DNA of 64,000 nucleotides, taken from Prochlorococcus marinus str. GP2 (GTDB lineage: Bacteria; Cyanobacteriota; Cyanobacteriia; PCC-6307; Cyanobiaceae). This document shows, one piece after another, positions 1 through 64,000 of the stretch. The translations under genes and the position numbers were made by a program. A model generated the notes under the pieces. The model had not been told where the DNA came from, ran no database searches, and was given only the letters and a program-made list of their open reading frames with translations. Position 1 is the stretch's first letter. The number at the start of each line of letters is the position of its first letter. The stretch spans positions 124,001 through 188,000 of the forward strand of contig NZ_JNAH01000008.1 of NCBI RefSeq assembly GCF_000759885.1, in the 5' to 3' direction.

Positions 1-2
1 TT

Positions 3-542
3 GCAGCAGCAAGAAAAGTTGGATTATCTGGCAAAAAGATTAAAGATTCTTTATCTAATTACAAACAATTACCCCATAGGATGGAAACAATTTATAAAAA
101 TAATAATCTGGAAATCATTAATGATAGTAAAGCTACAAATTTTGACTCATCTATTGCGGGAATCAGTTCAATTGAAGGTCCAATAATAATCATTGCTGGG
201 GGTAGATTAAAAGGCAATGAATATAGTGAGTGGATAAAAGTTTTAAAGAAAAAAGTTAAATGTGTTTTTCTTTTTGGAGAAAGCTCAAAAGTCCTAAAAA
301 TGGCGCTTATTAATGAAGGATTTAAAAAAAATATTTTTGAATTTTCAGAACTAAAAGAGCTTTTAAATTTTGTTTTTCATTATTTACAAAATAATAGGGT
401 TGGGACATTATTATTCTCACCTTCATGCTCTAGTTTTGATCAATTTAAAAATTATGAAGAGCGTGGAGATTATTTCAAGAAACTAATAAGTGAAAAATTA
501 AAGGTTAATAAATCCATTTTTTATTCAAGTATCATTTCGTAA
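3..542 (+). CDS. murD: UDP-N-acetylmuramoylalanine--D-glutamate ligase, C-terminal part
   Basis: This is the 3' part of murD, open at the left edge of the window and read in frame 3. MurD adds D-glutamate to UDP-MurNAc-L-Ala in cytoplasmic peptidoglycan precursor synthesis. The visible part carries the family's Mur-ligase marks: LPHRME, then NDSKATN, the IIAGG segment, and near the end [17 protein letters not shown], the C-terminal hallmark of MurD. The ATP-binding central domain lies outside the window. An internal ATG at 81 exists, but the homologous reading continues upstream of it, so the gene does not begin there. The next gene follows after 86 bases on the same strand. Confidence 0.93.
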
Positions 543-628
543 TTTTCAGGTCGGTCATCACAACCGTTTACCCTCTAGCAAATATTCACTTAATTAGTTA
601 GATTTTGACTATAAATTAACTACTATCA

Positions 629-943
629 ATGAGTGAATCTAACAATTTACCTCAAGCAATAAGTCATAAAAAATTAAGTTACTTGATGCTTAAAGCACAA
701 AAGGATGCTCATTTTTCTGATGAATTAGCAGAAATAGAAAGCCCCGAAATAAGAGAATTTGAAGAGTTAATAAACAATTGGGAAGCTTCAACTAAGAAGG
801 TAGTTAATGAGTTATCAAAAAGAAAAGAGAATTTACTAAAAGATAAATCACCAAATTCTTTAATTGCACTTGGTGCAATGGAAGTTCACCTTAACATGGC
901 TTTGCAAGCCTTAAATGCATTTAATAAAGGAGTTGATGGGTAA
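629..943 (+). CDS. conserved hypothetical protein, 104 aa
   Basis: I do not recognise a named domain. The protein is soluble, largely helical and charged (a lysine/glutamate-rich middle, then a hydrophobic LIALGAMEVHLNMALQAL segment that could form an amphipathic helix). There is no signal peptide or membrane segment. It lies 86 bases after murD on the same strand and is convergent with the pirin gene. Codon use and length suggest a genuine picocyanobacterial gene. Confidence 0.75.
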   Translation: MSESNNLPQAISHKKLSYLMLKAQKDAHFSDELAEIESPEIREFEELINNWEASTKKVVNELSKRKENLLKDKSPNSLIALGAMEVHLNMALQALNAFNKGVDG

Positions 944-957
944 AAGCAAAAGATTAA

Positions 958-1689
958 TTATAAGGAAGGCATCGAAAATAAGAGAAAATCTAAGTCTTTT
1001 TCAGTATCTATAGAGACATCATCACCATATTCAACTTCAAAACCCAAGCCATCTCCAGATTCGAGAAATATATTTGAATTAGAGTCTTTACTTTTTAATA
1101 AAAGATTACCTTCTATTATTTGTATCCAATTATATTTATCGATTTTTAATGGCAATTTTTTTTCTTTAATTGGCTTATATTTACAACGCCATAAAGAGAT
1201 CCTTTGATTTAGAAAAAGCTTATTATTTTTAACGTCTTTATAATTAAAAATAAGATTATCCCACAACTTTTCATTTAATGAAATTTGATCATATCGAGGT
1301 TTGATATTTTCTTTTTCAGGGTATATCCAAATCTGGAACAACTTACAGTTCTCATTTTCTTCATTCTTCTCGCTATGAGAGATTCCAGTGCCTGCAGACA
1401 TAACTTGTACTTCATCTTTGTGAATTTTTCCAAGATTGTTTAAAGAGTCTCTATGAGTTATTGCTCCTTTTGTTACGACAGTAATTATTTCCATATTTGC
1501 ATGAGAATGTGTATTAAATCCTGCATTAGGAGAAATAATATCTTCATTTATAACTCTAATTTTCCCAAAATTATCCCATTTTGGATCTCTATGCTCTGCG
1601 AAAGAAAATGAATGCATTGAATGCAGCCAATCTCTTCTTGATAAAAATCTATCATCGGATTTTCTTATTTTAATAATATTAAAAACCAT
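958..1689 (-). CDS. pirin family protein (YhhW-like cupin)
   Basis: Pirin-type bicupin of about 243 aa. From the ATG at 1689, the N-terminal cupin shows the family metal ligands: two His in NTHSHANME (about residues 61 and 63) and a His plus Glu in GISHSEKN (about 105 and 107). An R-DWLHSMHSFSFAEH segment near residue 20 is typical of pirins. Bacterial pirins of this type bind Fe or another metal, and some have quercetin dioxygenase activity; the physiological substrate here is unknown. A TTG one codon upstream could also be read as the start. It converges with the small gene ending at 943. Confidence 0.9.
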   Translation of the reverse strand: MVFNIIKIRKSDDRFLSRRDWLHSMHSFSFAEHRDPKWDNFGKIRVINEDIISPNAGFNTHSHANMEIITVVTKGAITHRDSLNNLGKIHKDEVQVMSAGTGISHSEKNEENENCKLFQIWIYPEKENIKPRYDQISLNEKLWDNLIFNYKDVKNNKLFLNQRISLWRCKYKPIKEKKLPLKIDKYNWIQIIEGNLLLKSKDSNSNIFLESGDGLGFEVEYGDDVSIDTEKDLDFLLFSMPSL

Positions 1690-1781
1690 CAAACTTGAAT
1701 AGAATAAAAAATTCTAAATAATTAGAAAAATATTTGTAAAATTTTTTGATAAATTATCCCAAAAAAAAGCAAATATCAAAT

Positions 1782-1910
1782 TTAAAAATTTATTTTACTC
1801 TGAGCCTTATTAGCCTTTATCAATATTTTTTGTGCTTCATCTCTTGTAAGGCATTTTTCTGCTTTTACATTTAAGTTTTTAAGTTTTTGCAGTTGCTTTG
1901 TGTTACCCAT
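1782..1910 (-). CDS. small hypothetical protein, 42 aa
   Basis: Short ORF starting at the ATG at 1910 and ending in TAA. The protein is basic and soluble (MGNTKQLQKLKNLNVKAEKC, then LTRDEAQKILIKANKAQ), with one cysteine and a helix-forming C-terminal half. No domain is recognised. It fills the space between the pirin gene and the DUF1643 gene on the same strand. Confidence 0.55.
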   Translation of the reverse strand: MGNTKQLQKLKNLNVKAEKCLTRDEAQKILIKANKAQSKINF

Positions 1911-1975
1911 ACTTTAACCCTTTATTAAAGTTATTTTAACATAAGTTTAAATTAACTGCCTCATAAACCTTTGCA

Positions 1976-2518
1976 TCAAATCGTTTTTACAGCTTTGAGA
2001 ATGGAATTATCAGAGCAGTATAGAGGATGTATTGGATTATCTTTAATTGTTTTCTTAATTAAAAGCGGTCCAAGAGGATTATCAAAATTATTTTTTCTGA
2101 TTGAGTTATATTGCATTATTTTTTTTAATATTCTTTTATTTCTATTTAGAAATTTCCCTTTGTTACCCCAACCTAACCATAAATCACAATTTTTATTTTC
2201 AGACCAGTGTTTTAAGTTTTTATAAATATGATTATTGTTTAAATAACCAACAGGGTTTTTGTGATTAAAGAGTCTTCCTGGATTACTTGAAATAAGAGCA
2301 AATAAATTTATTAATTTTACTTTGCCATAATTATTATTTTTCGAGATTTTAATTATCTTTTTTGTTGTATTATCCAAGAAAACTGTATCTGATAATGAAG
2401 GATTTAGACCAATAAAAATAATTTCTTTTTTAGATTTAGAAATCTTATAACTTAAACTCCATCTATATATTTTGTTAGCACTTATTAGACAATTTCTTTC
2501 TAAAAATAAATTTTTCAA
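1976..2518 (-). CDS. DUF1643 domain-containing protein
   Basis: 180 aa protein matching the DUF1643 pattern: IFIGLNPSLSDTVFLDNTTKK near residue 35, then NLFAL...NPGRL and NPVGYLNNNHI, and a C-terminal HPLY segment. The function of the family is not established. The start is a TTG whose bases overlap the TGA of the upstream DUF2214 gene by four bases, which implies translational coupling. No internal ATG could replace it. Confidence 0.8.
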   Translation of the reverse strand: MKNLFLERNCLISANKIYRWSLSYKISKSKKEIIFIGLNPSLSDTVFLDNTTKKIIKISKNNNYGKVKLINLFALISSNPGRLFNHKNPVGYLNNNHIYKNLKHWSENKNCDLWLGWGNKGKFLNRNKRILKKIMQYNSIRKNNFDNPLGPLLIKKTIKDNPIHPLYCSDNSILKAVKTI

Positions 2519-3000
2519 CCTAAACCTACACCTCTAGCCATAAGAGTTGCGAACAAAGGTATTGTTGCAAAGCCAACTAATTCGGTAGTAATTATTAGTC
2601 TAAACCTCTTCACTAGGTTTTCTGAAATTTCAGGTAGTTTATTCTTACTTAGTGGAATTGCCCAGAGGATATATGTTGTCGTCGGGTATAAAGAAAGTAA
2701 GCCAACCAAAATGTAGAGCGAAACCTTTATCCAAAACACAGGATTACCCGTATAGAAATCACCTCCTTGACCAAAATACTTAACACGCAAAATCCCAGTA
2801 ACTAATATCGCAACTCCTGCTAAACCATAAATCACATCTGCAATTATCATTGAGATCGTCTCATTTCTATTAAGACCTACTTTGAGAGTCAATCTTTCAA
2901 ATAAAAGAGAACCAAAACACAATATTATTCCTAAATAATGAACATATGCTACTAATGCACTTTTAGCAATTTCACCTGTAAATAAAGTTCCTAATAACAT
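2515..3000 (-). CDS. DUF2214 family membrane protein
   Basis: 161 aa integral membrane protein with about four hydrophobic helices (around residues 12-33, 50-68, 87-105 and 135-155). The pattern AYVHYLGIILCFGSLLFER followed by DVIYGLAGVAILVTGILRV is that of the DUF2214 family, whose function is unknown. It is the upstream gene of a two-gene unit with the DUF1643 gene, overlapping it by four bases. Confidence 0.82.
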   Translation of the reverse strand: MLLGTLFTGEIAKSALVAYVHYLGIILCFGSLLFERLTLKVGLNRNETISMIIADVIYGLAGVAILVTGILRVKYFGQGGDFYTGNPVFWIKVSLYILVGLLSLYPTTTYILWAIPLSKNKLPEISENLVKRFRLIITTELVGFATIPLFATLMARGVGLG

Positions 3001-3087
3001 TTTCTAGTCAAAATTTATACAATCCTAACCACCAAATTAAGAATTTGTTTAGGAATAAATTAATAACTTAAAAGCAAAGTATTAAAT

Positions 3088-3837
3088 CTAAGACTCTAAA
3101 TACCTTTTCTGGCCATCTTCAAAAAAATCCTTTTTATTCCATACTTCGATTACATCTGGGAAATGTTTTTCCATACAATTATCACAAACCCCATGGCTGA
3201 ATCTAATATCACTAATTTTCGAAAGATATTTTTCTAAATGCATCCAATCGCCCTCCTTATTTTTCACTTCTCTGCAATATGAACAGACAGATAAAATACC
3301 TTCCTGTTTGTGCAAGTTAGACAAAGCATCTAGCAAGTTTAATGACTTTTTTCTAAGCTCTAAAAATGAAACTATTTGCTTGGATAATAATTCCATAATA
3401 TTAAATTGTTGTGTAGTTAGATTTCCTGGCTTTCTGTCTATTACACAAAGAGTTCCAAGTTTATTACCATCACTATTTCTAAGGGGAAAACCTGCATAAA
3501 AACGAATCTTGGGGTCTCCTGTTACCAATGGATTATTTATAAACCTTTCATCTTGGAAAGCATCATGAATAATTAATGGACTATTTTCTTTTATTGCATG
3601 GGTACAAAAAGACCAATCTCTTCTAGTTTCTGATATTTGAAGTCCTATTTTGGCTTTAAACCATTGTTTATCTTTGTCTACCAAAGTCATTAAAGAAATA
3701 GGCACATTACAGGTTGTAGCAGCAATTTTTGTAATATCGTCATAACATGATTCTGGCTTGGTTCCCAAAATCCTATATTCTGCTAAAGCTTTTAATCTTC
3801 TTTCCTCTTCTTCTTTTTTTGATACAAGATTCTGCAT
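3088..3837 (-). CDS. GAF-domain sensor protein with C-terminal CxxC/CxxC motif
   Basis: 249 aa soluble protein. Residues of about 20-165 form a GAF domain (CNVPISLMTLVDKDKQWFK, then WSFCTHAI, then RFYAGFPLR...GTLCVIDRKPG), the type that senses small ligands or redox state. The C-terminal 65 residues hold two CxxC pairs (C185/C188 and C218/C221) around GDWMHLEKYLS and FSHGVC, an arrangement seen next to GAF/PAS sensors that may bind zinc or an Fe-S centre. There is no kinase, GGDEF or DNA-binding output domain, so the signalling route is unknown. Confidence 0.85.
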   Translation of the reverse strand: MQNLVSKKEEEERRLKALAEYRILGTKPESCYDDITKIAATTCNVPISLMTLVDKDKQWFKAKIGLQISETRRDWSFCTHAIKENSPLIIHDAFQDERFINNPLVTGDPKIRFYAGFPLRNSDGNKLGTLCVIDRKPGNLTTQQFNIMELLSKQIVSFLELRKKSLNLLDALSNLHKQEGILSVCSYCREVKNKEGDWMHLEKYLSKISDIRFSHGVCDNCMEKHFPDVIEVWNKKDFFEDGQKRYLES

Positions 3838-3949
3838 TAATCTTCACCAATAATTAAAACTTTAAAATTAAAGTTTCTCCAAAAAACTTTTTCCGTCTAA
3901 TACTTAATAAAAAAAAGATAAACTTATTGAATTGTTACTTACTGATTTA

Positions 3950-5197
3950 TTACTTATTAATTATTGATTGATTTAACTTTGAGACTGCCATCCCAGCGAT
4001 CCATCCACTTGTCCAACAATGTTGAAAATTAAATCCACCAGTAATCCCATCAACATCCAAAACTTCTCCAGAAAAAAATAACCCTGGACAAATTAAGCTC
4101 TCCATACTTTTAAAATTAACCTCATTAATTTTTACACCTCCGGAAGTAACAAATTCCTCTCCAAATGGACCTTTGCCCGAAATTATATATTTATCCCTAA
4201 TTAGAGTATTTATCATTATCTCTCTTTCATCCGCCAGTAAATCAGCCCACTTTTTCTCTTTATCAATTCCTATTTTCTTCAATAAAAAAATCCATAATCT
4301 TTTTGTTAATAGTGGAACAGGTCTACTATTAATAAGTTTCACCTTGCCTTTATTTAATCTTAAATAATTAATTTTTTCTTTTAACTCCTCATAACTTAAA
4401 GAAGACCATTTAATGATTAAATTAAATTTATATTTTTGGCTATAAAGTTCCCTTGCTGCAATTGATGAAAGTTTTAATACTGCTGGCCCACTAAACCCCC
4501 AATGCGTTATTAGTAAATCGCCTCTATTTTGAAAATTTTTATTGTTTAAATTAATTTCTATATCTATGCCCCTTATCGATACCCCACTACATTCATCCAA
4601 ATTTGGTTCTTTTGTGGAAAAAGTAAAAAGCGATGGTACAGGTTTAACAATGTTGTGTCCAAGATTTTGAGCTAATTTATATCCGCTTGGATTACCTCCA
4701 GTTGAAAGAATAATATTGTTTGCAGTTACCTTTGCTTTTTTAAGACTAAAAATATTGAATATATTATCTGGAGTTTTTGAAATTTCTTTTACAAAAAATT
4801 TTGTTAGTATTTCTACGTTTTTTGATAAAGCACTTTTTCTCAAACAATCAATAACATCTGAAGAAGAATTAGACGCTGGGAATACTCTTAGATCTTCCTC
4901 AATTTTTAATTTTAAACCTTTTTTCTCAAACCAATCGTATACATCTCCAGCAGCAAAACGATTAAATGATTCCAAGAGCTGAATTCCACCTCTGGGGTAA
5001 TTCTCAATTAGTTCATTCGGTATCCATGTCGCATTAGTGACGTTACATCTTCCCCCTCCACTAATCCTTACTTTCTCCATAAGTTTTGAAGTTCCTTCAA
5101 GAATTATTATTCTTTTTACTCCATTTTCAGCAGCAGTTATTGCTGTCATAAAACCGGCTGCACCGCCTCCAACAACTGCTAAATCAAAAGGTTCCAA
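3950..5197 (-). CDS. NAD(P)/FAD-dependent oxidoreductase, BaiN/HI0933 family
   Basis: 415 aa flavoprotein. The N-terminal dinucleotide-binding fold is clear (VVGGGAAGFMTAITAAENG, about residues 8-26), followed by SGGGRCNVTNA near residue 46 and the C-terminal FAD-contact segment DVDGITGGFNFQHCWTSGW, all hallmarks of the HI0933/YhiN/BaiN group. Members are flavin reductases whose substrate is uncertain in most bacteria. Translation appears to start at TTG 5197. It is divergent from the small gene at 5383. Confidence 0.9.
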   Translation of the reverse strand: MEPFDLAVVGGGAAGFMTAITAAENGVKRIIILEGTSKLMEKVRISGGGRCNVTNATWIPNELIENYPRGGIQLLESFNRFAAGDVYDWFEKKGLKLKIEEDLRVFPASNSSSDVIDCLRKSALSKNVEILTKFFVKEISKTPDNIFNIFSLKKAKVTANNIILSTGGNPSGYKLAQNLGHNIVKPVPSLFTFSTKEPNLDECSGVSIRGIDIEINLNNKNFQNRGDLLITHWGFSGPAVLKLSSIAARELYSQKYKFNLIIKWSSLSYEELKEKINYLRLNKGKVKLINSRPVPLLTKRLWIFLLKKIGIDKEKKWADLLADEREIMINTLIRDKYIISGKGPFGEEFVTSGGVKINEVNFKSMESLICPGLFFSGEVLDVDGITGGFNFQHCWTSGWIAGMAVSKLNQSIINK

Positions 5198-5382
5198 AAA
5201 CTTATTATTTAATATGCTTCAATCTGATAATAGCAAGTAGTCATAAAGAAAAATTAGTCCAAACACCATAAAAAAATAAATATAAAACTTTAAAACCACA
5301 TAATAAATAGCTACGATTCGCCAATTTTTAAATTTCTAGAAAAATCAACACAGTCGTTATTTTTATGCTTTAAGTTAATTAA

Positions 5383-5619
5383 ATGAGTTTGTTATTTTCT
5401 TACGTTAAATATTCTGAGGCCAGTTTTCCTATGACTGGTCAATATACTGCTCTTCTTTTAATAACTTCTGTTATATGGGTTCTACTTTGGTTTGGATATA
5501 GACAAAATAAGATAAATGATGAGATCAAGAAAAAAGAAAAAGAAGAAAGAATTAATGCGAAAGTTCAAAGAAGAAAGAAGTTAGAGAGTTTGTACCCTAC
5601 TAATAAAAAAACTGTCTAA
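5383..5619 (+). CDS. small single-helix membrane protein, 78 aa
   Basis: A membrane helix (about residues 22-40, ALLLITSVIWVLLWFGY) is followed by a long, highly charged Lys/Glu/Arg helix likely to lie in the cytoplasm or form a coiled coil. No named family is recognised. It is followed 21 bases later by another tiny membrane ORF on the same strand. Confidence 0.7.
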   Translation: MSLLFSYVKYSEASFPMTGQYTALLLITSVIWVLLWFGYRQNKINDEIKKKEKEERINAKVQRRKKLESLYPTNKKTV

Positions 5620-5640
5620 AATAAATAATTTTAAGTAAAT

Positions 5641-5739
5641 ATGAAAAAAATTGATTTCAAATCATTGATTCAGTACTTACCGGGGATTTTGATTCTTATT
5701 TATGTATTCTTTTTAGCATTTACTCAATTTATAAAATAA
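5641..5739 (+). CDS. tiny membrane peptide, 32 aa
   Basis: ORF MKKIDFKSLIQYLPG followed by a hydrophobic ILILIYVFFLAF helix and a short polar tail. It consists almost entirely of one transmembrane helix, like many picocyanobacterial mini-proteins. It lies between the 78 aa membrane protein and the permease gene, all on the plus strand and closely spaced. Confidence 0.55.
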   Translation: MKKIDFKSLIQYLPGILILIYVFFLAFTQFIK

Positions 5740-5757
5740 AATTTTGAACTATTTGTT

Positions 5758-6630
5758 TTGATTGGAATCCTTTCTGCTTTTGGAGCTGCTACATCTTGGA
5801 CATATGCGTGCTTTATTTGGCGCTCGCAAACTCAAAAATATAAATCAATAGATATTAATTTAATAAAAAATATAATAGCTTTTTTAATTTTTATACCTGC
5901 TTTTATCAATCTAAGTTCTACAACTGAATTAAAAAACATATTTATTCTACTAATTAGTGGAATAATAGGTATTGGTTTTGGTGATACTTTCTATTTAAAG
6001 TCACTACAGACAATTGGCACAAGAAAAACTTTATCTATAGAAACTCTTTCTCCGTTAATGGCAGCTTTATCAGGGGAATTTTTTATTAATGAAAATTTAA
6101 CAACTAAATCATGGGTTGGAGTAATTATAGTAACGATTTCGTTATTCATTATTCTCAGAAAAGGTAACGATTTTAAAGAGGAAAACTCCTCTTTCTCAGA
6201 AAAAAATAACTTTAAGATTTTTGCTTTTCCTTTTTTATCAGTTTTATGTGCTGTTCTTGGAGGTCTTTTATCAAGGATAGTTTTCCTTCAAAGCAATTTA
6301 TCTCCTTTCCTTACAACTGAAATAAGATTATTAGGTGCAATAATTTTTTTAACTAGTCTAAAAGGATTTAAGATTAATTTTTTCTTAAAAAACATAGACA
6401 AAAAACAACAAAAAAGATTTTTTATTTCAATACTTCTTGGAACAAATGTAGGAATATTTCTACAACAAGTTGTGTTTAAAACCCTTCCCATAGGAGTAGG
6501 ATGGGCTTTATTAAGCATATCTCCAGTAATTTCCTTATTTTTTGCTAAGACTGAGGAAAGAGAAATTACCAAAAAAATAATATTTTTTACTTGTTTTTTA
6601 TTTTTTGGCTTGACATTAATAATTCTTTAA
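5758..6630 (+). CDS. DMT-superfamily (EamA-like) permease
   Basis: 290 aa with about ten hydrophobic helices arranged as two homologous halves: residues 1-135 with GDTFYLKSLQTIG and ETLSPLMAALSGEFFINE, and 155-290 with LLSISPVISLFFAKTEERE. This is the EamA pattern of the drug/metabolite transporter superfamily in the inner membrane. The substrate cannot be inferred. The start is a TTG at 5758; no in-frame ATG lies close by, and the first helix begins directly after it. Confidence 0.85.
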   Translation: MIGILSAFGAATSWTYACFIWRSQTQKYKSIDINLIKNIIAFLIFIPAFINLSSTTELKNIFILLISGIIGIGFGDTFYLKSLQTIGTRKTLSIETLSPLMAALSGEFFINENLTTKSWVGVIIVTISLFIILRKGNDFKEENSSFSEKNNFKIFAFPFLSVLCAVLGGLLSRIVFLQSNLSPFLTTEIRLLGAIIFLTSLKGFKINFFLKNIDKKQQKRFFISILLGTNVGIFLQQVVFKTLPIGVGWALLSISPVISLFFAKTEEREITKKIIFFTCFLFFGLTLIIL

Positions 6631-6706
6631 TCTCTGAGTTAATGTAAAAAATACTCATGTTAATAAAAATCAAATTAAATAAAATTCCCTATAAACACCC
6701 AAAACA

Positions 6707-6829
6707 ATGAAAACTTTAAAGAAAAAAAGACTCGGCACATTGGAAGTTTATGTTATTTTTTTAAGCTGCATTTATGCAGGCTTTATAGGTTATAAATCTC
6801 TATTAAATATTTTATTTACTTGGAATTAA
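6707..6829 (+). CDS. small membrane protein, 40 aa
   Basis: MKTLKKKRLGTLEV followed by one hydrophobic helix (YVIFLSCIYAGFIGY) and a short tail. The Lys/Arg-rich N terminus predicts an N-in orientation. Its stop codon overlaps by four bases the stop of the convergent gene at 6826-6960. No family is recognised. Confidence 0.55.
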   Translation: MKTLKKKRLGTLEVYVIFLSCIYAGFIGYKSLLNILFTWN

Positions 6830-6960
6830 TTAATTCTTTCTAATGATTTAATCAACTTACCTCCATCTTGATCATCATCATCATTTGAAGCGAAAAATAA
6901 AAAAAATATTCCTAAAGAAGCTATAGATAGCGAAATTGACAATACAGAAAGCTCATCCAT
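6826..6960 (-). CDS. small membrane protein with acidic DDDDQDGG tail, 44 aa
   Basis: An N-terminal hydrophobic helix (about residues 4-24) is followed by SNDDDDQDGGKLIKSLERIN. The acidic DDQDGG-x-LI stretch recurs in the 60 aa protein at 8098-8280, so the two are probably related. The acidic patch could bind a divalent cation (inference). It overlaps the convergent gene's stop by four bases. Confidence 0.6.
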   Translation of the reverse strand: MDELSVLSISLSIASLGIFFLFFASNDDDDQDGGKLIKSLERIN

Positions 6961-7079
6961 AAATTAGAAATTTTTTTTTATGATAAACGAAAAAAAATAA
7001 AAGACAGTAAAGAAATACACATTCTCTAAAATAAACATTTCTTTTATTTGTAAAATAAAAAATACCTCCGAACTATTTC

Positions 7080-7355
7080 GTGAAAGTTCTAATAACTTCC
7101 CCCTGTAGTGCAAGCGTAATAATTCAGTATGGAATAAAAAGTTGGACTATTTGGGAATGTGAGCCAAGAAAATTTCAATGGAATTAAGATGATTAGGGAA
7201 TTTGCTTAATTATTGAAGGTCAAGCGAAAATAAGTACCCAAAACGTTTACATTTACTTGATTAAAGCTGGAGATCTAGTTGAGTTTCCTGCTGGACTTAA
7301 CTGCGAATGGGAAGTAACCAAAAGTATTAAAAAACATTATCGATTGGGTAGCTAA
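7080..7355 (+). pseudogene. broken cupin gene (DUF861-like) with two in-frame stops
   Basis: One continuous frame from a GTG at 7080 to TAA at 7353-7355 reads as a small cupin of about 91 residues: YGIKSWTIWECEPRKFQWN, then GICLIIEGQAKIST, IKAGDLVEFPAGLNCEWEV and a KKHY tail. This matches the (S)-ureidoglycine aminohydrolase-like/DUF861 cupins common in cyanobacteria. The frame is interrupted by TAA after FQWN and by TAG three codons later, in the loop that normally joins the first strands. No frameshift is needed. It is best read as a recent pseudogene; sequencing error or two short products cannot be excluded. Confidence 0.75.
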
Positions 7356-7447
7356 ATTTAAGAAAAAAGATTTTTTCTTCTTTACTGTTAAGTCAATGTA
7401 GATAAAATATGGTTAATAAATAAATTTTCAATAAGGAAACTAATATT

Positions 7448-7618
7448 ATGCCTTTTACTGATCAAGAATATTTTGAGGTTATTGAAAAAAACGAAATCGT
7501 AAAAAAGGCCTTTGAAAATATTAAGCAAATTTGCATTGATTTACAAAAACAAACAAATTGTCCTGAAGAGGATCTAAAAGATTTTCTGGAATTTATTTCT
7601 AAACAATGGAATAAGTAA
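7448..7618 (+). CDS. small soluble hypothetical protein, 56 aa
   Basis: ORF beginning MPFTDQEYFEVIEKNEIV. It is acidic and predicted all-helical, has two cysteines (about residues 29 and 39), and ends in FLEFISKQWNK. It is preceded by an AAGGAAACTA stretch that could act as a ribosome binding site. No domain is recognised. It is monocistronic, between the broken cupin and an opposite-strand gene. Confidence 0.6.
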   Translation: MPFTDQEYFEVIEKNEIVKKAFENIKQICIDLQKQTNCPEEDLKDFLEFISKQWNK

Positions 7619-7682
7619 TAATTTAAAAGCCTTTTAAATACTAAATTTAAAATTTCAATTTAGTTTTCTGAGATAATAAGTT

Positions 7683-7814
7683 CTAATCTAATTCCTTTTT
7701 TGGTTTTGTATTGATACTGGAAGTTCCCTTAGCAGCAGAAACGAAGAAAAAGAAGCCTACAATTCCAGATATACCAAATATCGCAGCCAAAGGATCAAAA
7801 GTGAAAGAAAACAT
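7683..7814 (-). CDS. small membrane protein, 43 aa
   Basis: From the ATG at 7814 it reads MFSFTFDPLAAIFGIS, a hydrophobic helix (IVGFFFFVSAA) and a Lys-rich soluble tail. The open frame extends 17 codons further to 7865, but that extension is AT-rich and unlike a helix lead-in, so the shorter start is preferred. No family is recognised. Confidence 0.5.
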   Translation of the reverse strand: MFSFTFDPLAAIFGISGIVGFFFFVSAAKGTSSINTKPKKELD

Positions 7815-8097
7815 AGAATTTATAAAATCAAGATAAATAATAGTTTTTGAATCAAAATTGTACAATTTTTGTTAAGTATAAAAAATAACAAATGCGCGAT
7901 TCATTATGTCATTATTAGTTTCTCAGTAGTTTCAAAAAATTATTATTCAAATTGATTTTAAGAATAAAAATATCAATACATACCAAAGATCTATTCGTGC
8001 TAAAGAGAAAAGTTTTTAAAAAATATTTATAGAAATATTGAATAAAACACTACCCAGACGATCCACAATTGTTGTTTCTTTAGATTAATATCAGATC

Positions 8098-8280
8098 ATG
8101 TCAGAATTTTACTCAGCTTCTTCCTTAGTAAGTCCTTTTACAGCGATATTATGGTGCCTATATCCAGTAGCTGTACTTGTAATTATTGAATTACTTCTGG
8201 GGGGTGGTTTTGATGATGACAATAATGACGATCAAGATGGTGGAATGCTAATACCTGCTTACTCTAGATCAGACGTTTGA
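8098..8280 (+). CDS. small membrane protein with acidic DDQDGG tail, 60 aa
   Basis: MSEFYSASSLVSPF is followed by a hydrophobic helix (about residues 16-34), a glycine turn and the acidic FDDDNNDDQDGG run, then MLIPAYSRSDV. It shares DDQDGG-x-LI with the 44 aa protein at 6826-6960. The pattern of a single helix plus acidic tail suggests a thylakoid or inner-membrane accessory peptide (inference). Confidence 0.7.
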   Translation: MSEFYSASSLVSPFTAILWCLYPVAVLVIIELLLGGGFDDDNNDDQDGGMLIPAYSRSDV

Positions 8281-8320
8281 ATTTTTGAATTAAAGACTCA
8301 TAAGGAATTTAATTAAATTG

Positions 8321-8458
8321 GTGAACAATATTGATACAACTCATATTTCTCTAATTATACTTACCATCCTTATGATTTCCTCTCTAACCTGGCTCGTCTT
8401 AAGAACCCTTAAGGAAGGTAGAAAAGCTCTGACAGACATAAATAAGGATAGATTGTGA
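8321..8458 (+). CDS. small membrane protein, 45 aa
   Basis: It starts at GTG 8321 (an adjacent TTG at 8318 is also possible), with AAGGAATTT upstream as ribosome binding site. One helix (about residues 9-27) is followed by a basic tail RTLKEGRKALTDINKDRL. It lies 40 bases after the DDQDGG protein on the same strand and may be cotranscribed. Confidence 0.55.
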   Translation: MNNIDTTHISLIILTILMISSLTWLVLRTLKEGRKALTDINKDRL

Positions 8459-8542
8459 AATACAATAAACATTCAAAAATGTAGAATTTGATTAGATTTA
8501 TAAGTTTTACTAACTAAATAGATATATTTCAAAATTTAAAAA

Positions 8543-8569
8543 CTTTTCCTTCTCAAAGTTGGGGAAAAG
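8543..8569 (+). terminator. hairpin, possible terminator
   Basis: CTTTTCC at 8543-8549 pairs with GGAAAAG at 8563-8569 around a 13-nt loop. It lies 85 bases after the 45 aa gene. The following tract is A-rich rather than T-rich on this strand, so terminator function is uncertain. Confidence 0.3.
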
Positions 8570-8677
8570 CATAAAAAACTTAAATAAATACTAGAATTTG
8601 TTTGATTGCTAAGTCAAAAAATGTTGAAATCCCATTTTTATGAAAGGACTTCTTTGTTATTACTTTAATAAATAAAA

Positions 8678-8773
8678 ATGCATCTAAATTCTTTACTTTA
8701 TATTTGTTCTATATCTTTATTCATTTATATAATGGCACTGTTTTGGAGAGACTTGCCAAATCAAAAAAAGTAA
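8678..8773 (+). CDS. tiny membrane peptide, 31 aa
   Basis: MHLNSLLYICSISLFIYIMA is one membrane helix, followed by LFWRDLPNQKK. No family is recognised. The basic C-terminal tail predicts that the C terminus faces the cytoplasm. It stands alone between AT-rich spacers. Confidence 0.45.
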   Translation: MHLNSLLYICSISLFIYIMALFWRDLPNQKK

Positions 8774-8855
8774 ATAAATAATTAATATTAATTTTGTTGC
8801 TTATAAAAATAAATTGAGTTATTAATTTAATATTGGATTTAATTTTTTTATATAA

Positions 8856-9023
8856 ATGCTGAAAGAATCTTCAAATAACAATAACAAAAACATATTCTCA
8901 AAAACTAATAGTATTGCAAAAGAAAAGATGATTTGCAAAGACGGATTCTGTTCATTACCAAATCAAGATGAGATTTCAAAACAAGATTCAAATGATATGA
9001 ATTTATTTGATCCTATTAAGTAA
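8856..9023 (+). CDS. small soluble hypothetical protein, 55 aa
   Basis: Asn/Ser/Lys-rich and low in hydrophobic residues, with a KEKMICKDGFCSLP segment carrying a Cys-x4-Cys pair in its middle and an acidic C-terminal half. Probably disordered apart from that short motif. No family is recognised. Confidence 0.5.
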   Translation: MLKESSNNNNKNIFSKTNSIAKEKMICKDGFCSLPNQDEISKQDSNDMNLFDPIK

Positions 9024-9088
9024 ATAAATAATATTTTGATAAATTAAAGATTAAATTGATAATGTTAGATTCTTTGAATTTTTAATTT

Positions 9089-9424
9089 ATGTTTAATGAC
9101 TTTTTAAACGCATATAAAGAGTTTTGGATTAAAGCTACAGACTTCAAAGGATTCACATCTCGATCGGACTGGTGGTTAGTTCAACTAGCGAATCTTATAA
9201 TTTCTTTCCTAACTATCCCAATATTTTTAAAAACTTTTGGTTTCAATGTTTATGGCATAGTTTGTATCATTCCTCAAATAGCTATTGATGTAAGAAGAAT
9301 CAAAGATTTTGGAAAAGATTGGAAATGGATCTTTATTAATTTAATACCTATCTTAGGATGGATTTTGTGGTTCATCTGGCTAGGCTTTGGTAAGACTGGT
9401 AATGGGAAAAATAAACTTATATAG
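9089..9424 (+). CDS. DUF805 family membrane protein
   Basis: 111 aa. The N-terminal FKGFTSRSDWWLVQLANLI segment is the typical opening of DUF805 proteins, followed by two or three hydrophobic helices. DVRRIKDFGKDWKWI and a final GWILWFIWLGFGKTGNG also match. The family is usually larger in soil bacteria; the function is unknown. It converges with the 105 aa gene on the minus strand. Confidence 0.8.
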   Translation: MFNDFLNAYKEFWIKATDFKGFTSRSDWWLVQLANLIISFLTIPIFLKTFGFNVYGIVCIIPQIAIDVRRIKDFGKDWKWIFINLIPILGWILWFIWLGFGKTGNGKNKLI

Positions 9425-9435
9425 AAATTAACTCC

Positions 9436-9753
9436 TCAATTTTTTCTTTTTTTAAAATCTACAAATCTTACCTTTTTTCTTAACTCTATTTGTTTTTCAA
9501 GAATTCTAAAAACATGCATCTCGCATTCGGTTAATTTAAGAAACTGATCAAGTGTATCTTTATCTTCTTCATCAAAATTCTCGAAAACTTCGGAAATAGC
9601 AGTACTATTTCTAGAAATAAAGTCCTCTGCTACATCTCGTGGATTCTTGCCTGATTCAAAATCCTGAAAAGCTTCATAAGAATTGAGTTCTCTCGTTAAC
9701 CAATTAAACCATGGTTCATTTTTATTATTTTTTTTATTTATGATTTTCTTCAT
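9436..9753 (-). CDS. conserved hypothetical protein, 105 aa
   Basis: Soluble and highly charged, with NEPWFNWLTRELNSYEAFQDF near the N terminus, an acidic FENFDEEDKDTLDQFLKL middle and a basic C terminus. No transmembrane segment or named domain is seen. It lies 11 bases from the convergent DUF805 stop. Confidence 0.65.
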   Translation of the reverse strand: MKKIINKKNNKNEPWFNWLTRELNSYEAFQDFESGKNPRDVAEDFISRNSTAISEVFENFDEEDKDTLDQFLKLTECEMHVFRILEKQIELRKKVRFVDFKKRKN

Positions 9754-9959
9754 GAAAAAATTTTTACTAGTTTAATCATTATTAGTTATTTAATCTTTGA
9801 CAGCTGTACAAATACTCATTTTAAAAAACCAATTAAAGATTAAACTTATTTTTTTTACAAAAAAACTAACATAATTACCATAAAGCTTTTAAAAGAATAA
9901 GTATTTATTACTCATTTTTTGTTTATGAGATAGCTAGAATTTATTTTTAGTAAAGTACA

Positions 9960-10178
9960 TTGTCAATTCCATTTTACGACTTTCCTTCATCTCCAATTTT
10001 AATAATTGGTGCTCTTGGCATTGCAGTAGCGATAGCAGTTTTTTTTGTCTCTTACCAAAAATATTTCAATTCTCCTTTGAATAAAGAGCTTGCAGAAAAG
10101 AAAAAAGCCTTAATTAAGGAACAAAAAGAATTAAATGAAAGATTAGAAAAAATAGAACAAGATTTAAAAAATTTATAA
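9960..10178 (+). CDS. small membrane protein with C-terminal coiled coil, 72 aa
   Basis: The start is TTG at 9960. Residues of about 12-31 form a membrane helix (ILIIGALGIAVAIAVFFVS). The last 35 residues are a Lys/Glu heptad-like coiled coil (KELAEKKKALIKEQKELNER and onward). No named family. The shape resembles small membrane-anchored scaffold proteins, which is inference only. Confidence 0.65.
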   Translation: MSIPFYDFPSSPILIIGALGIAVAIAVFFVSYQKYFNSPLNKELAEKKKALIKEQKELNERLEKIEQDLKNL

Positions 10179-10264
10179 AAAATTACTTTTAAATAAAGAT
10201 GAGTTAATGATCTCGAATTCAAGACCTTAATTTTTTTAACAGGATTTTTGGTCTATAAGGAGAT

Positions 10265-10420
10265 ATGGATAAAGATCATCTTATTGAGTTAATTTCTAAT
10301 AGTCTTCTTTACGAGAGTAAAAATTCTGACTCTAATAAGAATCTTAGTGACTTTAAAAATTACTTAGAAAGATTAAATCTAGATCAATTGAGAACTATGT
10401 CTAAAGAATTTATTCTTTAG
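10265..10420 (+). CDS. small soluble hypothetical protein, 51 aa
   Basis: MDKDHLIELISNSLLYESKN, a Ser/Asn-rich linker, then a second helix NYLERLNLDQLRTMSKEFIL. A TAAGGAGATAT stretch directly before the ATG is a strong ribosome binding site. It probably folds as a helical hairpin. No family is recognised. Confidence 0.6.
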   Translation: MDKDHLIELISNSLLYESKNSDSNKNLSDFKNYLERLNLDQLRTMSKEFIL

Positions 10421-10503
10421 ACATTTATCAATTCAATTCGATTTTTTATAGTAATAATCAAAAATTTATTAAATTTGTTATCTTCAAAATAAAAGCTTGG
10501 AAT

Positions 10504-11610
10504 ATGCAAGAAGTTAAAAGGAGCGATTTTGTAATTAAGCCATTTCTAAAAAGAAATAACTTTAAAGCTTTTTATCAAATTATTACTACTATTATCCCTG
10601 TAATTTCTATTTGGTTAATTGTTTACCAAATAACAATTCATCCTTTTACATTATTAATAAAAAGCTGCTTGTTAATACCCCTTATTTTTCTTCTAACACT
10701 ATTCTCTTCTAGAACATTTTCATTAATGCATGATTGTGGTCATAACTCACTTTTTACAAAAAGAAAATTAAACCGCTTTGTTGGATTTTTACTTGGTTTA
10801 GTTAATGGTATACCACAGAAATCATGGTCAATTGATCATGCGTTCCATCATAGAAATAATGGGAATTGGGAAATATATAAAGGTCCTGTAGATGTTTTAA
10901 GTCTTGAAGATTATAATTCTCTCTCAAAAAGAGAACAAATATTTTATAAAGTAAGTCGTAATTGGATAATGCTTTTTCCAGGTGGATTCTTTTACTTAGT
11001 CTTAAAACCTAGATTAGGACTAATTATTATTATTTTTAATATCACTAAAGATATATTAGAAGAGACTTTTTTCAAAATCAAAAACAAAAAGTTTTCTGAA
11101 CTTTTATCTATTAATTCAAGAATAAAACCACCTTTTACTGATTATGGAGACAATTTTAGTGAACTTTCTGAATTAATAATAAATAACATAGTAGTAATAA
11201 TTGGGTGGATATTTATGTGCAAATGGTTTGGTTTAGTTTTTTTTCTATCATTTTATTCCTTAGTATTAACACTTTCAGCAGCAATCCTAATATGTGTGTT
11301 TTTCGTACAACATAACTATAAAAATGCTTACGCTAAAAATACACAAAATTGGGATATAGTCGATGGAGCAATTTTAGGTAGTAGCAATTTAAATATACCT
11401 AATTGGCTTAATTGGTTTTTGGCAGATATATCCTTTCACAGCATTCATCACCTCTCAGAAAGAATACCAAACTATAATTTAAGAGCTTGCCATAAAGCAA
11501 ATATACATTTGCTTACTCAAGCAAAATTCTTGAAATTAAGTGATTTCCCAAACTGCTTTAGATACATCATTTGGGATAGTAAGAAGGAAAAATTAATTCC
11601 AATAAATTAA
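10504..11610 (+). CDS. fatty acid desaturase (membrane di-iron), first of two
   Basis: 368 aa membrane desaturase with the three histidine boxes: HDCGH at 76-80, HAFHH at 112-116 and HSIHH at 312-316, plus about four membrane helices. The boxes bind the di-iron centre that introduces double bonds into membrane lipid acyl chains, with ferredoxin as likely donor. The long spacing between boxes 2 and 3 and the FHSIHHLSERIPNYNL box 3 resemble the acyl-lipid omega desaturase group, but regiospecificity cannot be read from sequence. A second, dissimilar desaturase lies 1.75 kb downstream. Confidence 0.88.
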   Translation: MQEVKRSDFVIKPFLKRNNFKAFYQIITTIIPVISIWLIVYQITIHPFTLLIKSCLLIPLIFLLTLFSSRTFSLMHDCGHNSLFTKRKLNRFVGFLLGLVNGIPQKSWSIDHAFHHRNNGNWEIYKGPVDVLSLEDYNSLSKREQIFYKVSRNWIMLFPGGFFYLVLKPRLGLIIIIFNITKDILEETFFKIKNKKFSELLSINSRIKPPFTDYGDNFSELSELIINNIVVIIGWIFMCKWFGLVFFLSFYSLVLTLSAAILICVFFVQHNYKNAYAKNTQNWDIVDGAILGSSNLNIPNWLNWFLADISFHSIHHLSERIPNYNLRACHKANIHLLTQAKFLKLSDFPNCFRYIIWDSKKEKLIPIN

Positions 11611-11613
11611 TAT

Positions 11614-11766
11614 CTAATAAAACCTTCTTCTTAACTTTTTTTTAATAGGAATACTACTGTATGAATGTGTTCCGATAGATGGGGGTAAGTCATTCTTTAG
11701 AGGATGAATAAAAGCATTTGCCATACTTTCTAACATTTTTGATAGCCAATTAATTACTGATTTCAT
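11614..11766 (-). CDS. small soluble hypothetical protein, 50 aa
   Basis: From the ATG at 11766: MKSVINWLSKMLESMANAFI, then HPLKNDLPPSIGTHSYSS and a strongly basic IPIKKKLRRRFY tail. The frame continues upstream to 11799, but the shorter start gives a cleaner amphipathic first helix. The basic tail may bind RNA or membrane surface (inference). It is convergent with the desaturase, 3 bases away. Confidence 0.55.
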   Translation of the reverse strand: MKSVINWLSKMLESMANAFIHPLKNDLPPSIGTHSYSSIPIKKKLRRRFY

Positions 11767-12071
11767 TTGAAAATTAAAAGTGCGCTTTTTTATCATCAAA
11801 CTAAATTGCTGAAAAGTAAATCAGTCTTTATGCTGATTTTTTTACTTAATTAAAAATTGATATTAAATAAACAAAAAATCTTTACTGGAATACTCAAAAT
11901 TTTTACTTTTTTTTTATTTAAAAAGAAAATTATTACAATCTTTTAAAGAGCAATCAACGAGAAATTCTAATTTAGTAACTAATACTTATTTTTTCTTTTT
12001 AACTTAATAAAGTAAATAATTAAGCATAATTTCGTGCTATATCTCTATTTCAAATCAATCTAAACAATATT

Positions 12072-12230
12072 ATGGAAGATGCAGTTTTTTCTAAGAATCA
12101 AAATGAAGAAATAGATTCAATTAATTCATATTTTGAATGCATTACTGAATGCAGTATTGTTGATGGTCATCAAGAATGTATTTCTCGTTGTTTAGAAATT
12201 CATTTAAAGGGAGGAAATCAAAATGAATAA
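12072..12230 (+). CDS. small twin-CX3C protein, 52 aa
   Basis: Soluble helical protein whose middle carries two CX3C pairs (C23/C27 and C36/C40: ECITEC ... ECISRC). Such twin pairs can form a disulfide-stapled helical hairpin. The last eight bases overlap the start of the next gene (ATGAATAA), so the two are translationally coupled, and a GGGAGG stretch inside this gene serves as the ribosome binding site of the next one. Confidence 0.7.
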   Translation: MEDAVFSKNQNEEIDSINSYFECITECSIVDGHQECISRCLEIHLKGGNQNE

Positions 12231-12375
12231 AAAGAATACCCCGCAAAGGAAAACAACTTTAAAATGGAACCCTAATGGTGAGCTTTCGGAAATTGATATG
12301 TTAAGAATATTAGAAAAGTTATCATCTAGCGATCTAAATCAATGTGAATTAACATGTGATCCTGATCAAGTTTAA
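12223..12375 (+). CDS. small protein with CX3C motif, 50 aa
   Basis: MNKKNTPQRKTTLKWNPNGE, then a helix LSEIDMLRILEKLSSSDLNQ and a CELTCDPDQV tail with one CX3C pair (C41/C45). It overlaps the twin-CX3C gene by eight bases and is probably cotranslated with it, suggesting the pair works together. No family name is known to me. Confidence 0.7.
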   Translation: MNKKNTPQRKTTLKWNPNGELSEIDMLRILEKLSSSDLNQCELTCDPDQV

Positions 12376-12659
12376 AAATTATTAATACTGGAACTTTTTC
12401 AAATTAGTATCTTAAAGCTTAGGAAAAAAACCTCATACTCAAGATAGACTTTACTTATAGATATTATTTTTATAAATAAAATAATTTCTTTTAAGATGCA
12501 TTTTCAACAAAAACTTAAATGAGGTTTCAAATACCTTAACTTATAATTTATGCATTCTGCTGATTAAAAAGTAATGATGAGATTTAGGAAGATATCAATG
12601 CTTCATTATTAAGACTTTAAAAAATCTTTTCTGTAAAAATTGGTATAAGTGTTGAATAA

Positions 12660-12800
12660 TTAAATTTCTCTTGGTTTCCTTTCTTTAACCAAGTATGAAT
12701 CAACAATTTCTTTTTTTGTAATCTCAACAGGTTCCACTATGCCTGAATCTCCATGAGTGGGGCAATAATATGTCATTATCATCCATTTTTCTCGTTCCAT
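12660..12800 (-). CDS. small soluble hypothetical protein, 46 aa
   Basis: Reads MEREKWMIMTYYCPTHGDSG then IVEPVEITKKEIVDSYLVKE and a basic end. The YYCPTHGDSG segment is suggestive of a metal-site turn (Cys, His, Asp), but only one Cys is present. Translation could alternatively begin at an internal ATG at residue 7 or 9. It stands alone between spacers. Confidence 0.55.
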   Translation of the reverse strand: MEREKWMIMTYYCPTHGDSGIVEPVEITKKEIVDSYLVKERKPREI

Positions 12801-12992
12801 AAATAACTCAAAAAGAATAGAAATTTTTTAAATATATAGTATGGATTATGAAAGTACTGACATTTTTTAATCTTTTTTTCTTTTTTACTTAATAATTGAT
12901 TTCAGTTTTGAAGAAATTATCACTAAATAGATATAAATACGGATGACTTAAAAAAAAAAATCTGCTACTTATAAATAAGTAAAAATTTTTTT

Positions 12993-13124
12993 ATGTCTCT
13001 TGAATCTATATTGATGGTAGTTGCTCCAATCTGTCTTTTTACTGTAGGCGTAATTGCCTTGCCTATTTTAGTAAAACCAAGAAAACAATCAGGTCTCCCA
13101 AAGAGGTATATACGTGGTCTCTAA
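12993..13124 (+). CDS. small membrane protein, 43 aa
   Basis: MSLESILMVVAPICLFTVGV and IALPILV form one long hydrophobic helix, followed by a basic KPRKQSGLPKRYIRGL tail, giving a C-in single-span topology. This is the general plan of small photosystem or cytochrome-complex subunits, but I cannot assign it to a named one. Confidence 0.6.
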   Translation: MSLESILMVVAPICLFTVGVIALPILVKPRKQSGLPKRYIRGL

Positions 13125-13360
13125 ATAATATGTAATACTAATAAGATCACAAATTTACTGTGCAAAAATTATTTCAAAGATAAATTCAGATATTCTGATA
13201 AAAATTAAAAACGTTCAAGCTAAATTAATATTTTTGATGATACATTTTTTAAAATCCATAAAAAGACAATTAATAAATTATTTACATATAAAGAGTCTGT
13301 GACGGATAATAGAATAAATAAATTGATACTTATTTAACAAAATTCTTACATAACATAAAT

Positions 13361-14524
13361 TTGAGTAATGTAAAATTATCAGGCCTTAAAGGCCAAGCGC
13401 TTGAAATAGAAAATAAAGATATTCCAAGCATAAAAGAATTTCAGGATGTTATTCCGGATCACTATTTAAAGTGCAATACTAAAACTTCTTTGAGGTATCT
13501 TTTACAATCTTTTTTAATTCAATCATTAGTAGTTTTAATTGGGTTATCTATTCCATTTACTCCAAAAATGATCCCAATCTGGATCATTTACTCATTCCTA
13601 TCAGGTACCACTGCAATGGGATTCTGGGTAATTGCCCATGAATGTGGTCATGGAGCATTCTCTAAGAACAAGACCTTGGAAACTATTACCGGATATTTAT
13701 TACATTCATTACTACTAGTTCCTTATTTTTCTTGGCAGCGTTCACATGCAGTTCATCATCGATTCACAAATAATGTAACCAATGGCGAAACTCACGTTCC
13801 TTTAGTAATTAAGGGAAATGGAGTAACAGAAAAGGTTGGCGGTGAAAAAGAATTACATTTTTCGAATTCCATAGGCAAGAAAAATTACGGAATTTTACAA
13901 CTCATTCTTCATCTAATCTTTGGCTGGCCTGCTTATTTGCTCACAGGGAGTACAGGAGGTATTAAATATGGAACCTCAAATCATTTTTGGCCAACCAAAC
14001 CATTTTCTAAGGCATTATGGCCATCTATATGGAGCAAGAAAGTTTGGATATCAGATATAGGTGTAGCCTTAACGATAATGGGAATTATACTTTTAATATC
14101 TCAATATGGATTATTCCCTGTAACTGCAATGTATATTGGCCCCTTATTGGTGGTTAATAGTTGGTTAGTAGTGTATACATGGCCTCATCACACAGATTCA
14201 GATGTTCCTCATCTCTCAAATAAGGAATTTTCCTTTATGAGAGGAGCGTTTCTATCAATAGACAGACCTTACGGCAAAATTTTGAATTATTTACACCATA
14301 ATATAGGTTCCAGTCATGTTGTTCATCATGTTTGTCCAACCATCCCTCATTATCACGCTAAAAAAGCAACAGTTTTAATAAAAAAAGAATTTAAAAAAGT
14401 ATATCTTTATAACCCTGATCCTATACCCAAAGCCCTCTGGAATATAGCTTGTAATTGCGTTGCTGTTAAGTCTGATATTAACCAGGGAAGATACATCTGG
14501 CAATCTGGATACAATAAAAGGTAA
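13361..14524 (+). CDS. acyl-lipid desaturase, FAD2/DesA-like, second of two
   Basis: 387 aa with histidine boxes HECGH (93-97), HAVHH (129-133) and HVVHH (319-323), plus THVP after box 2 and PTIPHYHAKKAT after box 3. These are the marks of the delta-12/omega-3 branch that includes plant FAD2/FAD3 and cyanobacterial DesA/DesB. It acts in membranes on glycerolipid acyl chains. The start is TTG at 13361, preceded by an AT-rich TTACATAACATAA promoter-like stretch. It differs clearly from the 10504 desaturase. Confidence 0.9.
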   Translation: MSNVKLSGLKGQALEIENKDIPSIKEFQDVIPDHYLKCNTKTSLRYLLQSFLIQSLVVLIGLSIPFTPKMIPIWIIYSFLSGTTAMGFWVIAHECGHGAFSKNKTLETITGYLLHSLLLVPYFSWQRSHAVHHRFTNNVTNGETHVPLVIKGNGVTEKVGGEKELHFSNSIGKKNYGILQLILHLIFGWPAYLLTGSTGGIKYGTSNHFWPTKPFSKALWPSIWSKKVWISDIGVALTIMGIILLISQYGLFPVTAMYIGPLLVVNSWLVVYTWPHHTDSDVPHLSNKEFSFMRGAFLSIDRPYGKILNYLHHNIGSSHVVHHVCPTIPHYHAKKATVLIKKEFKKVYLYNPDPIPKALWNIACNCVAVKSDINQGRYIWQSGYNKR

Positions 14525-14641
14525 TTTTAAAGAAATAATAATTAATTTTCACATTAATTTACGCAAATCTGAAAAGAATGTAAAAAATCAAGTAAAAGTG
14601 CGTTTTTCATATTAAAAATAATCACCCATATATAAAATTTT

Positions 14642-14803
14642 ATGAGTGGTGACAATTTACATGGTAATCAACCTATCAAATTTTACTCGGAGAAAATAAC
14701 CCTTACAAAAGTTGAATTATTAGAGAGGCAGCTTAGTTTAGGAGACAAAATTTCAGATTTAGAGAAGAAACATAAAGAATGGAGCAGAAAACTTTCGAAT
14801 TGA
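14642..14803 (+). CDS. small soluble coiled-coil protein, 53 aa
   Basis: MSGDNLHGNQPIKFYSEKIT, then a long charged helix (KVELLERQLSLGDKISDLEK onward). The opening MSGD plus a polar lead-in resembles the 45 aa protein at 30632. It probably forms a coiled-coil dimer (inference). Confidence 0.6.
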   Translation: MSGDNLHGNQPIKFYSEKITLTKVELLERQLSLGDKISDLEKKHKEWSRKLSN

Positions 14804-14938
14804 CCTTGTTACTCAAATACTATTTAAAAACTTATAAATTTTTGTCTTAATAATTCTTAAATTAGCGCCTTAAAAAATTTTTTTCCAAAATAAGAAATTT
14901 TGAGAAATATAGAAAATATTATTATTCTTATTTTTTCA

Positions 14939-15103
14939 TTATTTTACTTTTCTCAATTTTGGAGCCTTAAAAAACATAATTTTAAAGCTAAAGAATAATA
15001 TTGAAACTGTAAGAGCGGGCAATAAGTAAAGTATTAATTCAGGACTAACTAAAGATGGGAATGCTGCAAAAATTAAATGCATGTAATAGGTAGCAAATGA
15101 CAT
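14939..15103 (-). CDS. small membrane protein, 54 aa
   Basis: Two hydrophobic segments (MSFATYYMHLIFAAFPSLVS; ELILYLLPALTVSILFFSF) and a basic KAPKLRKVK tail, probably a two-helix hairpin in the membrane. No family is recognised. It is the only minus-strand gene in this part of the region and is divergent from the HLI pair. Confidence 0.55.
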   Translation of the reverse strand: MSFATYYMHLIFAAFPSLVSPELILYLLPALTVSILFFSFKIMFFKAPKLRKVK

Positions 15104-15465
15104 TAATTAATATATATCTAATTTATTAATAGCAATTATTTAAGTTCTAAAACTATTTTTAAATAAATAAATTTCTAATTAGTTAAGGGCCAGCCTGTAT
15201 CCCTACTAGCTGGACCTTGTTATTATTTTAATTTAAATCTCCTCTAAATGAGGATTTACTTTTTTAATGAAAGACTTCTATCTTATGTTTTTCGTTCCGA
15301 ATTTATAAGCATTTTGGCTAAATTGTATTGCGATACAAGCATATTTATTTGTTACATAAATGACTCATAAGCGATAATTCATGCACTTAATAAGCAATTT
15401 CAAATAATTTTCTTTACATAACTAAATAATTATGTTATATTTGTTAACAATATAATTTTAAAAAA
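15104..15465 (+). other. spacer upstream of HLI pair with hairpins and promoter-like block
   Basis: No ORF is seen. It contains an imperfect hairpin AAGGGCCAGC...GCTGGACCTT (about 15185-15217), a perfect dyad TTGTAT-TGCG-ATACAA at 15323-15338 that could be an operator, and, just before the HLI start, the block CTTTACATAA...TTATGTTA (about 15413-15440) that is also found before the HLI gene at 16604. The last block is the most likely promoter. Confidence 0.4.
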
Positions 15466-15573
15466 ATGACTCCAGAAGCAGAACGTTTTAATGGTTTGGC
15501 AGCAATGCTAGGTTTCGTAGCAGCAGTTGGTGCGTATGTAACAACTGGTCAAATTATCCCTGGTTGGTTTTAA
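15466..15573 (+). CDS. high-light-inducible protein (short HLI), 35 aa
   Basis: One-helix chlorophyll a/b-binding-like protein of the thylakoid membrane, thought to dissipate or store energy and chlorophyll under light stress. The hallmark AMLGFVAAVGAYVTTGQIIP is intact, but the usual E-x2-N-x-R chlorophyll-ligand motif reads E6-R-F-N-G-L11, with Leu instead of Arg. The protein has almost no N-terminal domain. Its TAA shares one base with the ATG of the next HLI gene (TAATG), so the two are coupled. Confidence 0.88.
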   Translation: MTPEAERFNGLAAMLGFVAAVGAYVTTGQIIPGWF

Positions 15574-15713
15574 TGACAAATACTAAACCCAAAGTTGTAG
15601 AAAAAGAAAAAATTGTTGCTGAAAAACTAAACGGTAGATTTGCAATGTTAGGTTTTATCGCTTTACTTGGAGCCTATCTAACAACAGGTCAGATTATCCC
15701 AGGTTTTATCTAA
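15573..15713 (+). CDS. high-light-inducible protein, 46 aa
   Basis: HLI protein with a charged N-terminal tail (MTNTKPKVVEKEKIVAEKLN) and the complete motif EKLNGRFAMLGF...GAYLTTGQIIPGF, including the conserved Glu and Arg chlorophyll ligands. It overlaps the upstream short HLI gene by one base. A strong intrinsic terminator follows 19 bases after its stop, so the two genes form a closed bicistronic unit. Confidence 0.92.
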   Translation: MTNTKPKVVEKEKIVAEKLNGRFAMLGFIALLGAYLTTGQIIPGFI

Positions 15714-15731
15714 AGAACAATTTAAATTCTT

Positions 15732-15766
15732 AAAAAGAACCAAATTTAAATTTGGTTCTTTTTTTT
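15732..15766 (+). terminator. intrinsic terminator after HLI pair
   Basis: A perfect palindrome around AAAGAACCAAATTT / AAATTTGGTTCTTT, centred near 15747, followed by an uninterrupted T run. It is one of the clearest terminators in the window. The A-run on the other side means it could also work on the minus strand. Confidence 0.85.
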
Positions 15767-15918
15767 GTTTCCTTAATTTACATAATCGATATAAACTTCA
15801 CTTAATCAGTTCATGAGCACTCATTACGTATATTCATTTTATAAAAATTCAGTATAAAAACTCTATTAAAAAATTAAAAATAAGATTATATTACTCATAT
15901 TAAAAGTAGGTAAAAGAA

Positions 15919-16020
15919 ATGTTAAACCAAGTATTGGAAATTGTATTTTGGCTAAGTTTACTCTTGTACATTGGTGCTAAACTTACTCAACCTGGAATAA
16001 GTTTGAAAAAACAAAATTAA
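15919..16020 (+). CDS. tiny membrane peptide, 33 aa
   Basis: MLNQVLEIVFWLSLLLYIGA is a membrane helix, followed by KLTQPGISLKKQN. AAAGTAGGTAAAAG upstream may supply the ribosome binding site. It resembles the 33 aa peptide at 26682 in layout (polar lead, FW-aliphatic helix, short tail). Confidence 0.5.
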   Translation: MLNQVLEIVFWLSLLLYIGAKLTQPGISLKKQN

Positions 16021-16175
16021 ACTTTCCCAACAAATCACATTGGAAAAGTGAAAAATAATTGAATTAAAATCAAATATAGTAATATGCGAAAACATTAATT
16101 TAATCTTTTTTTTCTTTAATACTTAATTTTAATCAGTAAATAATGCTATTTTTATCGTGATAATTATATGATCCC

Positions 16176-16304
16176 ATGAGAGTAAAATTAGAACCTGAAA
16201 CAGCGTTTATTGGTAAAAAATTTGCATATATATTTCTTGGAGTGATATTTGGACTTAACGCTCTTACGTTTACTTGGTTTTTTTTATTTTCAAAATTAAA
16301 TTAA
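16176..16304 (+). CDS. small membrane protein, 42 aa
   Basis: MRVKLEPETAFIGKKFAYIF leads into a hydrophobic helix with aromatic residues (LGVIFGLNALTFTWFFLFSK) and ends directly. No family is known. It is convergent with the HLI gene at 16398-16604. Confidence 0.5.
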   Translation: MRVKLEPETAFIGKKFAYIFLGVIFGLNALTFTWFFLFSKLN

Positions 16305-16397
16305 TTAGTTTTTTAATAATTATTATTCTTTATCAGTTATGAATTCATTTAATATAGGCTTTAAGCGTAAAAATTCATAAATTAAATAAAGAATTAC

Positions 16398-16604
16398 TTA
16401 AAAAATTCCAGGTATAATTTGACCTGTAGTTACATAAGCACCTATTAGAGCAACGAAACCAATCATGGCCCACCTACCATTAACTTTTTCTGCATTTTGA
16501 GGATAGCCATCATAGGATACAGTTTCATCAATATATGGTTTGGTTTCAGATGGGAACATATTTTGTCTTCCACCAGATTCTGTGGTCACTCCTGAATTTG
16601 ACAT
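16398..16604 (-). CDS. high-light-inducible protein, 68 aa
   Basis: HLI protein with a longer N-terminal domain (residues 1-36, including FPSETKPYIDETVSYDGYPQ) followed by EKVNGRWAMIGFVALIGAYVTTGQIIPGIF, the full chlorophyll-binding single-helix motif with Glu and Arg present. It is expected in thylakoids, associated with photosystem assembly intermediates or photoprotection. Its upstream region resembles that of the HLI pair at 15466. Confidence 0.93.
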   Translation of the reverse strand: MSNSGVTTESGGRQNMFPSETKPYIDETVSYDGYPQNAEKVNGRWAMIGFVALIGAYVTTGQIIPGIF

Positions 16605-16619
16605 TTTTAAATTATAATT

Positions 16620-16655
16620 ATTAATTAATGTAACATAAATATTAACTTATGTAAA
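16620..16655 (-). promoter_or_regulatory. HLI promoter-like block
   Basis: Read on the minus strand, CTTTACATAAGTTAATA continues into TTATGTTACATTAATTAA, 16-50 bases before the HLI start. It matches the block before the HLI gene at 15466 over most positions, and both are followed by an AATTATAATTT-like tract running to the ATG. The shared block suggests co-regulation or duplication of gene plus promoter. Confidence 0.5.
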
Positions 16656-16883
16656 GCTAGGAAAAAATGTTAAGTGTAAAGCATTCTTTTGATAATTATG
16701 TCCCAACTTGAATAAAAAATTATTAATGAATTAAATTATGTGTTTTAATCCAATCTTCAGATGAATTGCTGATGATAGGCAATTATACTCACACTAAGTA
16801 ATTTTACTTATTAGAATGTATGTAGCATTTAGGAAGTGCTTATCAAGTTAACTTCGGAAATCTGAATTTAACTAGTTCGTCAT

Positions 16884-16916
16884 GAGCTTGCCGTTGGGAT
16901 ACGCGCAAGCTCTTTT
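16884..16916 (+). ncRNA. GC-rich hairpin with T run, possible small RNA 3' end
   Basis: GAGCTTGC (16884-16891) pairs perfectly with GCAAGCTC (16905-16912) around a 13-nt loop CGTTGGGATACGC, followed by TTTT. It lies in a 443-base gene-free spacer (16605-17047), over 250 bases from the nearest coding start, so it does not end a visible gene. It could terminate a small RNA transcribed from about 16.8 kb. The rest of the spacer shows nothing. Confidence 0.45.
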
Positions 16917-17047
16917 AATTTAATAGTCATTTAATCTCAACAAAATAAGATCTCCCTTATTTCTCTCCATAATTTATAAATATAAATATGCAAAATATTT
17001 TCAATCTTTGTTATTTTTGCTAAAAAGAAAAAATACATAAGAAATTT

Positions 17048-17149
17048 ATGTCTCTAGATTTTATTCTTATTCCTTCTTGTATTTTAATTATCCTATTTCT
17101 TTTAAATAGAAGTAATAGAATCTATAAAAGAGAACAAAAGTCTAGGTAA
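17048..17149 (+). CDS. tiny membrane peptide, 33 aa
   Basis: MSLDFILIPSCILIILFLLN is a membrane helix, then a basic NRIYKREQKSR tail. Single-span, C-in by the positive-inside rule. No family is recognised. Confidence 0.5.
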   Translation: MSLDFILIPSCILIILFLLNRSNRIYKREQKSR

Positions 17150-17264
17150 TTAATATAAATCTCAAAAATAAAGATAACTAAAGAAAAAATTATTTTTCAA
17201 ATTAAAAATTTATTTAATATTTTCTATCTAAAATAGACGAACTTTTGAGAGTTTACAAAAAAAT

Positions 17265-17384
17265 CTAAGAAAGATTTTTACCTAAAATTAATTTTTCCCA
17301 GTATAGTTTTGAACTATTAATCTGCTCTCGTTTTTGTTGGCAGTGTAAACAATTACATTTATAAGATAAGGTTTTATTTTTCAT
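17265..17384 (-). CDS. small Cys-rich peptide, 39 aa
   Basis: MKNKTLSYKCNCLHCQQKRE followed by a helix. The C10-x-C12-x2-C15 cluster near the N terminus looks like a metal- or redox-active knuckle. No named family is recognised. It is divergent from the LptF/G gene. Confidence 0.5.
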   Translation of the reverse strand: MKNKTLSYKCNCLHCQQKREQINSSKLYWEKLILGKNLS

Positions 17385-17564
17385 TAATTAACTTTTTATA
17401 TTAAAAAAAACAAATTTTACACTTTTTTGCAAGTATTAATTAATTATTTTTCTATATTATTTCTGAAATTCAATAATCTATTTTATTCAGCAGCTATTTA
17501 TATTGGTTTCTAAATCATCGATAATTTATAATGCAAAAAAAGTACAAATTTAAATAAATTACTT

Positions 17565-18770
17565 TTGAAACTTTCAAATCAATTTCCAATTAAAAAAATC
17601 CTCAATAAAATAATTACTCCTTGGTATTCCATATCATTAATAGATAGATGGTTATTTGGACAAATAATACCTCCATTAGTTTTCGCGATTTCCGCTTTTA
17701 CTGTTATTTCATTATCTGTAGGGGTAATGTTCGATCTTATAAGAAAAATAGTTGAGTATGGCTTACCTTTGTTAGAAGCGGTAAAAGCTTTAATTTATAG
17801 CCTGCCTAGCTTTTTGGTTTTATCATTTCCAATGGCTGTTTTGCTATCGACACTATTATCTTATGGAAAACTATCAGCAAATTCTGAACTACTAGCTTTA
17901 AAGTCATTAGGAATTACTACACCTAGAATTATTGCTCCTGCTATTGCAGTTTCAATTTTCATGACAGGATTAACTTTTTATTTCAATGATAATTTAGTTC
18001 CCTCCAGTAATAAGCTTGCGGAATCAACTTTAAGATCTGGGATAGGAAGTTCTTTTAATAAAGGAAATAATAAATACAACATTATTTTCACTAGAAAAGG
18101 ATCAATAATAGATGCAAAAACTAATAAGCCATCAAAAGTAAATACATATACGACTCATATTTTCTATGCCTCTCGTTTTGAAAAAAATATTATGAGAGAA
18201 ATTACAGTTTTAGACTTTTCTAGAGCCGGTATAAAGCAAATTCTTAGTGCAAAAAGTGCCATCTTTGATAAAGATAATTCTTCTTGGATATTTAAAGATG
18301 GAAGCATTGTTACAACTGACTCTATCGGACAAACTACAAACATAAAATTCAAACAATATACATATCCTTTTGTTGAGGGCCCATTAGATCTAGCAAAAGT
18401 CCCAAAAGATGCGAGCGACATGTCTTTAAAAGAAGCTTTAGAGGCTGAAAGAATTTATAAAAAGATAGGAAATCTTAAAGAAATCAGAAAGATTCAAGTA
18501 CGAATTCAAGAGAAATTCACTCTTCCATGTGCATGCTTAGTATTTGGATTAATAGGCAGCAGTTTAGGGGCAAAATCTAATTTAAGATCCTCTAAAAGTC
18601 AGGGATTTGGATTAAGTGTGATTCTCATATTAATTTATTATGTCATGTCATTTGTATTTAGTTCATTTGGAGTAAAAGGTTTATTAAACCCAATTTTTGC
18701 TGCTTGGTTACCTGTCTTAATTTCTATAGGAGGTGGAATTTATTTCTTAAGGAAATCAAGTTCATTATGA
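17565..18770 (+). CDS. LptF/LptG family permease
   Basis: 401 aa YjgP/YjgQ-type membrane protein. Three N-terminal helices (about residues 28-120, including IDRWLFGQIIPPLVFA and LSFPMAVLLSTLLSYGKLSANSE) and three C-terminal helices (about 325-395) flank a periplasmic beta domain. This is the LptF/G architecture, which with LptB drives lipopolysaccharide transport to the outer membrane. Cyanobacteria commonly have one such gene. Start TTG at 17565. Confidence 0.9.
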   Translation: MKLSNQFPIKKILNKIITPWYSISLIDRWLFGQIIPPLVFAISAFTVISLSVGVMFDLIRKIVEYGLPLLEAVKALIYSLPSFLVLSFPMAVLLSTLLSYGKLSANSELLALKSLGITTPRIIAPAIAVSIFMTGLTFYFNDNLVPSSNKLAESTLRSGIGSSFNKGNNKYNIIFTRKGSIIDAKTNKPSKVNTYTTHIFYASRFEKNIMREITVLDFSRAGIKQILSAKSAIFDKDNSSWIFKDGSIVTTDSIGQTTNIKFKQYTYPFVEGPLDLAKVPKDASDMSLKEALEAERIYKKIGNLKEIRKIQVRIQEKFTLPCACLVFGLIGSSLGAKSNLRSSKSQGFGLSVILILIYYVMSFVFSSFGVKGLLNPIFAAWLPVLISIGGGIYFLRKSSSL

Positions 18771-18901
18771 TTTTTATTAAATATAAATAGACATAAATTA
18801 TAAAAAAAACTAAAAAAATCGTAAAAATTAGTAGTATATTACTTTAATTTTAATAATCAAAAATAATATTTCAGATTATTTTTACTAAGTCAGAAACTCC
18901 C

Positions 18902-19045
18902 TTAATTGAACAAACCTTTTTTCTTTATTTTAACTTTTGGTGAAGACTGAATCTTTGGAGTTTCGTCAACTCGACCTTTAATAATCATTAGTGGAACTAT
19001 TGCCCAGAGTGCCAAAAATAATATCCAAAATAGGTAAACATTCAT
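18902..19045 (-). CDS. small membrane protein, 47 aa
   Basis: MNVYLFWILFLALWAIVPLM is a Trp-containing membrane helix, followed by IIKGRVDETPKIQSSPKVKI and a Lys-rich end. Single-span with a basic cytoplasmic tail. No family is recognised. It is convergent with the LptF/G gene, 131 bases apart. Confidence 0.55.
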   Translation of the reverse strand: MNVYLFWILFLALWAIVPLMIIKGRVDETPKIQSSPKVKIKKKGLFN

Positions 19046-19248
19046 AATTCTAAACTCCAATGGAACTATATTAAAATCAATTAGATATTATTCGTGAGTT
19101 TCTTTTTAAAGTTCTAGTATAGATGTATAATCAAACTTTTTCTTTTAATTAAAGCAGAAAAACGTTTGAGAAATTTCGCATAAAAATAGGTTTAGCTTAA
19201 AATTATAAAATAAAATTAGAAATTCTTATAAGTTAATTAAAAATAATC

Positions 19249-19297
19249 GCACTCAATAAAATCACTGCTTTGCTTTAGGATGTATAGAGTGCATTTT
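19249..19297 (+). terminator. hairpin with T run in spacer
   Basis: GCACTC (19249-19254) pairs with GAGTGC (19287-19292) and is followed by ATTTTT. The loop is long (32 nt), so a weak terminator or a structured spacer element is equally possible. The surrounding spacer 19046-19349 holds nothing else that I recognise. Confidence 0.3.
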
Positions 19298-19349
19298 TAT
19301 AATGACATGATAAAAAACTTTTCGTGAATTTTTTAAATCACACTTATTT

Positions 19350-19463
19350 ATGTCTAGGGTTTATTTGGTGATTTCTACTTTTTTTATGTCGAAGAAAAAA
19401 TCACATATAACAAATACTTTTATCTTATTAGAAAAAAGATTTTATTCTAAAATAAATCATTAA
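19350..19463 (+). CDS. possible small protein, 37 aa
   Basis: MSRVYLVISTFFMSKKKSHI followed by a mixed basic stretch FILLEKRFYSKINH. An internal ATG at residue 13 is another possible start. The 3' end overlaps the convergent secreted-protein gene by 17 bases. Weak support: no family, and no clear ribosome binding site. Confidence 0.3.
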   Translation: MSRVYLVISTFFMSKKKSHITNTFILLEKRFYSKINH

Positions 19464-19923
19464 TTTCTTTTTTTATAGATTTATATTCTAAATTAATGTC
19501 TTTAAAAAATGCATCTACTTCTTTTTTGGTATTCCTATACTGATTAATTTTTTGTTTACTTTTATCATAAATAATAGATTGAAATTTTCCTGGACTTACC
19601 TCCTCAACCCAATATCCTATAAAACAATAAAATTTATTAGGAACAATACTTAAGATATAAGATTTCTTGGAAATTTTATACTGTACAATTATCTTATTAA
19701 CTAAGGCTCCTTTAGTTTTATTAGTACCAAGAGTAATAATATCTTTTAAATAGGGCTTAAAATCATTAGATAAGTTTTTACTTTTTTCTACTGAATTTCT
19801 GGAAATTATTTTTTCTAGTGAATAACAATAATCGAAAAAATCAACATTTTCTTTTTCTGAAGGATACGTAGTTATAAAGGAACTAAAAAGTAAAAAAGAA
19901 GTTAAGATAATTTTCTTAAACAT
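19447..19923 (-). CDS. predicted exported protein, 158 aa
   Basis: An N-terminal signal peptide (MFKKIILTSFLLFSSFITTYPSE, cleavage probably near residue 20) is followed by a Lys-rich mature part of about 138 residues with two cysteines. A beta-rich section (TKGALVNKIIVQYKISKKSY; VPNKFYCFIGYWVEEV) precedes a charged helical end. No domain is recognised. Likely periplasmic or outer-membrane associated. Confidence 0.65.
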   Translation of the reverse strand: MFKKIILTSFLLFSSFITTYPSEKENVDFFDYCYSLEKIISRNSVEKSKNLSNDFKPYLKDIITLGTNKTKGALVNKIIVQYKISKKSYILSIVPNKFYCFIGYWVEEVSPGKFQSIIYDKSKQKINQYRNTKKEVDAFFKDINLEYKSIKKEINDLF

Positions 19924-20122
19924 TTTTTTTTAAGTTAGATTTTATTATTACATACATATAAAAAGAGATCTCATAAATAATTTTTTTTCATCTTTAAAAG
20001 ATTCAAATTAATAAAAAAGATTTTTATTTATTGCGCTTCAACTTCTTTGAGAAGATTTTAAAAATATTTCCAACTATTTAAGTATTTATCAAATAAAAAA
20101 ATTTTTTTTTTATAATTAAATT

Positions 20123-20503
20123 ATGAAAAGTTCTTTTTTAAAAAATAAAAGTATCAAATCCTTTTTAGATTTTTTTTCTAGGGTATCAATTTCGGCAATA
20201 TTTATCTCAGCTATACCAGGCAAAATAAATGGTTTTGAAAGAACAGTTGAATATATTTCTTCAAAAGGTATTCCTGATCCAATTTCATCTATTCTTCTAG
20301 TAGGGGCTATTATATGTCTCATCTTAGGTTCTGGATTTTTTATATTTGGAAAAAATCAAAAAATTGGTTCGGTTTTTTTATTACTTTTTCTTGTTCCAAC
20401 GACAATAATCTTCCATGTATTCCCTTTTCATCAAAGAGCAGTACTTTTGAATCTAGGATTGATAGGTGGATTACTTATTTCGGCATTGAGGGAGCCAACA
20501 TAA
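20123..20503 (+). CDS. DoxX family membrane protein
   Basis: 126 aa with four hydrophobic helices. FFSRVSISAIFISAIPGKIN at the N terminus, a helix near 55-75 with LLVGAIICLILGSGFFIFGK, VPTTIIFHVFPFH and a final LNLGLIGGLLISA match the DoxX/SURF4-like fold. Such proteins associate with quinone- or thiol-linked redox systems, but no specific role can be inferred here. Convergent with the 64 aa gene. Confidence 0.8.
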   Translation: MKSSFLKNKSIKSFLDFFSRVSISAIFISAIPGKINGFERTVEYISSKGIPDPISSILLVGAIICLILGSGFFIFGKNQKIGSVFLLLFLVPTTIIFHVFPFHQRAVLLNLGLIGGLLISALREPT

Positions 20504-20530
20504 GCAGTTTAATCAAGTAAAACCAAAATT

Positions 20531-20725
20531 TTATTTTTTCTCTCTTAATTCTGTGAAGCAACTTGCAATATGAATTAATTCATAGACCTCTTTACTATCA
20601 TATTTTTTATATGGAATTCCACTACCTACCTCTATCCCTTTCTCTTTCATTTTCTTTAAAATCAATTCTTGTCTTTTACTACTTGACATTAATTTGAATC
20701 GTTTTGTTCGTTCTTCTTTATTCAC
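20531..20725 (-). CDS. small hypothetical protein, 64 aa
   Basis: Basic, soluble: MNKEERTKRFKLMSSSKRQE, a Lys-rich helix, then IEVGSGIPYKKYDSKEVYEL and HIASCFTELREKK. The start is GTG at 20725. The first half looks able to bind nucleic acid (inference). No family is recognised. Confidence 0.55.
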   Translation of the reverse strand: MNKEERTKRFKLMSSSKRQELILKKMKEKGIEVGSGIPYKKYDSKEVYELIHIASCFTELREKK

Positions 20726-20766
20726 TAGATATTTATTTAATTAGGTTATTTCGTAGGTAATGTCAT

Positions 20767-20886
20767 CTAGCGATTCATTATATAAGTAAGAAATCCCGTA
20801 AATGTAAGTAATTTTAGTCCAATAAAGAAAGGCAAATATTTTTTGACCTTTTTGCTAACAGGTAATAATTTATTAAATGAATTCAT
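20767..20886 (-). CDS. tiny membrane peptide, 39 aa
   Basis: MNSFNKLLPVSKKVKKYLPF (basic lead) followed by a hydrophobic FIGLKLLTFTGFLTYIM helix. Layout N-in with a single span. It ends 42 bases before the 64 aa gene on the same strand. Confidence 0.45.
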   Translation of the reverse strand: MNSFNKLLPVSKKVKKYLPFFIGLKLLTFTGFLTYIMNR

Positions 20887-20970
20887 TATGTTTTAAATCT
20901 AGAAATTATTTATTTATACTAACGAATTTTTTTTTAAATTATCTCAACCACTAATTGTAGATATTAAATC

Positions 20971-21012
20971 GTCAATCTAAAATTGAAAGAATAACTAATA
21001 TCTTCTTTTTAG
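20971..21012 (+). repeat. short dispersed repeat, family R3, copy 1
   Basis: GTCAATCTAAAATTGAAAG, then ATAACTAATATCTTCTTTTT. It matches copies at 22571, 28698 and 29317 in the leading GTCRATCTAA and in the T-run that follows about 25 bases later. Here the T-run is followed by AG rather than ATG. Confidence 0.45.
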
Positions 21013-21049
21013 AAAGGAATTGCTTCTTTTCTGAAAGGTAAATTCATTT

Positions 21050-21177
21050 TCAGGTAAAAATAAAAACTTTAGAAAGACTAACACCTATATCTAAAGCTAA
21101 TAAAGCAATAAGTAACTTACTCATTTTTTAGAACTCTCAACTATTTTTTTATAAAGCTCTTCTGAAATAGGTTGCAT
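21050..21177 (-). CDS. two possible overlapping mini-ORFs (18 and 24 aa)
   Basis: 21121-21177 encodes MQPISEELYKKIVESSKK. Its TGA overlaps the ATG of 21050-21124, which encodes the membrane-helix-like MSKLLIALLALDIGVSLSKV plus four residues. The stop/start overlap is the same arrangement as at 22667-22920, which is the only reason to list such short frames; they may be chance. Confidence 0.25.
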
Positions 21178-21449
21178 AACTTATAGAAATCTGATTATAA
21201 ATTAGTTATTTCTAAATTATTTTCTCGTTACGAAATATACGAATATATTAATTTTTAAATAGGCAAAAAATATCTTCATAATAAGTTTTTCTTATAAAGT
21301 ATCAAAAAATACTGAGTTAAAAACTTCAGTAAATATCAAAAATTTTAAAAAAAAGTAGAAATCTTATTTCAAGTAACTAGATCCTCTATAAGTAAGCTTT
21401 ATCAACTTTTCTTCTTGTTTTCTACAATATACGAATGACTTGCCATTGA

Positions 21450-21560
21450 AATACATGTTTACCATGATGCAGCTCCCGAACTTGCTCAAGTCCCCGTCCT
21501 ATGGCTTGAGTCGTACTGCGGTCTATCAGATGGTAGATCGGACGATTTTGTAGTATTTAC
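21450..21560 (+). ncRNA. structured GC-richer spacer element, possible small RNA
   Basis: Within a spacer without a convincing gene (21178-21601), base composition rises sharply and two hairpins follow each other: CTCAAG...CTTGAG (about 21485-21510) and CGGTCTATC-AGAT-GGTAGATCG (about 21518-21540), the latter with two wobble pairs and then GACGATTTTGTAG. Transcription direction is not certain. The isolation from genes and the two stems suggest an RNA gene rather than a terminator. Confidence 0.4.
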
Positions 21561-21601
21561 TACACTTTATTTATAAAGTATTTATACTTAGATGTCAACT
21601 A

Positions 21602-21748
21602 TTAATAGGCAATAAACTTCAATTTAAAATTAGATTCTGTTCGAATGAACTCTTTAAGAAGAATAAAGAACATATAACTACGAGAAACTCCAATAAAAAC
21701 CGAAATAAATACTAGAACCATACAAATAGGGCAATGTAGAATCCCCAT
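21602..21748 (-). CDS. small membrane protein with CPIC motif, 48 aa
   Basis: MGILHCPICMVLVFISVFIG begins with a CxxC pair at residues 6 and 9 directly before a membrane helix, followed by a soluble basic tail (LLKEFIRTESNFKLKFIAY). The CxxC could hold a metal or disulfide at the membrane surface. It starts two bases after the stop of the 37 aa ORF upstream, so the two are probably one unit. Confidence 0.5.
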   Translation of the reverse strand: MGILHCPICMVLVFISVFIGVSRSYMFFILLKEFIRTESNFKLKFIAY

Positions 21749-21750
21749 TA

Positions 21751-21864
21751 TTAATTTTCCAATATAAATTTTAATTCAGCTTCAGCATCTAGAATTTCAA
21801 TTCTTCTCTTAAATAATTTAAAAATTTTAATTATTTTTATCAAAATTAAACCTCTTGTAAGCAT
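21751..21864 (-). CDS. small amphipathic protein, 37 aa
   Basis: MLTRGLILIKIIKIFKLFKR then RIEILDAEAELKFILEN: a basic amphipathic helix followed by an acidic one, probably a membrane-surface peptide. The stop is two bases before the ATG of the CPIC protein, which supports both being real. Confidence 0.5.
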   Translation of the reverse strand: MLTRGLILIKIIKIFKLFKRRIEILDAEAELKFILEN

Positions 21865-22309
21865 TTATAATATTATTCCAAGAATAAATATATCAATAAG
21901 CAGAAATACTGAATCTATTTATATGCGTTGAGTCTCGTCAAATCTTTACACAATAAATAACATCTACTTATGCTTAGATACTCTTAATCTAATTAACCAA
22001 TAAAGGCTTATTCAGAATCAAATATGGTAATTGGTAATCAAGATCCCTTGCAGTGCCATTTTTCTTTTGCTAAACAAATAGAGCGGGCTAAAGTCCAATA
22101 CTCCCCGAGGATTTAGTCCGCTGCCTAAAGCTTGAGAGTGCTAATAAATTTTTCTTAAACCTATATAATTCAATGTTTTATATGAGATAAATATCTTGAA
22201 TGCTTGATAAAAATATGTTCTATATTGCCATTTCAAAAATTATGAGATTATTTAAATTAGTTACTAAATCCTCTTGGAAAAAGCTTTAGTTAACTTTTTT
22301 TATTGGTTG
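21865..22309 (+). other. gene-free spacer with strong hairpin at 22082-22122
   Basis: AGCGGGCTAAA (22082-22092) pairs with TTTAGTCCGCT (22112-22122), eleven consecutive pairs including one G-U when read on the plus strand, closing a 19-nt loop containing CTCCCCGAGG. GC content is far above the surrounding DNA. No ORF flanks it closely, so a small RNA or a processed leader is more likely than a terminator. The rest of the spacer is AT-rich and featureless. Confidence 0.45.
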
Positions 22310-22393
22310 ATGATAAGAACAGCTGAATCTCATTTTGGCGAATCATTGGCATCTGCAGAAGTTCAAACTCATTCAATCAAAAGTTTTTCTTGA
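22310..22393 (+). CDS. possible mini-protein, 27 aa
   Basis: MIRTAESHFGESLASAEVQT plus HSIKSFS. Amphipathic composition rather than random AT codons, but no homologue, ribosome binding site or partner is visible. Listed with low confidence. Confidence 0.25.
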   Translation: MIRTAESHFGESLASAEVQTHSIKSFS

Positions 22394-22570
22394 ATTAAGA
22401 CAGTTTCTTTGAAGGTTTCAATATTTAAATTCATAGCTTAATGAAAATTGCAAAACTTATTTGAGTTAAATTGATTACTTATTTCTATTGCAAATAAAAT
22501 AAAGTTTTTTAATTTTGCACTTAATTAACATCCTTTATTTTAAAGAAACCAAATTAGACATTGAATAAAA

Positions 22571-22610
22571 GTCAATCTAAACTTAAAGGGATAAACCTCT
22601 CTTTTTTATG
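22571..22610 (+). repeat. short dispersed repeat, family R3, copy 2
   Basis: GTCAATCTAAACTTAAAGGG, then ATAAACCTCTCTTTTTTATG. It ends in the ATG of the leader ORF at 22608, exactly as copy 4 (29317) ends in the ATG of the gene at 29353. It is probably a promoter/leader module for the mini-ORF operon. Confidence 0.55.
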
Positions 22611-22667
22611 GTTAATAGATTTATTGCTGAAAAAATAATGACTCTTCTCATTTCTCTTCTCAGCTAA
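22608..22667 (+). CDS. leader-type mini-ORF, 19 aa
   Basis: MVNRFIAEKIMTLLISLLS, with a hydrophobic C-terminal half. The stop TAA shares one base with the ATG of the next gene. It is either a genuine micropeptide or an upstream ORF that couples translation of the operon to its leader. Confidence 0.4.
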   Translation: MVNRFIAEKIMTLLISLLS

Positions 22668-22783
22668 TGAATATCTCACCACACCTATTAATTGATGCTG
22701 CGATATTAAGTGCTGCCCTCACAATAACTTTGGTCTTAAGAGCAAAAGGAAATGCTGTTAGAAAAGATAAAGGAAATCAATGA
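22667..22783 (+). CDS. tiny membrane peptide, 38 aa
   Basis: MNISPHLLIDAAILSAALTI then TLVLRAKGNAVRKDKGNQ: a single helix with a strongly basic tail. It is the second member of a string of overlapping mini-genes; its stop overlaps the next ATG by four bases (ATGA). Confidence 0.6.
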   Translation: MNISPHLLIDAAILSAALTITLVLRAKGNAVRKDKGNQ

Positions 22784-22920
22784 TTACAAAAAAAGAAGAA
22801 AAAGAATTTAAAAAACCAAAAATATATAAAATTTCTAACTTTCTTATTTACGGAAGTTCTATTGCTATTGGAGTTTTTTTAGTTTATCTATATTCTGCTT
22901 ATGTTTTTATAAATAAATGA
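22780..22920 (+). CDS. small membrane protein, 46 aa
   Basis: A basic, polar N terminus (MITKKEEKEFKKPKIYKISN) and a hydrophobic helix FLIYGSSIAIGVFLVYLYSA ending in a short YVFINK tail. N-in topology is expected. ATGA overlaps at both ends link it to its neighbours. Confidence 0.6.
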   Translation: MITKKEEKEFKKPKIYKISNFLIYGSSIAIGVFLVYLYSAYVFINK

Positions 22921-23012
22921 CACATATTTACGGCACAGCAATTACTTATGGTGTTCTGAGTCTGTTATTGCTTGGTGGGTTTGCATACTTTACTTTTAAA
23001 ATAAAACGCTAA
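22917..23012 (+). CDS. tiny membrane peptide, 31 aa
   Basis: MTHIYGTAITYGVLSLLLLG then GFAYFTFKIKR: a glycine-containing helix and a short basic end. It overlaps the previous stop by four bases; the next gene starts five bases after its own stop. Confidence 0.6.
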   Translation: MTHIYGTAITYGVLSLLLLGGFAYFTFKIKR

Positions 23013-23017
23013 TTTTT

Positions 23018-23143
23018 ATGTCCTCTTCAATAAAAGAATTCTTGGATAAATTTTTTGATTTATTTAGAGAATATCAACAAGTAATTCCACCTCAAAAGAT
23101 GGCTGAGGTTTTAAGAGAATATGCAGAAAGATTAGATGGATAA
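23018..23143 (+). CDS. small soluble protein, 41 aa
   Basis: MSSSIKEFLDKFFDLFREYQ followed by QVIPPQKMAEVLREYAERLD and G. It is a helical hairpin with a proline turn and no membrane segment. It is the last member of the mini-gene operon and the only clearly soluble one, so it may be a cytoplasmic partner of the membrane peptides (inference). Confidence 0.6.
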   Translation: MSSSIKEFLDKFFDLFREYQQVIPPQKMAEVLREYAERLDG

Positions 23144-23170
23144 AAAATACTGACTGATATTAAAAGTGAT

Positions 23171-23196
23171 ATAAAAGTTCTCCCTCCTACTTTTAT
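23171..23196 (+). terminator. hairpin with pyrimidine loop after mini-gene operon
   Basis: ATAAAAGT (23171-23178) and ACTTTTAT (23189-23196) pair perfectly over eight positions around the loop TCTCCCTCCT. There is no long T-run, so it may be a 3'-end stabiliser rather than a strict terminator. The loop contains the anti-Shine-Dalgarno-like CCTCC. Confidence 0.4.
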
Positions 23197-23304
23197 TAAA
23201 TAAAACTTTTGAAATATTTCACTATTTTCATAATCAGTATTTTTGCTCTATGAAATTTCAGTCATTACATCTAAGTTAGTTCCACTGATTGGAAGCTTAA
23301 CTTC

Positions 23305-23412
23305 ATGAGTACATATAAAACGAAATACTTTAAAAAAACAAAAAAAATCAACAACACCTTATGGTTAGACAGATTAATTAATCAACTTGAAAAACAAGAA
23401 AAGGAATTTTGA
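23305..23412 (+). CDS. small soluble protein with WLDxLIN motif, 35 aa
   Basis: MSTYKTKYFKKTKKINNTLW then LDRLINQLEKQEKEF. The WLD-R-LINQLEK helix resembles WLDKLINNIEE of the 45 aa protein at 30632. It is basic at the front and ends two bases before the ATG of the twin-CX3C gene, so they are probably cotranscribed. Confidence 0.5.
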   Translation: MSTYKTKYFKKTKKINNTLWLDRLINQLEKQEKEF

Positions 23413-23414
23413 AT

Positions 23415-23603
23415 ATGAATAATTTTAGAAATAAACAATTCAAAAATCTATTAAATCCCAAGTATGCCTTCTATGATTGCCTTCGAAGCTGCGAACTAAA
23501 GCGTTCCTCTGAAGAATTATTAGATGAATGTGTAGAGAATTGTGATTGGGGGTCTCCATCAAAAGATTCAAATAACAAAGGGGCTTACAAAGCCCCAAAA
23601 TAA
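23415..23603 (+). CDS. small twin-CX3C protein, 62 aa
   Basis: From the ATG at 23415, helices around residues 17-45 carry two CX3C pairs (C22/C26 in DCLRSC, C39/C43 in ECVENC). This is the same logic as the 52 aa protein at 12072, although the spacing differs (12 residues between pairs instead of 8). The frame also opens at TTG 23409 overlapping the previous stop. Its last codons form the hairpin of the following terminator. Confidence 0.7.
   Translation: MNNFRNKQFKNLLNPKYAFYDCLRSCELKRSSEELLDECVENCDWGSPSKDSNNKGAYKAPK
23580..23596 (+). terminator. hairpin at gene end
   Basis: GGGGCTT (23580-23586) pairs with AAGCCCC (23590-23596) across a three-base loop, inside the last codons of the twin-CX3C gene, followed by an A-rich stretch. 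On the minus strand the T-rich tract after the stem would fit a terminator for transcription coming from the HLI gene at 23625-23753. Confidence 0.6.
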
Positions 23604-23624
23604 AAATTCATAACGAGATTTTTA

Positions 23625-23753
23625 TTAGAAAATACCTGGCACAATTTGACCAGTAAAATAGTATGCCCCCATTAGAGCAAACATCCCAAGCATTGCTGCT
23701 TTACCGTTAAGCTTTTCAGCTTTTTCAGTCATTAATTTTTTAGCGAATTCCAT
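23625..23753 (-). CDS. high-light-inducible protein, 42 aa
   Basis: MEFAKKLMTEKAEKLNGKAA, MLGMFALMGAYYFTG and QIVPGIF: an HLI helix in which the conserved Arg of the E-x2-N-x-R ligand pair is Lys (E13 ... K18). The thylakoid location is inferred from the family. Its stop faces the convergent terminator hairpin at 23580. Confidence 0.9.
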   Translation of the reverse strand: MEFAKKLMTEKAEKLNGKAAMLGMFALMGAYYFTGQIVPGIF

Positions 23754-24075
23754 AATAAGTAAATTGGATTTGATATCTATAATTTATGCACTTGAATATT
23801 GAAATGATGTAGTTTTTTCTACCAAATTGATATCCTTAAAAATTAATAGTTAATGGATTTTTACGAATATTGAAGATATTAGATTTCAATTTGAATCTGA
23901 TTAATATAAATCTATTAATGATTTAAATACTTGAATTAGTAATGAAAAAATGGAACTTCTTCTACTTGTTCTTTTCTATAGTCTCAAATACCAATCATCA
24001 GCATAAATTATTAAGAAAAAAAGTAGCACATTCGTAAAAGAAGCTGGGCTGCTTTTTCTAAAAATTAATTCAGTC

Positions 24076-25338
24076 TTAAAACTTAAATGTTGCTTCTGCT
24101 CCTACTGCAGTTCTATCTAAGAAAAAGACACCCTCATCATCAGGTATTGCAAAAGAGATCCCTGATCTGATTTCAAGAGAGTCATTTACAAAATATGTAT
24201 AGTAGATTTCTGCATATTGCCCAAGACTATCAGCTGGGACCCTATTCCCTACAACTACAGCTGCGCCATTAGCATCAAATAAAATGAAATCTTGAGACTT
24301 TATAGCCGCAGACAAAACTCCAGGACCAAATTCATGATCAATACCAAAATGAAAACTATTTAAGTCATCAATATCAACTCCAGTTACTTCTGGAGATAAA
24401 ATTCCATAAGTTGCACTTAATGATGTTTTACTATTGTTAGGGGTCCAGTAAGCTCCTAGTGTTACAAAACTAGCTTCTATTGCATTCAATCCCAAAGTTT
24501 GACAAGTTTGGAAACCTGCAAAAAATGAGCAAGCCTCATCAATACCAGTGTAGATAAAACCTAATCCAAAATTGTCGCCATCATATCCAGCAGATAATGT
24601 ATAAGTGTCAGTTCCATCGCTTGTAAGGAAGCCATCAGGAGTATCTGCACTCATTCCAATAACACTTGCTGATGCGTTAAAACCGTTATCAAAAGTACGT
24701 CCAATCGCTATTCCACTTCCTTCAATTCCAGGAGCTGAAGTAAAATCAGCCGCTGTTAATCCTCCTATCTGTGCTGCCATGAAGAATTTATCAGAATACT
24801 TTGAGATAGTAGTTGGCATTAAATCATCATTTTCCAATAGCGGTCCAACAGCTAAATCATAGTTTCCTAGAGGGAATGAATAATACATTGAGGTAATATT
24901 TAAAGTATCATTTCCTCCCTGAGAGTTATCTGTTACGAAATCTACTAAACCAAAAACACCATTTCCGGTCTCAATCCCTACATAAAGATTATCATCTCCG
25001 GTAAAAGAGGTATTTAAATCAAAATCATAAGAATAAGTAGCTGTAACTGCCTCAGTAAGAACTGATTCATCAACAGAACCAAGTTGGAAAGAAGCCTCAC
25101 CAGTAAGTGTGGTTATATTAGAAAAGGAAGCAGCTTCAAGTTTATTTAATCTAGTTTCCAAGGTATCTATACGACTGTTAGTTATAGCTAGTTGATCTTT
25201 ATTAACAAAACCGCTAAGAGAATCTTCGCTCGCTTTTACAAATAAAGGAAATAATAGACCTAGAGCTACTGGAGTGATAAGAAGTTTTTGAGAAATTTTC
25301 ACAAAAGGCCTCACACAAAAATTTGTCAAAATCATCAT
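24076..25338 (-). CDS. outer-membrane porin without SLH domain
   Basis: 420 aa. The signal peptide (about residues 12-37, KISQKLLITPVALGLLFPLF then VKASE) is followed by a short helical/coiled segment (NSRIDTLETRLNKLEAASFS) instead of the SLH repeat usual in cyanobacterial porins, then a Gly/Asp/Asn-rich beta-barrel. It ends in a terminal aromatic (ATFKF), the outer-membrane insertion signal. This is the general type of picocyanobacterial porin, which may admit nutrients or anions. A tandem 11-bp repeat lies 54 bases upstream of the ATG, so it is probably regulated. Confidence 0.85.
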   Translation of the reverse strand: MMILTNFCVRPFVKISQKLLITPVALGLLFPLFVKASEDSLSGFVNKDQLAITNSRIDTLETRLNKLEAASFSNITTLTGEASFQLGSVDESVLTEAVTATYSYDFDLNTSFTGDDNLYVGIETGNGVFGLVDFVTDNSQGGNDTLNITSMYYSFPLGNYDLAVGPLLENDDLMPTTISKYSDKFFMAAQIGGLTAADFTSAPGIEGSGIAIGRTFDNGFNASASVIGMSADTPDGFLTSDGTDTYTLSAGYDGDNFGLGFIYTGIDEACSFFAGFQTCQTLGLNAIEASFVTLGAYWTPNNSKTSLSATYGILSPEVTGVDIDDLNSFHFGIDHEFGPGVLSAAIKSQDFILFDANGAAVVVGNRVPADSLGQYAEIYYTYFVNDSLEIRSGISFAIPDDEGVFFLDRTAVGAEATFKF

Positions 25339-25391
25339 ATATTAATCTTATAAAAAATCCAATTTTTAGATTTATATAGGATTGATTTTTA

Positions 25392-25413
25392 TTCACACTT
25401 TATTCACACTTTT
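25392..25413 (-). promoter_or_regulatory. tandem 11-bp direct repeat upstream of porin
   Basis: On the plus strand TTCACACTTTA (25392-25402) is followed immediately by TTCACACTTTT (25403-25413), ten of eleven positions identical. Two repeats one helical turn apart are the standard site for OmpR/PhoB-type regulators. Only 54 bases separate it from the porin ATG. The same unit type (TTCACAC) occurs before the EVE gene at 34229. Confidence 0.55.
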
Positions 25414-25485
25414 ATAGACTAAAAAACTCTCCGATATTGAGTTCAATTCGATTTCAGAAAACCCTTAAACTATAAATCTCTTTTG

Positions 25486-25596
25486 ATGAATAGTCTTCAA
25501 ATGACAAAGACACAAAGCACAAAAAATATATTAAGTAGCAAACTAAGTGTCTTGGAATTAATGTGCATTAATTTAAAATGGTTTTTGTACTTGTGA
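25486..25596 (+). CDS. possible mini-protein, 36 aa
   Basis: MNSLQMTKTQSTKNILSSKL then SVLELMCINLKWFLYL. Its composition looks coding (Thr/Ser/Lys start and a hydrophobic end), but there is no partner or recognised family, and its 3' end overlaps a structured segment (25576-25651). Low confidence. Confidence 0.3.
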   Translation: MNSLQMTKTQSTKNILSSKLSVLELMCINLKWFLYL

Positions 25597-25660
25597 GTAG
25601 GAGTGCGGGGTTAACCTTGAAACCGCAAGACTCAAGTCCTTAAACCACTTATACCGATAA
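25576..25660 (+). ncRNA. structured segment, tRNA-like in length but not a tRNA
   Basis: AATGGTTT near 25577 can pair with AAACCACT near 25645, and an internal stem GCGG...CCGC with AAGAC-TCAA-GTC lies between. The overall size is about 75 nt, but no anticodon arm, T-loop TTCRA or CCA end is present, so a functional tRNA is rejected. It may be an RNA gene or a tRNA-derived remnant. Confidence 0.25.
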
Positions 25661-25789
25661 AATAAGTTCATAACAAGTTTAGGTAACTTGATTCACTAGC
25701 CAAAAACTAATGAAAAGGAAGGTAAATTATTTAATAAATTCTTCTCTTCTTCAACCGGATTCTCTTCTCTTTCAGAAATCCTTCTTGAA

Positions 25790-25985
25790 CATTAAGTTAC
25801 ATTCTCCCTCAGATGCAAAACTCCTAATGTGAGGTGTAAAAAGATTGAAAGACGCTAGGAGTTTAGGTGTTCTTCACGTTGAATACTAAAGACTAAAGAA
25901 GATACAAGAACAACAACAAAAAATTATATAAAAAAATAAGGGATCTGCCGTCCAGCTATAGAAGCCCGCATCCAACCCCTATCTA
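25790..25985 (-). ncRNA. GC-richer structured region, possible small RNA
   Basis: In a 1085-base spacer (25597-26681) without a convincing gene, AAACTCCTA (25818-25826) pairs perfectly with TAGGAGTTT (25856-25864). Then at 25938-25981 a segment rich in G+C forms, on the minus strand, GGAT...ATCC inside AGGG...CCCT, followed by CTTATTTTTTT, which has the shape of an intrinsic terminator. I read this as a candidate small RNA ending near 25930 on the minus strand, or two separate elements. Confidence 0.4.
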
Positions 25986-26061
25986 TTAAATTAATCAGCT
26001 CTTAAATTTTGTCATAAATTTGTGATTTATTATCTATAAGTTTAGAAAAGGTTTACCTACC

Positions 26062-26201
26062 ACCTATTGCCCATCACTTCCCTAATTAGATACTTTGATG
26101 GATAATAAATTTTTACTCAAAAGTTTGGATAACACGTCCTCCAAGCTTTAAAAATAGCCTAGATCCATTGATATGAATTAAGAAAAGTTTTAGCTAATGA
26201 A
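26062..26201 (+). repeat. EVE-gene 5' module, copy A (degenerate)
   Basis: It carries both conserved blocks of the module that leads into the EVE-domain gene: a hairpin CCATCA...TGATGG around 26072-26101 with loop TTCCCTAATTAGA, and TCCATTGATATGAAT plus TTTAGCTAATGAA further on. The start-codon block has in-frame stops (ATGAATTAAGAA), so no peptide is made. Between the blocks an AGTTTGGATAAC element is the reverse complement of the TTATCCAAACT unit at 26250. Confidence 0.7.
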
Positions 26202-26249
26202 CGGAACACTCGTCTAGCTATTACTGGGATAACAAGTTTTAGAGATTTT

Positions 26250-26271
26250 TATCCAAACTTTACCCAATCTT
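26250..26271 (+). promoter_or_regulatory. tandem 11-bp direct repeat
   Basis: TTATCCAAACT (26250-26260) is followed by TTACCCAATCT (26261-26271), nine of eleven positions identical, then TTTTTTAAAG. The unit is the same as in copy B at 28491 (TTACCCAAACT). No gene starts nearby; the next ORF begins 411 bases downstream. Confidence 0.5.
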
Positions 26272-26346
26272 TTTTAAAGATAAAATTAAAACCTTTGAAG
26301 ATATTTTTCTGTTCATTATTTTTACTTTGAGAGTTTTTTGAACCTT

Positions 26347-26384
26347 AATCCGTACAATTTTGTTCCTCTAACCGCACACAACAA
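26347..26384 (+). repeat. short dispersed repeat, family R2, copy 1
   Basis: ATCCGTAC, then AATTTTGTTCCTC and TAACCGCACACA. The copy at 30527-30563 differs at a handful of positions. It lies about 300 bases before a mini-gene pair (26682, 26797); the other copy lies about 70 bases before the gene at 30632. It resembles a promoter-linked element. Confidence 0.5.
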
Positions 26385-26681
26385 ACTTGAGATTAACTAT
26401 TCAAATGAATTAAAACATAAGTGTAGTCAATAGGTAATTCTTGTGGCACTAAACGACACATTCACTATCAAAGAGATAGGGTAGGATACAAAAAATCTTT
26501 GATTCGATATTAAAACAAAAAAACTTGAAGTTTAATGGAATAAAGAATGCGAACAGCATCCTAGTAATAACCATTGCAAAACTTTTTGCTATTAATAGTC
26601 CAATTTTTTGAGTATTCTTACGCTTGATTTTTATATATCATCCGTACTAGACCATAGTCAGATAGAAAGGAGGAAAAGCAA

Positions 26682-26783
26682 ATGACTAATTTAACTATAG
26701 AGATCTTATTTTGGGCAATTTTAATTTCTTATTTAGGATTAAGGTTTTCTATAACCCGAGATGGCTTCAAAAAACAGTATTAA
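26682..26783 (+). CDS. tiny membrane peptide, 33 aa
   Basis: MTNLTIEILFWAILISYLGL is a helix, then RFSITRDGFKKQY. An AAAGGAGGAAAAG box nine bases upstream is a textbook ribosome binding site. It is followed 13 bases later by the Cys-containing gene at 26797, also with a strong ribosome binding site. Confidence 0.6.
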   Translation: MTNLTIEILFWAILISYLGLRFSITRDGFKKQY

Positions 26784-26796
26784 CAAGGAGGAAGAA

Positions 26797-26943
26797 ATGA
26801 AACTTCAAACACAATTCACAGTTCCGAACAAAGCTCTGCGTAATCTTGATTATGTAAATAAAGCAGAAGTTTTAGAAAAAACTTTTAAGAGAGCATGTCA
26901 AGATTACCCAACTAAAGAAGATTGTTTAGTTTGTTGTAACTGA
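26797..26943 (+). CDS. small Cys-containing protein, 48 aa
   Basis: From the ATG at 26797 (preceded by AAGGAGGAAGAA): MKLQTQFTVPNKALRNLDYV, a helix, then ACQDYPTKEDCLVCCN with Cys at 34, 43, 46 and 47. The frame extends to 26761 in a region that overlaps the previous gene, but the ribosome binding site fixes the shorter start. Possibly a disulfide-rich or metal-binding tail. Confidence 0.65.
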   Translation: MKLQTQFTVPNKALRNLDYVNKAEVLEKTFKRACQDYPTKEDCLVCCN

Positions 26944-27015
26944 CTATTTATTAATTAGTTTTCATAGCTTATAAATTCTAAAAATATAAATAAATTTTTA
27001 ATGAGAGGTTTAACT

Positions 27016-27534
27016 ATGAAATTAAAATTTATGCCAACAACAATTTTTAGAGAAACCCCAAAAGTGACATTCTTTGATGCAGGTTTGGAGGAATCTAATG
27101 GTTGTGATGTAGTAATTCACTCTGGAAAGGCAATATCTCCTCCTGATAATTTTAAAGGTGAACAATATTATGTTCACAATCATCAAATTGATCACAACTT
27201 AGTTATCACTGGAGAAAGAACGTTTGTTTTAATAAATCCTTCATGGGATGAACCACATCATGTGATTTTTTTAAATAGATCTATGGGGGCATTAAAAATT
27301 CCTATTGGGACTTATCACAGATCAATTTCAGGGAAAGAAGGTAGTATTGTTTTAAATCAACCCAAAAGAGATAAATTTTTTGATCCCGCTAAAGAATTCA
27401 TCCCACAAAAATTAGATAAAATAAGTTTAATTAAGGCGAGAAAGAGTCTTCCTGTTTATTGGATTTTCGAAGATAATCAAATTAAGCGAGTCAGCTTTAA
27501 TCCGTTAGAACGAAAAATTAAGACCCTTGTTTGA
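27016..27534 (+). CDS. cupin-like conserved protein, 172 aa
   Basis: A GAGAGG box eight bases before the ATG at 27016 supports this start. The protein contains a beta-rich core with YVHNHQIDHNLVITGERTFV, HHVIFLNRSMGALKIPIGTY and HRSISGKEGSIVL, which looks like an RmlC-type jelly roll with several His, but I cannot assign a reaction. It ends one base before the LOG-family ATG, so the two are likely cotranscribed. Confidence 0.7.
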   Translation: MKLKFMPTTIFRETPKVTFFDAGLEESNGCDVVIHSGKAISPPDNFKGEQYYVHNHQIDHNLVITGERTFVLINPSWDEPHHVIFLNRSMGALKIPIGTYHRSISGKEGSIVLNQPKRDKFFDPAKEFIPQKLDKISLIKARKSLPVYWIFEDNQIKRVSFNPLERKIKTLV

Positions 27535-27535
27535 T

Positions 27536-28396
27536 ATGAACAAAACAAAAAAAGGTCTTTCAACTAAACTTAATAATTCAAAGAATCTTAATTTAATTAT
27601 TAATTCTGAAGCATATAAATTGGCTTATGAAGATCTTGGTTTGCTCAGCCTAAACGAAATGCGCGGTGTCAGAATGCTGCTTGAAATTACTAAACCAGAT
27701 TTAATCCTAGAAGAAAATAAAATTCTTTCAACCATAATAATTTTTGGAGGTGCAAGTATTGATGAAGAATCAAAAACAAAAGAGAAAATTGACGACATAA
27801 AAAAGTTAATTAAAAAAAATCCTTCATCTATTTTGCTTAAACGCAATTTAAATAGACTTGAAAATTTGTTATCAATGAGTCACTATTATCAATCCGCAAG
27901 GGAGTTTTCTAAACTTGCTTCAATTGATAATCAAAGTAAAGCATGTAATTCACATGTGATCGTGACTGGTGGGGGTCCAGGGATTATGGAAGCTGCTAAT
28001 AGAGGTGCGTTTGAAGCAAATTGCAAATCTATAGGGTTAAATATCAGTCTCCCCAATGAACAAATACCCAATTCTTTTATAACTCCAGGTCTTTGCTTTA
28101 AGTTTAATTATTTTGCATTAAGAAAGATCCATTTCGTCATGAGATCAATAGGAGCTGTATTTTTCCCTGGAGGTTTTGGAACATTGGATGAATTATTTGA
28201 ACTATTAACACTCCGTCAAACAGGAATGAAAAATAAAATTCCAATAATACTTTTTGGAAGAGAATATTGGAATAAAATAATTAATTTCGAATATTTAGCT
28301 GATCTTGGATTAATTGCAGATGAGCACTTAAATCTTTTTGAATATGCAGACACTGCATCTGAAGCATGGGAAATTATCAAATCATCAAATATCTAA
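27536..28396 (+). CDS. LOG-family nucleotide 5'-monophosphate phosphoribohydrolase-like protein
   Basis: 286 aa from the ATG at 27536. The signatures GGGPGIMEAANRGAF (about 145-160) and PGGFGTLDELFELLTLRQTG (about 206-225) are those of the LOG/TIGR00730 (lysine-decarboxylase-like Rossmann) family, which cleave ribose 5-phosphate from nucleoside monophosphates. The N-terminal extension of about 60 residues is longer than in plant LOG and closer to the bacterial PpnN-like branch. A TTG nine bases upstream is an alternative start. Confidence 0.88.
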   Translation: MNKTKKGLSTKLNNSKNLNLIINSEAYKLAYEDLGLLSLNEMRGVRMLLEITKPDLILEENKILSTIIIFGGASIDEESKTKEKIDDIKKLIKKNPSSILLKRNLNRLENLLSMSHYYQSAREFSKLASIDNQSKACNSHVIVTGGGPGIMEAANRGAFEANCKSIGLNISLPNEQIPNSFITPGLCFKFNYFALRKIHFVMRSIGAVFFPGGFGTLDELFELLTLRQTGMKNKIPIILFGREYWNKIINFEYLADLGLIADEHLNLFEYADTASEAWEIIKSSNI

Positions 28397-28435
28397 AATT
28401 AGGATAACAATACAAAAATAATGAAGTTTCCCTTA

Positions 28436-28566
28436 ACACATCAGACTTTCCTAAAGAGATAATTTGATAGATAATCAGTTTATATGAAAGTTACCCAAAC
28501 TTTGTCCAAACCCTATAATTTCACCCAAATCCATTGATATGAATGAAGAAAATTTCTGGCTAATGA
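28436..28566 (+). repeat. EVE-gene 5' module, copy B
   Basis: Directly after the LOG gene. The 5' block (ACTTTCCTAAAGAGATAATT, then TGATAGATAAT) and the 3' block (CCATTGATATGAATGAAG to GGCTAATGAA) match the EVE gene region. The start-codon block encodes MNEENFWLMNYVPA before a stop, i.e. the first nine or so residues of the EVE protein and then divergence. TTACCCAAACT-TTGTCCAAACC (28491-28512) sits 27 nt before this ATG. No larger gene follows. Confidence 0.72.
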
Positions 28567-28617
28567 ACTATGTGCCAGCTTGATATGACTAGGTTTTTCA
28601 AATTTTATTAAATTTCT

Positions 28618-28639
28618 ATTCTAGCAAAATTCTAGCAAA
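28618..28639 (+). promoter_or_regulatory. perfect tandem 11-bp direct repeat
   Basis: ATTCTAGCAAA occurs twice without a gap (28618-28628 and 28629-28639). It is the same unit type as ATTCTAGCAGA-ATTTTAGCAGA in module copy C. It is followed 12 bases on by TATAAAG, which could serve as a -10 element. The next gene on this strand starts at 28794. Confidence 0.5.
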
Positions 28640-28697
28640 ACTAATAAATATAAAGACATTTTCTGAGGAAAAGATTTAGGATAATTTGTGATTGAAA

Positions 28698-28727
28698 GCC
28701 GATCTAACCTCGACCCTACTTTTTTAG
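28698..28727 (+). repeat. short dispersed repeat, family R3, copy 3 (partial)
   Basis: GCCGATCTAACCTCGACCCT, then ACTTTTTTAG. The front half matches copy 4 in GATTGA-x-AG-x-CGATCTAAC, but the central GGGATAAA part is lost. It lies 67 bases before the 40 aa gene at 28794. Confidence 0.4.
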
Positions 28728-28793
28728 ATAAAGTACCTATATTTTCTTATTGATTTAAAAGTTATTATTTTTGCAAATAACAGGATTAAAAAA

Positions 28794-28916
28794 ATGATGA
28801 AACTTGCAATCATTTTCTTACCAATTGTCTTTGCACTTATATGGGCTTTGTTTATTGGGTTAAGAATAAATAAAGTAGAAAATAGAGATGGAAAGAGAAA
28901 ATTAATTAATTATTAA
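28794..28916 (+). CDS. small membrane protein, 40 aa
   Basis: MMKLAIIFLPIVFALIWALF is a helix, then IGLRINKVENRDGKRKLINY. A second ATG one codon later is equally possible as start. Single-span with a basic tail. No family is recognised. Confidence 0.5.
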   Translation: MMKLAIIFLPIVFALIWALFIGLRINKVENRDGKRKLINY

Positions 28917-29024
28917 AAATAAGATTTAAATATAGAAGTCTTCTTCCATCCTTCCTCTTTCTTGCATTTTTCTTATATCTTCGTAAGTATGCGTATATAG
29001 GCTTTCACATAGGGGTTGACGATT

Positions 29025-29291
29025 ATGAAAATTCCAATCGAAATGATGAAAGAAATTAGAGAAAGTGGGTACGATAAAAAGCTTGTATATACCTACATAA
29101 GAGAGCTATTAGACAGCGATAAAGAAATTAAAGAAAATAACAATCTAGACCTTGTAGACAATTACTTATTAGATAAAAATTTACAAGAACCTGCTCCTGA
29201 GATGCTTATGGCAGCAGAGCTTTTAGACGATTACTTATTAGATAAAAGATTTATGAGAGAACTTGAAGATGAAGAATATGATGCTGCTTAA
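29025..29291 (+). CDS. small acidic protein with duplicated DNYLLDK motif, 88 aa
   Basis: From the ATG at 29025: MKIPIEMMKEIRESGYDKKL, then two similar stretches VDNYLLDKNLQEP and LDDYLLDKRFMRE about 30 residues apart, and an acidic end. This internal duplication suggests a repeat-built helical protein. The frame also opens at TTG 29016, but the ATG is preferred. The R3 repeat and the next gene follow within 60 bases. Confidence 0.65.
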   Translation: MKIPIEMMKEIRESGYDKKLVYTYIRELLDSDKEIKENNNLDLVDNYLLDKNLQEPAPEMLMAAELLDDYLLDKRFMRELEDEEYDAA

Positions 29292-29316
29292 AAGTAACTA
29301 TTAAATACGATTGACA

Positions 29317-29355
29317 GTCGATCTAACATAGAGGGATAAAACCATCTTTTTTATG
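29317..29355 (+). repeat. short dispersed repeat, family R3, copy 4
   Basis: GTCGATCTAACATAGAGGGA then TAAAACCATCTTTTTTATG, whose last three bases are the start codon of the gene at 29353. The equivalent position in copy 2 is the start codon of the leader ORF at 22608. The element thus behaves like a start-linked leader. Confidence 0.55.
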
Positions 29356-29613
29356 AATACCTTAATAGTTTCTACTTTTGATTGTTCTTTTGAAGATTTC
29401 GATAAATTTGTAGCCGATTTCCATGAAAAGGAGGGACATAAATATGTCGAAGAATATGAACTCATCAAGGTAAATGACCATAAAAGTCACTTGATACTTA
29501 AAGTCAAAGATTTAGAAGGATTTGCTGCTGCTACAAGTACTCCAGAGATGAAAGAGTGGGATAAAGAAAATGGTTATAAAGACATTTGTTATTCACTAAC
29601 TCCAGTTGAATAA
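29353..29613 (+). CDS. small conserved protein, possibly ferredoxin-like fold, 86 aa
   Basis: The pattern MNTLIVSTFDCSFEDFDKFV, HLILKVKDLEGF and a C-terminal YSLTPVE suggests an alpha/beta ferredoxin-like fold (as in ABM or DUF3764-type dimeric proteins), but the assignment is tentative. It carries no signal or membrane segment. It lies immediately behind repeat R3 copy 4. Confidence 0.6.
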   Translation: MNTLIVSTFDCSFEDFDKFVADFHEKEGHKYVEEYELIKVNDHKSHLILKVKDLEGFAAATSTPEMKEWDKENGYKDICYSLTPVE

Positions 29614-29739
29614 ATTGAAACGCTCACTAAGATATGATGTGGTCTGATGATTAAAGATTTAATTAATCATGATTAAATCAATCTTAAGGATTCATGCAAA
29701 ATATTTGAGACCGATTAATTTATTTATACGACAGTTCTG

Positions 29740-30034
29740 GTGATCGACTCGACCAAGGTTGACCAACTAGATCTTCACTAACCAATGGTCTGCAACACCA
29801 AGGTAAATTAACTTTTCTAACCTTTACGGAAAGTAAGTTAAGTGATCAGAAATTAAACTTTCAGTATTAATTCTGAACTATCTTAAAAATAAAGTCGTTT
29901 GTAAAGCATGAAGAAGTGAGTAATCATTTTTACTTTCAAAACTAATTTCTAAGAAAATTCTTAATCTGATTATTAAATAGATCTCCTTTCTGTCGTCACC
30001 ATTTAAAAAAGACCTGTAAAAGGGTCTTTTTTTT
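29740..30034 (+). ncRNA. possible small RNA with terminator
   Basis: A 472-base spacer (29614-30085) without an ORF contains several stems: TGGT...ACCA near 29784-29798, TTAACTT...AAGTTAA near 29808-29841 and GTGATC...GATC-TTCAC near 29751-29780. It ends at the strong terminator 30007-30034. Terminators normally end transcripts, and no gene on this strand lies closer than 29613, so a non-coding RNA is a reasonable reading, but the same terminator could serve the minus strand instead. Confidence 0.35.
30007..30034 (+). terminator. bidirectional intrinsic terminator
   Basis: AAAAGACC (30007-30014) pairs with GGTCTTTT (30023-30030), with T-runs on both sides (TTTTTTTT on the plus strand, TTTTTT on the minus strand). 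On the minus strand it follows the small gene ending at 30086; on the plus strand it would close the possible small RNA. Confidence 0.75.
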
Positions 30035-30085
30035 ATGTCTTAAATTTTATTTATTGACTGTTAATCCACAAATAATTAAATATTT

Positions 30086-30217
30086 TTATCTCGCTCTTTC
30101 GCGATCAGTTAATGCTTTTTCAAAAGTAAAAAAGAAAGTACAAATACTATTCAATGCAACCAACAAAAGAACTACTGATCTTCCATGTTGATTTAATTGA
30201 AGTGATCTTTGAGTCAT
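30086..30217 (-). CDS. small membrane protein, 43 aa
   Basis: MTQRSLQLNQHGRSVVLLLV then ALNSICTFFFTFEKALTDRE and RAR: a polar lead, one helix with Cys and Phe cluster, and a charged C terminus. It starts four bases after the stop of the 60 aa gene upstream, so the two form a small operon ending at the terminator 30007-30034. Confidence 0.6.
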   Translation of the reverse strand: MTQRSLQLNQHGRSVVLLLVALNSICTFFFTFEKALTDRERAR

Positions 30218-30221
30218 ACTC

Positions 30222-30404
30222 TTAATAATCTTCATTGTAATCGGATGGACTACCAGTTAAAGAACAAACAACTGATTCCTCTTTTTTCATTTCTTTTATT
30301 TCCATTATTGGTCTGCCCATTTTCTTAAGAACATCTATATCTTCTTTAGTCTGACAGCGAGCAATTATGTTTCCTTTTCGATCAAAGCAACTGTAGTAAG
30401 TCAT
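30222..30404 (-). CDS. small conserved protein, 60 aa
   Basis: MTYYSCFDRKGNIIARCQTK then EDIDVLKKMGRPIMEIKEMK and a tail with one Cys. The YYSCFDRKG opening and two Cys in the first half are distinctive. Soluble. It lies head-to-tail with the 43 aa membrane gene (four-base gap). Confidence 0.65.
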   Translation of the reverse strand: MTYYSCFDRKGNIIARCQTKEDIDVLKKMGRPIMEIKEMKKEESVVCSLTGSPSDYNEDY

Positions 30405-30526
30405 TTTATTAAATGCAATTTAAAGTTTATGGTTGATTTCAGTTGCAGCAAGGCAACTATCTCATGACAACCATATTTCTAATTTAGGTCAGCCATAGAT
30501 TTAAATGGCTAAAAAAACATACCTCT

Positions 30527-30563
30527 TTCCGTACCTAAATGTTCCTCAAACCGCACACATTAG
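30527..30563 (+). repeat. short dispersed repeat, family R2, copy 2
   Basis: TTTCCGTACCTAAATGTTCC then TCAAACCGCACACATTA, matching the copy at 26347 with a few substitutions and one gap. It sits 69 bases before the ATG of the gene at 30632. The ACCGCACACATT end also resembles the TTCACACATT unit of the EVE promoter. Confidence 0.5.
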
Positions 30564-30631
30564 ATACGCAGTGTTTTAGTCAAATCAATTAGAACAAAGA
30601 GGTAGTTAAACAAATATACAAAGGAGAATTT

Positions 30632-30769
30632 ATGAGTGGAGATTTTGAGACTCTTGAAAGTAATCAACCCAAAATTAAATATTTAAAACCAGAAGATAAT
30701 ACAGAATGGTTAGACAAATTAATTAATAATATTGAGGAGATGAAGAACAAGATATCAAAAGATTCTTAG
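30632..30769 (+). CDS. small soluble protein with WLDxLIN motif, 45 aa
   Basis: MSGDFETLESNQPKIKYLKP then EDNTEWLDKLINNIEEMKNK and ISKDS. An AAAGGAGAATTT box before the ATG is a good ribosome binding site. The WLDKLIN helix is shared with the 35 aa protein at 23305, and the MSGD start with the 53 aa protein at 14642. Confidence 0.6.
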   Translation: MSGDFETLESNQPKIKYLKPEDNTEWLDKLINNIEEMKNKISKDS

Positions 30770-30904
30770 AAATCTAAGAAAAAAACTTTTTTATTTGATC
30801 TTTAGTTTGAATGAAAAGAAATTCAAAAAAGAATTTAAATTTTGTATTTAAGGTAACCGCTTTTTTGTGAGCATTATTCAGAATAAGAGTCCGACTAATT
30901 TTTT

Positions 30905-31048
30905 ATGCAAAAAAATTTAGATGAAAATTCTTATGAAAAAAGAATTGAAAATATAGAAAAAGGAAAATCTTATTTAAAAAGTAATGGATTTTTTAAATCA
31001 AAATCTAATCTATTCGAAGACATACAAAGATTTATCTATAAAAGATAA
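30905..31048 (+). CDS. small basic protein, 47 aa
   Basis: MQKNLDENSYEKRIENIEKG then KSYLKSNGFFKSKSNLFEDI and QRFIYKR. It is soluble and charged, with no named family. AT-rich spacers lie on both sides. Confidence 0.5.
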   Translation: MQKNLDENSYEKRIENIEKGKSYLKSNGFFKSKSNLFEDIQRFIYKR

Positions 31049-31166
31049 TTTAAAAAATATTTTTTACTTTTGATTAATTAAATCTCTCCATAAGCAAGCC
31101 ATCACATAAAAGAAAGAAAGACTTGAAAAGGTTAGGAGAAAAAAAGAATGGGTCAATTTTCTATAA

Positions 31167-31271
31167 CTAAATTAGACCAAATAATCCTGCAGTAAAACCA
31201 ACAGCCGAAAAAAATGTGAACTCAATCAAATCTCTTGGGGCAGAGTTCATAAATAAACTGATTTGAGTCAT
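31167..31271 (-). CDS. tiny membrane peptide, 34 aa
   Basis: MTQISLFMNSAPRDLIEFTF then FSAVGFTAGLFGLI: a hydrophobic second half ending in a glycine-rich helix. It starts four bases after the stop of the exported protein gene at 31276, hence a probable bicistronic unit. Confidence 0.5.
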   Translation of the reverse strand: MTQISLFMNSAPRDLIEFTFFSAVGFTAGLFGLI

Positions 31272-31275
31272 GATT

Positions 31276-31470
31276 TTATGACTTGAGAGAATCTTTTAAA
31301 TCAAACTTTTCAGCTTTTTCAGTTTGACATTCAGTATCATCTTCAGCGCATTTGATTTCAGCTTTTTTGTTCATGTGGCTACTACAACCGCCAGCTATAA
31401 CTGGTAAAGCGGTTGTAGCCGTAAAACCAGTTAAACATGCAAAGGCGATATAAGGAAAAAGTCTTTTCAT
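31276..31470 (-). CDS. predicted exported Cys-containing protein, 64 aa
   Basis: Signal peptide (MKRLFPYIAFACLTGFTATT then ALPVIAG) and a short mature part with Cys at about 29, 41 and 48 (GGCSSHMNKKAEIKCAEDDT and ECQTEKAEK). The GGC near the cleavage region could be a lipobox, but it lacks the usual leucine. Probably periplasmic. Confidence 0.6.
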   Translation of the reverse strand: MKRLFPYIAFACLTGFTATTALPVIAGGCSSHMNKKAEIKCAEDDTECQTEKAEKFDLKDSLKS

Positions 31471-31548
31471 TTAATTGTTACTTTATGTAAACTTATTATG
31501 TTACATAAAAAGCTCAAGTGTGAGTAGCTGATAATTCGCATGCACCCC

Positions 31549-31686
31549 ATACCAACCATCGCTTCCCTAAATAGAAACTTTGATGGATAATTAACATATA
31601 AGAATTCTGATTCTAGCAGAATTTTAGCAGATAAATTACTCCAAATCCCTTGATATGACTGAAGAAAATTTTTGGCTAATGAAGTG
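31549..31686 (+). repeat. EVE-gene 5' module, copy C
   Basis: The best preserved extra copy: ATACCAACCATCGCTTCCCT, TTTGATGGATAATTAAC and CCTTGATATGACTGAAGAAA, then TTGGCTAATGAA. The first codons give MTEENFWLMKWVLDAKN and then a stop, so only the N terminus of the EVE protein is represented. The tandem unit ATTCTAGCAGA-ATTTTAGCAGA (31610-31631) ends 24 nt before the ATG. It runs up to the end of the convergent metallophosphoesterase-like gene. Confidence 0.8.
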
Positions 31687-31704
31687 GGTACTTGATGCTA
31701 AAAA

Positions 31705-32424
31705 CTAAAGCCTTCCAAATCCCTTAATTCTTTTTTCTGTTTTATATCCTGCTTGTACGAATTGAGTATTATCAGTCCCGACATCATAAAGAGTATAATT
31801 TTTTCCTGCCCCAATACCAATAACAGCTTTTTGAGGAACTTTCTGCTCTTTCTTACGATTTCCATTTAAATCTTCTACTTCAGAATTAACAATCCCCTCT
31901 GTCAATTCCAAGTGAAACTGTTGTTTACTTCTTGCAGTAAATAATCTGTTTACCTGAAGACGTGTAAGTCTATCAAGGAGTGTCAGTGGCGGCGTATCTA
32001 GTGTTAAATTTTCGCCAACATCTTTTGAGCTTCCGTGAATCAAACCACAATCAAGTTCAACAAATCCAAATTGAAGTGCTGCTATCCAATCAAGAAATGA
32101 TTTGTCTACAGCATTCGTAAGAGACTTAACTACTTCTTCACCCTTATTTATTCTCAAAGCTTCAGCTCTTTGATCACCACGGTAACCACTTTCCAAGAGG
32201 ATTTGTTCTTCCCACCAACCATATATGCACCATGGTTGTAAATCATTACTTTTTGGATTAATTAACCTATGGAGAAGCCTATTACAGTTTTTTTCAGGAC
32301 CTATCATATCCCCCAAAACAAAAAGAGTTATATTACCAGGAGTTTTTTTTAAGTCTTTTTGAATAAGTTCATAAGTATCTAGATCCCCTTTAAGACCACT
32401 TACGAGTGCCCAGCGTTCTATCAT
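31705..32424 (-). CDS. degenerate metallophosphoesterase-like protein, 239 aa
   Basis: Calcineurin-like alpha/beta fold with the same order of motifs as its upstream neighbour, but the ligands are replaced: ALVSGLKGD in place of SDxHG, LFVLGDMIG retaining one Asp, and GWWEEQ in place of GNHD; IHGS remains. It is probably not a conventional di-metal phosphatase and may be a regulatory partner of the neighbour. It overlaps the upstream gene by four bases. Function unknown. Confidence 0.7.
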   Translation of the reverse strand: MIERWALVSGLKGDLDTYELIQKDLKKTPGNITLFVLGDMIGPEKNCNRLLHRLINPKSNDLQPWCIYGWWEEQILLESGYRGDQRAEALRINKGEEVVKSLTNAVDKSFLDWIAALQFGFVELDCGLIHGSSKDVGENLTLDTPPLTLLDRLTRLQVNRLFTARSKQQFHLELTEGIVNSEVEDLNGNRKKEQKVPQKAVIGIGAGKNYTLYDVGTDNTQFVQAGYKTEKRIKGFGRL

Positions 32425-33236
32425 CTTTCACAAACATGAGATGCATCTTCAGCTTGTTCTGCAAATTCGAATCCATTTTTTAAACGCCATGCAAAAATCG
32501 GAGGAAGACCGGCATCTATTATTGCTTTACAAGTAAGTTCAATATCATATTCCACTTCTCTAATTTTTACTTCATTAGTGACATCGTTATAAACAACATA
32601 AGTAGCTTTAGTTCCTCCATGTCTTGGCTCTCCAACTGAACCTGCATTTACTATTCTTCGCATCGGCAATTGAATTTCTTTTTCTTGAGTATCTTTGGGA
32701 ACAGCATTTTTGATCTTTACAGCAATTGAACCATCTGCTAATTCGCGAATATAAGGTTGGTGAGTATGACCACAAAATAGAATCTCTGCTCTGGCATTTT
32801 CAACTCTCTCAAGAGCTGCGAATGCATCCATATCGGGTAGAAGATATTCATGTTGACTATTAGGACTACCATGAACAAAAAGACACTTATCTTTACGTAT
32901 TGAGTAGGGTAGATTAGCTAGATAATCCTTATTTTCTGTAGTTAATTTATCTGTAGTCCATTGATGAGCAAAATGACCTCTTTTTTCAGCAAGCTGAGAA
33001 GGATAACTACAATCGCAAGCATCTAATCCATCAACAACGTCTTCGTCCCAACATCCCTGACAAGTAGGAATTTCTTTATCTCTTATTAACTCAATAACCT
33101 CATTAGGTTGAGGACCATAACCCACTAGATCTCCAAGACAGGTAATATTTGTAATTCCTTGGAGTTCAATATCTTTTAAGACAGCCTCTACTGCAGGTAG
33201 ATTTGCATGTAAACATGAGATGACAGCTTGATTCAT
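32421..33236 (-). CDS. metallophosphoesterase with altered metal ligands, 271 aa
   Basis: Residues 5-12 read VISCLHAN (Cys8 where Asp is usual in the SDxH motif), then CLGDLVGYGPQPNE (Asp36), GCWDED at 61-66 where GNHD is usual, HGSP around 122 and FCGHTHQPY at 155-162 intact. The fold and most sites agree with the calcineurin-like phosphoesterases, yet the first Asp and the Asn-His pair are changed. Several extra cysteines (C8, C33, C59, C62, C74, C76) might form a metal site. It is operonic with the CobW-like gene. Confidence 0.82.
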   Translation of the reverse strand: MNQAVISCLHANLPAVEAVLKDIELQGITNITCLGDLVGYGPQPNEVIELIRDKEIPTCQGCWDEDVVDGLDACDCSYPSQLAEKRGHFAHQWTTDKLTTENKDYLANLPYSIRKDKCLFVHGSPNSQHEYLLPDMDAFAALERVENARAEILFCGHTHQPYIRELADGSIAVKIKNAVPKDTQEKEIQLPMRRIVNAGSVGEPRHGGTKATYVVYNDVTNEVKIREVEYDIELTCKAIIDAGLPPIFAWRLKNGFEFAEQAEDASHVCER

Positions 33237-33243
33237 TTTTAAG

Positions 33244-34026
33244 TTAACGGCGAGCAGTTTGTAATTGTGAATTTCTAAGTGAAGTTTGATGATGATCTAG
33301 TACAGCATCATTAAGAAGGCAATTATGAATCGTTGCTTTTATTGACTCGAAGTTTAAATTTTTCCCTTGTATAACAATTTCAGAACATCTTTCTGGTCTT
33401 CCATTAAGAGGGGCAACTTGGTTTAATGTTTGATATTGAGATCCTTGCTGACTGACTATCCAATTAAACAAGATGTAACGCCCATCAGGTAAGTTCATCA
33501 ATGCTTTTGCTCTATATACATCCCCATAAGCACCATTAACTAATTCAAACCAAAAAGTATTCAAGCTTGCAGGATCCCAAATATGCTTTTGAAGATCAAG
33601 GCTTATTGATTCAATTTCTCTAAAATCTAAAGTATCTTTAATTGATAATTCTGGATCTCTACCAAAATGAAGATATCTATTTGGTTGGAGATTATATTTT
33701 TCAAGTTCATTAATAATTCTCAGATCAACTCCATTAATACCCTGAGATTTAGGTGTAAAAAATTGTGGAAATTCAATAATAATTAAAATGTTTTCTTTAT
33801 CTTTCTCTGATATTGAGTTTGAAATAGATAAGTCTAATAAGTTAGGAATTTGATCTTTCAAAAAAGCAAAATCAATTTTTGAATTTATTGCTTGCTCTAA
33901 ATTAATTTCGGAATATCCTCCTAGACGTAAGTAACCACAATTACCAGAATAATTCTTAAAAGTATTTAATATCCAATTTGTCTTACCGCATCCTGGCGAA
34001 CCTGATATTAAACAGACTTGACTCAT
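33244..34026 (-). CDS. CobW/HypB-type P-loop GTPase, probable metallochaperone
   Basis: 260 aa. Walker A SGSPGCGKT lies at residues 8-16 and an acidic LIIIEFPQF strand follows, as in G3E GTPases (CobW, UreG, HypB). The C-terminal NGAYGDVYRAKALMNLPDGR and onward resembles the CobW C-terminal domain. I do not see the canonical GCxCC metal motif. It heads a three-gene operon with two phosphoesterase-like proteins, 41 bases downstream of a Zur/Fur-like palindrome, which together suggest a zinc-limitation role (inference). Confidence 0.82.
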   Translation of the reverse strand: MSQVCLISGSPGCGKTNWILNTFKNYSGNCGYLRLGGYSEINLEQAINSKIDFAFLKDQIPNLLDLSISNSISEKDKENILIIIEFPQFFTPKSQGINGVDLRIINELEKYNLQPNRYLHFGRDPELSIKDTLDFREIESISLDLQKHIWDPASLNTFWFELVNGAYGDVYRAKALMNLPDGRYILFNWIVSQQGSQYQTLNQVAPLNGRPERCSEIVIQGKNLNFESIKATIHNCLLNDAVLDHHQTSLRNSQLQTARR

Positions 34027-34066
34027 AAAAAATACTACCTAATGTATAAAATTTACACCAATATGA

Positions 34067-34081
34067 AAATGAAAATCATTT
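34067..34081 (-). promoter_or_regulatory. Zur/Fur-like palindrome
   Basis: AAATGA-AAA-TCATTT is a perfect 15-bp dyad. Fur-family (Zur, Fur) sites in cyanobacteria are AT-rich dyads with TGA/TCA or similar half-sites. It lies 41 bases before the CobW-like start. Operator identity is inferred, not proven. Confidence 0.5.
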
Positions 34082-34152
34082 CTGTTTTCGATTTTAAATA
34101 TTTATTTTTTGATTTAAGTGATAAAAACATTAATATTTAGAGAATTAATTAC

Positions 34153-34305
34153 TCCATACCAACCATCACTTTCCTAAATAGATAATTTGATGGATAATTA
34201 ACCTAGATTTGAACGTTTTTAATATTCTGTTCACACACCGTTCACACATTGTAATTTTCTTCTAAATTATTGATATGACTGAAATAAACTACTGGCTAAT
34301 GAAAA
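34153..34305 (+). promoter_or_regulatory. EVE-gene 5' region, source copy D of the repeated module
   Basis: Hairpin CCATCA (34163-34168) with TGATGG (34188-34193) and loop TTTCCTAAATAGATA, then tandem GTTCACACACC-GTTCACACATT (34229-34250), ending 25 nt before the ATG at 34275, and the coding block up to GCTAATGAAAAG. Copies A, B and C match the two outer blocks. Because only this copy leads into a full gene, it is likely the source. Confidence 0.7.
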
Positions 34306-34733
34306 GTGAACCTCATGCTTATAGTATCGACAATTTAAAAAATGATGGAGTTACTTTATGGGATGGCATAAGAAATTATCAAGCTCGAAATTTCATGAGA
34401 AATATGAATAAAGGAGATAAAGTCTTTTTTTATCATTCAAACTGTAAACCGCCAGGTATTGTGGGGCTCATGGAGGTTATAGATCTAAAAATTGTTGATC
34501 CTACTCAATTTGATAAAGACTCAAAGTATTTTGATCCAAAATCGAAAACTGAAAATCCGAGATGGGATTGTGTAAAAGTAAAATATATATCAAAGTCAAA
34601 AAATATTTTAAGTTTGCCAGAATTAAGGATTTTATTTAGTGAAGATGATTTATTAGTCGTAAAGAAAGGGAATAGGTTGTCTATATTGCCTGTTAGAAAT
34701 GATATAGCAAAAATACTACTAGAAAAAATATGA
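34275..34733 (+). CDS. EVE domain-containing protein
   Basis: 152 aa. NYWLMKSEPHAYSIDNLKND, LWDGIRNYQARNFMR, DKVFFYHSNCKPPGIVGLME and WDCVKVKY place it in the EVE (PUA-like) family, which binds modified nucleobases in RNA or DNA. It ends five bases before the convergent DUF2811 gene. Its first codons and upstream region are repeated elsewhere (copies A-C). Confidence 0.93.
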   Translation: MTEINYWLMKSEPHAYSIDNLKNDGVTLWDGIRNYQARNFMRNMNKGDKVFFYHSNCKPPGIVGLMEVIDLKIVDPTQFDKDSKYFDPKSKTENPRWDCVKVKYISKSKNILSLPELRILFSEDDLLVVKKGNRLSILPVRNDIAKILLEKI

Positions 34734-34737
34734 AATT

Positions 34738-34989
34738 TTAGTCATTAAAATTCATCGAAAACATATTTCCAATATAGAGTCTCGTTAAGTCCCTACTATG
34801 AAATCCGTTTTGCATCAAAAACCCTGCAATAGCAGCTTGTAATATCCTGTATTGATCCCAATTAGGATGTTCCTCTACAAATTCTTTCAAAGCCTTTTGG
34901 AGATTTTCGTGAAGATCACATTTAAAACTAATTACTTCATCTTTTTGATTTAAAACTAAAGGATTTAAATCATTATTTAACTCATGCAT
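34738..34989 (-). CDS. DUF2811 domain-containing protein, 83 aa
   Basis: From the ATG at 34989 (a TTG two codons earlier is possible): MHELNNDLNPLVLNQKDEVI, then SFKCDLHENLQKALKEFVEE, HPNWDQYRILQAAIAGFLMQ and NGFHSRDLTRLYIG. The pattern is that of the cyanobacterial DUF2811 family, of unknown function. Soluble. Confidence 0.85.
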   Translation of the reverse strand: MHELNNDLNPLVLNQKDEVISFKCDLHENLQKALKEFVEEHPNWDQYRILQAAIAGFLMQNGFHSRDLTRLYIGNMFSMNFND

Positions 34990-34995
34990 TTTCAA

Positions 34996-35300
34996 AAAAT
35001 TTATTGAAATTAAAACTACAAGAACTAGTTTTCTTCAAAATCACTAAATCGTCAACATGTTTAATTATTAAGACAGTCTCACGAATAGAATAATGAGAAC
35101 ATAGTCATCACAATGGGGTTCTTAGAAGCTAATTTTCTAAGAAGAATTCTTACAAAAATATATAGATTATTTTGATTTTAAAAGTTTTCCACATGACTTA
35201 GTTAACTAAATAATTTTTTAAAAATATTTGTGGAAAAAATGTGAAAAAATTTTTTAAGCTCGGGGAAATATTTTCCAAAATTTCCAACTTTATTAATCTT
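34996..35300 (-). other. spacer with three hairpin/palindrome elements
   Basis: No ORF. TTCTTAGA (35119-35126) pairs with TCTAAGAA (35136-35143); TTAGTTAACTAA (35198-35209) is a perfect 12-bp palindrome; GGAAA-TAT-TTTCC (about 35265-35277) could act as terminator of the DUF1818 gene on the minus strand. The grouping is denser than elsewhere in the housekeeping part, so a small RNA is possible, but direction is unclear. Confidence 0.35.
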
Positions 35301-35672
35301 TTAATCCATTGATTCCCACATCTTTTTTATTTCATAAAATAAATTTTGTGCTAATGGTATCGGCCAATACATTTCGAAAGATCTTGTTTGGTCTTGACTT
35401 TCAAAAACAAACCTCAAGCTCCACTCATTCTTTTTTCCTTGCAACTCAACATACCAAGGGAGCTGTTCCAACTCTAGAGTAATAGACTCCTCATCCATTA
35501 ATTCATTTTTAATATCTATAAGTTGGTCATTAATTCTCAGAAGTAATAGGTAAAGCAAATGAAATTCACTTTTTTGTAACTCAACTGACCAATTATCAAT
35601 ACCAATCAAAAAGCAAAATTTGCCTTTTTTAAAATCTTTAAGTAGTCTCCATCTTCTTTTGTCCTTAACCAA
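35301..35672 (-). CDS. DUF1818 domain-containing protein
   Basis: 123 aa soluble protein with WRLLKDFKKGKFCFLIGIDN, a helical ELQKSEFHLLYLLLLRIN, the LELEQLPWYVELQGK strand and WSLRFVFE, as in the cyanobacterial DUF1818 family of unknown function. TTG start two bases after the rpoZ stop, so it is cotranscribed with rpoZ. Confidence 0.85.
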   Translation of the reverse strand: MVKDKRRWRLLKDFKKGKFCFLIGIDNWSVELQKSEFHLLYLLLLRINDQLIDIKNELMDEESITLELEQLPWYVELQGKKNEWSLRFVFESQDQTRSFEMYWPIPLAQNLFYEIKKMWESMD

Positions 35673-35674
35673 AA

Positions 35675-35911
35675 TTAACCAGGAAGTAAATCTGGTTGGT
35701 CTTGTTCATCGCTTAGTTCAATTATTGACCTTTGTACAGGTTTAATAGTTGACTCTTCTAATAGTCCATCAAAATCATCAAAACGTCTTTGCTTAGCTCT
35801 GAAAGCAATTCTTACTGTTGTTAAATATCTGTTAGTTGATTTTCTAATTAAGCTTTCACCTCTTTTTGCAAGATCATTAGAATCAATTCCCGCATTACTT
35901 GATATGTTCAT
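35675..35911 (-). CDS. rpoZ: DNA-directed RNA polymerase subunit omega
   Basis: 78 aa, the short cyanobacterial omega type: [20 protein letters not shown] then [13 protein letters not shown], followed by an acidic tail. Omega assists assembly of the beta' subunit and, in cyanobacteria, recruitment of the primary sigma factor. Its start lies close to and divergent from the Hsp70-like gene. Confidence 0.9.
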
Positions 35912-36009
35912 TAAAAAAATTTTTTATTATAAAATATATTTTACAGTTTATTGGACCGATTCAAAACATAAATTACAAAAAGCACTTAATTAATTCAAAA
36001 AAAATTTAT

Positions 36010-37578
36010 ATGAAAAAAAAATTATCTGGAACACTTGCTATTGATTTAGGAAATACTAATACTGTTGTAGCTTTTCAGGATCAAAATGATAACAATGCCA
36101 TTTTAATCGAATTACCGAATATAACATCATCTCCGGGAATTATACCTACAGCAGTTTGGTTCGAGGAACCTTCAAAAACTCTTAAAATTGGTATTAGTGC
36201 TTTAAAGATGAGAGATAACACTAATTCTGAGCTTTTTTTTCATTCTAATTTTAAAAGATTAATTGGAAATTCTATTGAAAAAATTAACAAAAAAAATATC
36301 TTGAACCCTACTGAATGTGGAGAAAAATTTCTTAAATTTTTATGGGAAACCATTCCTCAAAAATATGAAATAAAGAGACTTGTTTTAACTGCTCCGATTG
36401 ATACATATAAAGGTTATAGAGAATGGTTAGTTAACCTTTGTGGAGGAATAACTGTAGATGAAATAGCGCTTGTTGATGAGCCAACTGCTGCAAGTTTAGG
36501 AATAAATGTACCATTCGGTTCCAAAATTATGACATTAGATTTTGGAGGAAGTACGATCGATATGAATATAGTCAAAATAGAGGGAGGGGAAGGGAAATCA
36601 GGCCCAATAGCTGAACTACTAAAATTCAAAGGAAATGATGTTAGCTCAATTTCAAAACAAAAAATAAGGTGCGCTGAAATAATTGGTAAAACAGGTTCAA
36701 AAATTGGAGGTAAAGATATTGATCAGTGGATCGTAGATTATTTTATTCCGGACAATGAATATGCAATTAATTCATTAAGGGCAGAAGAAATAAAATGTAA
36801 ACTAAGTTCAAAAGAAATCAAAAATGAAACAAAATACCCAATAAAATTTTTAATCGAAGGAAATAAAGAAGAGGAATATTACCTAAGTAAAGAAATATTT
36901 GAGAAGATTGTTACTGAAAACAATCTTCTTAATCATCTTAACTCTTTGCTTAAAGATTTATTAAATCAAGCAAGAGGGAAATTTTGCACAGTCGAAGATT
37001 TAAATGCAATTATTTTGGTTGGGGGGGGATCTCAAATACCTTTAGTTAAAGAATGGATAACAAAAAAGATTTCAAAAATACAAATAAAATCGCCACCTCC
37101 CATTGAATCAATAGCTTTGGGAGCTCTAGCAATGACCCCTGGGGTAAAAATTAAAGATATATTAACCAAAGGATTATCTATAAGATTATTTAATAGAAGA
37201 GAACAAAAACACTTTTGGCATCCTATTTTTTGCAGAGGTCAAACGTGGCCTACTGAAAACCCATTTAAACTTGTCCTTCAAGCCAGTAGAAATAATCAGA
37301 AAATATTTGAAATAGTAATTGGAGAAACAAAAAGAGAAAGAAAATATGATGTGATTTTTGAAAATGGATTACCAAAATTATCAGAAGTTCAAAGTGAAGA
37401 AGAAATTATAAAATGGGACAAAGAACCACTAAAAATAGAACTGCAAAATAAAACTATTCCTGGCGAAGATAACTTGACACTTTTCTTTGACATTACTAAA
37501 AAAGCTGATTTATTAGTTAGATGTTTTGATATAAAAGATGAATTTTTAGGAGAATATAATTTAGGAAATATCTTTTAA
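36010..37578 (+). CDS. Hsp70-like ATPase, short form
   Basis: 522 aa from the ATG at 36010; the frame opens earlier at 35899, but that extension overlaps the divergent rpoZ start and lacks Hsp70 features. The ATPase domain is clear: LAIDLGNTNTVVAFQ (phosphate 1), VDEPTAASLGI and LDFGGSTIDMNIV (phosphate 2), ILVGGGSQIPLV (adenosine). After about residue 390 only a short beta-like domain of roughly 130 residues remains and the DnaK lid is missing. It is a DnaK-related protein of a type recurrent in cyanobacteria; its clients are unknown. Confidence 0.88.
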   Translation: MKKKLSGTLAIDLGNTNTVVAFQDQNDNNAILIELPNITSSPGIIPTAVWFEEPSKTLKIGISALKMRDNTNSELFFHSNFKRLIGNSIEKINKKNILNPTECGEKFLKFLWETIPQKYEIKRLVLTAPIDTYKGYREWLVNLCGGITVDEIALVDEPTAASLGINVPFGSKIMTLDFGGSTIDMNIVKIEGGEGKSGPIAELLKFKGNDVSSISKQKIRCAEIIGKTGSKIGGKDIDQWIVDYFIPDNEYAINSLRAEEIKCKLSSKEIKNETKYPIKFLIEGNKEEEYYLSKEIFEKIVTENNLLNHLNSLLKDLLNQARGKFCTVEDLNAIILVGGGSQIPLVKEWITKKISKIQIKSPPPIESIALGALAMTPGVKIKDILTKGLSIRLFNRREQKHFWHPIFCRGQTWPTENPFKLVLQASRNNQKIFEIVIGETKRERKYDVIFENGLPKLSEVQSEEEIIKWDKEPLKIELQNKTIPGEDNLTLFFDITKKADLLVRCFDIKDEFLGEYNLGNIF

Positions 37579-37585
37579 ACTTCAA

Positions 37586-38122
37586 TTACTCAAGAAAAAC
37601 TCCTTCTTCATTATCAACACTATTAAGACGTAAACTAATAATTTCATTTTTCCTAGTCGGGACTTTCTTTCCGCAAAAATCAGGTTGGATAGGTAATTCT
37701 CTATGACCTCTATCTACCATTGCTAATAACATCACTCTTTTTGGTCTACCCCATGAGTTTAGAGCATCCATTGCAGCCCTAATTGTTCTACCTGTATAAA
37801 TTACATCATCTATCAAGAGAATTTCTTTTTTCTCAATAGGAGTTGGAATGTCAGTTGCTTTTATTAGGCGAGTACCAACTCTATTTTGATCATCTCTATA
37901 AAAAGTTGGATCAATAATTCCTGTTTTCACTTTTATACCTGTTTTAGACATTAATTCTTTTTCTATAACTTTGGCAAGATCAATTCCTCTAGTAGGTATA
38001 CCAACCAAAAGCAAATTATCTAGACTTTTAACTTTTTCAACAATTTGGGAAGTTAAACGTGAAACAGTTTTCCTAAGCTGCACTTCGGAAAGTATTACGA
38101 TCCTTCTTGTGTTATTTGGCAT
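37586..38122 (-). CDS. pyrR: bifunctional pyr operon regulator / uracil phosphoribosyltransferase PyrR
   Basis: From the ATG at 38122 (178 aa): TRRIVILSEVQLRKTVSRL, LVGIPTRGIDLA and the PRPP-binding ILLIDDVIYTGRTIRAAMDA are the hallmarks of PyrR. It converts uracil plus PRPP to UMP and in some bacteria regulates pyr mRNA; RNA regulation is unproven in cyanobacteria. The frame extends to 38158 without added similarity. Convergent with the Hsp70-like gene. Confidence 0.92.
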   Translation of the reverse strand: MPNNTRRIVILSEVQLRKTVSRLTSQIVEKVKSLDNLLLVGIPTRGIDLAKVIEKELMSKTGIKVKTGIIDPTFYRDDQNRVGTRLIKATDIPTPIEKKEILLIDDVIYTGRTIRAAMDALNSWGRPKRVMLLAMVDRGHRELPIQPDFCGKKVPTRKNEIISLRLNSVDNEEGVFLE

Positions 38123-38259
38123 ATTTATCAATAAATAAAATAAGTTCAATATTTTCATAAATTAGCAAAAGCTAACTATGTAAAATATAAATTGTTAAAG
38201 AACAGCGTTTACAGCTAAATTTAAGCTTGGATCACTTAATAAGTAATTTGATCTAAAAA

Positions 38260-39882
38260 ATGTCAAAGATTATCAGCAAAAATATAAATAGGTTAAATGC
38301 CCCTCAGATTCCCGTTGTTCTTGCAATACTAGATGGTTGGGGATATAGAGAAGATGTTTCAGACAATGCTATAAAAAGCGCTAGTACACCAGTTATGGAT
38401 TCTTTATGGCACGCATATCCTCACACTTTGATAAGTGCCAGTGGATCTGATGTAGGTCTTCCAGATGGTCAAATGGGTAATTCAGAAGTAGGTCATCTTA
38501 CCATTGGTTCGGGAAGAATAATCCAACAAGAGCTTGTAAGAATCTCAAATGTCGTAAAAAACAATCAGTTAGGCATGGTTGGTGAACTAAAGGAGATGGC
38601 TGATTCATTAAAGAAAAACAATTCTACTTTGCATATCACTGGATTATGTTCTGATGGAGGAGTTCACAGTCATATCGATCATTTATTAGGTTTAATAAAA
38701 TGGGCATCTGATAATGGCCTCAAAAAAGTAGCAATTCATATTATTACCGATGGAAGAGATACTCCTGCAAAAAGTGCATCTAAATATATAAATCAAATAG
38801 AGTCATGCATAAAAAAATTCAATACAGGTGAAATAGCTTCTATATGTGGAAGATACTGGATAATGGATAGAAATCTTTTATGGGACAGAACAGAAAAGGC
38901 ATATGCTAATTTAACTGATCCAGAAATTAAATTAACGAATATTTCTCCTCAGGATTACATTAAAAAAAGTTATAAAAAAAATATAACTGATGAATTTATA
39001 GAGCCCATACGAATATCTGAAAACTATCTAAAAGATGGGGATAGTTTAATTTGCTTTAACTTCCGTCCAGACAGAGCTAGACAAATAATAAAATCCCTTG
39101 CAAAGAAAGAATTTTTAGATTTTGAAAGAAAATTTTTCCCTAAGCTAGATTTAGTTACTTTTACTCAATATGATCCAAATTTATCAGTTAAGGTTGCATT
39201 TCCTCCTGAATCTCTCAATAATTTTATTGGCCAAATAGTTTCAGAAAATGGACTAAAACAATACAGAACCGCAGAAACAGAAAAATATCCTCATGTAACA
39301 TATTTTTTTAATGGAGGAGTAGAAATCCCTTTACCTGGAGAAGAGAGACATTTAATTCCATCTCCAAGAGTGGCAACTTATGATATGGAACCAGAGATGT
39401 CTGCCGAAGAATTAACTATTAGTTGCTCTGAAGCTATTAAAAGTGGAAACTATGCTTTTGTTGTTATAAATTTCGCTAATCCTGATATGGTAGGTCACAC
39501 AGGCAATATGAATGCAACAATTAAAGCTATAGAAACCGTAGATAAATGTATTGGTCAAATAGTAAATGCTACTGGGGAAATGGGTGGAAGTATTCTTATA
39601 ACAGCTGATCATGGTAACGCAGAGGTAATGAAAGGGCCTGCAGGCGAACCATGGACAGCACACACAACAAATAAAGTTCCATTAATTTTCATCGAGGGAG
39701 AAAAAAGAAAAATCCCGAATATGGGAAATGAGATTTATTTAAGGGATAATGCAGGCTTAGCAGATATTGCACCAACTTTATTACAGTTATTAAATCTACC
39801 AACTCCAAAAGAAATGACAGGAAAATCACTTATTAAAGAAATCGAGTTGAAAGGTTATAATAAAGTCGTACAACATGTCTAA
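38260..39882 (+). CDS. gpmI: 2,3-bisphosphoglycerate-independent phosphoglycerate mutase
   Basis: 540 aa, full length for the alkaline-phosphatase-superfamily mutase. It contains ILDGWGYRE with the metal-ligand Asp, the active-site Ser in [37 protein letters not shown], and late ITADHGNAE with HTTNKVP carrying further metal ligands. It catalyses interconversion of 3- and 2-phosphoglycerate in glycolysis with Mn2+. secG follows 24 bases later on the same strand. Confidence 0.97.
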
Positions 39883-39906
39883 TATTAATAAAATACAATT
39901 TAAGAA

Positions 39907-40134
39907 ATGGTTCAAATTTTAAGTTGGATATGGGTTTTTTCTGGGACTATTCTGATCCTCCTAGTTTTGCTTCATAGCCCAAAAGGTGATGGCATGGGCG
40001 GAATCGCAGCTAGTGGAAGCTCAATGTTCAATAGCGCAAGTAGTGCAGAAGCATCTCTCAACAAAATAACTTGGACATTTTTAGTAATATTTTTGTCACT
40101 AGCAATTATCCTTAGCGCCGGCTGGATTGGATAA
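39907..40134 (+). CDS. secG: protein translocase subunit SecG
   Basis: 75 aa with two membrane helices (about residues 3-22 and 54-73) separated by LHSPKGDGMGGIAASGSSMF, the conserved Gly/Ser-rich SecG loop. It is part of the SecYEG channel in plasma and thylakoid membranes. It lies 24 bases after gpmI; the terminator at 40151-40170 follows. Confidence 0.92.
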   Translation: MVQILSWIWVFSGTILILLVLLHSPKGDGMGGIAASGSSMFNSASSAEASLNKITWTFLVIFLSLAIILSAGWIG

Positions 40135-40150
40135 GGTTTGCGAAAAAAAA

Positions 40151-40178
40151 GGGATCATTAAAATGATCCCTTAAACTT
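40151..40178 (-). terminator. terminator shared by secG and groL
   Basis: GGGATCATT (40151-40159) pairs with AATGATCCC (40162-40170). On the minus strand the stem is followed by TTTTTTTT, an intrinsic terminator for groL. On the plus strand the T-tract is weak, so its role for secG is less certain. Confidence 0.8.
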
Positions 40179-40206
40179 AAAAGTTAGTATATCAACTTTT
40201 GTTTAG

Positions 40207-41871
<1,665 letters not shown>

Positions 41872-41895
41872 TTAATAATTTTTGAAACAAATATT

Positions 41896-42207
41896 CTAGC
41901 CTACTACAGCTAAAATATCTTTTTCAGAGAGTAAGACATATTCATCTCCTCCCAATTTAATGTCAGTTCCAGCATATTTGCTGTACAAGACTTTGTCCCC
42001 AATACTCACTTCAGGAGTTTGTCGAGAACCATCTTCGTTAAGTTTCCCAGGACCTACCTGAGCAACCTCTCCTATCTGTGGTTTTTCTTTAGCTGTATCA
42101 GGCAAAAGTATGCCCCCAGCAGTTTTTTCCTCAGATGCGGAAACTTTGATAAATATTCTATCTCCCAGTGGTTTAACTGTAGAGACTGTAAGTGAAACAG
42201 CTGCCAT
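41896..42207 (-). CDS. groS: 10 kDa co-chaperonin GroES
   Basis: 103 aa with [20 protein letters not shown] then [14 protein letters not shown] and the mobile loop, followed by [12 protein letters not shown]. It is the cap of the GroEL chamber. First gene of the groESL operon, with regulatory DNA in the 220-base divergent region shared with atpD. Confidence 0.96.
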
Positions 42208-42325
42208 AGATTAATGGAGGATCATGATTGAGACGCTTTGCGTCATAAAAAGAGGAAAGAGAATTTCTCTATCCGTATCATCAACAACATAATCCGCAAA
42301 GCAGCATTTAAACCATACTTTAACT

Positions 42326-42341
42326 GTTCGGGTGGCCGAAC
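42326..42341 (-). promoter_or_regulatory. K-box-like dyad upstream of groES
   Basis: On the minus strand GTTCGG-CCAC-CCGAAC matches the published cyanobacterial groESL K-box (GTTCGG-NNAN-CCNNAC) at every specified position. It is also a perfect inverted repeat. It sits about 120 bases before groES, consistent with light control. No CIRCE element (TTAGCACTC-N9-GAGTGCTAA) was found. Confidence 0.55.
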
Positions 42342-42424
42342 CGATTTAACGAATCTACCCATGAGGTGGTAGTATTTTCGGATTATGAGCTGTTTTAAAT
42401 CAGCTATTCATCACCTAACAATAA

Positions 42425-43888
<1,464 letters not shown>

Positions 43889-43927
43889 TATCTATTTACA
43901 AATTTAATCCTCAAAAATTTTAAATTA

Positions 43928-44332
43928 ATGTCAATTTCTCTAAAGGTTTTAGCTCCAAACAAAAATGTTTATCAAGGCGAAGCTGAAGAAGTAATCCTAC
44001 CCAGCACAACAGGTCAACTTGGTGTACTTCCAGGACATATCTCTTTAGTTACTGCCATAGATATTGGCGTTTTAAGGTTAAGAATGAATTCTCAGTGGAA
44101 ATCGATAGCATTAATGGGTGGCTTCGCTGAAATTGAATCAGATGAAGTAATAGTATTAGTAAACAATGCTGAAATTGGTTCTGAGATAAATGTTCAAAAT
44201 GCCGAACAAGATCTCAAAGAAGCAAGATTAGCAATTAGTAAATTCTCTGATAATGAAAAAAATCCAGAGAAAATTAAAGCTTTGAAAGAGATTTCAAAGG
44301 CAGAGGCTAGAATTCAGGCTGCTAAAAACTAA
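43928..44332 (+). CDS. atpC: ATP synthase F1 subunit epsilon
   Basis: 134 aa: N-terminal beta-sandwich ([32 protein letters not shown]) and a C-terminal helical hairpin ([12 protein letters not shown] and onward) that can regulate the rotor. It ends three bases before the convergent PSRP-3 stop. Confidence 0.96.
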
Positions 44333-44335
44333 TTT

Positions 44336-44812
44336 TTAAGCGGTACCACAAAAAGTTACTTCTGGAAACTTTAACTTCGCTTCCTCTAATTTTTTTGTTT
44401 TCCCCTCCTCTTGCCAATAATTAATTACTTCTGTCGCTTTATTTAATATTTCAACTCTTTCATTATCTGTAATCCAACCTTTATTTTCTAGTTCGCTTTT
44501 TAATTTTTCCCAAGCATCATCTCTTGGCCAAAAATAATACGCAGTTAAAGGGCTTGGGCCTCCACCGACTATTTGATCAACAGCTAAAGCAACATTATCA
44601 GGTAACCATAATACTTTAATAATGAACCTCCCTTCATCAGGCTTGGGAGTGTAACCAGTAGGTACTCCATCTTCATCAATTGTTGCGGCTGCTAAAACAG
44701 CTGACGCACCCATCATTCCTGAATTTATAGAAGAACTTTTAGATTTAGAGTAATCACTGTTTTTTTCCTTTTCTTCTGATGAATTTTGATTTAACTTATC
44801 TGATGAGGTCAT
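44336..44812 (-). CDS. ribosomal protein PSRP-3 (Ycf65) family
   Basis: 158 aa. The C-terminal 100 residues match PSRP-3/Ycf65: [40 protein letters not shown], then [24 protein letters not shown]-3 is a cyanobacterial/plastid protein of the 30S ribosomal subunit. The N-terminal 55 residues are Ser/Lys/Asn-rich and probably disordered. It is convergent with atpC. Confidence 0.9.
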
Positions 44813-44921
44813 TCAATTATTTATGTTCAATAAATAATTTATCAGTTTATGGTCACTTTTTGATTAAATTATTCAAAAATAATTGATTTTAGTTATTGAT
44901 ATTTTTAAGATGTATTGTATT

Positions 44922-45080
44922 TTATCTATCGTGAGAAACTTTATAAAAATCATAAATTGTAGCCTCCAATGAATCCCAAAGATCTTTGGGGATATCATTT
45001 TCTTCTGCAAACATTCCAAGCTGACTAGCCAACCCTCTTGCTTTAGAAAGTTTCGAATCGTATGACTCTGAATTATTCAT
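44922..45080 (-). CDS. small soluble hypothetical protein, 52 aa
   Basis: MNNSESYDSKLSKARGLASQ, then LGMFAEENDIPKDLWDSLEA and TIYDFYKVSHDR. It is soluble, a predicted two-helix protein, with no named family. It lies between PSRP-3 and pepP, all on the minus strand. Confidence 0.6.
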   Translation of the reverse strand: MNNSESYDSKLSKARGLASQLGMFAEENDIPKDLWDSLEATIYDFYKVSHDR

Positions 45081-45133
45081 TTTTATACTTTAAACTTTAT
45101 AAAAATAAATCTTATAAATAGATAAGTCAAATT

Positions 45134-46459
45134 TTAAAACTCTATGTCAGAAATTTCTTTAAGTGCAGCAATACTTAAAACTTCTGGTTTTTTATCTTTT
45201 ACAAGAACATCATCTTCAATTCTAATACCAATGCCTTTCCATTTTTCATCAATATAAGGTTGTCCCTTAGGGACTGGAATCCTATCACTGATGTATATGC
45301 CAGGCTCTACTGTAAGAATCATCCCATTCTGAAGCGGGACTTCATAGTCTCCCATTCTATATGCTCCAACATCATGAACATCTAAGCCGAGCCAATGTCC
45401 AGTTCTGTGCATGTAGAGATGTTGATATAGTTTATTCTCAATTATCTCCTCAGTACTACCGGACAATAAGCCAATTTCTTTTAATCCTTCTACAAGACTT
45501 TTTAGAGCAACATTATGCACATTACTAGAATTTGATCCAGTTACTGCTTCTTTAATTGCGTTTTTTTGTGCAGTTAAAACAATTTCATAGATAACTTTTT
45601 GCTCTTTCGAAAATTTGCCACCTATTGGAATAGTTCGTGTTATGTCACCATTGTAATAATCACTTAATGAGCAGCCAGCATCTACCAATAATAAATCTCC
45701 CTTATTTAAGGGGGAGTTATTTGAAGTGTAATGCAAGATACATGCATTATCTCCTGAAGCAACAATAGAATTATAAGCAGGTCCTCTAGCGCCTTTTTCT
45801 AAAAAGAATCCTTCTATAAGACCCTGAATTTGTCTTTCATTTTTTTTAGATGAAATAGACTCCCTGACTAGTTCATGAGCTTCCGCTGAAATTTGTATAG
45901 CCTCCCTCATTCTCTTAATTTCAAATTCACTTTTAATTAATCTCATCTCATTTAAATAAATTTCAGGAGATTTTATAGAATTTGCACCAATTCCTAATCT
46001 TGAGCGATTTTCAAGTTGTTTTGAAAATACCTCCAATACTATTTTCTCAATTAATGGATTCTTACCAATTGAAAAAACAAGTTCATCAGTTCCATTTATA
46101 TATCCCGGAAGTAAATCTCTTAATTCATTTATAGAGTGAGCCTTATCGGCCTTAAACTCTTTTTCAGCACCATCTAAACCCCATCTAAAACCATTCCATA
46201 CTTCGGTAATAATATCTTTAGGTGCAACAAACAAAATAAACCTCTCTCCTTTTGGCTTATGCGATAAAAAAAGAGCGATCGCATCAGGCTCATCAAAACC
46301 AGTTAAATACCAAAAATTACTATCTTGTCTAAAAGGATATTCACAATCAGCATGATGCTTTACAAGGTTAGCTCCAGGGATAATAGCAGCTTTTCCGTCT
46401 AATTTATCTAGAAAAATTTCTCTTCTTTCTTCAAAAACTTTATTGTGAGGTTTAAACAT
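45134..46459 (-). CDS. pepP: Xaa-Pro aminopeptidase (M24B)
   Basis: 441 aa. The N-terminal domain has the aminopeptidase P start (FEERREIFLDKLDGKAAIIP, YPFRQDSNFWYLTGFDEPDA). The C-terminal pita-bread fold carries the di-Mn ligands in VDAGCSLSDYYNGDITRTIP, HRTGHWLGLDVHDVG, TVEPGIYI and GIRIEDDVLV. It removes the N-terminal residue before proline in the cytoplasm. Divergent from the CNNM gene. Confidence 0.93.
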   Translation of the reverse strand: MFKPHNKVFEERREIFLDKLDGKAAIIPGANLVKHHADCEYPFRQDSNFWYLTGFDEPDAIALFLSHKPKGERFILFVAPKDIITEVWNGFRWGLDGAEKEFKADKAHSINELRDLLPGYINGTDELVFSIGKNPLIEKIVLEVFSKQLENRSRLGIGANSIKSPEIYLNEMRLIKSEFEIKRMREAIQISAEAHELVRESISSKKNERQIQGLIEGFFLEKGARGPAYNSIVASGDNACILHYTSNNSPLNKGDLLLVDAGCSLSDYYNGDITRTIPIGGKFSKEQKVIYEIVLTAQKNAIKEAVTGSNSSNVHNVALKSLVEGLKEIGLLSGSTEEIIENKLYQHLYMHRTGHWLGLDVHDVGAYRMGDYEVPLQNGMILTVEPGIYISDRIPVPKGQPYIDEKWKGIGIRIEDDVLVKDKKPEVLSIAALKEISDIEF

Positions 46460-46533
46460 AAATTGTGTATTGGCGTGTTTAAAAAAAAAATGGAAGAATG
46501 AGTTTAAACAGATTTAATGCTTAATTTATTTTA

Positions 46534-47511
46534 ATGGAACCAAGTGTTTACGGTTTAATTATACTTATATTTATCATTTTAATTGGGTCAGCATGTTGTT
46601 CGGGAGCTGAAGCGGCTTTTTTAGCTGTAAATTCAATTAGGATTCTAGAAATAGCTTCAAAACAAAAACCTAAAAGTTCTGCAAATCAACTCCTCAAATT
46701 AAGGAAACATCTTGGAAGGACATTAACTGTAATTACAATAACTAATAATGGATTTAATATAATTGGAAGCCTAATTTTAGGAGTATACGGTGCATTAGTA
46801 ATTAATAGTAGTTATGGCTTAACTCTTTTTTCAATTGTTTTTTATATTCTTGTTGTGTTAATAGGAGAAGTTCTCCCTAAAGCTCTAGGTACAAGATTTT
46901 CATTGCAAATAGCACTACTATCAGTACCAATCCTGAGAATATTAAATACCTTAATGAGACCATTTTTAATATTAATTGAGAAAATATTTCCAGTCATAAC
47001 TGCAGAAAATGAAATCTCAACTGATGAAGAAGAAATTAGACAAATGGCAAAAATTGGAAGTCAGAAAGGTTTAATAGAAGCTGATGAGGCAGCAATGATA
47101 TTTAAAGTTTTTCAATTAAATGATTTAAAAGCTAAAGATTTAATGATCCCAAGGGTATCAGCACCTTGTCTTGATGGGTCTTCAAATCTTGATGAAATTT
47201 CAAAACTTATAATGTTAGATAACTCCCCTTGGTGGGTTATTTTGGGAGATAAAGTTGACAAAATACAAGGGGTAGTGAAACGTGAGAATATGCTGGCAAA
47301 ATTAATTAATGGGGAAAATAAAAAATTATTATCAGAAATTTGCGAACCAGTGGACTACATTCCAGAAATGATAAAGGCAGACCAATTATTAACAAGATTT
47401 GACAAGAATCACAAAGGAGTGAAAGTAGTAGTAGATGAATTTGGAGGATTCGTGGGAATTATTGGTGCAGAGGTTGTCTTATCTGTGTTAGCTGGTTGGT
47501 GGAAAAAATAA
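46534..47511 (+). CDS. CNNM/CorC-type DUF21 plus CBS membrane protein
   Basis: 325 aa. Residues of about 5-150 form the DUF21 transmembrane domain (SACCSGAEAAFLAVNSIRIL, GEVLPKALGT). The rest is a soluble part with EEIRQMAKIGSQKGLIEADE and a degenerate CBS pair. Such proteins are linked to Mg2+/Co2+ efflux or ion sensing. The CorC/HlyC-type C-terminal domain is short or missing. A predicted GTPase follows after three bases. Confidence 0.88.
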   Translation: MEPSVYGLIILIFIILIGSACCSGAEAAFLAVNSIRILEIASKQKPKSSANQLLKLRKHLGRTLTVITITNNGFNIIGSLILGVYGALVINSSYGLTLFSIVFYILVVLIGEVLPKALGTRFSLQIALLSVPILRILNTLMRPFLILIEKIFPVITAENEISTDEEEIRQMAKIGSQKGLIEADEAAMIFKVFQLNDLKAKDLMIPRVSAPCLDGSSNLDEISKLIMLDNSPWWVILGDKVDKIQGVVKRENMLAKLINGENKKLLSEICEPVDYIPEMIKADQLLTRFDKNHKGVKVVVDEFGGFVGIIGAEVVLSVLAGWWKK

Positions 47512-47514
47512 GTT

Positions 47515-48756
47515 ATGAAACAATTGAAAATTAATAAATATTATTTTCTTTTAAAAAATTGGTGGGAGACCATGGATCTTACCAACTACGAAAAAAGAAC
47601 TCTAAATAGAGAAATAATTTCATTTAATCAACAAATTTATAGGCTGAAAGAAAAGAAAATAAGAATTGGAGCATATGGTAAATCAGGGGTAGGCAAATCT
47701 TCTGTTTTAAATTCTCTATTTAATAAGAACATGTTCAAAACAAATATTATCAACGGGTCTACAAGAGAAATACAAGCTGAGGAATACACACTAAAAGATC
47801 AAACGCTTAAAAGTATAGAATTACTTGATTCTCCAGGTTTTGATTTTTGCAACATTAAATCCCCTGAAAAAATCTATTCTCGTATAAATCACTCAGATCT
47901 TATTTTATTTGTAGTTGCAGGTGATATAAATAGAAACGAAATAAGCGAAATCAGCGCCTTCATTAAAGATGGGAAAAAAATTATTATAGTTCTAAACAAA
48001 ATCGATCTTTTGAAAAAAGAAGATTTAAAAGAAATAATTGAAAATATAAAGCTCAAGCTACCAAAAGATTTAAATATACCGATAATTATTAATAATGAAA
48101 ATAATATCAGAAACTATCTAGCAAATATAGTTAGTCAATATGGAGAGATATTATTAATTCTAAATTCTCTCCAATTGGCGGATAAATTGTTCCTAAAGAT
48201 AAAAGAAGAAAGATTAAAAAAAAGGCAGAAATTAGCTCAATCAACTATTGGAAAATTTTCGACTATAAAGGCATCGACAGTAGCTCTTAATCCTCTTATT
48301 TTATTCGATATTGCTGGAAGTTTTGCATTAGATACAGCATTAATCAATGAATTAAGTAAGATTTATGGCTTAAATTTGAAGGGAGAATCTACAAGAAAAA
48401 TTTTCAAAAATATATCTATTAATAATTTATTTTTAGGAGTTTCTCAAGTTGGTATTAATACATCTTTTAACCTCATTAAGAAAGTATTTTTATTAACAGC
48501 ACCTTTTACTAATGGGATATCTTTATTACCATACGTACCTATTGCAATTATTCAAGCAGCAATCGCAATCCACTCTACGAAAATACTTGGTAAATTAGCA
48601 GCGAAAGAGATATTTATAAGAAGCAAATTTTCTCATATGGACCCTTTTATATTGATCCAAAATATAACTTTTAAAGAGCCAGACATTTTTAACCACATTA
48701 ATATTTATTTATCAAAAAGAAATTTAAATAATAATTTTGTGAGTTTTCTGCCTTAA
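47515..48756 (+). CDS. P-loop GTPase of the Era/EngA-like group with C-terminal membrane-associated domain
   Basis: 413 aa. The G1 motif GAYGKSGVGKSSVLNS (about residues 57-72), LLDSPGFDFCN (G3) and IIIVLNKIDLLKK (G4) are clear. The C-terminal 190 residues hold hydrophobic stretches (LTAPFTNGISLLPYVPIAII) as in DUF697-type GTPases. The next gene (nadD) starts eight bases after its stop. Start alternatives: an ATG at 47572 (MDLTNYEKR) is possible. Confidence 0.8.
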   Translation: MKQLKINKYYFLLKNWWETMDLTNYEKRTLNREIISFNQQIYRLKEKKIRIGAYGKSGVGKSSVLNSLFNKNMFKTNIINGSTREIQAEEYTLKDQTLKSIELLDSPGFDFCNIKSPEKIYSRINHSDLILFVVAGDINRNEISEISAFIKDGKKIIIVLNKIDLLKKEDLKEIIENIKLKLPKDLNIPIIINNENNIRNYLANIVSQYGEILLILNSLQLADKLFLKIKEERLKKRQKLAQSTIGKFSTIKASTVALNPLILFDIAGSFALDTALINELSKIYGLNLKGESTRKIFKNISINNLFLGVSQVGINTSFNLIKKVFLLTAPFTNGISLLPYVPIAIIQAAIAIHSTKILGKLAAKEIFIRSKFSHMDPFILIQNITFKEPDIFNHINIYLSKRNLNNNFVSFLP

Positions 48757-48764
48757 AACTTAAA

Positions 48765-49343
48765 ATGGAAAAAAGTATTGCTTTATTTGGTACTAGTGCA
48801 GATCCGCCCACCATTGGTCATAAAAAAATACTCGAGGAATTGTCCAAAATTTATGATTCTACTGTTAGTTATGTAAGCAACAATCCCAACAAAAAGCATA
48901 TAGAAGACCTCTCAATTCGTAGTCACCTATTAGAAACATTGATTAAAGATTTAGATAATCCCAAAATTGAATTTAATCAAAAAGTGAGTAGCCAGTGGGC
49001 ATTAGAATCTATAAAATATTGCAAAAAAATTTATGAACTTAATAACTTAGATTTTGTTATTGGAAGTGATTTAATCAAAGATATTTGCCATTGGAATAAT
49101 TTTGATAAAATTGTTAAAGAAGTTAGTTTTTTAGTAATTTTAAGAAAAGGATATCCTGTTGAATCAACTACTCTTAAAATGTTAGAAACTTATAAAGTGA
49201 AATTTAAGATTTCAACCATACAAATTCCAAACATTTCAAGTTCTAAGCTCAGATCAAATTTAAATTATTCTAATTTACCAACTTCATTAATAGATATTGT
49301 TAAAAAGAATAATTTATATGAATCCACTAAATTAGTTGAATGA
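48765..49343 (+). CDS. nadD: nicotinate-nucleotide adenylyltransferase
   Basis: 192 aa. The (H/T)xGH adenylyltransferase motif appears as GTSADPPTIGHKKI near residues 9-22, and the C-terminal ISSSKLRSNLNY is the ATP-binding ISSTxLR element. It makes deamido-NAD from nicotinate mononucleotide and ATP. Its TGA overlaps the nadE ATG by four bases, so the two final NAD steps are coupled. Confidence 0.9.
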   Translation: MEKSIALFGTSADPPTIGHKKILEELSKIYDSTVSYVSNNPNKKHIEDLSIRSHLLETLIKDLDNPKIEFNQKVSSQWALESIKYCKKIYELNNLDFVIGSDLIKDICHWNNFDKIVKEVSFLVILRKGYPVESTTLKMLETYKVKFKISTIQIPNISSSKLRSNLNYSNLPTSLIDIVKKNNLYESTKLVE

Positions 49344-51037
49344 AGTTTTTACTTGCTCAAATTAATCCAGTTGTTGGTGATTTAGAGGGTAATGCAAAAA
49401 GAATTCTTTGTACTGCTTCTAAAGCTAGCTCAACTTCTGCTGATTTAGTTCTTACTCCAGAATTATCACTATGGGGATATCCAGCAAATGACCTACTTCT
49501 AAAAAAAAATTTAATCAAAAATCAATATCAAATTCTTGACCAATTAGCCTTAGATATTAATAAAAAATATGGAAGCTTGAGTATCACAGTAGGGATAGCT
49601 GAGATAATAAATGATTCTTTTTTCCCAAATCTTTATAATTCTATTGCATTGCTTGAGCGCGGTGAGTGGAAAATAATTGCTCGTAAAATTATCCTTCCCA
49701 CCTATGAAGTATTTGATGAGAAAAGATACTTTAGATCAGAAGAAAAAGTTTCCGTATTAACAAAAGAAATTAATAATAAAACTTGGCGAATTGGCTTTAC
49801 TATATGTGAGGATTTATGGGTCAACAAAAATATAGAGGGTAGAGGAATTCATAAAAAGAATCCTATTTTTGATTTAAAGAAAAAAAAAGTTGATATCTTA
49901 GTAAACTTATCGGCCTCCCCATATACCTTTAAAAAGTTAGAACTAAGATCAAAAGTTTCGAGTTTTGCTGCTCAATATCTTCAAGTACCGCTGATATATG
50001 TAAACCAGATCGGAGCAAATGATAATTTAATTTTTGATGGGAATAGTTTTATTCTTGATAAGAATGGATCAAAAATTAAGCAATTAAAATCTTTTTCAGA
50101 AGACCTCTCCAGTTGGGATATTGAGCAAACAAAACCTCAAAAATATAAATTTAAAAATTCTGAGATTTCATCAATTTTTGATGCATTAGTCCTTGGTGTT
50201 AGGGATTATGCTCAAAAATGCGGTTTTAAAACAGCTTTAATTGGACTAAGTGGTGGCATTGATTCAGCACTAGTGTCAGCAATTGCGACAGCTGCTCTTG
50301 GCAGTAATAATATTTATTGCGTCTCAATGCCCTCTAGGTGGAGCTCATCTCATTCAAAGAGTGATGCAAAAGATTTAGCAAGAAGATTAAAAATAAATTT
50401 CAATAGCATCCCAATTGAAAACTTGATGAGCTCTTTTGAAGAATCTTTTATAAATACCATATCTTTCGAGATGGCTGAAATAACAAATCAAAATATTCAA
50501 TCAAGAATCAGAGGAACGCTTCTAATGGCATTAGCAAATCAAGAAAAGCATTTATTACTTTCAACAGGAAATAAATCAGAGCTAGCTGTAGGATATTGCA
50601 CACTTTATGGTGATATGAATGGGGGATTATCGGTAATTGGGGATTTATATAAAACTAATGTTTTTAAATTATGCAATTGGCTTGATAGTGAAGATTCAAT
50701 TAATCATAGAAAGTCATATATGTTAGATACTAATGTAGATATAATTGGAGAAAATATACGTACAAAAGCTCCAAGTGCCGAATTAGGTCCTGATCAATTA
50801 GATACTGATTCTCTCCCACCTTATTCTATTTTAGATAGTATTCTTAAAGGAATTATTGAAGAGAAAAAAGATTTACAACAACTAGAAGAAGATGGTTATA
50901 AAAAAGATTTAATTTTAAAAATTATCTCACTCATAAAAAAAGCGGAATTTAAAAGAAAGCAGGCTCCTCCAATCCTAAAACTAAGCAGCCAATCATTAGG
51001 AAGTGACTGGAGAGTTCCCATAGCAATATCTTATTAA
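49340..51037 (+). CDS. nadE: glutamine-dependent NAD+ synthetase
   Basis: 565 aa, two domains: an N-terminal nitrilase/glutaminase (residues of about 1-250, with the Glu-Lys-Cys triad in LVLTPELSLWGYPANDLLLK, KIILPTYEVFDE and GFTICEDLW) and a C-terminal synthetase with the PP-loop GLSGGIDSALVSAIATAALG. It uses glutamine-derived ammonia to amidate deamido-NAD. It overlaps nadD upstream and the convergent DUF3326 gene by four bases. Confidence 0.96.
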   Translation: MKFLLAQINPVVGDLEGNAKRILCTASKASSTSADLVLTPELSLWGYPANDLLLKKNLIKNQYQILDQLALDINKKYGSLSITVGIAEIINDSFFPNLYNSIALLERGEWKIIARKIILPTYEVFDEKRYFRSEEKVSVLTKEINNKTWRIGFTICEDLWVNKNIEGRGIHKKNPIFDLKKKKVDILVNLSASPYTFKKLELRSKVSSFAAQYLQVPLIYVNQIGANDNLIFDGNSFILDKNGSKIKQLKSFSEDLSSWDIEQTKPQKYKFKNSEISSIFDALVLGVRDYAQKCGFKTALIGLSGGIDSALVSAIATAALGSNNIYCVSMPSRWSSSHSKSDAKDLARRLKINFNSIPIENLMSSFEESFINTISFEMAEITNQNIQSRIRGTLLMALANQEKHLLLSTGNKSELAVGYCTLYGDMNGGLSVIGDLYKTNVFKLCNWLDSEDSINHRKSYMLDTNVDIIGENIRTKAPSAELGPDQLDTDSLPPYSILDSILKGIIEEKKDLQQLEEDGYKKDLILKIISLIKKAEFKRKQAPPILKLSSQSLGSDWRVPIAISY

Positions 51038-52092
51038 TCATTATTAGAAATTTTTTGAATTTTTTTTAAAGGACGTTTTACTGAATCAAGGTTGATACCT
51101 TCTTTGATAGCAAGAATTATGCCTGCAGCTTCTAGATAATTATCCACTTCAAAAAGATTGGGATATTCATAAAACTCATTTGTCACTTTTAATGTATTTT
51201 TATTTTGTACAGATATGATATTTAAACCTTTTTCAATCCCTGCTAGCACTGCTTCTCCTCCTAATGCACCATTTGGTACAACAATAGATTCAATCTGATC
51301 AGGGTGTAGTGAGATTGATTCATTTTTAGAAGGCAATTCAACAATGTCAGGTGCATTGCTTAAGCCAATCAGTACTGATGGTAAAAAGGTGTATCCTATT
51401 TCTTCTGCAGCTGCACGAGGATCTAAATTTTCATTCAATTCAATTGGATTTAAAGCAGGTGCGTGAGCACAGGGAACTTTTAAAAATTTGCTTATTAAAT
51501 GGCTTATAACTGCTTCGACTCCAGCGATAGGATCAACCCCTTTCCCCTCGCGATAGATATTTGTTTCTAAAGGATCTAGATCATCTGGAAATTTTGCAAC
51601 AATTGCTATTGCTGTAACTCCTCTTTCTATTAAAAATTTTCCAGCATCAATTAAAGTATCAGGATTTTCAATAGTGCCACCACTGATTTTTGAAGAATCA
51701 GAATCAATAACTATGTTTAATGGCTTTTTTGTAATCACATAAGAATGAACATTAATCCCTAAAGTAGAAACACATGCATCAGCAACTTGTAAATGTCTTA
51801 ACAAAATTTCTTTTTCAATGGCTGAATCAAAAATTATCCCAATTTTCTGTTGCTTTACCCTTTTTAAAGCTATTTCTCCTTTAGCAAGTCGATCTAAACT
51901 ATAACCCTCAACATAAAAAATATTTTTATCTTTTTCAGAAAGAGTACCGCCATTCATAACATTTGGATGAGTAATTAAACATCCACTTGCCGATGCTAAT
52001 AATTTAGCGGTTGGAAGTGCATCGCCAGCAAAACCTCCTACTTCACAACCAATACCAGTTGGAACAATAAATATTGTTGGTGAATTTTCCAT
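51034..52092 (-). CDS. DUF3326 domain-containing protein
   Basis: 352 aa soluble protein. IFIVPTGIGCEVGGFAGDAL then PTAKLLASASGCLITHPNVM near the N terminus, GKGVDPIAGVEAVISHLI in the middle and VVPNGALGGEAVLAG in the C terminus define the cyanobacterial/plant DUF3326 family, of unknown function. The Gly-rich segments suggest a nucleotide-like ligand (inference). Confidence 0.88.
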   Translation of the reverse strand: MENSPTIFIVPTGIGCEVGGFAGDALPTAKLLASASGCLITHPNVMNGGTLSEKDKNIFYVEGYSLDRLAKGEIALKRVKQQKIGIIFDSAIEKEILLRHLQVADACVSTLGINVHSYVITKKPLNIVIDSDSSKISGGTIENPDTLIDAGKFLIERGVTAIAIVAKFPDDLDPLETNIYREGKGVDPIAGVEAVISHLISKFLKVPCAHAPALNPIELNENLDPRAAAEEIGYTFLPSVLIGLSNAPDIVELPSKNESISLHPDQIESIVVPNGALGGEAVLAGIEKGLNIISVQNKNTLKVTNEFYEYPNLFEVDNYLEAAGIILAIKEGINLDSVKRPLKKIQKISNND

Positions 52093-52119
52093 TATTAAAA
52101 ATACTTCAATTTATATTTT

Positions 52120-52311
52120 TTAAATAGCTAAGATAGCTTTAATTTTAAGTTTTTTTGTTCCAAAAGAGTCAATAGAATTTTGAATATCAACAATTGACCA
52201 TCGAATTAAATCACCTTTTTTCTCTAAATTTGCAATTATAAATTTCCTCAAATTTTTTAATTTTATTGAAACTGGCCAATCTAAATAATAATCAACTGAA
52301 CTTAATTTCAT
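52120..52311 (-). CDS. small conserved hypothetical protein, 63 aa
   Basis: MKLSSVDYYLDWPVSIKLKN then LRKFIIANLEKKGDLIRWSI and VDIQNSIDSFGTKKLKIKAI. It is basic and alpha/beta in composition. It starts inside the end of the ferredoxin gene (four-base overlap), so it is translationally coupled to it. No named family is recognised. Confidence 0.65.
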   Translation of the reverse strand: MKLSSVDYYLDWPVSIKLKNLRKFIIANLEKKGDLIRWSIVDIQNSIDSFGTKKLKIKAILAI

Positions 52312-52634
52312 TTTTGATATTTACCAAATTGATCATTATATAAATCATCTTCGACTTCTTTACCAATAACAATATTCAAATCTGACTTAGGATATGCCAC
52401 ACATAAGAGTGCAAAGCCCTTTTCCCTTAAATCATCATTTAATCCCATCGCATCTTCTTGATCTACAGATCCTTCCAGTATCATAGATGCACAATCTGTA
52501 CAAACTCCTGAACAACAACTACTTGGTAAATCTATTCCATTAATTTTTGCCGCTGAAATAATATCTTGATCATCAGAACATAAAAAACTAAAAGTCTTTT
52601 GCTCAAATTGAACTTTGATATTGTATTCAGGCAT
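52308..52634 (-). CDS. 2Fe-2S plant-type ferredoxin
   Basis: 108 aa. Cluster ligands C40, C45, C48 and C78 fit the C-x4-C-x2-C...C pattern (SCCSGVCTDC; ALLCVAYP). IILEG-type residues around MILEGSVDQEDAMGL are as in PetF-related ferredoxins, although the protein is longer at the C terminus (EVEDDLYNDQFGKYQK). It accepts electrons from PSI or serves a special partner. It lies 17 bases after atpG at the end of the atp operon. Confidence 0.92.
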   Translation of the reverse strand: MPEYNIKVQFEQKTFSFLCSDDQDIISAAKINGIDLPSSCCSGVCTDCASMILEGSVDQEDAMGLNDDLREKGFALLCVAYPKSDLNIVIGKEVEDDLYNDQFGKYQK

Positions 52635-52650
52635 ATCCTAAATCTATTTG

Positions 52651-53601
52651 CTAGACTGCTGAACCTCCTACAACTTCTAATATTTCTTGAGTAATAGCTG
52701 CTTGTCTTGCTTTGTTATAGGTTAGATTCAAAGTACTTGCTAATTCTTTAGCATTATCACTCGCATTATTCATAGCAGTCATCCTGCAAGCGAGTTCTGA
52801 AGCTGCCGACTCTTGAAGAGCTCTTAGTACCTGATTCTGTAAATATAGTGGTAATAACGAATCTAATAGTTGATCTGGACTTTGTTCAAAAACAATATCT
52901 GATGGTAATTTCTCTGAATCACTTTTTTCAATATTTGATTTTTCAACAAGTAACTTACTATCTTTTGTAGTCAACCTAAAAATTTCATCGTTTTCCTCAG
53001 CAATTCCTTGTGGGTCAAGTGGCAATAGTGTTTGAACGACAGGCGCACAGCTAACTAGAGTAATGAATTTCGTGTAAATAATTTCCACCCTATCAGAATT
53101 TTCTGAAAGAAATTCAGCTAAAATCTCATTTGTAACTCCTTCTGAGTCCTTGACTGTGGGTACCTGTTCTAGTTCTTTGAAAGTACTTTTAATTACATAT
53201 CTATCCTTTCTATTTTGAAAATATCCAATAGCTTTCTTCCCTACCAAAATTAAATTTGGCTGATAACCTTGTTTGACTAATTCTGCATATCTTATTTCTA
53301 CCTTTTTAATAATATTTGTGTTGTAACCACCGCATAAACCTCTATCTGCAGTTATACAAACCAAGGTGATACTCTTTACTTCTCTCTTAGATAATAGAGG
53401 AGAGTCGACAGCCTCAAATTGTACTCTAGATTGAATATTTTCTAAGACTCGTGCAAGTTTATCTGCAAAAGGTCTACTTTTAAGAACTTGATCTTGAGCT
53501 CTCCTAACTTTTGCAGCTGCAACAAGTCTCATAGCCTCCGTTATTTTTCTTGTATTTTTAACGGAAACGATTCGATCTCTAATCTCTTTAAGATTTGCCA
53601 T
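52651..53601 (-). CDS. atpG: ATP synthase F1 subunit gamma
   Basis: 316 aa. The helical N terminus ([34 protein letters not shown]) and C terminus ([20 protein letters not shown]) form the rotor coiled coil; the middle has the cyanobacterial insertion (about residues 195-235) related to redox control in plants, but with no cysteine pair visible there. Last F1 gene of the operon. Confidence 0.97.
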
Positions 53602-53619
53602 GGTATCTCCTAAATAACT

Positions 53620-55149
<1,530 letters not shown>

Positions 55150-55167
55150 TTAAGGTTGATTTAAAAG

Positions 55168-55710
55168 TTACTTGGAAAGAGATAAGCCAAGTTTTCTGAT
55201 TTGTGAAGCAAGAGAAGCATCAATTACTTTTGATCCTACACTGGCAACGAAACCACCAATAATAGATGGGTCAATTTTAGTTACAAGTTCTAATTTTTCT
55301 GTTCCAGCAATATTGATGATCTTTTTGGTAATTAAACCTTTCTGTTCATCAGTAAGCTCGACTGCAGAAGTAACAGTTGCCAATGCAATATTACTATTTT
55401 CTCGGTAAATCTCTAAAAACCTATCAAGAATTGAAGTAAGGATTGCAATTCTTTGCCTATCGGCCAATAATTTTAAGAAATTCAATAAAGAAGAATTAAC
55501 CTTATTTGAAAAAATTTCAACAATGATTTTCTTCTTAGCATCTGTTTCTAAAATAGGAGAGGATAATGCCTTCTCCAATTCAGGGGAATCATTTATTAAT
55601 TCCAAGAGTTGTTTAACCTCAGAAACCATCTCATCAGTTTGCGAATTTTCATTCACAACTTGAAGTAATGCCTCTGCGTATGGTGTAGTAACTGAATTTA
55701 AAAGTGGCAT
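55168..55710 (-). CDS. atpH: ATP synthase F1 subunit delta
   Basis: 180 aa: N-terminal helical domain (TPYAEALLQVVNENSQTDEM), LLADRQRIAILTSIL and the C-terminal IDPSIIGGFVASVGSKVIDA segment of delta/OSCP. It links F1 to the b/b' stalk. Its ATG overlaps the stop of the b-subunit gene by one base. Confidence 0.95.
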   Translation of the reverse strand: MPLLNSVTTPYAEALLQVVNENSQTDEMVSEVKQLLELINDSPELEKALSSPILETDAKKKIIVEIFSNKVNSSLLNFLKLLADRQRIAILTSILDRFLEIYRENSNIALATVTSAVELTDEQKGLITKKIINIAGTEKLELVTKIDPSIIGGFVASVGSKVIDASLASQIRKLGLSLSK

Positions 55711-56222
55711 TAGTTCACCTCAATATTATTAATTGATTGAGTTACCAAATTTTCTTGTGTTGTTTTATCAAGTCGATTTGGGAGAGAATCTAAAGCTTTT
55801 TTAATTGCCAGTTCAACAGCTTCTTTTCGAAGTTGAGAAATTGCTCTGGATGCTTCAGAGCTCTCATCAGAGATTGCACTTTGTTTAATTCGTGCCATCT
55901 CTTCTATCGCTTTTTTCTCACTTTCCATTCTGATTGATTCAGATCTTTTAAGGGAATCTGCTTTTATTTGAGAAGCTTTTTCTTCTGCTGAAGATAAATC
56001 TTTCTTCGCCTTTTCTAAAGCTTGAGTTGCATTTAGGAGTCGATCTTCAGCATCTTTTAATTCAAGAAGGATTCCTTCTCTCCTTTTTTGAAGCATTTTA
56101 CCTAGAAAACCAGGCAAAAATTTATAAAGACCGAAAACTACTACAGCCCAATTAAGGATATTAGTTTCGAATAAATTGAAGTTCAATCCAAAACCTTCTG
56201 TAGCTAAAAGAGTTAAATTCAT
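55710..56222 (-). CDS. atpF: ATP synthase Fo subunit b
   Basis: 170 aa: one N-terminal membrane helix (about residues 20-40, [20 protein letters not shown]), then a long Lys/Glu coiled coil ([20 protein letters not shown] and onward) to the C terminus. Stator stalk with b'. It overlaps the b' gene by four bases. Confidence 0.94.
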
Positions 56223-56680
56223 TTTTCGAGAATCAATCTATTAACAATAAGTTCGCTTAGATCATCAGCCTGTTTAAAAAGTTGATCACGAGCAGCAGAC
56301 GTCTGACTTTCAATTTCTAGTCTTGCTTTTTCTTTTGAAGCATTTGCTTCATTGTTGGCAAGTTCTAGCGCTTCTTTATAGAGCTTGTCAGACTCATTCT
56401 CAGCTTCGCTAACAATTCTTTGGGCTTCTGTACGAGCACTTTGAAGCTGGGTTAATAAATCAGCTTCTAATTTTTTAACCTCAGTAAGTTTATTTTTGGC
56501 CTCAATAATATTATTACTTACAAACTTTTCTCTTTTTTCTACGACATTGCCAACAGGCTTAAAAAAAAGAGAATTTAATATGTAAGTAAGCGCAACTACT
56601 TGTATCGCCATTAGTGGCAAAGTGGCATTTATGTCAAATAATCCACCTTCTGTAGCACCAAAAAAATTAAAGGCCAACAT
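56219..56680 (-). CDS. atpF2: ATP synthase Fo subunit b'
   Basis: 153 aa: one membrane helix (about residues 15-40, [20 protein letters not shown]) and a coiled-coil stalk ([20 protein letters not shown] and onward). The b' subunit is a duplicate typical of photosynthetic bacteria. It overlaps atpF by four bases. Confidence 0.93.
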
Positions 56681-56748
56681 ATGATTCAGTTGAAGTTAAA
56701 AAATTAAATTTAAATATTGCTAATAAGGATTAGAAGCAATATTAACTT

Positions 56749-57012
<264 letters not shown>

Positions 57013-57156
57013 TTAATACTTGTGATAATCTTTGTTGTCATACACGCTTGGACATCCTTTTTTAAGAATGGGCCTGATTTTTTCAGACCTACGCGATTAG
57101 ATATTTTGCCAGATTACAGACCCTTTGTAAAAGCGTCCGAATGTATTAGAAGACAG

Positions 57157-57882
57157 CTAATGATGTTCTTCAACAGCTTCTCCTATGTAGTAGGCAGCTA
57201 AAGTTGCGAAAATCAATGCCTGAATTGCACTAGTAAATAATCCTAGGAACATAACTGGAATTGGTAGAATTAGCGGAACTAAAAATACTAGAACACCAAC
57301 TACAAGTTCATCAGCCAAAATATTTCCAAATAGCCTGAAAGAGAGTGATAAAGGTTTAGTAAAATCCTCTAGAATTTTAAAAGGAAGCATAATCGGAGTT
57401 GGATGAACGTAGTATTCGAAGTATCTCCAACCCTTATTGCTTAAACCAGCATAGAAATAAGAAAGTGAAACCAATAAAGCCAAGGCTATTGTTGTATTTA
57501 TATCTGCAGTAGGTGCTCCCAACTCGCCACTTGGTAACTTAATCAATCTCCAAGGAATTAAAGCTCCTCCCCAATTACTAACAAATACAAATAAAAATAA
57601 AGTTCCTATAAATGGCATCCAATCTCTGTAAACTTTTTCACCTATTTGAGTCCTAGCAAGATCTCTTATGTAATCCCAGAGAAACTCAAGCAAGTTTTGA
57701 AGGCCTTTAGGATCATTTTCCATTTTTTTAGTTCCTAAAGAAATAAAAACTAGTAACGCTCCTAATAAAATCCAAGATGTCAAAAATACCTGCCCATGAA
57801 GTCTGATATTTCCAATTTTCCAATAAAGATGTTGACCAACTTCTAATGCTGCAAAATTTGTTAGCAAGGAATTAAAGAACAT
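57157..57882 (-). CDS. atpB: ATP synthase Fo subunit a
   Basis: 241 aa membrane protein with five to six helices. The key [18 protein letters not shown] and [20 protein letters not shown] segments carry the conserved Arg needed for proton transfer, and [20 protein letters not shown] ends the protein. It lies upstream of atpE and after atpI in the operon. Confidence 0.97.
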
Positions 57883-57926
57883 TTGATTTGAATGAAAGAT
57901 TAGTAATTTTTTGGGTAAAAACTTAC

Positions 57927-58403
57927 TTAGGAACGTGAAAAATAAAGAATGAGTGAAGGTTTATAAATAAAAAACCCTATCATTGCAGGAAAAATATCTA
58001 AAGATCCTAGCTTGCTAGCAAAAATAAAGAGGCAAACTGGAACTAATAGTTGCAATTTTGATACACCTGATGATTCTTTACCTAGTTTTCCTACACTTTT
58101 AGCAAGCAAACGTAAGTAAAAAATACCGGCAATTGCACCTATAAAAATACTAAAACCAAAAGTAAATCCGATAAAAATTCCAGTTATTGATGCTAATAGA
58201 ATAGAAACAATAAAAGTAATTCCAAAAATTGTTAATTGCAATTTTGTGTATTCATCGTTTTGAGAAAGCAAATTATCTATTTGATTGGCAATGCCAGATT
58301 TACTTTCTTTAATGATCGAATTATCCAAGGATTGAGGAAATTGAACATTCTTATTCGAAGGATGCTCAAGTTTTTTTCTATTTGAGTCCACGAATGTGAA
58401 CAT
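57927..58403 (-). CDS. atpI: ATP synthase accessory protein AtpI
   Basis: 158 aa: a soluble Asn/Lys/Ser-rich first 50 residues, then four hydrophobic helices ([70 protein letters not shown]). It is the first gene of the large atp operon, the usual position of AtpI, which assists c-ring assembly. Confidence 0.88.
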
Positions 58404-58679
58404 AGTTTAGAACACCCCTCTTAATGGATTGAAGTAAGTATATAAACTCACGGAATCTATCACGTAGAGGTACCTTTTAGCTAGTTTTTTTCTATAAAAA
58501 ATTAATTCTTAAGATTTATTATGAATACATAGACCATTTTTTAATTTATTCGATAAAAAAATAGATTTTATGAAAATTAATCTTTTTAATTGATTTACAC
58601 TTCAAAACGTTGATAAAAGACTTGGCAAAATCTTAATTAAACGTCTCAATAGGACAGATAGACGTATACGGCTAAACAA

Positions 58680-59912
58680 TTGGAAATAAGTCAAGAAAAA
58701 ATAAAATATAAAAGAATTTCTAGAAAAAAAACCCTATTTTTTGATGACAAAGAGAATCGAAGCAATTTTTTTGAATCTATATTTCCCTTACCTTGGACGA
58801 TATGGCCTTATGAAGCAAAGATCCTCCTTGTGCTCATTGGACTTTGGTCAATATTAGGAATATGCATTCTGGGTTCATCAAGTTGGTGGGTAGCAAGCAG
58901 GGAAATGGGAAATTGGGCTTACTTCTTAAAAAAACAAATTATTTGGACAATTCCAGGAATTAGCTTATTTTATTACGTTCTAAATACGAACATTAAAAAT
59001 CTTTTAAAGTTCTCAAGAATTATTTTTTATATTTTGTTCTTTTTGATTTTCCTTACAAATATTACAGGAATTACAGTTAATGGATCTTCGAGATGGCTAG
59101 TGCTAGGCAATTTACGTATGCAGCCATCTGAATTAATTAAACCTTTTCTAATTTTAGAAGCCTCTAACCTTTTCGCTCATTGGAATCTGATAAAGAGTGA
59201 AAAAAAATTAATTTCAATAATCTCTTTTGGTTTATTAATTTTATTAATACTAAAACAGCCTAATTTAAGTACTGCATCACTAACTGGAATTCTTTTTTGG
59301 GTAATGGGTTTATGTGGAGGTGTAAAGCTAAGTTCTCTTACCTCATTTGCTTCAATAGGATTAATTACTGGATGTATTAGCATCCTTAATAACGAATATC
59401 AAAAACTGAGAGTTACTTCCTTTATTAATCCTTGGAAAGATGAACAGGGAAGTGGATTTCAATTAGTACAGAGTTTATTAGCTATTGGTTCAGGTGGTCT
59501 ATTTGGCCAAGGGTTTGGGCTGTCGGTACAAAAATTACAGTACCTGCCTTTTATGTACACAGATTTTATTTTTGCCATCTTTGCGGAAGAATTTGGTTTG
59601 TTGGGGTGTACTTTATTTTTAGGATTTTTAGTAGTTTTCTCATATATAACTCTTAGAATTAGTTTTAAGTGCAGGAATAACTATACAAAATTAGTTGCCA
59701 TAGGATGTGGTGTATTGTTGGTAGGTCAATCAATTATGCACATTGCTGTAGCGACAGGTTCAATGCCTACTACAGGCTTACCACTGCCTTTTATTAGTTA
59801 TGGTGGCAATTCATTAATCGCATCTTTCTTTATTGCAGGGATGTTACTGAGATGTTCATTAGAATCAACAGGATTCATTGGTATGATTAGTACACGAAAG
59901 ACTCTTAATTAG
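58680..59912 (+). CDS. ftsW: septal peptidoglycan glycosyltransferase FtsW
   Basis: 410 aa SEDS protein with about ten helices. LGSSSWWVASREMGNWAYFL, NGSSRWLVLGNLRMQPSELI and the C-terminal TTGLPLPFISYGGNSLI are diagnostic of the FtsW/RodA/SpoVE family, and the KPFLILEASN context after QPSEL fits FtsW. It polymerises glycan strands at the division septum. Start TTG at 58680. Confidence 0.93.
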   Translation: MEISQEKIKYKRISRKKTLFFDDKENRSNFFESIFPLPWTIWPYEAKILLVLIGLWSILGICILGSSSWWVASREMGNWAYFLKKQIIWTIPGISLFYYVLNTNIKNLLKFSRIIFYILFFLIFLTNITGITVNGSSRWLVLGNLRMQPSELIKPFLILEASNLFAHWNLIKSEKKLISIISFGLLILLILKQPNLSTASLTGILFWVMGLCGGVKLSSLTSFASIGLITGCISILNNEYQKLRVTSFINPWKDEQGSGFQLVQSLLAIGSGGLFGQGFGLSVQKLQYLPFMYTDFIFAIFAEEFGLLGCTLFLGFLVVFSYITLRISFKCRNNYTKLVAIGCGVLLVGQSIMHIAVATGSMPTTGLPLPFISYGGNSLIASFFIAGMLLRCSLESTGFIGMISTRKTLN

Positions 59913-59994
59913 TTAGAATTTAAGAGATTTATTTCAAACTATCGAAACATTTAATTTAGTTATTTCAGAATTATCTCAAAAAGGTAATCTGCTT

Positions 59995-60651
59995 ATGCAG
60001 AATGGTCTTAATAATCCTGGCCCATCTACTATATTTTTGGTTTTCAGCGCAGGACTTTTAACGAGTCTTGGACCATGTTCATTATCATTACTTCCAGTTA
60101 CAATTGCTTATATAGGAGGAACAGAGAAAAATAAATTTAAACTTGTAAGTTTTTCAGGGGGAGTTGTTTTTTCACTTGTTGCACTTGGGGCTGTTAGTGG
60201 ATTATTAGGTAAAATATATGGTCAAATTCCATCCTATTACACTTCTATTGTTGCCTTGATAGCAATAATCATGGGTTTAAATTTACTAGGAATTATAAAG
60301 TTCCAGTTCCCAAATGTACCTGATTTAAAAATAATTGAGGATAAAATACCATCATTTATTGCGCCATTTGCGATAGGGACTACTTTTGGACTAGCATCTT
60401 CGCCTTGCATTACTCCAGTTTTAGCAACTCTTCTGGCATGGGTATCGCAAGCAAAAAACCCAACGATCTCTATCATTTTTTTATTTTTCTTCGGAATAGG
60501 CCAGGTAACTCCATTAATCGTTGCAGGTTCAACCACAGAAAACTTAAAAAAATTTTTAGAGATTAGAAAATTTAGTCAATTAATACCTACTATTAGCGGG
60601 ATATTTTTAGTTTCCCTAGGATTATTAAATTTATTTTCAAATTGGTTTTAA
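59995..60651 (+). CDS. ccdA: cytochrome c biogenesis protein CcdA
   Basis: 218 aa with about six helices. The two cysteines in GLLTSLGPCSLSLLPVTIAY and GLASSPCITPVLATLLAW transfer reducing equivalents across the membrane to the apocytochrome c thiols. The next gene starts one base after its stop, so ccdA-ccs1 is translated as a unit. Confidence 0.92.
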   Translation: MQNGLNNPGPSTIFLVFSAGLLTSLGPCSLSLLPVTIAYIGGTEKNKFKLVSFSGGVVFSLVALGAVSGLLGKIYGQIPSYYTSIVALIAIIMGLNLLGIIKFQFPNVPDLKIIEDKIPSFIAPFAIGTTFGLASSPCITPVLATLLAWVSQAKNPTISIIFLFFFGIGQVTPLIVAGSTTENLKKFLEIRKFSQLIPTISGIFLVSLGLLNLFSNWF

Positions 60652-61938
60652 ATGACTATTGTTAAAAATTTAATTTTCAAAATAGCAAGTTTAAGATTTG
60701 CAATATCACTCATAATCTTCATAGCCATCTCAAGTGGCATAGGAACTTTTATTCCTCAAGGCAGCAATAAAAATTTTTACATTGATATTTTCGATGATGC
60801 TCCTATTTTTGGATTTTTAAATGGAGAAAAAGTTTTAAAACTTCAATTGGATCATATATATACAAGTTTTTGGTTTTTATTTGCATTAATTCTTCTTTGC
60901 ATTTCTCTGGCAGCTTGTAGTTTCAGGAGGCAAATCCCTTCCTTAAAAGCTTCATTAAAATGGATTGAATATAACAGCGAAAAAAAATTCAGCAAACTGC
61001 AATTAACTTCGAGTCATCAAATCAATGAAAATCAAGACCACATATCAAAAGCTGATTTATTACTTAAAAAAAGAGGATGGGAAACATACAAATTTAAGAG
61101 TCATATTTCTGCAAGAAGGGGTTTAATTGGCAAAATCGGTCCTTTAGTTGTTCACGTTGGATTAATAGTCTTACTTATAGGTTCAGCATATGGAAGTTTT
61201 ACAAGTCAATCAAAAGAACAATATTTGTTGCCTGGAGAAAGCTTGGATCTTATCAATGAAAGCACAAACTCAAAAGCCAATGTGAAATTAGTTGATTTTT
61301 CTATAGAACGAGAAAGTGATGGTTTACCCAAGCAATTTATTTCAAAACTCGATTTTTCTTCCGAAGATTTAAAATTAAATGAAATAAAAACTGCTAAAGT
61401 TAATCACCCAATAAGGTTTAAAGGATTAACTATTTATCAAGCTGATTGGGCAATATCGAATGTTGTTTTAGAAATTGATAATATCCTTTATCAATTACAG
61501 TTAAAAGAGATTCCTGAAATCGGAAATCAGGTTTGGGGAGTTTTGGTTGAATTAGGATCAGAGACAAGAAAAAATTTCCTTTTAACAATAGATAATGAAA
61601 ATGGTCCACTTAAAATTTCCAATACAGAAAATTTTTCCGGGAAAAATCTCTATATTAATGACAATCCTTTAGAAGTTAATTCTTCAAAAGTATCTCTGAA
61701 AAAAATAATCCCAAGCAGTGGATTAATAATTAAAAATGATCCGTCTATACCGTTTATTTACTTTTCTTTTATCTTAATAATTTTTGGAACAATAATAAGT
61801 CTTATACCAACAAACCAATTATGGATTCTTGTCAATAAGGAATCACAAAAGCTTTTCATTGGAGGTCTTAGCAATAAAAATCTAGTTGGTTTTAAAAGAG
61901 AATTTTTTAAATTATCAGAAGAAATAAAAAATTTTTAA
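60652..61938 (+). CDS. ccs1: cytochrome c biogenesis protein Ccs1 (ResB)
   Basis: 428 aa ResB-type membrane protein: [20 protein letters not shown] then [10 protein letters not shown] at the N terminus, [20 protein letters not shown] in the middle, a large lumenal domain, and a final helix near residue 365-385. With CcsA and CcdA it attaches heme to c-type cytochromes. Its stop overlaps the convergent queF stop by four bases. Confidence 0.94.
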
Positions 61939-62345
61939 TTTTTTTTCTGTCCGCTAAAAATATCTAACTGCATAGAAACATTTCCTCTAGGATTAAACTC
62001 AGCATTTAAATGTATCCAGTGAGGCGAGCCCGCATGCACTAAATCATCCATAATTCTATTAACAACTTCCTCATGTGATATCTTTATATCTCTAAAGTTA
62101 TTTATATAAAGCTTTAATGACTTCAACTCATAGACTTTCAAATTAGGTTGATAAATAATATTTAGCTTTGCAAAATCTGGATAACCAGAAAATGGGCACT
62201 TACATGTAAATTCTGGTAACTGGATAGAAATTTCATAAATTCTTTTCTTATTTGGATTCTCGAAACAAATTATTTTTGATTCTTCAATAATTCTTTCACC
62301 ATAAAGTGGTCTTTGCGTCGAATCATCTAATTTAGCTGTACTCAT
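61935..62345 (-). CDS. queF: 7-cyano-7-deazaguanine reductase QueF
   Basis: 136 aa type I Que[21 protein letters not shown] holds the catalytic Cys50 (C48 is an additional Cys), and [20 protein letters not shown] is the NADPH-binding motif (ESKSLK form, with Leu for Ser). It reduces preQ0 to preQ1 in queuosine biosynthesis in the cytoplasm. Convergent with ccs1. Confidence 0.93.
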
Positions 62346-62523
62346 TTTTAGTAGAACTTATTTACTAAAACTATATAAAAAGATCGAAATCTGCAAAAAT
62401 CTCAACAAGCTTAAGTATTACAATTGAATAAGTCAAAAGCTGTTAAATCTTATTTTTGTATCAACAGCAACATTCACGGTGTCGGTTGAAAGGGTTATAT
62501 GTGTTTAGTTTAATGAAAAATTA

Positions 62524-62769
62524 ATGGACATTTGTTTGATAACTATCGATAACCACCAAAATAAATCTCTTCAACCAAAAACAGCAATTGGAATGTTATG
62601 GCTTCAAACACACTTTGAGAATGATAAGTGGGAAGCCTTGTCAAATAGTACAGTAATAATTTCTGAAGAAAATTCCCAATTATTAATTGAAGACGCCACT
62701 AATGCAGGCCTAAATATTAAATGTCTTTCTGATATTTCAATGTTGGATGTTTTCCCAAAAAACAATTAA
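62524..62769 (+). CDS. conserved hypothetical protein, 81 aa
   Basis: MDICLITIDNHQNKSLQPKT, AIGMLWLQTHFENDKWEALS and a C-terminal IKCLSDISMLDVFPKNN. A small alpha/beta protein, soluble, with no family known to me. It lies 24 bases before glnB on the same strand, so a functional link to PII is possible but unproven. Confidence 0.7.
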   Translation: MDICLITIDNHQNKSLQPKTAIGMLWLQTHFENDKWEALSNSTVIISEENSQLLIEDATNAGLNIKCLSDISMLDVFPKNN

Positions 62770-63132
<363 letters not shown>

Positions 63133-63133
63133 T

Positions 63134-63946
63134 TCAAAGAGTTTCTTTTACTAAATTTTGTATATATTCACTATTAATACCTCTATTTGATTGACTTCCT
63201 AAGGTCATCCAAGCTAGATATTCATGATTTCCAGCAGGACCTACTAGTGGAGAAGCTATCAAATTCTTTATATTCCATTCGAAATTCTTAGCACTATTAA
63301 TAACAGACTCTATAGCCTCAGTATGGAATTTAGGATTGCGAACCACGCCTCCTTTACTGACTTTATCTTTTCCCACCTCAAATTGGGGTTTAATTAAAAA
63401 TATTCCCTCAATACAATCACCCTCTAATAAATTACCAATAGATTTAAAAACTAACTTTAATGAAATAAAAGACAAATCAGCAACCACAAAATTTGGTAAT
63501 CCATTACTTCTAGATAAAAGATCATTAGGTTTTAAATTTCGAATATTAGTTCGTTCAAAAAGTATGACTTTTGGGTTATTTCTAATCTTCCATGCAGTCT
63601 GTCCATAACCAACATCAATCCCATAAACTAACTTTGCACCTTGTTGCAATAAACAATCAGTAAATCCCCCAGTAGAGATTCCTGCGTCAATACATATTTT
63701 ATCTTTTACTTTAATTTCAAATCTTTTAAATGCCTCCAATAATTTTTCGCCTCCCCTTGAAACAAACATAGGTTCGGAATCAATAAAAAATTCTGATCCA
63801 ATTAATACTTGTTGACCTGGTTTATCCAATACTTTTCCATTGACATCTCTAACCTTGCCCGCAAGAATTAAACCTTGGGCTTTTTGACGAGTTTCACATA
63901 AACCTTTATTTAGAAGATAAAGGTCTAATCTACTTTTTTTAATCAT
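63134..63946 (-). CDS. tlyA: TlyA-family rRNA methyltransferase / hemolysin-like
   Basis: 270 aa: an N-terminal S4 RNA-binding domain (residues 1-62, LDLYLLNKGLCETRQKAQGL) and a FtsJ-like SAM methyltransferase (FVSRGGEKLLEAFKRFEIKV, DAGISTGGFTDCLLQ, VVADLSFISL). TlyA proteins methylate 2'-OH groups in 16S/23S rRNA; the hemolysin name is historical. Complete in the window, convergent with glnB. Confidence 0.92.
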   Translation of the reverse strand: MIKKSRLDLYLLNKGLCETRQKAQGLILAGKVRDVNGKVLDKPGQQVLIGSEFFIDSEPMFVSRGGEKLLEAFKRFEIKVKDKICIDAGISTGGFTDCLLQQGAKLVYGIDVGYGQTAWKIRNNPKVILFERTNIRNLKPNDLLSRSNGLPNFVVADLSFISLKLVFKSIGNLLEGDCIEGIFLIKPQFEVGKDKVSKGGVVRNPKFHTEAIESVINSAKNFEWNIKNLIASPLVGPAGNHEYLAWMTLGSQSNRGINSEYIQNLVKETL

Positions 63947-64000
63947 CTATTCATCAATAAAAAAAACTTAATAATGAACTTCTACAAGATTAAGATGCAA

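What the first reader, a model, noticed from the sequence alone, without database searches (positions are those of the whole stretch)
22608..23143. Chain of mini-genes linked by start/stop overlaps
A 19 aa leader ORF, three single-helix membrane peptides (38, 46 and 31 aa) and a soluble 41 aa protein follow one another. The first four are joined by one- or four-base overlaps (TAATG, ATGA, ATGA), and the fifth starts five bases later. The R3 element provides the first ATG. Such coupling implies stoichiometric production of a small membrane complex. I cannot match any member to a known photosystem or oxidase subunit.
Basis: partly seen in the sequence, partly recalled or inferred. Interest (0 to 1): 0.5.

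Follow-up and report, generated by a model that had tools for sequence, protein, structure and literature searches.

The report
Relay of tiny overlapping membrane-protein genes
In the ocean photosynthetic bacterium Prochlorococcus, three tiny conserved membrane-protein genes share start and stop codons behind a short leader and a repeated control sequence that also sits in front of many other small genes and in a few viruses, which suggests a portable switch for such genes.

Summary
The five ORFs, coordinates and overlaps are as described. P1, P2 and P3 (38, 46, 31 aa) are real genes: crude dN/dS 0.13-0.30 in frame, about 0.84-1.4 in shifted frames, and junctions in place in most of 67 compared loci. 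P1 is in 72 of 84 genomes of the genus, weakly in 6 of 166 others of the order. P4 is looser: 15 of 67 intact, but it occurs in 13 genera. No member matches a known family. The new finding lies upstream. The first ATG follows a copy of a dispersed ~45-nt element: box ATTGACAGTCGATC, TANNNT (-10-like), terminator-like hairpin, T-run, ATG. The box occurs 4-31 times in 58 of 58 genus genomes, 1-2 times in 5 of 142 others; copies precede ORFs of 40 clusters. One uncultured cyanophage contig carries element plus P4. The 19-aa leader is reused behind the element before five other kinds of small membrane or exported protein genes. Best reading: a portable promoter-terminator cap and a coupling leader drive a relay of micro-membrane proteins. 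Transcription start and protein function are inferred.

The parts
22555..22560 (+). TAGACA, -35-like hexamer 17 nt before the -10-like box
   Evidence: consensus scan only; similar TAGACA/TAGACT in most orthologous loci by eye; no conserved -35 over 74 unrelated copies of the element
22565..22607 (+). window's copy of the dispersed element: box 22565-22581 (degenerate, 4 mismatches), -10-like TAAACT 22578-22583, weak hairpin 22585-22604, T-run to 22607
   Evidence: read against the consensus; fold
22608..22667 (+). 19-aa leader ORF MVNRFIAEKIMTLLISLLS, stop overlaps P1 start (TAATG)
22667..22783 (+). P1, 38-aa single-helix membrane peptide
   Evidence: (dN/dS 0.13)
22780..22920 (+). P2, 46-aa single-helix membrane peptide; ATGA overlap with P1
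   Evidence: (dN/dS 0.27)
22917..23012 (+). P3, 31-aa single-helix membrane peptide; ATGA overlap with P2
   Evidence: (dN/dS 0.30)
23018..23143 (+). P4, 41-aa soluble peptide, loosely attached; separate gene behind its own element copy elsewhere

Best explanation
The chain is one polycistronic unit for small membrane proteins, started by a portable 5' module. Step 1 (inferred): RNA polymerase uses the TANNNT box of the element and starts about 7 nt downstream, inside the hairpin, so the unit's own mRNA carries only loop, 3' arm and U-run before AUG and cannot form the terminator, whereas read-through RNA from upstream carries the whole hairpin and can be stopped just before the gene. Step 2 (inferred): ribosomes load on the U-rich leader AUG without a Shine-Dalgarno sequence. 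Step 3 (anatomy shown, coupling inferred): they terminate at TGATG or TAATG and re-initiate on P1, then pass through ATGA junctions to P2 and P3. Step 4 (inferred, weakest): P1-P3 act together as a small accessory complex in a membrane. Element and leader are separable modules that stand in front of many other small genes in Prochlorococcus and, rarely, in cyanophage DNA.
For: Junction spacing kept in most of 67 loci and purifying selection on P1-P3. 72 of 86 P1 copies start inside an upstream stop codon, and the coupling position is kept when the upstream ORF differs; when one stop is mutated the next in-frame stop gives a 4-nt overlap (L073). No Shine-Dalgarno-like sequence before the leader, P1, P3 and P4 of the window by eye; P2 has AAGGA. 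Nine other genes directly follow the same leader, always behind an element copy. Element: 58 of 58 genus genomes, ATG at a fixed distance, T14 A15 T19 in 74, 73 and 70 of 74 contexts, hairpin 32 of 85 against 2 of 255. Predicted own transcript is unstructured. purC of two inspected cyanophages has the same spacing of -10, hairpin, T-run and ATG.
Against: No transcript start or translation data were available. The leader is not under visible coding constraint in the high-light-locus clade (pN 0.109, pS 0.062) and has lost its ATG in some loci. Perfect hairpins are missing in 53 of 85 contexts and do not track the orientation of the upstream gene (p = 0.82). The window's and the MED4 copies at this unit have weak or lost hairpins. 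The promoter scan finds fewer sigma-70-like sites in the region than shuffles do. P3 and P4 are replaced in one clade. No evidence that P1-P3 bind each other.
Confidence: 0.5

Rival explanations
1. The leader is not a coding device but a conserved 5' untranslated RNA (attenuator, sRNA target or ribosome-loading element) whose open frame is incidental.
For: In 43 orthologous loci its third codon positions are as conserved as first and second (0.891, 0.861, 0.872); pN exceeds pS among 50 distinct sequences; start lost or stop inside in some loci.
Against: Among 16 island-type leaders pN/pS is 0.37 against a neutral simulation of 0.84, minimum 0.67 (pairs are not independent). The stop always abuts or overlaps the next start in the reused copies.
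Confidence: 0.25
2. The element is a mobile repeat or recombination site that builds cassette arrays; its position before ATGs reflects insertion or selection at cassette boundaries, not promoter function.
For: Same-strand arrays with 300-1400 bp spacing in three genomes; upstream ORF stops 0 or 4 nt into the box in 9 of 42 co-directional contexts; element plus P4 in a cyanophage contig.
Against: A -10-like TANNNT with free middle positions and matching geometry at phage purC, without the box, fit a promoter. No recombinase or empty sites were looked for.
Confidence: 0.2
3. The hairpin is simply the terminator of the upstream gene, and the promoter lies elsewhere.
For: In 42 of 67 contexts the upstream ORF runs in the same direction, often within 40 nt; hairpin with T-run is terminator-like.
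Against: In 21 of 67 contexts the upstream ORF is on the other strand; the distance to the downstream ATG is fixed; there is no room for a promoter between T-run and ATG (direct reading).
Confidence: 0.1
4. The overlaps are ordinary compaction of unrelated small genes and P1-P3 do not work together.
For: ATGA overlaps are common in bacteria (general knowledge); P3-like genes and P4 occur apart from P1-P2.
Against: P1-P2 order and overlap are kept in 61 of 67 loci, at two kinds of chromosomal site; a P1-like gene lies in a differently composed overlap chain in another genus (L041).
Confidence: 0.25

Closest known systems
Translationally coupled operons with a leader ORF (termination-reinitiation at TAATG/ATGA; recalled)
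   Same: stop/start overlaps, no Shine-Dalgarno before most internal starts by eye, conserved junctions
   Different: one 19-aa leader is reused before at least six kinds of small genes, each time behind the same dispersed element
Intrinsic (Rho-independent) terminators and cyanophage promoters such as that before purC
   Same: GC stem, short loop, T-run; -10 to ATG distance 23-25 nt
   Different: terminator-like hairpin lies between -10 and the start codon of the gene it precedes; Prochlorococcus copies add the box ATTGACAGTCGATC, which the phage purC sites lack
Integron gene cassettes with attC sites (recalled)
   Same: same-strand arrays of small genes separated by a repeated structured element
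   Different: the element is 5' of each gene, about 45 nt, with a T-run; attC boxes and an integrase were not looked for
Single-helix subunits of photosynthetic or respiratory complexes
   Same: size, single helix, membrane
   Different: no profile match; distribution limited to one genus, P1 with weak relatives in a second
Yfr small RNAs of Prochlorococcus (PMC2518516, Table 1 and passages)
   Same: island location; in G015 an element copy begins 17 nt after the end of Yfr11
   Different: no Rfam family covers the element or the unit in the window

Membership tests
Translationally coupled small-protein operon | stop/start overlaps conserved between genomes | tested here: met
   51, 61 and 46 of 67 loci; 72 of 86 P1 copies
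Translationally coupled small-protein operon | downstream translation depends on upstream translation | not testable with these tools
   needs start-codon mutants or ribosome profiling
Translationally coupled small-protein operon | members under purifying selection | tested here: met
   P1-P3 dN/dS 0.13-0.30; leader only in island-type copies
Intrinsic terminator (hairpin of the element) | GC-rich stem followed by T-run | tested here: inconclusive
   perfect in 32 of 85 contexts against 2 of 255 control; consensus copies fold at -11.7 and -11.9 kcal/mol, window copy -5.2, z -0.52
Sigma-70-type promoter (element) | -10 hexamer TANNNT at fixed place | tested here: met
   T14 74/74, A15 73/74, T19 70/74 (positions 14 and 15 were part of the search pattern, 19 was not)
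Sigma-70-type promoter (element) | -35 hexamer about 17 nt upstream | tested here: not met
   only a T-rich tendency over 74 contexts; TAGACA at this locus
Sigma-70-type promoter (element) | mapped transcription start | not testable with these tools
   no TSS table held
Integron gene cassette | attC boxes and a cognate integrase | not tested
   considered only from the array layout
Rfam RNA family | covariance-model match at the element or leader | tested here: not met
   three matches in the window, none in 22555-23143
Known photosystem, NDH or oxidase small subunit | sequence or profile similarity to a known subunit | tested here: not met
   best E 0.12 (P2 profile, TOM5), 0.78 (P1), 0.059 (P4), none a photosynthetic subunit; P3 was searched only in Pfam, NCBIfam and PHROGs

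The most novel reading that the evidence does not exclude
Prochlorococcus uses a ~45-nt self-insulating expression cap: a promoter fused to an intrinsic terminator whose 5' arm fills the gap between the -10 box and the transcription start, so that the gene's own transcript escapes termination while read-through is stopped at its start codon. With an optional 19-codon coupling leader it serves as an interchangeable front end for dozens of small island genes, forms a regulon, and is shared with cyanophages, which can carry cap plus gene.
Probability: 0.3. Interest if true: 0.8.

Novelty: new variant of a known kind. Interest (0 to 1): 0.57.

Why it matters
Prochlorococcus has few protein regulators (PMC2518516, passages), and its islands are full of short genes of unknown function. 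A shared, recognisable 5' module would explain how newly gained small genes become expressed, would group many of them into one regulon that can be checked in existing MED4 transcription-start data, and gives a simple sequence handle for finding unannotated micro-proteins. The P1-P3 set is a conserved, uncharacterised membrane unit in one of the most abundant photosynthetic organisms.

Tried and rejected
Photosystem, NDH or oxidase subunit idea: no profile support. Phage origin of P1-P3: P2 not found in annotated phages (only unrelated weak hits) or viral contigs; only P4 with its element, in one contig; P4 not found in annotated phages at E 0.01; the chain DNA gave two weak short phage matches (not followed). 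Glutamine-II riboswitch link: one lies about 1.1 kb upstream on the other strand and another about 0.75 kb downstream of P2 in G015, neither adjacent to the unit. Hairpin as insulator chosen by neighbour orientation: tested, no association. One search, the same test with a looser box (4 mismatches), gave 24 hairpins in 99 contexts and also no association; I take it to include chance matches, and one search replaces it. One search's hairpin count (232 of 338 with at least 6 pairs, 36 of 338 shuffled) is redundant, dominated by orthologous loci, so the 32 of 85 is the figure to use. Alignment A5 put the two hairpin classes out of register, so no covariance model was built. The class-B element query against phages gave weak matches to other phage groups, taken as chance. 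No structure prediction was run: single helices would say little. Papers: the motif strings were searched in full text (one hit, an E. coli enzyme paper, listing only); other searches (listings only) showed no title on such an element. Read in part: PMC2518516 (passages, sections 7 and 14), PMC5607370 (passages), PMC5126843 (passages), PMC3037559 (passages). 'Not described before' rests on these searches only, in an open-licence library.

Full report
OBSERVATION. The region was read base by base. All five ORFs, lengths, coordinates and the TAATG, ATGA, ATGA and 5-nt junctions are as stated. P1, P2 and P3 each have one hydrophobic segment; P4 has none. Names used here: leader, P1 (38 aa), P2 (46 aa), P3 (31 aa), P4 (41 aa).

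CONSERVATION. P2 was found in 28 of 60 relatives and in 53 of 200 genomes of the order: 51 of 58 of the window's genus, one of them (G260) a weak hit in an unrelated long frame, plus two weak hits in another genus. P1 is in 72 of 84 genus genomes and weakly in 6 of 166 others. In 67 P2-bearing loci (L012 dropped as a duplicate) the offsets -172, -113, 0, +137, +238 recur; junction counts are 51 (TGATG or TAATG), 61 (ATGA) and 46 (ATGA) of 67. Crude pairwise dN/dS: P1 0.13, P2 0.27, P3 0.30, P4 0.25 (15 intact of 67), leader 0.91; shifted frames mostly 0.84-1.4, with one outlier for P4 (7.8, very few synonymous changes). Pairs are pooled and not independent. Some genomes carry broken P2 copies, including a second, decayed one in the window's own genome (L029). 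In most loci the chain sits downstream of a 126-aa gene (window 20123, DoxX-like by recall) and upstream of a 177-aa gene (window 27001); eight loci show none of these neighbours.

VARIANTS. A second clade (G015, which has MED4's coordinates, included) has P1-P2 followed by a DUF1651 gene instead of P3-P4. In G008 and G012 the leader is replaced by a longer ORF ending shortly before P1 (stop at -11 by the count); in L045 (G076) P1 overlaps the end of another gene by TAATG, though that P1 copy is broken. In genus g79 a P1-like 30-aa gene lies in a chain of other small ORFs, again with ATGA overlaps (L041). So the P1 start near or inside an upstream stop is kept while the upstream ORF changes. 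P4 has a wider life: 98 of 250 genomes in 13 genera.

LEADER. A search of held loci found 90 leader-like copies, 78 before P1. Of the other 12, three do not count as reuse (L115 is a shortened P1 locus, L263 looks unrelated, L310 has no adjacent ORF). Nine are followed, zero to four nt after the stop, by P3-like genes (L151, L209, L222), a 31-aa MIGSLPKL-type gene (L174, L222, L224), a MELLHQ gene (L174, whose leader lacks ATG and has an earlier stop) and two signal-peptide or lipoprotein-like genes (L205, L265; by eye). All nine lie behind an element copy. The 16 island-type leaders have pN/pS 0.37 against a neutral simulation of 0.84 (minimum 0.67); the 50 other distinct leaders show the reverse (pN 0.109, pS 0.062) and are conserved as nucleotides. 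I take this as a translated leader whose RNA sequence is also constrained at this locus, with the untranslated reading as a real rival.

ELEMENT. Upstream of the leader lies ATTGACAGTCGATC-TAAACT-hairpin-T-run-ATG in most relatives. The box is dispersed: ten genomes held 6-19 copies each against 0-1 for the reversed pattern. The longer pattern ATTGACAGTCGATCTAANNT with up to 2 mismatches occurs in 58 of 58 genus genomes (4-31 copies) and in 5 of 142 others (1-2 copies); the reversed pattern matched once in 200 genomes. In held loci 409 box copies (up to 3 mismatches) were found, 338 with a T-run; in 221 of these an ATG with at least 15 codons starts 41-46 nt from the box, and the ORFs fall into 40 clusters, some short singletons perhaps spurious. 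Pfam names for three of them: DUF3764, DUF3804, DUF3303. Over 74 non-redundant contexts A(-1) is 67/74 and T19 70/74, positions not used in that search; T14, A15 and T19 frame a -10-like TANNNT. A stricter set of 85 contexts (T19 required) gave a start codon at +37..49 in 48 (random positions 9.8%) and a perfect hairpin with T-run in 32 (control 2 of 255); hairpin presence was independent of the upstream neighbour (p = 0.82). In 21 of 67 contexts the upstream ORF is on the other strand.

MECHANISM. If transcription starts 7 nt after the -10 hexamer, the own transcript lacks the 5' arm and is unstructured, while read-through RNA folds at about -12 kcal/mol in consensus copies. The start of purC in two inspected T4-like cyanophages has the same layout with a better -10 and without the box; 54 of the 64 records matched are cyanophages by name (E 0.02-0.9 in the rows shown), and only two were inspected. 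Two viral contigs carry the full element: L315, with phoH, element and P4 in a row, and L314, where the element precedes a short ORF and uvsX. The window's copy and the G015 copy at this unit have weak or lost hairpins, so here box, T-run and ATG may be what matters.

FUNCTION. No homology gives a function. Single-helix partners translated in relay suggest an accessory complex in a membrane. The window also holds Yfr20, which in MED4 lies in genomic island 5, described as responding to phosphorus starvation and high light (PMC2518516, passages). This is inference.

VERDICT. Observation confirmed; interpretation partly supported; the larger point is a reusable upstream module that I did not find described in the searches listed under Tried and rejected.

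Noticed in passing
window 21485-21547 (-): Glutamine-II riboswitch aptamer about 1.1 kb upstream of the chain, other strand; G015 also has one about 0.75 kb downstream of its P1-P2 pair (L345).
   Followed up: partly
window 16823-16907 (+): Yfr20 small RNA, placed in genomic island 5 of MED4 by PMC2518516.
   Followed up: partly
L315, about 430-570 (-): Cyanophage contig with phoH, a full copy of the element and an intact P4-like gene in a row.
   Followed up: partly
L314 1037-1102 (+): T4-like cyanophage contig with the element before a 20-aa ORF and uvsX; upstream genes resemble host island genes by eye.
   Followed up: partly
L361 690-734, L362 683-726: Cyanophage purC start: -10, terminator-like hairpin, T-run and ATG with the spacing of the Prochlorococcus element but without its box.
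   Followed up: partly
L041 1373-1947 (reverse complement): In another genus (g79) a P1-like 30-aa gene lies in a chain of 41-, 30-, 53- and 67-aa ORFs with overlapping junctions.
   Followed up: no
window 23305-23753: A 35-aa and a 64-aa ORF that nearly overlap, then an hli gene on the other strand (PHROGs), lie between the chain and the 177-aa gene here but not in most relatives.
   Followed up: no
L029 (window's own genome, contig C1): A decayed P2 copy follows a 31-aa MIGSLPKL-type ORF and a 53-aa Cys-containing ORF that overlap by 4 nt.
   Followed up: no
L341 18607-18755 (-): In G015 an element copy begins 17 nt after the end of the Yfr11 small RNA.
   Followed up: no
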